A program made the position numbers and the translations under genes. Shown here one piece after another: positions 1-33,513 of a stretch of DNA of 33,513 bases (within the stretch, counting starts at the first letter, position 1; every line of letters begins with the position of its first letter). This DNA comes from an uncultured archaeon (GTDB taxonomy: Archaea > Nanobdellota > Nanobdellia > Pacearchaeales > GW2011-AR1), in NCBI GenBank assembly GCA_903831045.1, contig CAIKWG010000053.1:1-33513 (forward strand), in the 5' to 3' direction. The notes below the pieces were generated by a model. It did not search any database, was not told the DNA's origin, and saw nothing but the letters and a program-made list of their open reading frames with translations.

Positions 1-402
1 GATTCAGGTTTAGCATTAAGAAATTTAACTGGAGCGAATAAAGAACAAACAGAATATTTATTTAATCAACTAAAAGCAAGAGGGATAAAATTAAAAGATT
101 TTCCAATTTGGTTAAATCTAAGAGGATTAGAGTTAGATAAAAATCTAAATTTTAATTTAACAGATGAATCAATATTCTCAACAGAACCCTCTCTAAATTG
201 GAAAAATGGAACACATTATTCAAAAACTAATAATTTAGGTTTACCTTTAAAAGAAGATACTTCTTCATCAAGGCAAATTTGGACTGCAGATAACGCGTTG
301 TCGAGATGCTATCTGAACTGGGGCTCGAGTCTGCTCTCTGACATTTCAGGTCTTGCGTATTCGGTCGACTATGGCAGGGTGGTCTTAGCGAAAACCCGTT
401 AG
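1..402 (+). CDS. DGR target protein 1 (C-terminal part, truncated by window start), C-type-lectin-like variable domain
   Basis: Frame 1 is open from base 1 to TAG 400-402: DSGLALRNLTGANKEQTEYLFNQLKARG...RQIWTADNALSRCYLNWGSSLLSDISGLAYSVDYGRVVLAKTR*. Collinear with 1826-2227 without net indel; ends in VR1. Not in the ORF track because its start is outside the window. Confidence 0.9.
   Translation, partial: DSGLALRNLTGANKEQTEYLFNQLKARGIKLKDFPIWLNLRGLELDKNLNFNLTDESIFSTEPSLNWKNGTHYSKTNNLGLPLKEDTSSSRQIWTADNALSRCYLNWGSSLLSDISGLAYSVDYGRVVLAKTR
298..382 (+). repeat. DGR variable repeat VR1
   Basis: 85-nt match to TR 2477-2561; 16 mismatches, all at TR adenines. Confidence 0.95.
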
Positions 403-436
403 GGTTTGAGCTCACGAAGACGCGTAAGCGTCTGAG
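392..436 (+). other. Post-VR1 tandem hairpins (DGR target-recognition-like)
   Basis: AAACCC-GTTA-GGGTTT (392-407, spans the stop codon) and AGACGC-GTAA-GCGTCT (418-433) flanked by CTC/GAG. Also present after VR2, absent next to TR. Confidence 0.75.
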
Positions 437-475
437 GGTTAAATAAAACAAAACAAATAAACAAAAAAATAAAAA

Positions 476-628
476 ATGAAACAAAAACTTTCAATAACAA
501 TTGATGAAGAGAAGGTGCAAAGAATAGAAGAGCTTTTGCAAGAAGGTTTCTTTAGAAATAAGTCTCATATCTTAGAATTCGCTTTAATTAAATTCTTGGA
601 GAATTATAATGGTAGATCAAAATTATGA
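476..628 (+). CDS. Small ribbon-helix-helix-like DNA-binding protein (50 aa)
   Basis: ATG 476 to TGA 626-628: MKQKLSITIDEEKVQRIEELLQEGFFRNKSHILEFALIKFLENYNGRSKL; pattern typical of CopG/Arc RHH. Below the track length cutoff; overlaps the next ORF by 20 nt. Confidence 0.75.
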   Translation: MKQKLSITIDEEKVQRIEELLQEGFFRNKSHILEFALIKFLENYNGRSKL

Positions 629-1520
629 AATGTATAAGAAAGCATTTGGAGAAAATGCAGCTAAATTAATTAGAGAGAATTATCCAGAAAGTTTAGATGG
701 TTCGGACTTTTTTCATTACATTTCTAGAAAATGCAAGACTAAAAAAAATGCTAGCAATGTATTAAGTAATATGGAAAATTTGTTATACCTTAAAAATTCC
801 TTTCTAAATGATAAAAAAGATGATGAAAGAACAAAAAGCAAAGGGAATCTTGATGATTTACTAGAAAAAGCAGGATATGATTACAAGAGAATTACTAATG
901 TTGAAGAACTAATGGATTATAAGAAATATTACTCTGAAGGCGAGGTTTTATGTACTTATAACAACCCTGCAGAAAGATTGAAAGATTATCATATGTTTGT
1001 GCTGTCTAAAAAGGATTTAAAAAAGATAAAAAGGAGTCAAAATCCTAAAAGAGAAGATGAATATAGTACGAGTTTGTTAAATCTTCAAATACATAAAAAA
1101 TTTAATAATGTTTCAATTAAAAGTCGTTACAATCATACTGTTAATAATCCTGATGCAGTTTATTCAGGAGATTTAAATAAAATAGCCGAGGGATTAACTG
1201 GTGCTATTGAAAACGAGTTAGGCATAAAAATAAACCATAAAAGTGGGGTAGAAATTCCAGATAATCTGAAATTAGCAGAAGGCTTTGTTATCAACTACTG
1301 GGTTGAAAGAAACAATATTTACGTTGGGGAAGACGTGTATGTTGATAATGATAGTGTTCATTGGATTGATACTAATCAAGAATTAATTGCAGACCAATTT
1401 TTAATTAATTTCAAGGAAAAAACAGTTAAAGATTTATTGGGAACAGATGAATCTTTTCTCAGAGAAGATTTAGAAAAAGCATTAAGAGAAAATAAATTGG
1501 AGATAAGTAAGTTAAAATGA
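609..1520 (+). CDS. Uncharacterised protein, translationally coupled to DGR target 2
   Basis: 303-aa ORF; its stop overlaps the start of 1517 (ATGA). No family recognised. Confidence 0.75.
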   Translation: MVDQNYEMYKKAFGENAAKLIRENYPESLDGSDFFHYISRKCKTKKNASNVLSNMENLLYLKNSFLNDKKDDERTKSKGNLDDLLEKAGYDYKRITNVEELMDYKKYYSEGEVLCTYNNPAERLKDYHMFVLSKKDLKKIKRSQNPKREDEYSTSLLNLQIHKKFNNVSIKSRYNHTVNNPDAVYSGDLNKIAEGLTGAIENELGIKINHKSGVEIPDNLKLAEGFVINYWVERNNIYVGEDVYVDNDSVHWIDTNQELIADQFLINFKEKTVKDLLGTDESFLREDLEKALRENKLEISKLK

Positions 1521-2227
1521 ACATAAAAATTAATCACGGAAGAATCATTGGAATTGAAAATCAAACCTTAAATCCAATTCTCCCAAATTCAGATTTATCA
1601 TACGTAGAAGATAAAGATTTATTCAAGGAAATTAGAAATTATATAAAATCAGAGCATCCAAAATTAGAAAATAAATTAACTTTTGCTGATAATGTTATGA
1701 AGAACTCAAACACCTATCTTGTAACAGCAGTTGATATGTTTTCTAAAAAGTATCATTCAGATTATAGAATTCCAACTCAAGCAGATTTAGAAACAGATTT
1801 GAATAAGTTCAAAGGATTTTATGTGGATTCAGGTTTAGCATTAAGAAATTTAACTGGAGCGAATAAAGAACAAGCAGAATATTTATTTGATCAACTAAAA
1901 TCAAGGGGAATTAAAATTGAAAATTTTCCACTTTGGTTAAATCTAAGAGGATTGGAATTAGATTCAAATTTGAATTTTAATTTAACAGATGAATCAATAT
2001 TCTCAACAGAACCCTCTCTAAATTGGGCAAGTGAGACTAAATATTCCAAAGTAAATTCAATTGGGTTACCTGAAGCAAAAGATGCAAGTGCACCAAGACA
2101 AATTTGGACTGCAGATAACGCTTTGTCGAGGTGCTATCTGGACTGGGGCTCGTATCTGGGCTCTAACAATTCAGGTCTTGCGTATTCGGACGACGATGGC
2201 AGGGTGGTCCTAGCGAAAACCTGTTAG
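1517..2227 (+). CDS. DGR target protein 2 with C-terminal C-type-lectin-like variable domain
   Basis: 236 aa; C-terminus RQIWTADNALSRCYLDWGSYLGSNNSGLAYSDDDGRVVLAKTC carries VR2. Confidence 0.92.
   Translation: MNIKINHGRIIGIENQTLNPILPNSDLSYVEDKDLFKEIRNYIKSEHPKLENKLTFADNVMKNSNTYLVTAVDMFSKKYHSDYRIPTQADLETDLNKFKGFYVDSGLALRNLTGANKEQAEYLFDQLKSRGIKIENFPLWLNLRGLELDSNLNFNLTDESIFSTEPSLNWASETKYSKVNSIGLPEAKDASAPRQIWTADNALSRCYLDWGSYLGSNNSGLAYSDDDGRVVLAKTC
2123..2207 (+). repeat. DGR variable repeat VR2
   Basis: 85-nt match to TR; 15 mismatches, all at TR adenines. Confidence 0.95.
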
Positions 2228-2261
2228 GGTTTGAGCTCACGAAGACGCGTAAGCGTCTGAG
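2217..2261 (+). other. Post-VR2 tandem hairpins
   Basis: AAACCT-GTTA-GGGTTT (2217-2232; one T.G wobble) and AGACGC-GTAA-GCGTCT (2243-2258) with CTC/GAG flanks. Confidence 0.75.
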
Positions 2262-2311
2262 TTGTTGAAAAGAAGACAAAGATTTATTAATTCTTTTGAA
2301 TTTTTATGATT

Positions 2312-2329
2312 CCTAGCCATCAGGCTAGG
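2312..2329 (+). other. Hairpin between target 2 and TR (terminator or DGR RNA leader structure)
   Basis: Perfect 7-bp stem CCTAGCC-ATCA-GGCTAGG. Confidence 0.5.
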
Positions 2330-2476
2330 CCACAAGTCAGTTTATTTGCACATTGTTTAAATTTATTTTAAGTCAGTAAAATTCAGCTTTAACAATAAGT
2401 AGTTATGAGATGAAGACGAAAATTGAAAAAGCAGTGGCAGAATAAAAATCTGATAATTGGTAAATTGGCTAATCCA

Positions 2477-2561
2477 TTGTCGAGATGCTATCTGAACAGG
2501 AACTCGAATCTGAACTCTAACAATTCAGATCTTGCGAATTCGAACGACAATGGCAGAATGA
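2477..2561 (+). repeat. DGR template repeat (TR)
   Basis: Adenine-specific divergence from both VRs; rich in AAC/AAT codons in the shared frame (LSRCYLNRNSNLNSNNSDLANSNDNGRM). Confidence 0.95.
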
Positions 2562-2581
2562 CTTACCTTTTGGCTAGCAAA

Positions 2582-3568
2582 ATGAAATCCTTCACAAATC
2601 TTTATGGGGAAATTATCTCTCTAAAGAATCTAATTCTTGCTTATAAAAAAGCAAGAAAAGGAAAAACAAAAAGAAATTATGTTATTAACTTTGAAGAAAA
2701 CCTTGCTTATAATTTAAAAATTTTGCATGAAGAACTAAAAAACGAAATTTATCTTCCAAAACCTTTAGAGAGCTTTATCATTAGAGATCCAAAAACTCGT
2801 TTAATCTCTAAATCTGATTTTAGAGATAGAATTGTTCATCATGCTCTATGCAATGTAATTGAACCAATTTTTGATAAAACTTTTATTTATGACTCTTGTG
2901 CAAATAGAAAAGGAAAAGGTACTTCTTTTGCAATAGAGAGATTTGAAAATTTTCAAAGAAAAGTCACCTGCAATTTTTCAAAACAAGTTTTTTGTTTGAA
3001 AGCAGATATAAAACATTATTTTCAAAGTGTAGATAGAAAAATACTCTTAAATCTAATAAAAAGAAAAATAAAGTGTGGTAAAACAAATAGATTAATAGAA
3101 TTGATATTAAATAATTTTCAAGGACAAAAAGGAATGCCCTTGGGGAACTTAACTTCCCAGTTTTTTGCTAATCTTTATCTTAATGAATTAGACTATTTTG
3201 TAAAATTCTCTCTTAAAGCAGAATATTACATCCGTTATGTTGATGATTTTGTGATTTTACATAAATCTAAGGTTCAATTACAAATTTGGAAAGAAGAAAT
3301 AAGCAATTTTCTAAGGATTTATCTCAAAGTCGAGTTACATCCAGATAAATCAAAGATAATCTCCCTGTCAATGGGAGTTGATTTTGTAGGATTTAGGCAT
3401 TTTTATTATTTTAGACTTTTAAGAGCTAGAAATGTTAGGACTTTTAGAAGCAAATTATCTCTATTTCAAAAAGGAGAAATAAGTTCAGAAAAATTCAAAG
3501 AAATTTTGCAAGGCTTTTTAGCTTACTCTGAACTGGCAAATAGCTATAATTTGGTTAAATACTTCTAG
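2582..3568 (+). CDS. DGR reverse transcriptase
   Basis: Motifs IRYVDDFVIL and QKGMPLGNLTSQ (DGR RT variant of motif 4). The open frame extends back to 2423 through the TR; the ATG at 2582 is the likely start of the RT domain. Confidence 0.93.
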   Translation: MKSFTNLYGEIISLKNLILAYKKARKGKTKRNYVINFEENLAYNLKILHEELKNEIYLPKPLESFIIRDPKTRLISKSDFRDRIVHHALCNVIEPIFDKTFIYDSCANRKGKGTSFAIERFENFQRKVTCNFSKQVFCLKADIKHYFQSVDRKILLNLIKRKIKCGKTNRLIELILNNFQGQKGMPLGNLTSQFFANLYLNELDYFVKFSLKAEYYIRYVDDFVILHKSKVQLQIWKEEISNFLRIYLKVELHPDKSKIISLSMGVDFVGFRHFYYFRLLRARNVRTFRSKLSLFQKGEISSEKFKEILQGFLAYSELANSYNLVKYF

Positions 3569-3598
3569 ACATCGCTCGATTATGCCAAAAAACCTATA

Positions 3599-3670
3599 TG
3601 CGCGAACCGGGACTCGAACCCGGGTCAGAACGTTGGCAACGTCCTATTCTAACCACTGAACTATTCACGC
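3599..3670 (-). tRNA. tRNA-Gly (GCC)
   Basis: Minus strand GCGTGAATAGTTCAGTGGTTAGAATAGGACGTTGCCAACGTTCTGACCCGGGTTCGAGTCCCGGTTCGCGCA; cloverleaf folds, anticodon GCC, no encoded CCA. Confidence 0.95.
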
Positions 3671-3733
3671 CTATTAGAATAAGTATTTCTTTAGGTTTAA
3701 AAGATTTTAGTTAAGGCGTTATACACAAAAATA

Positions 3734-4135
3734 TTACTTCTTTTCTGATTGAAGAAGTTTCTTAACAATTATAAAAATTACCAATGCTACAATTGCAAAA
3801 TAAATAAAATCAGACAAGAATTTTCCCCAGGAAAGTAAGAACGGTCCTAGTCTAAGAACTGCCTGTTGCCAAGTTCCACTTGGAATAAGCGGATTGATTA
3901 AAGGCATTACTATATTATCTACAAGTGATTTAACCAATTGGTTTGCAGCAGCACCAACAACAAATGCAATTGCAAGTCCAACTATTTTATATTCTCTTAG
4001 AAATTCTCTAAAGTCTTTTGCAAATTTGTGCGGAACTTTCTTTTTTATTCCCTCAGGAATTTTTTCTCTAATCTTTTTTCTACTCTCTTGAATCGCTACT
4101 TTGTGTTTATTCATCCTCTCTTTCAAATTGGCCAT
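3734..4135 (-). CDS. mscL: Large-conductance mechanosensitive channel (MscL family)
   Basis: FLREYKIVGLAIAFVVGAAANQLVKSLVDNIVMPLINPLI signature and second TM helix. Confidence 0.88.
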   Translation of the reverse strand: MANLKERMNKHKVAIQESRKKIREKIPEGIKKKVPHKFAKDFREFLREYKIVGLAIAFVVGAAANQLVKSLVDNIVMPLINPLIPSGTWQQAVLRLGPFLLSWGKFLSDFIYFAIVALVIFIIVKKLLQSEKK

Positions 4136-4238
4136 ATTAAACTAATGAATTGCGTATATTTAAAGTTTATTTAATTGTGAATTTTTGATTTCCCACAATC
4201 TTTTAAATCCCAAATCCTTCTAATTTAAGAGGTGAAAT

Positions 4239-5093
4239 ATGTATCTTCCAATTTTAGGAGCAGCAGCATTAGCAACAGGAACAATAATAGAAAGATTAAT
4301 TCTTAAAAGAAAAAACATATCTGTAAAATTTTATGAAACCTATAGTTTTCTGGCAATTGTTCTAGTTATGCTTCCCTTTGTTTTTTTATTTTGGAAGGTT
4401 TCTCCTGAAGCATTAACTACAAAAAATATTCTTATTTTTGCTTTAATATCATTTACTGCAGTTCTTGCAAATCTTTTTACTTATTATTCGATTAAAGGAG
4501 AAAAAGTTTCCAATCTTGAACCAGCAAAAGTAACGGAATCTCTTTTTACTATTTTACTTGCAATTCTCTTTAGCTTCATTTTTGGTGAAGTTCTCTATGA
4601 GAGAAATAGTCATGTGATGATTCCTGCACTAATTGCAGTAGCAGCTTTACTTTTTTCTCACATAAAGAGACATCATTTTGAATTTAATAAATATTTTTTA
4701 GCGGCAATAGGTGGAAGTTTTTTCTTTGCTCTAGAATTAGTTCTCTCAAGATTGATTCTTAATTTTTATTCTCCTTTTTCCTTCTATTTTTTGAGATGTG
4801 CAACAATATGTTTATTCGGATTTATTTTGTTTAGAGAAAAAGTGCCAAAAGAATTTGATCACCATACGCTCTTTCATATGTTCCTAGCTGCAGCCATTTG
4901 GGTTATATTCAGAGTTACAGTTTATTATGGTTACATGAAAATTGGGATAATCTCAACTACACTAATGTTATTACTTGGACCTATCTTGATTTACTTCCTT
5001 GCTTGGAAATTCCTCAAGGAAAAACCTTCCTGGAAAAATATTGTTGCCTCAATAATAATCATAGCCTGTGTTGCCTATGCAAATTTTGCCTAG
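4239..5093 (+). CDS. EamA/DMT-type membrane transporter
   Basis: About 10 hydrophobic helices, EamA-like duplicated architecture; upstream AGGTGA. Confidence 0.7.
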   Translation: MYLPILGAAALATGTIIERLILKRKNISVKFYETYSFLAIVLVMLPFVFLFWKVSPEALTTKNILIFALISFTAVLANLFTYYSIKGEKVSNLEPAKVTESLFTILLAILFSFIFGEVLYERNSHVMIPALIAVAALLFSHIKRHHFEFNKYFLAAIGGSFFFALELVLSRLILNFYSPFSFYFLRCATICLFGFILFREKVPKEFDHHTLFHMFLAAAIWVIFRVTVYYGYMKIGIISTTLMLLLGPILIYFLAWKFLKEKPSWKNIVASIIIIACVAYANFA

Positions 5094-5131
5094 ATAAAAA
5101 CATTTTTCAACTGATAAGAATTCTCTAACCT

Positions 5132-5866
5132 ATGATATACGATGTGCATGCCCATATGGATTTTTTTAAAGAAGAAGAATTAAAATCAATTCTAGAAGAT
5201 TCTAAAATAGCTCTGGTTATTTCAAATTCTGTTAATATGAAATCCTGTGAAAATAATCTCGAGCTTTCAAAGAAATATTTAAAACTAAAACTTGCAACAG
5301 GGCTTTACCCAGAAGATAATCTCAAATTAACTGACTTTGCTAAGTTGAAGACTTTTGTTAAAAACAACAAAAAGCAAGTATTTGCAATAGGGGAGATAGG
5401 ATTAGATAAACAGGAAAAATGTGATTTTAAAATTCAAGAAAAAATATTCATTCAAGAACTTGAACTTGCAAAAGAACTGAATGTTCCTTCAATAATCCAT
5501 ACTCGTAAGGCAGAAAGAGAAGTTATTGATATTCTGGAAAATTTTAAGGAGCAAAGAATTATTCTTCATTGTTTCTCCGGAAATTTTAAACTAATTAAAC
5601 GAGCTGTTGAATTGGGATTTTATTTTTCAATTCCTGCAATTCTAATTAGAAGTGAGCACTTTCAAAAACTTGTTGCAGAAGTTCCAAGAGATAGAATTCT
5701 CACAGAAACAGATTCTCCCCTTTTATCCCCCTACAAAGATAAACCAAATCAACCAGCTTACATAAGAGAAACACTAAAGAAACTAGCGGAGATATGGAAA
5801 ATTTCAGAAAAAGAAGCTGAAAATCAAATAGAAAAAAATACAAGACATATGTTTTCAATCAAATAA
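5132..5866 (+). CDS. TatD-family metal-dependent hydrolase
   Basis: DVHAHMDF, AIGEIGLD, IIHTRKAE, ILHCFSGN, TETDSPLL motifs. Confidence 0.93.
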   Translation: MIYDVHAHMDFFKEEELKSILEDSKIALVISNSVNMKSCENNLELSKKYLKLKLATGLYPEDNLKLTDFAKLKTFVKNNKKQVFAIGEIGLDKQEKCDFKIQEKIFIQELELAKELNVPSIIHTRKAEREVIDILENFKEQRIILHCFSGNFKLIKRAVELGFYFSIPAILIRSEHFQKLVAEVPRDRILTETDSPLLSPYKDKPNQPAYIRETLKKLAEIWKISEKEAENQIEKNTRHMFSIK

Positions 5867-5898
5867 AATCTTATAAAGACTGATTATATTCTAAGTCT

Positions 5899-6153
5899 AT
5901 GATAGACGAGATTGCAAATAGATTATATGGTATTGCAAGATTAGTGACCTTTGGTTACCTTGCTGGTGAAGGATTAACTTATATCAGTGAAAGCCCGGCA
6001 TTTACAGAAGGACTTAATCTTAGAACTGGAGTAGATTTAGCTCTGAGAGTTCTTCCAACAGCTTTCTTTGGAGCTCTAGCCTATGAAGGGCTTAAGGATG
6101 CAGAAGATGGGACAGTTCATGCAATCGTTTCTAAATTAGAAAAGAATTTATAA
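5899..6153 (+). CDS. Small hypothetical membrane protein
   Basis: 84-aa ORF; TATA-like CTTATAAAG about 25 nt upstream. Confidence 0.5.
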   Translation: MIDEIANRLYGIARLVTFGYLAGEGLTYISESPAFTEGLNLRTGVDLALRVLPTAFFGALAYEGLKDAEDGTVHAIVSKLEKNL

Positions 6154-6168
6154 AAATATATTTCTCAG

Positions 6169-6666
6169 TTATGTCATTCCACAACCGCAACCCCTACCAT
6201 TTGAACCCATGCTACAGGAGTTTCCTCTAGCAGGAATATTTGATTGAATTTGTTCTTTTGTTGCAGTTCCAGATTCGGTTACAATAAAGCTACCCCTTAG
6301 CATTCCCATGCTACAACTAAAGGATATCGTTCCAGTTTTATCTGGAGTAAATTCAATAACATTTAATCCTTCCTTCAAACTTTTTTTAATTCCATAGGAA
6401 TTTAGGATTATTTCATCGTTGCATGCAGTCAATTGTTTTACATTAATGTTCCATTTAACGGGAATTCCTTTTTTTAGAACAAAAGAGCTTGGAGAATATC
6501 CAGATTCAGAGATATCCATATTAATTTCTTGAACAGTATTTGTTGTATCCGTTTCACTTTTATTTATAATAGCATTACTGGTTAATCTAGGTTGTACAGC
6601 TGAAACAAAGATTCCTCCAATAAGAAGAATAGCAATAATTGCGACTGTAATTATCCATGTTTTCAT
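6169..6666 (-). CDS. Membrane-anchored cupredoxin-like protein with Cys/Gly-rich C-terminus
   Basis: N-terminal TM; EINMDISESGYSPSSFVLKKGIPVKWNI...TGTISFSCSMGMLRGSFIV; tail CSMGSNGRGCGCGMT. Confidence 0.78.
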   Translation of the reverse strand: MKTWIITVAIIAILLIGGIFVSAVQPRLTSNAIINKSETDTTNTVQEINMDISESGYSPSSFVLKKGIPVKWNINVKQLTACNDEIILNSYGIKKSLKEGLNVIEFTPDKTGTISFSCSMGMLRGSFIVTESGTATKEQIQSNIPARGNSCSMGSNGRGCGCGMT

Positions 6667-6707
6667 ATTATTTTTGCCTCCTTGTTCAAGTTAGAATAAA
6701 ATATGGA

Positions 6708-6735
6708 TTATATTTGGTTTGGTGCAACTAGTTAC
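6708..6735 (-). promoter_or_regulatory. Candidate copper-regulon operator/promoter (copy 1)
   Basis: Minus strand GTAACTAGTTGC directly followed by CACCAAAC-N3-ATATAA; same module and spacing at 11096-11123. Confidence 0.65.
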
Positions 6736-6782
6736 ATTAATTAACCGCAACATTTAAATATGTGTATTGTTGTAACTATAGA

Positions 6783-7697
6783 ATGATATATTCAATATCT
6801 TTAATACTGAAGGATAGAAAGTTTAGAATGATGGAGAGAGAATTTGCAAAGCAGAATAAGGTTCTTAATCAAAAAGAAATTGAAATGCTTATAAAAAATC
6901 TTAATACTAATCTACCGATATTAGAATCTGCAGTAGCAAGCCATAAACCTATTGGGGGTGTCCCATATTATACTTTTACTCCTGGGCTTTACGGTCCTCT
7001 AGCAGGTCATGATGATTTTAGAAAAGCAACAATCGCAGCTGGAGTTGGGGCTCATAAAGATCAGATTTCAAAAGAAGACTTACCCTATGTTTATTCTGCT
7101 CTAGAAGCATTAAGTCCATTGAACAAAGGAAATGCAAGAACAAAAATTCTTGCCTGGGACTCTCTAGGAAAAGTTGGAATGATATATCCAGAAGTTTTTA
7201 ATCAAGAAGAAGAAAGGGCTAGGGAAGCCTTAAACCTAAGTAAGGATATTAATGCAAGTTCATATTTAGATAATTCAAACAATCTAGGGGCAGTTTTATT
7301 CCTGGAAAAATTTCTTAATTCTTCAAAACAAGGAAGAGTAGAAAGATTATTGCAAGATACTATGTTAAATTCTGATTCAATTGCATCAAAGGCAATGTTA
7401 ACCTATTTAGCCAAAGCAAATGGATTAAAATTAGAAGAGATTGTACCTTTCTCTGATTTAAATCCAAGTTTAGTTGATTTCTACAAAGAAGTAAAAGCAA
7501 TCAACTTCTTTAATGCAGCTGAGATAGATAGAGGTTATCAATTATGTGGAGTTGCAAGCAAGGCGGATTTTCCATTATGGGAAGGAACTCCTCACGCAAA
7601 ATGTATAACTCAAACAATGTCTACTGTTAGAGGTTATCCTGCTGCCCTAGGAAGATTTTCTGAAAAAAATTATAAAGAATTTATTAGAAGAGAATAG
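6783..7697 (+). CDS. Hypothetical protein
   Basis: ORF with in-frame ATG at 6783 and TTTAAATA about 27 nt upstream (track start 6762 is GTG). Confidence 0.6.
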   Translation: MIYSISLILKDRKFRMMEREFAKQNKVLNQKEIEMLIKNLNTNLPILESAVASHKPIGGVPYYTFTPGLYGPLAGHDDFRKATIAAGVGAHKDQISKEDLPYVYSALEALSPLNKGNARTKILAWDSLGKVGMIYPEVFNQEEERAREALNLSKDINASSYLDNSNNLGAVLFLEKFLNSSKQGRVERLLQDTMLNSDSIASKAMLTYLAKANGLKLEEIVPFSDLNPSLVDFYKEVKAINFFNAAEIDRGYQLCGVASKADFPLWEGTPHAKCITQTMSTVRGYPAALGRFSEKNYKEFIRRE

Positions 7698-9638
7698 TTA
7701 AATTTTCTTTCTTCTTAATAGATTAGCATTTGTTACAACAGTTATTGAAGATAAGGCCATTGCTATCTCTGCTATTACTGGCTGAAGAGTTCCAGAAACT
7801 GCTAGAGGAATGGCGATAATATTATATGCAAAAGCCCAAAATAAGTTTTGTTTTATTTTGGAAAAAGTATATTTTGATAAATTTATAGAAGCCACTACTC
7901 CCTTTAATGAACCATTTGCAAGAACGATATCCCCTGCTTCCATTGCAATATCTGTTCCAGTCCCCATTGCTATTCCCACATTTGCTTGTTTCAATGCAGG
8001 AGCGTCATTAATTCCATCTCCTACAAATGCAACCATTGCATGTCTTTGTAATTCCATAACCTTTTTTGCTTTATCTTCGGGTAAAACATTGGCAATGACC
8101 ATTTTGATTCCTACTTCCTTTGCAATTGCTCTAGCTGTTCGTTCATTGTCCCCAGTAATCATTACTGTTTTGTATCCCTTAGAATTTAGAATAGAAATTG
8201 CTTTAACAGAATCTTCTTTTACGGAATCTGCAATGCCAATAATTCCTAGACATTTTTTATTTTCTGCAACACTTATTGTAGTATACCCTTTATTTTCAAA
8301 TTCTTCTATCTTGTTCTCGAATATCCTGAGATTAATGCCTTCTTCTTTCATTAAAAGAGAATTTCCTATAACAATATTTTTATTTCCTACTTTTCCTTCA
8401 ATTCCTCTTCCTCTCAGAATTTTAAATTTGTTAACCTTTAGATATTTTTTTAGATTAGCTTTATTTACAATGGCCTTGGATAAAGGATGTTCACTATTTT
8501 TTTCAAGACTTCCAGCAAGTTCCATTAAATAGGATTCTTTTACTCTAGAAAAAATTTCTTTTACTTCTGGTTTACCTTTAGTTATTGTTCCAGTTTTATC
8601 AAAAACTATTATCCTTACTTTCTTCATTGTTTGAATTGCTTCCCCTTTTCTAATAAGAATTCCTCTTTTAGCTCCCATTCCACTGCCTACAGTTAATGCA
8701 ATTGGTACCGCAAGTCCGAGTGCACACGGACAGGCTATAACCAGAACAGAAATTCCTACTCCAAGTGCCCTTCCAAAATCATTTCCAAATGCCCACCATC
8801 CAGCAAAAGTTAGGGTAGCTAGGATTAATATTATTGGAACAAATATACTAGTAATTCTATCAGCAAGTTTTTGTATTGGAACCTTTGTTCCTTGAGCTTC
8901 TTCAACCAGTTCAATGATTTGCGCTAGGAAAGTATCTTTTCCAACTTTGGTAACTTTAATATACAGAATTCCATCCTGATTGATTGTGGCTCCTATTACT
9001 GGGCTTCCCTTCGCCTTGTCATTTGGAATACTTTCTCCAGTAACCATTGATTCATCCACAGAGCTTTCTCCTCTGATGACTATACCATCTATTGGAATTT
9101 TTTCACCAGGTTTAACGATGATTATATCTCCAATAACAACTTCAGCAATTGGTATTTCAATTTCATTTTTTCCTCTTACAACTCTTGCATTCTTTGCTCC
9201 TAGTTCAAGAAGCTTTTTTATCTCTTGAGTTGCTCTTCCTTTAGCTTTTGCTTCAATATATTTTCCAGTAATAAATATAGCCATAATCATCGCAGATACG
9301 CCAGAATAATCATTAATAATCATAAAGAAAGTTAATATTCCAGTCAAATAGGCAATAAGAGTTCCAAGAGAAATAAGAGAATCCATATTAAAATAAAATG
9401 TGAATAATCCCCTTAATCCTGATTTAAGTGTAGAAAAACCTATTACAAAAATTACTGGAAATCCAAAAATTAAAAGTATTAATGTTAAAATTTCTTTTGG
9501 CAAGAACATGAAATTAAAAAATTTCATAGAAATCATAATTATCGCAATTGGAAGAGCAAAAATCCAACTACCAATTAATTTGTTTTTCCAATTTTTTACT
9601 TCAGCATCTTCTTTAGGTTGAGAATTATTTTTTTTCAT
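7698..9638 (-). CDS. copA: Copper-translocating P1B-type ATPase
   Basis: [38 protein letters not shown]; no N-terminal HMA domain. Confidence 0.93.
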
Positions 9639-9656
9639 TTTTACAATTATTAATGT

Positions 9657-9869
9657 TTATTCTATTGAACTTACCTTATACCCTGCTCTTTCTACGGCTT
9701 TTTTGAGTTCCTCTGGTTTTGTCTTTTCATCTATTTCAACAAAAGCTTTTTTTCCTATTACACTTACATTGACTTCCTTAACTCCAGAAACTTTCTTTAA
9801 ACTTCTTTCTATATTTCCTGCACAACTTGCACAATGCATTCCATCAATTAGAATTTTTATTTTTTTCAT
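9657..9869 (-). CDS. copZ: HMA-domain copper chaperone-like protein
   Basis: GMHCASCAGNIERSLKKVSGVKEVNVS, 70 aa. Confidence 0.9.
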   Translation of the reverse strand: MKKIKILIDGMHCASCAGNIERSLKKVSGVKEVNVSVIGKKAFVEIDEKTKPEELKKAVERAGYKVSSIE

Positions 9870-10018
9870 TTTTTCTTTTTCTCCTTTTCATTTAATTTTT
9901 TTATTAGGAAAGCTATTCCTAGGGAAATAGCAATAATTATCAGAATTCCTATGATTGATCCTAAAATTCCAAATCCCCCATAGCTGTTCATTGAACAGAT
10001 TTGATTATTAAATACCAT
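9866..10018 (-). CDS. Small single-TM protein (50 aa) in copper operon
   Basis: MVFNNQICSMNSYGGFGILGSIIGILIIIAISLGIAFLIKKLNEKEKKKK; ATGA overlap with HMA gene and abuts the 10019 gene. Below track cutoff. Confidence 0.7.
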   Translation of the reverse strand: MVFNNQICSMNSYGGFGILGSIIGILIIIAISLGIAFLIKKLNEKEKKKK

Positions 10019-10393
10019 TTATTCTACCACCAGAGTTCCAGTTCCCATTCCCATACTGCAGGCAAATCTGAAACTACCTTTTTTATTTGCTGTAAATTCT
10101 ACATAATCCTCTGGTGTTGGAAGATTTTTGGCAATTCCAAAATCTCTTATAACAAGAGATCTATAGCATCCTCTAACACTAGAATCCAAGCTTATTCTTA
10201 CAATCTCGCCTTCTTTTACTGTGATAGTATTTGGATAATAGTTATAATTTTTTATTCCAAGAGTTATCTCGTTTATCTGTCCTTTTCCAGAATCATTATT
10301 TAAATTTCCTGCAGATCCATGTGGAACTAAAAAAATCATTCCTGCTCCTATCAGCAGTATTCCTAAAATAATCGCATATACATAGGCTTTCAT
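10019..10393 (-). CDS. Membrane-anchored cupredoxin-like protein
   Basis: EITLGIKNYNYYPNTITVKEGEIVRIS...GSFRFACSMGMGTGTLVVE. Confidence 0.78.
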   Translation of the reverse strand: MKAYVYAIILGILLIGAGMIFLVPHGSAGNLNNDSGKGQINEITLGIKNYNYYPNTITVKEGEIVRISLDSSVRGCYRSLVIRDFGIAKNLPTPEDYVEFTANKKGSFRFACSMGMGTGTLVVE

Positions 10394-11073
10394 TGGAATA
10401 ATATGCTCCTTGGTCCAAAGACAATCATTAAAGTAGTTATAATTGTAAACACAATGCTAAGCAAAATAACATCCCAGGAGTTTACCTTTACTTCTTCTTT
10501 TCTTTCTTTAGTCTCTTCATAAATCATATAACTCAGTCCAAATAAGATTCCTCCACAAATAATTAGAACTACAATTGAAGCTGCAATCAAATTATCATTT
10601 AACATCATAACTGCAGTCATTGCTCCCATTAACCCGCCCATAAAACCAGACATCATTCCTTCAAGAATGCCCATAATCCCGCAGGATGCTCCATTAATAA
10701 TTCCGAATATAAGTCCAACGAGTATTCCGAACATGCTTCCCCAGAACATACCATTAGTAGCTCCAACATAAAATCCAAGAAGGAAACCAGATACCATTCC
10801 GATGGTCATCCCAATCATCATTCCGCTCATACACGCAAAATTTTTGTAAACTCTAATCTGTTTTATTAGAGTTAAAACAAGAGCATAGGATATAATAGAC
10901 AAAAGAATAAAGATTCCATATTTTGGTAATAAATTATTTACATTCTTTAAAAAAAGAAAGTACATTACAGCCAATGCTATAAAAGAAAATGCAAGCGAAA
11001 GGAAAATATTTTGTAATAATTTTCCTTCGACTTTCTTTCCGTCTAATTCTTTAACAAAATTTTTGAATGCCAT
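10390..11073 (-). CDS. Met/Gly-rich polytopic membrane protein of copper operon
   Basis: CMSGMMIGMTIGMVSGFLLGFYVGATNGMFWGSMFGILVG...GMMSGFMGGLMGAMTAVMM; overlaps the next gene by 4 nt. Confidence 0.7.
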   Translation of the reverse strand: MAFKNFVKELDGKKVEGKLLQNIFLSLAFSFIALAVMYFLFLKNVNNLLPKYGIFILLSIISYALVLTLIKQIRVYKNFACMSGMMIGMTIGMVSGFLLGFYVGATNGMFWGSMFGILVGLIFGIINGASCGIMGILEGMMSGFMGGLMGAMTAVMMLNDNLIAASIVVLIICGGILFGLSYMIYEETKERKEEVKVNSWDVILLSIVFTIITTLMIVFGPRSILFQ

Positions 11074-11095
11074 GATTATTTTATATTCTAATAGT

Positions 11096-11123
11096 TTATA
11101 TCCAGTTTGGTGAAACTAGTTTC
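11096..11123 (-). promoter_or_regulatory. Candidate copper-regulon operator/promoter (copy 2)
   Basis: Perfect palindrome GAAACTAGTTTC (11112-11123) then CACCAAAC-N3-ATATAA on the minus strand, upstream of the start at 11073. Confidence 0.7.
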
Positions 11124-11601
11124 AGGGTTTGAGAATAACAATATTATTCATTCCACGTCTTTTTCTTTCAATCAACTGCTTAGCTTCAAGCTTGTCTAGA
11201 AGACGAGTAATTCCAACTTTTCCAATATCTAATCTTTCCATTAGTGTTGCCTGAAATATAGCGCCACTTTCTTTTTCTAGAATTTCTATTAAAGCCTTCT
11301 CTTGATTATCTAATTTAGACTTATCAATTTTCTTTGTTTTATTCTTCTCTTGAACTTTTTTTATTATTGTTTTTTCTTCAGGTTTTGAAAACATGATGAA
11401 TAATCCTATTGCTGCGACTATAATTATAACTGTAACGCTTATCCAGAACTGAATAGCCATTGTGTCATACATAGCACAGTCTGGACCATGTGTGCATGTT
11501 TCAGTGATTATTTTATTTAGAGAGAAATTAAATATTAAAAATAGAATTATCATTACAACTGACATTCCAAGGATCATCCAGCCGACTTTTTTATTTTCCA
11601 T
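11122..11601 (-). CDS. Membrane-associated winged-helix transcriptional regulator
   Basis: Two TM helices flanking TETCTHGPDCAMYDTM, then a C-terminal wHTH (EKALIEILEKESGAIFQATLMERLDIGKVGITRLLDKLEAKQLIERKRRG). Confidence 0.75.
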   Translation of the reverse strand: MENKKVGWMILGMSVVMIILFLIFNFSLNKIITETCTHGPDCAMYDTMAIQFWISVTVIIIVAAIGLFIMFSKPEEKTIIKKVQEKNKTKKIDKSKLDNQEKALIEILEKESGAIFQATLMERLDIGKVGITRLLDKLEAKQLIERKRRGMNNIVILKP

Positions 11602-11989
11602 TTTTTTTCTTTTTTCTATATTCTTCTATTGATTTTTTTAATGCTTGAATAGCCATTGTCGAACAATGTAGCTTTATTTGAGGTAAACCTTCCAATGCAC
11701 TGGCAACATCTTTCATAGTTATTTTTTCGGCTTCCTTTAAAGTTTTGCCTTTTGCAATAATTGTCAATTGTTCTGTAGAAGCAATTGCTGCTGCACACCC
11801 ATAGGTTTTGAATTTAATGTCTTTAATCTTTTCAGTTTTCGGGTCTATTTTGAGATACATCCACATTATATCCCCGCAGGTTGGATTTCCAACTTTTCCA
11901 ACAGCGTCAGGATTTTTTATTTCTCCGAAGTTTTTGGGATTAAGAAAATTTCTTAACAATTTTTTTGAATATCCTTTATTCGATGGCAT
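11591..11989 (-). CDS. iscU: Fe-S cluster scaffold IscU/NifU-like
   Basis: NPTCGDIMWMYLKI, KTYGCAAAIASTE, LHCSTMAIQALKKSI. Confidence 0.93.
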   Translation of the reverse strand: MPSNKGYSKKLLRNFLNPKNFGEIKNPDAVGKVGNPTCGDIMWMYLKIDPKTEKIKDIKFKTYGCAAAIASTEQLTIIAKGKTLKEAEKITMKDVASALEGLPQIKLHCSTMAIQALKKSIEEYRKKKKNGK

Positions 11990-11991
11990 TT

Positions 11992-12273
11992 TTACCTATT
12001 CATCTCCTTCAATAGTTTGTCAATTTCTTTTTTAGTTAATCCGTGAGCTTTCATTCCTTCTTCGATTGTTTCTACAGGTGCAAACGCACATCCAAAGCAT
12101 CCAATTCCAGACTGGAAGAGTATTTCTCCAACTTTTGGATTCATTGCAAAAGCATCTTGAATATTTGTTTTTCCGGTTATTTCTTTTTTAATTTTTACAA
12201 CCTTACTCTTAACAACTTTATTTTTCGCAACTTTCTTTTTCAAGATTTTTTTTGCTTTTGGTTTTATTTTCAT
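11992..12273 (-). CDS. DUF1858-like disulfide protein with Lys/Val-rich N-terminal extension
   Basis: GEILFQSGIGCFGCAFAPVETIEEGMKAHGL. Confidence 0.82.
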   Translation of the reverse strand: MKIKPKAKKILKKKVAKNKVVKSKVVKIKKEITGKTNIQDAFAMNPKVGEILFQSGIGCFGCAFAPVETIEEGMKAHGLTKKEIDKLLKEMNR

Positions 12274-12404
12274 TTTATTCCAATTTGCTTTTTTTCTTCG
12301 CTAAGTGTTTTGTTAAGATTATCGCATTCGCATTTTTTACAGCTTATGTCTTCGCAACAAACGCATTTTTCTTCTTTTCTAAATTTTTTTGTTTCTTTTT
12401 TCAT
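12270..12404 (-). CDS. Small Cys-rich protein (44 aa), putative metal/Fe-S binding
   Basis: MKKETKKFRKEEKCVCCEDISCKKCECDNLNKTLSEEKKQIGIK; ATGA overlap with DUF1858 gene. Below track cutoff. Confidence 0.7.
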   Translation of the reverse strand: MKKETKKFRKEEKCVCCEDISCKKCECDNLNKTLSEEKKQIGIK

Positions 12405-12421
12405 TTTAGTATTTTTTTAAT

Positions 12422-13573
12422 TTATTTAACTAGAGGGCTAAGCCTTCTTAATTTAGTTACAATCTCCGGAAGTTTTTCAAGAAAATAATCAACTTCTTTT
12501 TGAGTAGTATATTTACTTAAACTAATTCTTATTGAAGAATTAGCCTGTAAAGGATTTAATTTAATGGCCTGAAGTACATGACTAGACTTAAGAGTATTAG
12601 ACATGCATGCAGAACCAGTAGAAACATAGATATCTTTGTTTTCAAGATATCCTCCTAGAGCTTCTCCTTCAATATCATTAAATGAAATATTAACATTATT
12701 GGTTAATCTCTTGTCTCCAACCGGTCCATTCAATTTTGTATTTTTGATGTTTTCTAAAATATTTTTAATTATATAATCTCTTAATTCTTGCATTTTTTTA
12801 ACTTCTTTTTTATTGGCCATTTCAACTGCCTTTGCAAATCCAATAACTCCGGGTATATTTTCTGTTCCACTTCTTTTACCTTTTTCATGCCCGCCTCCGT
12901 GTATTAGAGGTACAATCTCAATTCCGTCCTTAATATAAAGAGCTCCAACTCCTTTTGGTCCATATATTTTATGGGAATTAATTGTGATAAGGTCTGCATA
13001 TTTTACACTTAATTCTGTTTTAGTATAACTCTGACAAGCATCAAGATGTAACAATGTTTTCCCTTTTGTTATTTTATAGATTGCTTCTACATCTTGGATT
13101 GTTCCAATTTCATTATTCCCATGAATAATTGAAACTAATATTGTTTTAGAAGTAATTGAATTTTCTAATTGCTTTAAATCAATAAATCCTTCTTTATCCA
13201 CGTCGAGATAGGTTACTTTTGCTCCTTGACTCTCAAGCCATTTGCAAGTCTTTAGAGTTGCATCATGTTCAACTTTTGTTGTGATGATATGATCTTTCTT
13301 TGGATAGTGTTGCCAGAATAATCCCTTAATCGCCCAATTATTTGATTCTGTTCCCCCAGAAGTAAAATATATTTCGGAGGTTTTTGCACCTAGAGAATTT
13401 GCAATTATTTTTCTAGCTTTTTCAAGAGCATTTTTTGCATTATTTCCTTCAATATGCATTGAAGATGCATTCCCATATTGTTCTGCAAAATAGGGAAGCA
13501 TTTCTTTTACAACTTTCTCATCAACCTTTGTTGTAGCAGCATTATCTAAATAAACTTTCATTTCGCGCAGCAC
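12422..13573 (-). CDS. iscS: Cysteine desulfurase
   Basis: YLDNAATTKVD, TSGGTESNNWAI, NSHKIYGPKGVGALY, STGSACMS. Confidence 0.94.
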   Translation of the reverse strand: MLREMKVYLDNAATTKVDEKVVKEMLPYFAEQYGNASSMHIEGNNAKNALEKARKIIANSLGAKTSEIYFTSGGTESNNWAIKGLFWQHYPKKDHIITTKVEHDATLKTCKWLESQGAKVTYLDVDKEGFIDLKQLENSITSKTILVSIIHGNNEIGTIQDVEAIYKITKGKTLLHLDACQSYTKTELSVKYADLITINSHKIYGPKGVGALYIKDGIEIVPLIHGGGHEKGKRSGTENIPGVIGFAKAVEMANKKEVKKMQELRDYIIKNILENIKNTKLNGPVGDKRLTNNVNISFNDIEGEALGGYLENKDIYVSTGSACMSNTLKSSHVLQAIKLNPLQANSSIRISLSKYTTQKEVDYFLEKLPEIVTKLRRLSPLVK

Positions 13574-13857
13574 GCTCCCTTGCAGTAGGACGCTTTATGT
13601 TCATCGATTATATTAAAAATAGGGACAATTGTTTTTTTATTGAGAGAATATATTCTTTGTTTACCTTCAACCCTAGAATTTACAATATTGCATGCCTTGA
13701 GATTTGCGAGCGCATGTGAAACCTTACTTTGTTCAGCATTAACTTTATCAGTAATTTCATTTACAGATAAAGAAGATTTTCTAAGTTCAATGACTATCTT
13801 CATCTTCAATGGATTCGCTAGATTTCTAAAGAACATATAATATGCGCTGCATGTCAT
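13558..13857 (-). CDS. ArsR-family transcriptional regulator
   Basis: wHTH LRKSSLSVNEITDKVNAEQSKVSHALANLKACNIVNSRVEGKQRIYSL; Cys-rich tail CKGACCAK. Confidence 0.85.
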   Translation of the reverse strand: MTCSAYYMFFRNLANPLKMKIVIELRKSSLSVNEITDKVNAEQSKVSHALANLKACNIVNSRVEGKQRIYSLNKKTIVPIFNIIDEHKASYCKGACCAK

Positions 13858-13886
13858 ATGAAATAAAATTCATAATGGTTTTTAAA
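13858..13886 (-). promoter_or_regulatory. Putative leaderless promoter/operator of ArsR-IscS operon
   Basis: TTTAAA at 13881-13886 about 25 nt from the start codon; inverted repeat ATGAA-N6-TTCAT (13858-13873) between TATA and ATG. Confidence 0.45.
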
Positions 13887-14664
13887 TCTTTTGAATATTC
13901 TTTTTTCCAAAAACCGGACAACTTTTATTATACTCACACCATTCGCAAAGCTTAGAAATATTAGCTCCAAATTCTTTTGTGGATTCAATTTTTCTAATTA
14001 AATTCATAATGTCTTCCTTTAATTCTTCCAATTGTTTATCCGTTCTTCTAGAAAATATTTGCATATTGTGATTAAGATAATGCCAAGTTAATAAAACCGG
14101 TTTATCTGCTCCATAGGTTTGCTTTATCGCAATCGAATAAAGTGCCAACTGTCTATCCGCTTCAACCTTTTCCTTATCAGGCATTGTGCTCGCAGTTTTA
14201 TAATCGTGAATTTCATATTCTCCAGTTTTAGGATTAAGTACCAATCTATCAATAAATCCCATAATTTTATGTGGAAAATCTGGATGCAGTTCAACATAAA
14301 TTCTCTTTTCTAGAGCGATTGTTCCATCATTAAATGGTTGATGTTTTATGTAGTAATCAACAATAAATTTAATTCCTTTTTCAAAATAATTTTCTTCTTT
14401 CATTCCAGCTTTTGCAATAGAAAATTCTTCATTGTAACTTTCTCCCCATATTTCTTGATATTTCAATACTAATTGATCTAGACTAGGAACTTTTCCTCTC
14501 AGGACTTCAGCATAAAGCCATTCAAGACTATCATGTACGCAGGTTCCAAGATGAGATTCAATTGTTTTTTCAAAATCAGGTTTTAACTTATTAATATACT
14601 TCATTTGGTATTTTAATTTGCATTGTTCGAATGTAGAAAGCTTAGAATGAGAATAAAGTGCCAT
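13882..14664 (-). CDS. PD-(D/E)XK nuclease family protein (RecB/Cas4-like)
   Basis: GTCVHDSLEWLY, GFIDRLVLNPKTGEYEIHDYKTA, QLALYSIAIKQ, CEWCEYNKSCP. Confidence 0.82.
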   Translation of the reverse strand: MALYSHSKLSTFEQCKLKYQMKYINKLKPDFEKTIESHLGTCVHDSLEWLYAEVLRGKVPSLDQLVLKYQEIWGESYNEEFSIAKAGMKEENYFEKGIKFIVDYYIKHQPFNDGTIALEKRIYVELHPDFPHKIMGFIDRLVLNPKTGEYEIHDYKTASTMPDKEKVEADRQLALYSIAIKQTYGADKPVLLTWHYLNHNMQIFSRRTDKQLEELKEDIMNLIRKIESTKEFGANISKLCEWCEYNKSCPVFGKKNIQKI

Positions 14665-14710
14665 TGTTTAAGTGGATAATCATCAAGGATTATAAATCTT
14701 ATTGAGCTTT

Positions 14711-15898
14711 TTATATAATCTCACCAAAACCAATTAATCTCCAATGGCCCTGTAAATTTCTTGCAATACCAACATTATCTCCTTTCAAAGCCACGATTGG
14801 TATGTTCAATGAAAGTTCTGCTTGGTCTCCTAGAGATTTTTCTACAATTCCCACAGAGATAGTTGTATTTACTGAAAGCATAAGCATTTCTTTATTCTTA
14901 ATGTTCTCAACAGACTTTTTATCTTCTGTTCCAAGAACTTCATCAAATAACTTGAATTTTATTTTTACTTTTGTAGTTATTTCTGGTAAAGTTCCCAGAG
15001 TTGAAACAACGCATCCGGTAAGTGAATCGGTTTTTGTTAAATATGGATCTAGATTAGTTTCAATAGCAAGACTAGCTCCAGGAGAAATTTCTTGTACTGA
15101 GTCTGAACCCTGATGCAAAGAAATAATCTTTGTCTTTAATGGTTCGTAGGTATATTGATTATTTTTCTTAATACTCAATCCAGGCTTAATTTCTATTTCA
15201 TCTCCCACCTTTAATCTACCTTGTTTTAAAATTCCTCCAAGAACTCCTCCATGTAAATTTTCGATTAATGTTCCTGGTTTATTAATGTCAAAACTTCTTG
15301 CGATTAAGAAAATTGGCTCTTTAGTTGCATCTCTTTCTGGAACAGGTAGGTTTGCCAGTGCTTCAAGTAATTTATCAATATTAATCTCTTGCTGAGCAGA
15401 TATCGGAATTATTGGAGCATTTTCAGCAATTGTTCCCTTAACAAATTCCTTAATCATTTTGTAGTTTTCAAGAGCTTTTTCTTTTGAAACCAAATCAATT
15501 TTATTTTGAACAATAATAATATTTTTTATCTTCTTTGCTTGAAGTGCCATAAAATGTTCTTTTGTTTGAGGTTTAATTCCTTCATTTGCAGCTATAACTA
15601 GAATTGCAGAATCAATAATTGCAGCTCCAGAAAGCATTGTTGCCATAAGCATTTCATGTCCAGGTGCATCTATAAAAGAAACATAACGAACTGGTTTACC
15701 TTTCTTATCTTTGTTGTAATTTTCTCCGTCTTTATAGATTACAATCTCGGCATAACCCAGTTTTATTGTGATTCCTCTTTTCAATTCTTCAGAATGTGTA
15801 TCTGTGAACTTACCAGTTAGCTTTGAAAGCAAAGTTGTTTTACCGTGATCAATATGTCCAACAACTCCTACATTTATTACTGGTATCTGTTCTGTCAT
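14711..15898 (-). CDS. Translation initiation factor aIF2 subunit gamma
   Basis: GVVGHIDHGKTTLL, FIDAPGHEMLM, AANEGIKPQTKEHFMAL, QNKIDLV, LIARSFDINKPGT, C-terminal WRLIGFGEI. Confidence 0.93.
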   Translation of the reverse strand: MTEQIPVINVGVVGHIDHGKTTLLSKLTGKFTDTHSEELKRGITIKLGYAEIVIYKDGENYNKDKKGKPVRYVSFIDAPGHEMLMATMLSGAAIIDSAILVIAANEGIKPQTKEHFMALQAKKIKNIIIVQNKIDLVSKEKALENYKMIKEFVKGTIAENAPIIPISAQQEINIDKLLEALANLPVPERDATKEPIFLIARSFDINKPGTLIENLHGGVLGGILKQGRLKVGDEIEIKPGLSIKKNNQYTYEPLKTKIISLHQGSDSVQEISPGASLAIETNLDPYLTKTDSLTGCVVSTLGTLPEITTKVKIKFKLFDEVLGTEDKKSVENIKNKEMLMLSVNTTISVGIVEKSLGDQAELSLNIPIVALKGDNVGIARNLQGHWRLIGFGEII

Positions 15899-15937
15899 AG
15901 AATTCTTAGAAAAAGTGAGTTAAAAAAGGTTTTGGAG

Positions 15938-16249
15938 TTAATTTAATTGGGATATTGAAAATTTCATCCGAGAGTTATCCAATTCTTTTATTTTTGTTAA
16001 TACGCTAATATTGATATTTTTTTCAAGATCATTTTTTATCTCTTGTTTCATTTTTTCAGCTCTACTAGGGTACCACTGAGTTAAAATTTCTAATTGAGGT
16101 TTAAACAAACCACAATGAAAAGCGCATATCGCTGTCATGGCATTGCATTCTTTTTTATTAAAATAACTCATTTCAAGCAAACGATAATTAATTTTTCTCT
16201 CAAAAATCATTTCTCCAAATTCTTTTTTTATTGAATAATCTTCTTCCAT
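15938..16249 (-). CDS. Hypothetical protein
   Basis: ORF with likely start MEEDYSIKK (16249). Confidence 0.55.
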   Translation of the reverse strand: MEEDYSIKKEFGEMIFERKINYRLLEMSYFNKKECNAMTAICAFHCGLFKPQLEILTQWYPSRAEKMKQEIKNDLEKNINISVLTKIKELDNSRMKFSISQLN

Positions 16250-16250
16250 T

Positions 16251-16514
16251 TTAATTATAATAAAAATCTGGCATATCAATCTTAACAACTTTTTCACCAG
16301 GCGTATAATTTAATTTGCTTGTAAGTTTAGAATATTCTGCATGTGCAAGAAACTCTTGAAATTCTGGATTTAATTTAACTTGTTTTAATATCCAGTTTAT
16401 CCCCCATTGATCATCTGCTTGGGTATAAATGTCCAATGCTTCTTTGAATAAGCCCTTGTCTAATAATTTATCTCCCTTTTCCATTAAAAAATCTCTCTCA
16501 GTTGGGTATGCCAT
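16251..16514 (-). CDS. Hypothetical protein
   Basis: Likely start MAYPTERDFLMEKGDKLLDKG (16514), abutting the upstream ORF. Confidence 0.55.
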   Translation of the reverse strand: MAYPTERDFLMEKGDKLLDKGLFKEALDIYTQADDQWGINWILKQVKLNPEFQEFLAHAEYSKLTSKLNYTPGEKVVKIDMPDFYYN

Positions 16515-16515
16515 T

Positions 16516-16809
16516 TTATTCCTCTTCTTCCAACGCAATTTGTTTAATTTCAGAAAATTTTTCTTTAACAAAATAATCTTTAATTGCCTCTTTAACGTAC
16601 CAAGGCTCAAAGTCTTTTCCTAAATCTTCTAGTGTTTTATCAAGAGAATTATCTCTATGTGCTTTCATTAGAATTCTTGCTTCAAAAGGCATAATCCAAG
16701 GGATGTGCGCAAAATTACTTATCGGGGCAACCCAATTTCCTGGTTTATAATTACAAATGTAATTCTTTAAATCAATTCCTAGATTAATGTACTCTCTTGT
16801 AATTTCCAT
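16516..16809 (-). CDS. Hypothetical protein, tandem paralog A
   Basis: 97 aa; shares RDNSLDKTLE.LG..FEPWYVKEA.KDYF.KEKFS with 16811-17104. Confidence 0.7.
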   Translation of the reverse strand: MEITREYINLGIDLKNYICNYKPGNWVAPISNFAHIPWIMPFEARILMKAHRDNSLDKTLEDLGKDFEPWYVKEAIKDYFVKEKFSEIKQIALEEEE

Positions 16810-16810
16810 T

Positions 16811-17104
16811 TTATTTGTCCTCTTCTTTCAATTCATCTGCAAATCCAGAGAATTTTTCTTTAGTAAAATAATCCTTAACGGCTTCTTTAACATACCATGG
16901 TTCAAAAGATGAACCTAGTTTTTCTAGAGTTTTATCAAGAGAATTATCTCTATAAGCTTGCATTAATATTTTAGCCTCGTCAGTCATAACAAAAGGAGAA
17001 TGAGCAACATTGCTAATTGGAACAATCCAATTTTCCGGGGTATATCTACTAATATGACTCTCCAAGTCCAGGCCTAATCGATCATATCCTTTTGCAATTG
17101 TCAT
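16811..17104 (-). CDS. Hypothetical protein, tandem paralog B
   Basis: 97 aa; see paralog A. Confidence 0.7.
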   Translation of the reverse strand: MTIAKGYDRLGLDLESHISRYTPENWIVPISNVAHSPFVMTDEAKILMQAYRDNSLDKTLEKLGSSFEPWYVKEAVKDYFTKEKFSGFADELKEEDK

Positions 17105-17176
17105 AAATCTTTTGAGAATAAAAGCTATTTAAGCTTTTCGATACTGTTGTTTCTTAGAAATAGTAACAATTAAGAC

Positions 17177-17599
17177 TTATTGAGCAGCCGGAGCAGAAAA
17201 AATTTCAGACAAAGGTTTTTTACCTTCCTTAATAACCTTCATGTTAACTTGAACAATTGCACTGGATATCGCTCTTCCTCTTACAGTCTTTCTCAATCTA
17301 AGTCCCTTTGGTTTTGGATTAGACCTTTTCTTTTTACCTTCTCTTTTAGGTCTTTTGTGCATTCCTTTACCATAGGTTAATAATAATTTTTTAAGTCCAA
17401 CTCCAGGAACTTCTTTCATTGCTGTGAATCCAGAACCATCGCTGGCACCAGTTATTTCAAGTTCATAGCCTTCTAAATCAGAAGAAATCTCTTTTCCATC
17501 TACTTTATCATTAAGTTCTTTATCAATCAAAGCTTCAGCTTCAGCTTCTAATTTATAGGTTTTTCCTGACTTTTCCGATATATTAATTTTGAATACCAT
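17177..17599 (-). CDS. rps6e: Ribosomal protein eS6
   Basis: ITGASDGSGFTAMKEVPGVGLKKLLLTYGKGMHKRPKREGKKKRSNPKPKGLRLRKTVRG. Confidence 0.92.
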   Translation of the reverse strand: MVFKINISEKSGKTYKLEAEAEALIDKELNDKVDGKEISSDLEGYELEITGASDGSGFTAMKEVPGVGLKKLLLTYGKGMHKRPKREGKKKRSNPKPKGLRLRKTVRGRAISSAIVQVNMKVIKEGKKPLSEIFSAPAAQ

Positions 17600-17722
17600 T
17601 ATAATCTATTGAAAAATATAGCTTAAAAAGGTTTTGATTATGGAATTCAAAGAATAACCTTATAATTTCTATATATTCTTCGGTATAATAATACTTTTAA
17701 ACAATTTTATTCTTTCAAAATT

Positions 17723-18049
17723 ATGAACTCAATAACTATCACATTCCCTTCCTTTCTAACTTTTTCAGATTTGGAAAGTAAATTAAATTCTACTTCTAAA
17801 AAATTGGGGCTAAAAAATAAGATTAAAGATAACTTCTCAATTGTTGGGGGGTCCATAGAAGGAGCGGACCAGGAGTATGAAAACACAGAGATATTAATTA
17901 AAAAATTTGGAATTCCCATTCTAAGAACCGGGATTTATGATAGGTTTAGCAATTGTCCATCTGTCTCCCAGCTTAAGCTTTATTATAATCCTACTTTTGG
18001 AATTGAAAAATTAGCCAAGCACTATGCCCAAGAATTTTCTAAAGAATAA
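17723..18049 (+). CDS. Hypothetical protein
   Basis: 108-aa ORF with TTTTAAA about 25 nt upstream. Confidence 0.5.
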   Translation: MNSITITFPSFLTFSDLESKLNSTSKKLGLKNKIKDNFSIVGGSIEGADQEYENTEILIKKFGIPILRTGIYDRFSNCPSVSQLKLYYNPTFGIEKLAKHYAQEFSKE

Positions 18050-18079
18050 CCTTATAACTTCTCTCTAATTGCTTAATAC

Positions 18080-18541
18080 ATGAAAAAATTATCTTCAAAA
18101 CTTCTAAAAATTATTGGAATAGCTGCAATAGTTCCTGCATTATATTTTGGGTCAAGACAACTGACAATCAGAATGAATGAATATTGCGATAGAAAGTCTA
18201 ATCCAATTGAAAGTAAGTCCCATCTAAACTATCTTATAAAAAATGAACAGAACATACAAAATCTAACTACTAAAACAATAAAAGTTCTTTATTTTTCAGA
18301 AAATGATCCAGATTATTTTTTTGTTCCAGCTTGCGTTCCAGAATCAGGAAAGGAAAATTCCTATTATCTTCTTTTAGATTCCACACTTCAGAATAATTCT
18401 TCTGGAGAAATTATTCATGAAATGAATCACATTGCAAGAGGAGATTGCGATAAAAAACACAGCAGATTTGTAAATGAAACTTTTTTAGAACCTCCAGTTG
18501 CTTTTTACACCTTCAAAAGAGTTTGGAAGTCAAATCATTAA
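18080..18541 (+). CDS. Small membrane-anchored protein with HExxH motif (possible zincin)
   Basis: N-terminal TM; SSGEIIHEMNHIARGDCD. TATA CTTATAA at 18051-18057. Confidence 0.55.
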   Translation: MKKLSSKLLKIIGIAAIVPALYFGSRQLTIRMNEYCDRKSNPIESKSHLNYLIKNEQNIQNLTTKTIKVLYFSENDPDYFFVPACVPESGKENSYYLLLDSTLQNNSSGEIIHEMNHIARGDCDKKHSRFVNETFLEPPVAFYTFKRVWKSNH

Positions 18542-18579
18542 ACATCATCTTTAAATATACAACATTTCTTCTTTTTATT

Positions 18580-20205
18580 ATGGATAAAAATTATAAACAA
18601 AAAAATAACAATTCAAAAAAATCTTTTAAGCCTTCTCAAGAAAGAGCTAAACCAATTCAGTTTAAGATAAAAGAGATTAGTGCAAATATTAAGGAAGATG
18701 TTTTAATCATTGGTAAAATTACTAGAATTGCTCAAACCGGTGGACCAACAATCTTTATGGTTAATGATGGAACTGGTTCTCTAGCTTTGAAGGGATTTAT
18801 TAAAGCTGGTGAAAGAGCCTATCCAGAAATTGAAGAAGAAAACTGTGTTCGTGCAGTTGTTAGTCTAGGAGAGTTTCAAGGAGAACTTGAAGGAAGTATT
18901 CTAAGCATACATAAATTAGATGAATCTCAACAGAGAGATTTCCTAAGATATTTAGGAGAAATTGAAATGCAAAGAGCAAAGGTTCAGGTTCCAGAATTTC
19001 TTGTTAAGGATAAAATTTTGGACAAACTGAAACCAAGATTTATTGATGCTGCAACTCAAATTAGACTGGCAGTAATAAGAGAAAGACCAATCATCGTAAG
19101 ACATCACAATGATGCCGATGGTTATTCATCTGGATTTGCATTGGAGAGAGCAATTTTACCATTAATTATTGAACAACATAGTTCTCTAAAAGCTCCCTGG
19201 GAATATTTTCTAAGAGCTCCCTGTGTTGCACCTTTCTATGAAATCGATGATTCAATAAGAGATACTGCAAATTCGCTTAGAAACGTTGCAAAGTTTTCAA
19301 ACAAGATGCCTCTAATAATCATTGCAGATAATGGTTCTTCTCCTGAAGATTTAATGGCAATTAAACAAGGGAAAATTCACGGTTCTGATTTTATTGTAGT
19401 TGATCATCATGGATTCGATAAAGATGTTATATCAGCAGAAACTCTGGTTCATATTAATCCATTTTTAGTTGAAGAAGATGGTTCTCATTTTTCAGCAGGA
19501 ATGCTTTCTGCAGAACTTGCAAGATTTATCAATCCAAGTGTTAAAAATGTAAATCCAATTCCAGCTCTAGCAGGATTTGCAGACAGAATTGATTTAAGCA
19601 ATCCAAAAGTTATGGAAGATTATCTCAAAGTTGCTCATTCAGAAGGATACTCAAAAGAATTGCTAAGTGATATTGCTCTTGTTATTGATTATGTTTCTTC
19701 AAAGGTTAGATTTATGGAAGTTAGAGAATATATTGAAGTTCTATTTGGAGAACCTAGGGATAAGCAGAAAGAATTAGTAAGCTTACTTGCTCCATACATC
19801 AAAGAATTAGACGCAAAAGGGTTAGAAATTGGAAAAAGCAATTCTAAGGTTGAAGAATTTAAGGGAGTTACATTTCAATCAATTGAAATTGATGAAACTT
19901 TCCCCGGATTTGGGTTCTTTCCAAAACCAGGAAGAGCAGTCGGACTAATACATGATAATTTACAAACTGCAAAAGGAATTACATCTCTTGTTACAGCAGG
20001 AATAATGGCAACCGCAATTACTCTAAGAGCAACGGATGAAGCAAATTTCTCAGTTCACGAATTAATTGTGTATTTAAAAAATAAGTTACCAAATGCATTC
20101 GTTAGTGGTGGTGGGCATAAAAACGCAGGTTCAATTTCATTTCTGCCTTACATGAAAAAAGAAGTTGTGAATGCTTTAAAGGAATTCATTAAAAGTAGAA
20201 ATTAA
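18580..20205 (+). CDS. Archaeal RecJ-like DHH phosphoesterase with N-terminal OB-fold
   Basis: RHHNDADGYSSGFAL, DNGSSPEDL, VVDHHG, C-terminal GGGHKNAGSISF (DHHA1). Confidence 0.87.
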   Translation: MDKNYKQKNNNSKKSFKPSQERAKPIQFKIKEISANIKEDVLIIGKITRIAQTGGPTIFMVNDGTGSLALKGFIKAGERAYPEIEEENCVRAVVSLGEFQGELEGSILSIHKLDESQQRDFLRYLGEIEMQRAKVQVPEFLVKDKILDKLKPRFIDAATQIRLAVIRERPIIVRHHNDADGYSSGFALERAILPLIIEQHSSLKAPWEYFLRAPCVAPFYEIDDSIRDTANSLRNVAKFSNKMPLIIIADNGSSPEDLMAIKQGKIHGSDFIVVDHHGFDKDVISAETLVHINPFLVEEDGSHFSAGMLSAELARFINPSVKNVNPIPALAGFADRIDLSNPKVMEDYLKVAHSEGYSKELLSDIALVIDYVSSKVRFMEVREYIEVLFGEPRDKQKELVSLLAPYIKELDAKGLEIGKSNSKVEEFKGVTFQSIEIDETFPGFGFFPKPGRAVGLIHDNLQTAKGITSLVTAGIMATAITLRATDEANFSVHELIVYLKNKLPNAFVSGGGHKNAGSISFLPYMKKEVVNALKEFIKSRN

Positions 20206-20259
20206 TTTTAATTATCCTTATTTCGTTATCTTTAAATAATCAAATTGCTTCTCGTGAAT

Positions 20260-20970
20260 ATGGTAAAAAAAGGTGAAGATTCAATTGTTATTGAACTTAG
20301 AAATGTTGAAAGACATTATCACATGGGAGATAATATTGTTCGTGCAGTTGATGGTATTTCTATTAAAGTAAAACAAGGAGAATTTATTGCAATAATGGGT
20401 CCTTCTGGTTCTGGAAAATCAACTGCAATGAACTTGGTTGGAAGTTTGGATAGCCCAACTCACGGTCACATTTTTCTTGATGGAGAAGATGTTTCAAGAC
20501 TTGAAGAATCTGATTTAGCTCAGGTTAGAGGAAGAAAAATAGGTTTTATTTTTCAAAGTTTTAATTTGATTCCTAATCTAACTGCAAAAGAGAACATTAT
20601 GCTTCCTATGATGTTCCAAGGATTAGAAATAGAAGAAAGAGAAAAAGTTGCAGAAGACCTATTGAAATTGGTAAATTTAGAAGATAGAATGAATCATTAT
20701 CCAGGAGAACTTTCAGGAGGACAAAGACAGAGAGTTGCAATTGCTCGTGCATTGTCAAATAATCCGGATGTTATTCTTGCTGATGAACCAACAGGAAACT
20801 TAGATACTAAAACTGGGGAGATTGTTCTAGAATTTTTAGACAAACTGAATAAAGAAGGAAAAACAATTATTATGGTTACTCATGATCCAAACCTGGCTCA
20901 AAAGCATGCTCAAATTGTTTACTGGCTTAAAGACGGTAAAGTTGAAAAAATTACAAGGAAGAAAAAATGA
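20260..20970 (+). CDS. ABC transporter ATP-binding protein (MacB/LolD type)
   Basis: GPSGSGKSTAMN, LSGGQRQRVAIARAL, ILADEPTGNLD. Confidence 0.93.
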   Translation: MVKKGEDSIVIELRNVERHYHMGDNIVRAVDGISIKVKQGEFIAIMGPSGSGKSTAMNLVGSLDSPTHGHIFLDGEDVSRLEESDLAQVRGRKIGFIFQSFNLIPNLTAKENIMLPMMFQGLEIEEREKVAEDLLKLVNLEDRMNHYPGELSGGQRQRVAIARALSNNPDVILADEPTGNLDTKTGEIVLEFLDKLNKEGKTIIMVTHDPNLAQKHAQIVYWLKDGKVEKITRKKK

Positions 20971-22178
20971 TTCAAGATTATTTTGAAATAGCCTTTAAAA
21001 ATCTTAAACATAGAGGGATAAGATCTTGGCTAACTCTTTTAGGAATTTTTATTGGTGTGATGGCTGTTGTGGCTCTAATTTCTCTAGGTAGTGGTTTGAA
21101 ATTAGCAGTTGCAAGTCAGTTTGGTCTGAGCTCAACCGAGTTAATAAGTGTTCAAGCAGGAGGATTAAATTTTGGTCCTCCAGGTTCATATGTTGCAAAT
21201 CCTCTAACCACTAAAGATTTTGATGCAATAAAAAGAATAAACAGTGTTAAGCAAGCCATTAAAAGAAATATGAGATCAGGAAAATTAGAATATAATAACA
21301 AAGTGGTTTTTGGTTATTCTGCTAGTGTTCCGGATGGAAATGATAGAAAATTTTTATATGATCAATTAGATCTTACACTTCTTCAGGGAAGAATGTTAAA
21401 AGATGGAGATCTGGGCAAAGTAGTAGTAGGATATAATTTTTATGCAGATAAAGTAGGATTGGACAAGTCAGTTACTGTGGGAAAAAAAGTTTTAATTAAT
21501 AATAAAAGTTTTGAGGTTATTGGGGTAGTTGACAAAAGAGGAAGTTTCATCTATGATAATCTTGTTTTGATGAATGAAAAAGATATGCAAGATTTGTTTG
21601 CCTATGGAGATGTTGTGGATATAATCGCCGTTCTGCCAAGGGATAAAACTAATCTAGACAAAACAAAAACAGATATTGAAACTGTTCTAAGAGATAGAAG
21701 AAATGTTAAAGTTGGAAAAGAAGATTTTAAAGTCTCAACCCCAGAATCTTCTCTAGCTCAAATCAATAAGATTCTTAATGGAGTTCAGATTTTTATTGCC
21801 ATAGTTGCATCCATCTCTATTCTCATTGGAGCAATAGGAATTATTAATACCATGACAACTTCTGTTCTAGAACGTCGTCGTGAAATAGGAATTATGAAAG
21901 CCATTGGAGCAACAAATTCTCAGATATTCTTTCAATTTTTTATTGAAGCAAGTTTACTAGGATTAATTGGAGGATTCATAGGAGCTTTCTTTGGGACATT
22001 AATTGGTCTTGCAGGAACAGCAGGGATTAATACATGGATTGGAGCTAGTATCAAACCTTCCATTAGTTTCGCATTGATTTTCTTTTCTCTTTTAGGAAGT
22101 TTTCTTCTTGGAGGAATTGCAGGAATAGTTCCTGCACTAGATGCTGCTAAACAAAATCCCGTGGAGGCAATTAGATAA
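20967..22178 (+). CDS. ABC transporter permease, MacB/FtsX type (1)
   Basis: N-terminal TM, periplasmic-core-like domain, C-terminal RRREIGIMKAIGAT; overlaps ATPase gene. Confidence 0.9.
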   Translation: MIQDYFEIAFKNLKHRGIRSWLTLLGIFIGVMAVVALISLGSGLKLAVASQFGLSSTELISVQAGGLNFGPPGSYVANPLTTKDFDAIKRINSVKQAIKRNMRSGKLEYNNKVVFGYSASVPDGNDRKFLYDQLDLTLLQGRMLKDGDLGKVVVGYNFYADKVGLDKSVTVGKKVLINNKSFEVIGVVDKRGSFIYDNLVLMNEKDMQDLFAYGDVVDIIAVLPRDKTNLDKTKTDIETVLRDRRNVKVGKEDFKVSTPESSLAQINKILNGVQIFIAIVASISILIGAIGIINTMTTSVLERRREIGIMKAIGATNSQIFFQFFIEASLLGLIGGFIGAFFGTLIGLAGTAGINTWIGASIKPSISFALIFFSLLGSFLLGGIAGIVPALDAAKQNPVEAIR

Positions 22179-22627
22179 TGAAAATAAGAAAAGCAAAAAA
22201 AGCAGATTTTGAAGAATATTCAAAAATAAAAGAAGAAGATTTTAGAGAGTATAGCAAGTTAATTAAAAAGAATATTAAATATTCGAAAAAAGATTCAAAC
22301 ATTGAGTTTCAAAGAATTTTAAAATCCAAGGAAGATTATCTTTTCTTTGCAGAAGATAAAGAGAAGATAATAGGTTTTATCCATGGAGAAATTGAGAATA
22401 ATAAATCCGGAAAAAAAGCAGACATTGAATATATACATGTAATTAAAGAATATAGAAAAAAAGGTATTGCCTCTAAATTAATTAATGCTTTTATTAATGT
22501 TGCAAAATCAAAAAAATGTAATTATCTTACCCTTAAGGTTAATAAAAAAAACACTCACGCCATTAAATTATACAACAAATTTAGGTTTGAGATAACAAAT
22601 TATGTAATGAGGAAACAAATAAAATGA
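22178..22627 (+). CDS. GNAT-family N-acetyltransferase
   Basis: IEYIHVIKEYRKKGIASKLINAF...NTHAIKLYNKFRFEI. Confidence 0.88.
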   Translation: MKIRKAKKADFEEYSKIKEEDFREYSKLIKKNIKYSKKDSNIEFQRILKSKEDYLFFAEDKEKIIGFIHGEIENNKSGKKADIEYIHVIKEYRKKGIASKLINAFINVAKSKKCNYLTLKVNKKNTHAIKLYNKFRFEITNYVMRKQIK

Positions 22628-23823
22628 AAGGAGAAAACATTCAATATTCTCTGAGAAATATTCGTCATAGAAAAACTAGAAGCTTTCTAACAATTTTTTC
22701 TATATTAATTGGAATTGCAACAATTTTTATTTTTGTAAGTTTTGGGTATGGTCTTTACAATTATATTGGCCAATTATCTTCAAGTTCTTCTGCAAATAAG
22801 CTGATTATTCAATCCAAGGGAGGATTTGGGGGATTGGATGAGAGTTTTAAACTAGACGAAAATGATTTAAAAGTTGTTAACAGAGCCGGAGGGGTGACAG
22901 ATGCAACTGGAATTTATGTTAAATCTGCAGAAGTCTCCGTTGGAAATGAAAGAATTTATGCAAGTCTTCTAGCCTTTGATCCAAAAAAACCTCTTATGAT
23001 TGAAGTTTCTAATATAGAAATAGAATCAGGTAGAGTTCTATCTTCGGGAGATTTGGGAAAGGTAGTTTTGGGGTATAATTATCAGATTCCAAAGAAGATT
23101 TTTGAGAAGGGAGTAAAATTAAATGATAATATTGATATACAAGGAAAAAAATTAAGAGTAATTGGTTTTTACAATTCAGTGGGAAATCCATCCGATGATT
23201 CTCAAATTTATATTGTAAATGATTATGTTGATACATTATATCCAGGAAATAATTCCTATAGCTGGATTATTGCTGAAACTGAAATAAAAAATGTTGCTCA
23301 AACAAAAGAGAATATTGAAAAAGCACTTAGAAAATATAGAAATCAAGACATAGGAAAAGAAGATTTTTATGTTCAAAGCTTTGAAGATATGATTAAATCC
23401 TATTCCAGTGCGTTGGATATTGTTGTTGCGTTTGTTATCTTGATTGCCTTAATATCCGTATTTGTATCCGCAATAAATACTGCAAATACAATGATTACTT
23501 CTGTTATTGAAAGGTATAAAGAAATTGGTATTTTGAAAGCCATTGGTGCAAGAAATTCCGAAATACTAAAGATATTCCTATTTGAATCTGCTTTCCTTGG
23601 ATTTATCGCAGGTTGTGCAGGGGTTTTAGTAGGATTTATTGGAACGTACATTGGAGGAGCAATCCTATTGAATGTAGGTTTTGGCTTCCTACAACCTTAC
23701 TATAGCTTCTGGTTATTCTTGGGTTGCATTGTCTTCGCAACACTTACAGGAGCAATCTCAGGAGTTTTACCAGCAATTAGAGCATCTAAGATTAATCCAG
23801 TTGAAGCCTTGAGATATGAATAA
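22624..23823 (+). CDS. ABC transporter permease, MacB/FtsX type (2)
   Basis: Paralog of permease 1: ERYKEIGILKAIGARNSEI; ATGA overlap with GNAT gene. Confidence 0.9.
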   Translation: MKGENIQYSLRNIRHRKTRSFLTIFSILIGIATIFIFVSFGYGLYNYIGQLSSSSSANKLIIQSKGGFGGLDESFKLDENDLKVVNRAGGVTDATGIYVKSAEVSVGNERIYASLLAFDPKKPLMIEVSNIEIESGRVLSSGDLGKVVLGYNYQIPKKIFEKGVKLNDNIDIQGKKLRVIGFYNSVGNPSDDSQIYIVNDYVDTLYPGNNSYSWIIAETEIKNVAQTKENIEKALRKYRNQDIGKEDFYVQSFEDMIKSYSSALDIVVAFVILIALISVFVSAINTANTMITSVIERYKEIGILKAIGARNSEILKIFLFESAFLGFIAGCAGVLVGFIGTYIGGAILLNVGFGFLQPYYSFWLFLGCIVFATLTGAISGVLPAIRASKINPVEALRYE

Positions 23824-23826
23824 TTT

Positions 23827-24108
23827 TTAATTAGGCATTAAATAATTTGCTCCGTTAAAATATACATAATAAGATTCATCCAAAATTTTTTTTTCAATTA
23901 AATCATTTATCTGAATGCATGATTCTTTTTGACAATTGTATCCAACAGTCAAATCAATTCCATTTCCATTAGGCATAGCCGAGATAGAATGTACATCATT
24001 TAGGCTCATTAATCTAGGAAATATAGAATTCCAGATTTTCGTTGAAATAGTTTTATCTCCTATAGGGATAATTTCATAGCTTAATTCAACAAGTCTAGAG
24101 TTTTTCAT
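23827..24108 (-). CDS. Hypothetical protein
   Basis: 93-aa ORF convergent to the ABC operon. Confidence 0.5.
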   Translation of the reverse strand: MKNSRLVELSYEIIPIGDKTISTKIWNSIFPRLMSLNDVHSISAMPNGNGIDLTVGYNCQKESCIQINDLIEKKILDESYYVYFNGANYLMPN

Positions 24109-24138
24109 ACTTTTATTTAAAATATCAAGAATTTAAAA

Positions 24139-25005
24139 TTATCTATGCATTGCATGTTTCTTAGCTTTTTTCTTCTTTATTCTAGTGTAAACAATAAAAG
24201 CAATAATAAGAACAATAATAATTGGAATGATATAACTTCCAATTCCACCTTTCTTTTGATCTTGAACTCTTCCTTCGAAGTATGCTGGATCAAAAGAAAC
24301 TGTTTTTTCTACTGTTCTTCTAGTATTAATTGAATCAGTATAGGTTATCTTTACATTAATTTCGCCTTTTGTTGGTGTTGCTTCAAAATCAGCAGTTGTA
24401 TATTCCTGTGAATCTAAATCCCCAACAATGTTAATATTTGAATTTTTAACATCAATACTTGACTGTTTAGGTATTTCTAAAGTTAATGCTTTAATATCTG
24501 ATTTTCCAATGTTCAAAACCTCTAGAGTCAAAATCTTTGTAACAGAGGAATAATCTTTAATATGAATTTCAAAATCTGCTCTTGTATCTTCCACTTCTAA
24601 ATTAAATTGCTTTGTTTCGTAATCCAATCCGTTTCCATACTTAAATTGGACTTCAATTGGATTAGCTCCATCAAGAGCATTTTCATCTATTCTTACCTTG
24701 TAAGGAGCAATTAAAAAGGAGCCAAAATCTTTAGTATAAGTACCAGCGTTCACGGTTACTGTTGAATCTAAAGTTGGGTCAAAGATTAAAGGATATTGCT
24801 CTTTTAATGCAAATTCTATTATTCCGCACTCTGGATTTGCAACACCATCAACCTGAAAGACTACTTTGACATAATCTCCAGGAATTGCAGGATAGGGATC
24901 CTGATTGATTAAAGTAGGTATAAGTTTGCATGCTTCTGCAGATACTCCAACAAGGCTAAATAGAAATATCCCAAAAAATACTGTCAATAACATCCCTTTT
25001 TTCAT
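24139..25005 (-). CDS. Secreted/membrane-anchored CARDB/COG1361-like surface protein
   Basis: Signal peptide, beta-rich repeat domains, C-terminal TM and Lys-rich tail. Confidence 0.65.
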   Translation of the reverse strand: MKKGMLLTVFFGIFLFSLVGVSAEACKLIPTLINQDPYPAIPGDYVKVVFQVDGVANPECGIIEFALKEQYPLIFDPTLDSTVTVNAGTYTKDFGSFLIAPYKVRIDENALDGANPIEVQFKYGNGLDYETKQFNLEVEDTRADFEIHIKDYSSVTKILTLEVLNIGKSDIKALTLEIPKQSSIDVKNSNINIVGDLDSQEYTTADFEATPTKGEINVKITYTDSINTRRTVEKTVSFDPAYFEGRVQDQKKGGIGSYIIPIIIVLIIAFIVYTRIKKKKAKKHAMHR

Positions 25006-25109
25006 ATTATCAAAATGTATTTTTGCTTTTTAAATGTTAGGATTTAATGAAATTGATAATTATTTTGTATTACACAAATTTATATAAATAATAATAGTAT
25101 ACTTCTAAC

Positions 25110-25373
25110 ATGCCTAAGGATAAACCTCAAGAAGTAAAGAGCATAGAATCTATTCTAGTGGTGCATTGTCCAATTTTGAATGTAATAAATAATCTTGCGG
25201 GATTGGATGTAGTCTTAAAACTTGTAGATGGGGAGCCATTTCAAATAATGTGTTCAGAATATCGCAAGATAAAAATGGATAAAGATATTGACGAATCATT
25301 TGACAATTATTTCTGCAGATTAAAAGATGAAAAGAATAATTCCTGTCTTTATTGCAACTGGAAAAAACTTTAA
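25110..25373 (+). CDS. Small Cys-containing protein, tandem paralog A
   Basis: CPILN...MCSEY...C...CLYCNWKKL. Confidence 0.6.
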   Translation: MPKDKPQEVKSIESILVVHCPILNVINNLAGLDVVLKLVDGEPFQIMCSEYRKIKMDKDIDESFDNYFCRLKDEKNNSCLYCNWKKL

Positions 25374-25374
25374 T

Positions 25375-25605
25375 ATGAAAAAATCTAAATTAAAAGTTGA
25401 AATAATAAAATTTTCTTGTCCGATTTTAAATAGGGAAGCTATCTCAAACCTAGAAATTGCAGTTAAATTCTTAGATAATAGTCCTGTTAGCGTTATGTGC
25501 TCAGAATATCTTGATTGTACCAACGAATGTAAATGTATTGAAGGAGAGAAATGTATTTACAGCCAATGGAAACAATTTGATAGATCTTATCTATACAAAA
25601 AATAA
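25375..25605 (+). CDS. Small Cys-containing protein, tandem paralog B
   Basis: CPILN...MCSEYLDCTNECKCIEGEKCIYSQWKQF; ATG at 25375. Confidence 0.6.
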   Translation: MKKSKLKVEIIKFSCPILNREAISNLEIAVKFLDNSPVSVMCSEYLDCTNECKCIEGEKCIYSQWKQFDRSYLYKK

Positions 25606-25606
25606 T

Positions 25607-25819
25607 TTAACCAAAATAATCATTTGGGAAACTAGGCATTTGTTCAGAATATTTTGATTTTGTGCCTTCAGAATAATCTTCGCTTGAATTTGTTTGTTTT
25701 ACAGAATAGCCTGTTTGTGATTCTAAAGATTTCTTAGCAGGCTGGGGATTAAGAGACCAGCTATGATGATATCCTTCCTGTACTTTTCTTGGGTCATAAT
25801 CTCTTAGTGTCATGTTCAT
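25607..25819 (-). CDS. Hypothetical protein
   Basis: 70-aa ORF, low-complexity polar. Confidence 0.35.
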   Translation of the reverse strand: MNMTLRDYDPRKVQEGYHHSWSLNPQPAKKSLESQTGYSVKQTNSSEDYSEGTKSKYSEQMPSFPNDYFG

Positions 25820-25908
25820 TTTATAGAGTAGTCATTTAAAAGGCTTTTGGTGACGATAAATAAGGTAAAATCCCAAAGTTTTATAAGTCCTAAAAGTTCA
25901 AGAAAAAC

Positions 25909-26280
25909 ATGGTAAAAGCAAAGAACCTAACTAAATTCGCATTAATTTCAACATTAGCTTTAGCTTCATGTAAAACTCCCTCCTATGACGGATTTGTAGA
26001 CATAGATGACAAAAAAATAAACTGTTCTTCTTCTGATTCAACCGAATATGTCGAACTTTTTGATAAACTAACTAAAGTGAAGGTTCAATATTTTTTTAGC
26101 AAAGAAGGAGAACGAATGGATTCAATAATTTATAGTCAAGGAAAGTATAAGACTAAACTGGACAATAAAAATTTTCCAGAAATTTTAAAAGAAAGAATAG
26201 CTGAGTTTAAGGATTATCAAATAAAATTTTCTATTAGTAAAAGTCTAGATTCTCTTTTTCCAGAGAACAAGGAAGAATAA
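25909..26280 (+). CDS. Putative lipoprotein
   Basis: N-terminus ...LISTLALASCKTP with lipobox-like LASC. Confidence 0.6.
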   Translation: MVKAKNLTKFALISTLALASCKTPSYDGFVDIDDKKINCSSSDSTEYVELFDKLTKVKVQYFFSKEGERMDSIIYSQGKYKTKLDNKNFPEILKERIAEFKDYQIKFSISKSLDSLFPENKEE

Positions 26281-26281
26281 A

Positions 26282-26653
26282 ATGAAAAAAGTTCTAATTG
26301 TTGATGACTATGCTCCTTTTGTAGAAACCTTGGGCAGTTGCATTAAAGATTGGGGCTATGAACCGATTAAAATGAGTGATGCAGAGCAAGCCATTGATAG
26401 AATAAATAAGGGTTTAGAATATGACGTGGCGATAATAGATACAACAATGCCTCTTAAATTTCATGGAACAATGGGTGGGGCCGTAGTATCTATGGCTTCT
26501 CAAAAGAAAAATCCTCAAGCAAAGGTTATAGGGCATTCTAGTTATCCTTTATTCATGGCAGATGCACAAATTATTCATAAGAAAGATGGAGAGATATTAT
26601 ATGATCAATTAAAAAGAATTCTTAATAATTATCTTGGTCCAGGAGAAGAATAA
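26282..26653 (+). CDS. Stand-alone response-regulator receiver domain
   Basis: VLIVDDY, VAIIDTTMP, VIGHSSYP, HKKDG. Confidence 0.85.
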   Translation: MKKVLIVDDYAPFVETLGSCIKDWGYEPIKMSDAEQAIDRINKGLEYDVAIIDTTMPLKFHGTMGGAVVSMASQKKNPQAKVIGHSSYPLFMADAQIIHKKDGEILYDQLKRILNNYLGPGEE

Positions 26654-26655
26654 AC

Positions 26656-28401
26656 TTACATTCCCCATTCAGGACTAGTTTTTCGTTTGATTTCTGAAAT
26701 TTCTCTAAGTACATTCATCTCAGAACCAGAAAGTAAATCTTTGTTTTTCTTAAACTCTCTAAATTGAGATTCAGAAATATTTGTATAAAGGAATCTTTTA
26801 TCTTTCAGTTCTCTTTCATAGTTAAGATTCGGAATAGAAATAGCAACTTCCATGCCCTCTGTTGCTTCGTGCACTGATTTTTGTTCAGCTTCTATGTGTT
26901 TAACGTCCCCAATCTTTTCTTCATTCTCATTCATCAGATGCAACCCGCTTGTTAATTTTCCTCCAGCAACTTTAACCCCAAATATTGCAGGCTTAGTATT
27001 TCTAAACACATACTGATGCAACAATTCTAATTTGCAGATTGTGGTTAATCCCATTAATCTTTTTTTATCAATTTCTCTTTGCCTTTCAACTCTCCATTCA
27101 ACAAGATTATCAATCAGTTTGTAAACAACTTCTTCCGTAATGATTTTAATTTTTCCTTTAATTAGTTTAACATCTTCGTCAATATCCACATTAAATCCTA
27201 CAATTACTGCATCAAGCTCATTTGTTTCTAAATTTGCTTTTGCAGAAATTAAATCTGTTTTGTTTATTTTACCAATTCCTGCCTTGAGAATCGGGACATT
27301 TGCTTGTCTAAGCAAAACAAGAAGAGCTTCAAGACTTCCAAGGGAGTCGGCTTTTGCAATTATTCCAGTTTTATCTGTTTTAATAGATTCACTTAATTCT
27401 TTTTTGAATGTTGCTCTTAATTCTTCAAGATTGTTTTTGAAAAGAACAAAAGGCATCCCAGGAAGAACCTCTGCCTTTTCAATTAGTTGCATTCTAACCC
27501 CCGTTGAAGCACTAACTCTGTCAGCGTTTTTGAATTTAGCACAAAGAGGTTGAATCTCTTCAAGAATTCTTATTTTAGAAACAATTGGTTCTCCATCAAA
27601 ACTTGCAACTGCAATTTCGTCTTTTTTACTTAACTCTCCATCGTAAAGTATTGCTTCAATGTAATTTGTTGATTTTTCCTTTTTAATTTCAAGCATAACT
27701 CCTTTTGGTTCTTTTCCAAGTTTTAATCTATCTCCTAGGAATTTCTGACTAAGTCCGCAAAGCATCATAATCAATTCTGGAATCCCTTCATGAGTATTAG
27801 CTGAAGTTGGAACGAGAGCAATTCTTTTTGTAAAGTCAGTTATATTGTAGTATAAATCAGAATCAAATCCGTAGGAGTTAAGAGCTCCAATAAGAGTCAT
27901 ATACTTTTCTTCAAACAATTCTTTTACTCTAGGTGGCTGAGCATTAATGTTTGTCTTTAAATCTTCATCAATTTGCTGCCATCCTCCAATTTTATCAATC
28001 TTATTCATTGCAATTATGAATGGAGTTTTGTTCATCTTTAAAATTTGAATAACTTCTGCTGTCTGGGGTTTTATTCCTTCATTAATATCAATGACAAGAA
28101 CAGCAAGATCTGCTAGAGAACCTCCACGTTTTCGCAAGTTTGTAAATGCTGCATGACCGGGAGTATCAATAAGTAGAAATCCAGGAATGTCTAATCTAAT
28201 GCCCTGCTTTTCAATTAGAGGACAGGCTGCTTTCAACTGATCCATTGGATAGAGAGTAAAGGATATCTTTTGAGTAATTCCTCCTGCTTCTCCTTCAGTA
28301 ACACAGGTGCTTCTAAGACAATCAAGAATCGATGTTTTTCCATGATCTACATGCCCGCAAACAGTCACAATTGGCTGCCTTATTTTTTGTTCGGTTTCCA
28401 T
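26656..28401 (-). CDS. infB: Translation initiation factor aIF5B (IF-2 family)
   Basis: VCGHVDHGKTSILDCLR, EAGGITQKISF, LIDTPGHAAFTNLRKRGG, AMNKIDKI; no intein. Confidence 0.93.
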   Translation of the reverse strand: METEQKIRQPIVTVCGHVDHGKTSILDCLRSTCVTEGEAGGITQKISFTLYPMDQLKAACPLIEKQGIRLDIPGFLLIDTPGHAAFTNLRKRGGSLADLAVLVIDINEGIKPQTAEVIQILKMNKTPFIIAMNKIDKIGGWQQIDEDLKTNINAQPPRVKELFEEKYMTLIGALNSYGFDSDLYYNITDFTKRIALVPTSANTHEGIPELIMMLCGLSQKFLGDRLKLGKEPKGVMLEIKKEKSTNYIEAILYDGELSKKDEIAVASFDGEPIVSKIRILEEIQPLCAKFKNADRVSASTGVRMQLIEKAEVLPGMPFVLFKNNLEELRATFKKELSESIKTDKTGIIAKADSLGSLEALLVLLRQANVPILKAGIGKINKTDLISAKANLETNELDAVIVGFNVDIDEDVKLIKGKIKIITEEVVYKLIDNLVEWRVERQREIDKKRLMGLTTICKLELLHQYVFRNTKPAIFGVKVAGGKLTSGLHLMNENEEKIGDVKHIEAEQKSVHEATEGMEVAISIPNLNYERELKDKRFLYTNISESQFREFKKNKDLLSGSEMNVLREISEIKRKTSPEWGM

Positions 28402-28431
28402 GTAAAACAGAGAATTATATTGTTTTTAAGA

Positions 28432-28827
28432 TTATTCTTCAGGGTTTTCTAAATATCTTTGAATACATCTACCAAGATTATTCTCATAACTAAAAAAGGA
28501 TAAAGAAGCATCAATATCTTCTTTAGAATCAGGGACCCAAGCAGAAATCATAATTACTTTTGTTTTAGGATGTTTTTTCTTTGAAATTTTTGCAATCAGC
28601 TCACCACCATGAGCTCCAACATTTTGAGCATACATGTGAGAATCTAAAATAGCCAAATCATATTCTAAACCTCGAGTTATATTATCAATTGCTCTATCTG
28701 CATTATCAAACTTAATTAGTTGATATTTTTCTGGAAACATTTCTTCAATGTACTCTTGAAAGCAAGATAATTTTATTTCATCATCATTTACAAGCAAAAT
28801 TTTCTTTTTCCTATATTCTTCTGTCAT
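28432..28827 (-). CDS. Degenerate receiver-domain protein (CheY-like)
   Basis: ILLVNDDE, YDLAILDSHMY, KVIMISAW; the expected C-terminal Lys is not evident. Confidence 0.75.
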   Translation of the reverse strand: MTEEYRKKKILLVNDDEIKLSCFQEYIEEMFPEKYQLIKFDNADRAIDNITRGLEYDLAILDSHMYAQNVGAHGGELIAKISKKKHPKTKVIMISAWVPDSKEDIDASLSFFSYENNLGRCIQRYLENPEE

Positions 28828-28877
28828 ATTTTTTCAACAATCTAAGTGTTTTTAAACCTTCAGATTATAAAATTTCT

Positions 28878-29147
28878 ATGGCACCAGGTTTTCCATATCC
28901 AGAAAAAATAAACATTTTATTAGAGAAACAAGGAAATACTAATAATTACAATTATATGGAATCAAATTTTAATCCTTCAAGTCAGGATATTTCAATTCTA
29001 AGTTCAAGAGCCGATGAAGTTGTTCTATTAAACAGAGTTTACAAGAGGACAAGAAATGTTTGTTTTCAAGGTGATGGAAAAACCCTCCTAAGATTAATTT
29101 ATGAATTAGATAAAGACGAGTCTGGCTCTAAAGAACTTTTACGTTAA
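28878..29147 (+). CDS. Hypothetical protein
   Basis: 89-aa ORF. Confidence 0.45.
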   Translation: MAPGFPYPEKINILLEKQGNTNNYNYMESNFNPSSQDISILSSRADEVVLLNRVYKRTRNVCFQGDGKTLLRLIYELDKDESGSKELLR

Positions 29148-29158
29148 AAATGCTAGAA

Positions 29159-29332
29159 TTATTTTCTTTTCTTCTTTTTTCCCGACTTAGCAAGCTTCAT
29201 TAATTTTTTAACTTTAGAAGATTTAGGTTTTTTGCTTGGGCCTCTACAACAGTTCGCACATGAATCCTTTTTCTTCTTTGCAACAACCTTTCTCTTTACA
29301 ACTTTCTTTTTGATCACTTTTTTCTTTGCCAT
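29159..29332 (-). CDS. Small Lys-rich basic protein with CxxCC
   Basis: MAKKKVIKKKVVKRKVVAKKKKDSCANCCRGPSKKPKSSKVKKLMKLAKSGKKKKRK. Confidence 0.6.
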   Translation of the reverse strand: MAKKKVIKKKVVKRKVVAKKKKDSCANCCRGPSKKPKSSKVKKLMKLAKSGKKKKRK

Positions 29333-29433
29333 TTTATCTTTTTTATGATTAGGACTCGGTGGGAAAGTGCCATAAACATCCATTGGAAATCAATCTTAAC
29401 CTACCAACATGCTTTAAAGGTTATCTTCCCCGC

Positions 29434-29579
29434 GCCACGTTGCGAAGCTTAAAAGGCACAGGTTTCGTAAGGAGAGTTATAGTCCTTTCTCCTCATTAAT
29501 AGCTGAATGCCAAACAGAGGCTTTCGTGGTCACATCCTTTCCAGGACAACCGATGGAATACTATAGTCAGGGTAGTATT
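29434..29579. ncRNA. Candidate structured RNA of unknown identity
   Basis: GC-enriched island in AT-rich noncoding DNA. Nested helices: GCCACG/CGTGGT (29434-39/29525-30), GAAGC/GCTTT (29444-48/29520-24), GGCA/TGCC (29455-58/29508-11), AGGAGA/TCTCCT (29470-75/29488-93); adjacent hairpin AATACTA/TAGTATT (29557-63/29573-79). Confidence 0.5.
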
Positions 29580-29849
29580 TATATCATTCCTTTAAAAAAT
29601 AAACTTTTTATTACAGAAATGTTTACTTTTTAATCAAATCTGGAATTTTATCTTGTTTTTTTATTAAATGCCGTCGTAGAATCTAAAACTCTTAAATGGA
29701 ATAAACTTTATTCTCAATTATTGCATTAATAATCTCTCGTCCAATTGGTTTATTTTGAAAAATAAAATAAAATATTCTGAAAATAAAATTAAAAATAATA
29801 TTAAAAACCTTTAAATATGGATTTTTGTTATTTACTTTAGAGGTTGAAG

Positions 29850-30416
29850 ATGAATAAAGTTTTAAAATATTTAATCCTGTCAGACATTGTTCTTTTTACA
29901 GGATTTGGTTTTATTGCTCCAATTATTTCTATTTTTATCAGTGATAAAATTATTGGAGGAAGTATTTTTACTGCAGGTGTTGCAAGTACAATCTTTTTAA
30001 TTACTCACGCAATTTTACAAATTTGTTTTTCCTATTGGTTTAAACCTAAAGATAGATTGTGGATGTTAATACTAGGGACAGCCCTAATTGCAATTGTTCC
30101 CTTTGGATATCTATTTTCTACAAATATTTGGCACATATTTATCCTAGAATTTATCTATGGTGCAGGAGCAGGATTTGCTTATCCAGCATGGTCAAGCCTA
30201 TTTACAGCAAATCTTGAAAAAGGAAAAAGAGGATTTCAATACGCAATTTATTCTTCGGGAGTTGGAATAGGTTCAGCAATAACCGGTACAGTTGGAGCCT
30301 GGGTTGCAGAGAATGTTGGTTTTCAATGGGTATTTATATTCACAGGAATTTTTGCAGTTGCAGGGTTAATACTTTTATTATTCCTTAACAAGAAAGAAAC
30401 TCTGAAAAAAATCTGA
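29850..30416 (+). CDS. Half-size MFS transporter-like membrane protein
   Basis: About 6 TM helices resembling one MFS half; stops after LFLNKKETLKKI. Confidence 0.65.
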   Translation: MNKVLKYLILSDIVLFTGFGFIAPIISIFISDKIIGGSIFTAGVASTIFLITHAILQICFSYWFKPKDRLWMLILGTALIAIVPFGYLFSTNIWHIFILEFIYGAGAGFAYPAWSSLFTANLEKGKRGFQYAIYSSGVGIGSAITGTVGAWVAENVGFQWVFIFTGIFAVAGLILLLFLNKKETLKKI

Positions 30417-30454
30417 GTAAATAAATTTATAACTTCTTCTCTCCTGAATATTTA

Positions 30455-30739
30455 ATGAAAAAATTAAAGGATATTCAGAAGGTATATGACCTAGAATTAG
30501 AAAGAGTTTCAGATTCAATAAAGCAAAGTAAATCTAAACGAGTTTTAATCCAATTTGCAGACGGCCTAAAGCCCTATGCCACAGAAGTAGCAGACTACCT
30601 TGAAGAAAAAACTGGAGCAGAAATATTAATCTGGCTTGGAAGTTGTTATGGAGCTTGTGATATTCCAGTAGGATTAGAAGCACTAGGAGTAGATCTTACA
30701 GTTCAATTCGGGCACAATTCAATGATGCCTACATACTAA
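30455..30739 (+). pseudogene. Truncated DPH1/DPH2-like (diphthamide synthesis) N-terminal fragment
   Basis: RVLIQFADGLKPYATEVADYLEEKTGAEILIWLGSCYGACDIPVGLEALGVDLTVQFGHNSMMPTY*; only the first Cys region, then stop. TTTATAA promoter 30426-30432. Confidence 0.6.
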
Positions 30740-30740
30740 A

Positions 30741-31103
30741 ATGATGGATAACTTAACAAATTTTCTCTTGAAAGAGTTAAATCTAACTCCAGTCATAGAC
30801 CAGACAACGCTTAATTTTGAAGATTATTCTTCACCGAATAACGTTTATTCTGATATTGGAATCTATGAATTTAAAAGCCCGATTCAAAGGCAAGCGATTG
30901 AATATAAAATAAAAGAGGAAATTGGGCTTCCTCCTCACAAGCCAATAGATGAAACTCTAATAAAAAGTTCCATGAAGTTTAACTTTAAACATCAAGGTAA
31001 AAAGCAATGTGAACTGACATTCTACTTCATTTCTAAGGTGATTCCCTTTGAGACTTCACTGCAGGTTAATCGTGCAATATTCCCTGAATGCGTTCTTAAC
31101 TAG
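30741..31103 (+). CDS. Hypothetical protein
   Basis: 120-aa ORF immediately after the Dph2-like ORF. Confidence 0.5.
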   Translation: MMDNLTNFLLKELNLTPVIDQTTLNFEDYSSPNNVYSDIGIYEFKSPIQRQAIEYKIKEEIGLPPHKPIDETLIKSSMKFNFKHQGKKQCELTFYFISKVIPFETSLQVNRAIFPECVLN

Positions 31104-31146
31104 GTTAACCAAAAGGTTTTTAAGGAATTGATGTTACTAGATAGTA

Positions 31147-31680
31147 ATGATAATAATACCTTTTGAGAATGAAGAGGATGCAAGAATAAGAGAGTTGAAA
31201 AAATTTGATATTTCTAGTCTAGAGACCATGGCTCAGGATTCTGAAGTTCAAAAGAACTTTTTTAAGCTAGAATCGATGGAAGATTATTTTGAATCTGCTG
31301 TAGCCTGGAACAATGCAAAACCAAGAGATTATTACGGCTTCGTAATTGAATGTAACAAACCTTCTGAATCAATTCAATTTCCAGCAGGATATATCCATTT
31401 GATAAGAGATGAATCAGAAAACAAGGGCCAGGTAGATTTTTTTGTTGATAGAAAATATAGAAATAAACATTTGGCCTCTCATGCGCTCCAAACTATCTCT
31501 AACTTTGCTTTTCAAGATTTGCATCTTGATTCGCTTGAAGCAAAAGTAGATCCTTCGAATGAAGCTTCAAAAAATGTTCTGCAAGCCAACGGATTTGAAT
31601 TCTATGATAAATCCAACTATGATCTAGAAAAAGACGGAATAGAAGATGAATACGAAATCTACACAGTTTTTAGAGATTAA
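31147..31680 (+). CDS. GNAT acetyltransferase (RimJ/RimL-like)
   Basis: VDFFVDRKYRNKHLASHALQTISNFAF...VDPSNEASKNVLQANGFEF. Confidence 0.82.
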   Translation: MIIIPFENEEDARIRELKKFDISSLETMAQDSEVQKNFFKLESMEDYFESAVAWNNAKPRDYYGFVIECNKPSESIQFPAGYIHLIRDESENKGQVDFFVDRKYRNKHLASHALQTISNFAFQDLHLDSLEAKVDPSNEASKNVLQANGFEFYDKSNYDLEKDGIEDEYEIYTVFRD

Positions 31681-32372
31681 ATCCATCCAAACAAAATTCC
31701 CATACCAACTAGTAATAATAATAATCCTGCAGTTAAATGAAGCAATCTAATGTTTTTTTCTTTCCATCCTGAAACCTCGTCAACTTTAGCAAATCCAAAA
31801 TAAATTATTAAAACTATTATTAACATTGGAAGGATAAATACTAAATTGTAATACAACAACCAAGGAATTGTGGCTAAAAATCCCAATTCAGCTAATAATC
31901 CAGAAGCTATGATGTATGGGCCGATTGTACATGGCAATAAAAATAAAGTAACTAAAAATCCTATAATAAACGCCCCCCAGCTTGAAGTCGCTTTTTCAGT
32001 TATTCTCTTTACTTTAGGTCTCATAAACAATGGCATCTCGGTTGCAAAACTTCCCTTTCTATAAAAAAAGTAATCCTTAATGTTTAGTGCTCCAAGAAGC
32101 ATAGCTAAAACTGCCAGCCCTTTGTAAACATAAACAGAACTAGTTCTTAAAAATTCTCCAAACACCCTAAAGAATTGAGTTATAATCAAGCCATAGAATA
32201 AATATCCAATAAATACCGCTGAAACAAAAGCCAGCCCTCCAAAAAGAACTTTCTTTTTTTTATCTGGATTTTTTGTAAGAATTGCAACTAAAATCATAAC
32301 CAGTACTGCAATTGCGCAAGGATTTACTGAATCAGCTAATGCAAGAAGAGTTATTTTAGCTAAACTTAGCAT
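31677..32372 (-). CDS. CcdA/DsbD-like transmembrane electron-transfer protein
   Basis: ALADSVNPCAIAVLVMILVAIL, LLPCTIGPYIIASGLL. Confidence 0.83.
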   Translation of the reverse strand: MLSLAKITLLALADSVNPCAIAVLVMILVAILTKNPDKKKKVLFGGLAFVSAVFIGYLFYGLIITQFFRVFGEFLRTSSVYVYKGLAVLAMLLGALNIKDYFFYRKGSFATEMPLFMRPKVKRITEKATSSWGAFIIGFLVTLFLLPCTIGPYIIASGLLAELGFLATIPWLLYYNLVFILPMLIIVLIIYFGFAKVDEVSGWKEKNIRLLHLTAGLLLLLVGMGILFGWI

Positions 32373-32725
32373 TTTGTAAGTTCTCTTAGCTTATCTATTG
32401 ATAGAACATCTTCATATTTTTGTCTATCTATTATCCAAGTAGGAGTTCTAAGAATTTCTTTATTTTGGCATTTTTCAGTTTCATAGAAACAGTCAACTAT
32501 TGTTAAGTATTGGACATTTTCTCCAAAAAGCTCTTCCTGAGCTTGACAATGTGAGCATCCTAGTTGAACATATAACATTGATCTCTCACCAATACACTTT
32601 GCAATTTCTTCAGAAGTATCACGATTTTGAGTTGTAAGTGCAAAATAAGCTACTGCTAGAATCAAAACAACAATTAAAACTGTTATCCAGGTAGAAGACA
32701 GCCCATCTCTTTTAGCCTTTTCCAT
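32366..32725 (-). CDS. Membrane-anchored thioredoxin-like protein
   Basis: N-terminal TM; LYVQLGCSHCQAQEELFG...RTPTWII (CxxC and cis-Pro); overlaps CcdA-like gene. Confidence 0.8.
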   Translation of the reverse strand: MEKAKRDGLSSTWITVLIVVLILAVAYFALTTQNRDTSEEIAKCIGERSMLYVQLGCSHCQAQEELFGENVQYLTIVDCFYETEKCQNKEILRTPTWIIDRQKYEDVLSIDKLRELTKC

Positions 32726-32774
32726 TAATTAATCTAAGGTAAAAGTGTTTTTAAAGGTTTTCGAAAAATAGTTT

Positions 32775-33044
32775 TTAGTAATCTTCAATATCATCACCAG
32801 CTTCTTCTGCGGGTGCTGCTTTAGCATCTTCTTTCATGTCTTCATCTGTAACAGAATTAACCATATCTTTAAATTTCTTAAAGTCAGGTCCAAGAATTCT
32901 AACTCCAGACTTTGTAAAACCTGTATATCTATCGGAAGTTACAAATTCTCTAATTGTGAATCCCTTTCTATTACCAAAATCATCTACTCGGAGAACAATA
33001 TCTGTTGTGTCGTTTTTCTTTATTTTACCAATATCTTTTTCCAT
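32775..33044 (-). CDS. PC4/Sub1-like ssDNA-binding protein (tentative)
   Basis: GFTIREFVTSDRYTGFTKSGVRILGPDFKKFKDMV; acidic C-terminus. Confidence 0.45.
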   Translation of the reverse strand: MEKDIGKIKKNDTTDIVLRVDDFGNRKGFTIREFVTSDRYTGFTKSGVRILGPDFKKFKDMVNSVTDEDMKEDAKAAPAEEAGDDIEDY

Positions 33045-33081
33045 ATTCTGCTTAGGTTTGAGGGTTTTATAAATCTTAGGG

Positions 33082-33450
33082 TTACTTTTTATCCTTGCTT
33101 TCTTCTCTTTTCTGCTGATAATCTTTTAGGTTATTAAAATATTGAGTTGAGAAATATTTCATCAGATTGTTTCTTTCTTCCCAGGGAGAATAAATCTTAT
33201 TTTTATTTTCATTCCAAGCTCCGCCAAGAGTGTAGACCACTGTGCCAATTTCAGTATTTAATAATAAGATGTCCTGTTCATCAAGTTTACCCTTCTCCCC
33301 CAAATCTAAAAATATTCCAAAATTAGGTTTTTTATTAACAATTCTTTTGGCTGTTTCAAATTCTTCATCATTTATTTGAGGATAATTATTAATTGCACAT
33401 GAGGCTATTAATGGCAATCCAATTGCAAGAATCTTGAAAAGGTTTTTCAT
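33082..33450 (-). CDS. Putative lipoprotein
   Basis: N-terminus MKNLFKILAIGLPLIASCAIN (lipobox-like IASC). Confidence 0.6.
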   Translation of the reverse strand: MKNLFKILAIGLPLIASCAINNYPQINDEEFETAKRIVNKKPNFGIFLDLGEKGKLDEQDILLLNTEIGTVVYTLGGAWNENKNKIYSPWEERNNLMKYFSTQYFNNLKDYQQKREESKDKK

Positions 33451-33513
33451 TTTATTTTATTTTTAAGATAATTATTTAGATATTTAAAATATTCTTTATT
33501 TTCTTTATTAGCC

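What the first reader, a model, noticed from the sequence alone, without database searches (positions are those of the whole stretch)
29434..29579. Orphan structured RNA candidate
A GC-rich, noncoding, highly self-complementary block lies between AT-rich flanks. A bulged outer helix (GCCACG-bulge-GAAGC / GCTTT-CGTGGT), an inner GGCA/TGCC, an apical AGGAGA/TCTCCT hairpin and an adjacent 7-bp hairpin give a multi-helix fold. I could not match it to archaeal SRP, RNase P, 5S or tRNA by eye. T-rich tracts downstream on + (TTTTTATT) weakly favour + strand; an ATATAAATA box at the other end leaves minus possible.
Basis: partly seen in the sequence, partly recalled or inferred. Interest (0 to 1): 0.6.

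Follow-up and report, generated by a model that had tools for sequence, protein, structure and literature searches.

The report
New pseudoknotted RNA class in archaea
The spot marks part of a previously undescribed, about 220-letter folded RNA, found so far only in tiny symbiotic archaea (DPANN), that is almost always made together with a very small, lysine-rich protein encoded directly behind it; no known RNA or protein family matches either half.

Summary
The block is the 5' two-thirds of a ~225-nt structured RNA on the MINUS strand (29571 to 29342). Close homologs occur in 15-17% of sampled genomes of its order, class and phylum, and in Micrarchaeota- and Diapherotrites-labelled genomes. 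They show overwhelming covariation: 68 of 74 pairs change on both sides, in 13 helices including a long-range pseudoknot that joins an apical loop to the 3' tail. That pseudoknot is kept in 79 of 79 sequences, with 21 loop/tail pairings. No Rfam family matches; the genome has its own RNase P RNA, and relatives carrying this RNA also have SRP RNA. A TATA-like box precedes the RNA. In 92 of 107 copies a 36-101 aa Lys/Arg-rich protein (core GRxPSxKSKxSKVxKLIKLAK, no Pfam or NCBIfam match) starts about 9 nt after it. RNA and protein come and go together; the one protein lacking the RNA is a relic. A few intact copies lack the ORF and end in a U-tract, and two genomes carry tandem RNAs before one ORF. 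I conclude: a new RNA class co-transcribed with, and probably bound by, its small basic protein (RNP and/or autoregulatory leader). Family and structure are shown; function is inferred.

The parts
29342..29571 (-). the structured RNA (model R1 match, 209 bits)
29549..29553 (-). P2 5' strand UCGGU; pairs with ACCGA 29356-29360 (closes the four-way junction)
29534..29547 (-). P3 hairpin GUCCU-GGAA-AGGAU, GNRA tetraloop (GAAA or GGAA in most homologs)
29432..29533 (-). long arm P4-P8, ending in the apical hairpin UGAGGAGA/UCUCCUUA
29481..29487 (-). apical loop AAGGACU, pseudoknot strand 1
29350..29356 (-). 3' tail AGUCCUA, pseudoknot strand 2, overlapping the end of P2
29361..29431 (-). second arm (P9-P12) with the conserved apical loop AGGUUAAGAUUGAU
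29563..29569 (-). P1 5' strand UGACUAU; weak in the window (3' partner about 29346-29350), strong in most homologs
29576..29583 (-). TATA-like box TATAAATA; a second one, TTTAAA at 29591-29596, sits at the modal position of the family
   Evidence: sequence; 80 of 103 homologs have a box 38-60 nt before P2 against 24 in shuffles
29159..29332 (-). 57-aa Lys-rich protein MAKKKVIKKK...RGPSKKPKSSKVKKLMKLAKSGKKKKRK
   Evidence: ORF (listed there with a spurious upstream start), family

Best explanation
A new class of structured RNA that forms the 5' part of a transcript also encoding a tiny basic protein. The RNA folds into a compact body: a four-way junction without linker nucleotides plus a loop-to-tail pseudoknot that locks the 3' end next to the start codon. 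SHOWN: the fold, the strand, the pseudoknot, the linkage with the protein. INFERRED: the encoded protein binds this RNA. I think the main product is a ribonucleoprotein (RNA plus its own protein made from one transcript) and that the same binding feeds back on translation, because in about half of the loci the start codon abuts the pseudoknot/P1 and has no Shine-Dalgarno sequence.
For: Covariation incl. pseudoknot; strand; promoter in front of the RNA and ORF median 9 nt behind it, so probably one transcript; 92 of 107 copies followed by the same protein family, again in Micrarchaeota-phylum loci (9 of the 11 that could be read); 20 of 21 genomes with the protein have the RNA, the exception is a relic without RNA or a start codon; ten congeneric genomes lack the RNA and the protein; the protein is K/R-rich with a predicted helix over SSKVKKLMKLA. 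For a role of the RNA itself: ORF-less copies keep 65-71 of 71-74 pairs and end in a T-run; tandem RNAs before one ORF; where the start codon is 10 nt or more away an SD lies outside the fold (33 of 47, against 2 of 45 when closer; p 1e-11).
Against: No binding, expression or processing data. Exclusive linkage with one gene family is equally what an autoregulatory leader shows. Two ORF-less copies are the only copy found in their (incomplete) genomes. Lys-rich tails bind nucleic acids non-specifically.
Confidence: 0.5

Rival explanations
1. Purely cis-acting autoregulatory leader: the protein, perhaps a lineage-specific ribosomal or chromatin protein, binds its own 5' UTR and blocks its translation; the RNA has no other role.
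For: Same gene family behind nearly every copy; start codon adjacent to the pseudoknot in about half.
Against: Copies without ORF that keep the fold and carry a U-tract; tandem copies; SD outside the fold in the other half; no resemblance of the RNA model to 23S rRNA in four genomes; patchy distribution is odd for a ribosomal protein.
Confidence: 0.25
2. Metabolite or ion riboswitch controlling the small protein, switching between the pseudoknot and an alternative pairing of the 3' tail with a 5' GGAC strand.
For: Size, junction and pseudoknot are riboswitch-like; in 59 of 76 sequences the 5' strand could pair with the same tail letters, and in 4 variant sequences it still can; tandem copies occur.
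Against: Known riboswitches usually control metabolic or transport genes of several families; here one small basic protein. The alternative helix is absent in the window and in most sequences with variant tails. SD often lies outside the fold.
Confidence: 0.12
3. Independent trans-acting ncRNA; the protein gene downstream is incidental.
For: ORF-less copies with U-tract.
Against: Linkage of RNA and protein across DPANN lineages far exceeds incidental synteny; other neighbours are not conserved.
Confidence: 0.06
4. Mobile or selfish RNA-plus-protein unit (for instance a type III toxin-antitoxin-like pair).
For: Patchy distribution (1 of 11 congeneric genomes), tandem copies, several copies in some genomes.
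Against: Protein is a 36-101 aa Lys-rich peptide, no RNase fold; no match of one sequence pattern in viral contigs; no conserved transposase or terminal repeats noticed.
Confidence: 0.07

Closest known systems
OLE RNA with its Oap proteins (Bacillota)
   Same: Structured RNA with highly conserved nucleotides working as a ribonucleoprotein (PMC9723947, abstract); from my own knowledge, OLE RNA is encoded next to a partner protein gene.
   Different: OLE is ~600 nt and in Gram-positive bacteria, with other proteins; no sequence or structure match in Rfam. Here ~225 nt, DPANN archaea, Lys-rich mini-protein.
Archaeal ribosomal-protein leaders (eL15, S15, L4; PMC7247131)
   Same: Archaeal 5' leader in front of the gene of a small basic protein; poly-U after some S15 leaders.
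   Different: Not a named ribosomal protein; much larger pseudoknotted fold; no match to 23S rRNA; ORF-less copies.
Large junction/pseudoknot riboswitches (e.g. cobalamin class; own knowledge)
   Same: Four-way junction plus long-range loop pairing in a 5' UTR.
   Different: No Rfam match; essentially a single gene family downstream; ligand unknown.

Membership tests
Archaeal RNase P RNA (RF00373) | match to the covariance model; one per genome | tested here: not met
   no match in this block; the genome's RNase P RNA is at C1:7471-7760
Archaeal SRP RNA (RF01857) | match to the covariance model | tested here: not met
   no match here; relatives carrying this RNA (G032, G033, G035, G039) have SRP RNA elsewhere
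Any of 4227 Rfam families | gathering score reached | tested here: not met
   nothing credible at E up to 10
tRNA / tmRNA | ARAGORN hit | tested here: not met
Structured RNA under selection | compensatory covariation beyond shuffled and slid controls | tested here: met
Ribosomal-protein leader | gene behind it is a ribosomal protein | tested here: inconclusive
   protein has no Pfam/NCBIfam family; an unknown ribosomal protein is not excluded
Ribosomal-protein leader | leader imitates the rRNA binding site | tested here: inconclusive
   model R2 finds nothing in four archaeal 23S loci; small local mimicry would escape
Riboswitch | ligand-dependent change of structure and expression | not testable with these tools
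   needs in-line probing or a reporter
RNP RNA (OLE-like) | specific binding by the adjacent protein | not testable with these tools
   only linkage shown
Type III toxin-antitoxin | endoribonuclease toxin downstream of RNA repeats | tested here: not met
   36-101 aa Lys-rich protein without any family match

The most novel reading that the evidence does not exclude
A DPANN-specific ribonucleoprotein made from a single self-sufficient transcript: a pseudoknotted RNA and its own lysine-rich binding protein, with the fold docked against the start codon so that RNP assembly and translation of the protein compete; a non-ribosomal RNP machine of nano-sized archaea not described before.
Probability: 0.35. 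Interest if true: 0.9.

Novelty: categorically new. Interest (0 to 1): 0.77.

Why it matters
[quoted passage not shown] I found none reported for this RNA in DPANN. This one has very strong covariation, a pseudoknot supported by compensatory changes, a matching undescribed protein family and a distribution over several DPANN lineages, so structure, binding and function can be tested at once. It also shows that an energy-only test would have dismissed it.

Tried and rejected
RNase P, SRP, tRNA: rejected. Imitation of 23S rRNA: no match. Phage origin: one DNA pattern gave no hit in viral contigs. Minimum-free-energy z-scores: uninformative. A universal two-state switch (5' GGAC against loop GGAC for the same tail): possible in 59 of 76 sequences but lost in the window and in most variant-tail sequences, so not claimed. 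Paper searches found no description of this RNA or protein; only titles and abstract openings of those hits were seen, apart from term look-ups in PMC2864571 and PMC7247131, and subscription journals are not held.

Full report
WHAT WAS CHECKED. The flagged block lies between a small minus-strand ORF (29159-29383 as listed) and an AT-rich stretch. Rfam finds nothing there at gathering thresholds and nothing credible at E up to 10. Single-sequence folding is unremarkable on both strands (z -0.7 to -1.2).

HOMOLOGS. A BLAST search of 55 related genomes found six others with 73-79% identity, in noncoding DNA, across several families of the order. Protein-coding neighbours differ between them, except one thing: in each one that could be read, the left flank is the reversed start of a short Lys-rich ORF, and the right flank carries a TATA-like box readable on the minus strand. 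That set the strand: the RNA is read from the window's minus strand, in front of the ORF.

DISTRIBUTION. A covariance model from seven sequences finds the RNA in 35 of 200 genomes of the order and 58 of 378 of the class; a second model from 85 sequences finds it in 55 of 371 of the phylum and 26 of 196 of the phylum of a Micrarchaeota-labelled genome. In the window's own genus only this genome has it (1 of 11, all candidates scored). An exact-pattern scan of 84,980 prokaryote species gave 51 loci, all in archaeal records: Pacearchaeota, Woesearchaeota, Nanoarchaeota, Micrarchaeota, Diapherotrites, and four records named only as archaeon; all 51 match the model. The pattern is strict, so rarer variants elsewhere are not excluded, and in the large searches only the best few candidates per genome were scored.

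STRUCTURE. On 85 sequences, 64 of 68 nested pairs show a change on both sides. The apical loop of the long arm (usually CUGGACU) is complementary to the tail right behind P2 (AGUCCAG) in all 79 sequences that can be scored, through 21 loop/tail pairings, e.g. AAGGGCU/AGCCCUU, CCUGGCU/AGCCAGG, CCAGACU/AGUCUGG and, in the window, AAGGACU/AGUCCUA. With it, 68 of 74 pairs are doubly changed, 93.6% of cells paired against 79.2% in shuffles and about 40% in slid controls. Because that alignment is fitted to the model, I repeated it with plain MAFFT alignments of 42 sequences: the minus strand gives 59 pairs, 43 compensated, -52.2 kcal/mol; the plus strand 37, 25 and -22.6, with A-C mismatches where minus has G-U. 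P2, P3, P4 and P9 meet with at most one linker nucleotide. P3 has a GNRA loop (GAAA or GGAA) in most homologs.

PARTNER GENE. In 92 of 107 non-identical copies a 36-101 aa protein (median 52) starts within 110 nt of the RNA; its core [GS]RxPSxKxKxSKVxKLIKLAK is strongly conserved, and neither Pfam nor NCBIfam knows it. Of 21 genomes of the order in which a profile of the protein matches, 20 carry the RNA; the last, G070, has lost the RNA and the ORF's start codon. Loci from the Micrarchaeota search, mostly not used to build the model, show the same order of parts (9 of 11 readable). TATA-like boxes lie 38-60 nt before P2 in 80 of 103 loci (24 in shuffles), so RNA and ORF probably share a promoter.

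TRANSLATION CONTEXT. If the start codon is within 9 nt of the RNA's end there is almost never a Shine-Dalgarno sequence (2 of 45); if further, there usually is (33 of 47; p 1e-11). So in half of the loci the fold sits where a ribosome must land, in the other half translation can start outside it.

COPIES WITHOUT ORF. A few copies (L087, L108, L073, the first copy in L098, and divergent L118-L120) have no typical ORF, yet keep the fold and are followed by a T-run (mean longest run 6.6 against 2.9). G276 and G302 have two RNAs head to tail before one ORF. Both facts speak for a function of the RNA beyond controlling that ORF, but the numbers are small.

JUDGEMENT. That this is a new structured RNA class is as good as certain (about 0.97). 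That its partner is the encoded protein is likely (0.5 for RNP with feedback, 0.25 for a purely cis leader). A riboswitch or mobile unit is possible. I file it under no known family, because no membership that could be tested was met. 'Categorically new' refers to the RNA/protein family; the mode of action may yet prove to be of a known kind.

Noticed in passing
window 2116-3568: A diversity-generating retroelement: 87-nt repeat at 2116-2202 (3' end of ORF 1517-2227) and 2470-2556, differing mainly at A positions of the second copy, next to a reverse transcriptase (2423-3568) and an RT-16 RNA match (2312-2477).
   Followed up: partly
L116, L121, L198, L199: Divergent copies of the RNA stand before another small Cys-containing basic protein (MVCPKL... 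/ MVCVKL...), possibly a second subfamily.
   Followed up: partly
L118, L120: Divergent copies precede a 27-aa peptide MKCGRGKRKTGTKDKIRAARRKRRKNK, about 50 nt downstream.
   Followed up: no
L119: Divergent copy with U-tract about 50 nt before a gene that looks by eye like a potassium channel with a TrkA-N-like domain.
   Followed up: no
L084 (G276:C9), L085 (G302:C48): Two RNA copies directly head to tail before one ORF; G276 has four copies in all.
   Followed up: partly
L205 (G070:C28): Relic: protein core readable but without RNA and without start codon.
   Followed up: yes
whole genome G000: No archaeal SRP RNA match in this 83% complete genome; most relatives score below the Rfam cut-off, so the Rfam model fits this lineage poorly.
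   Followed up: no
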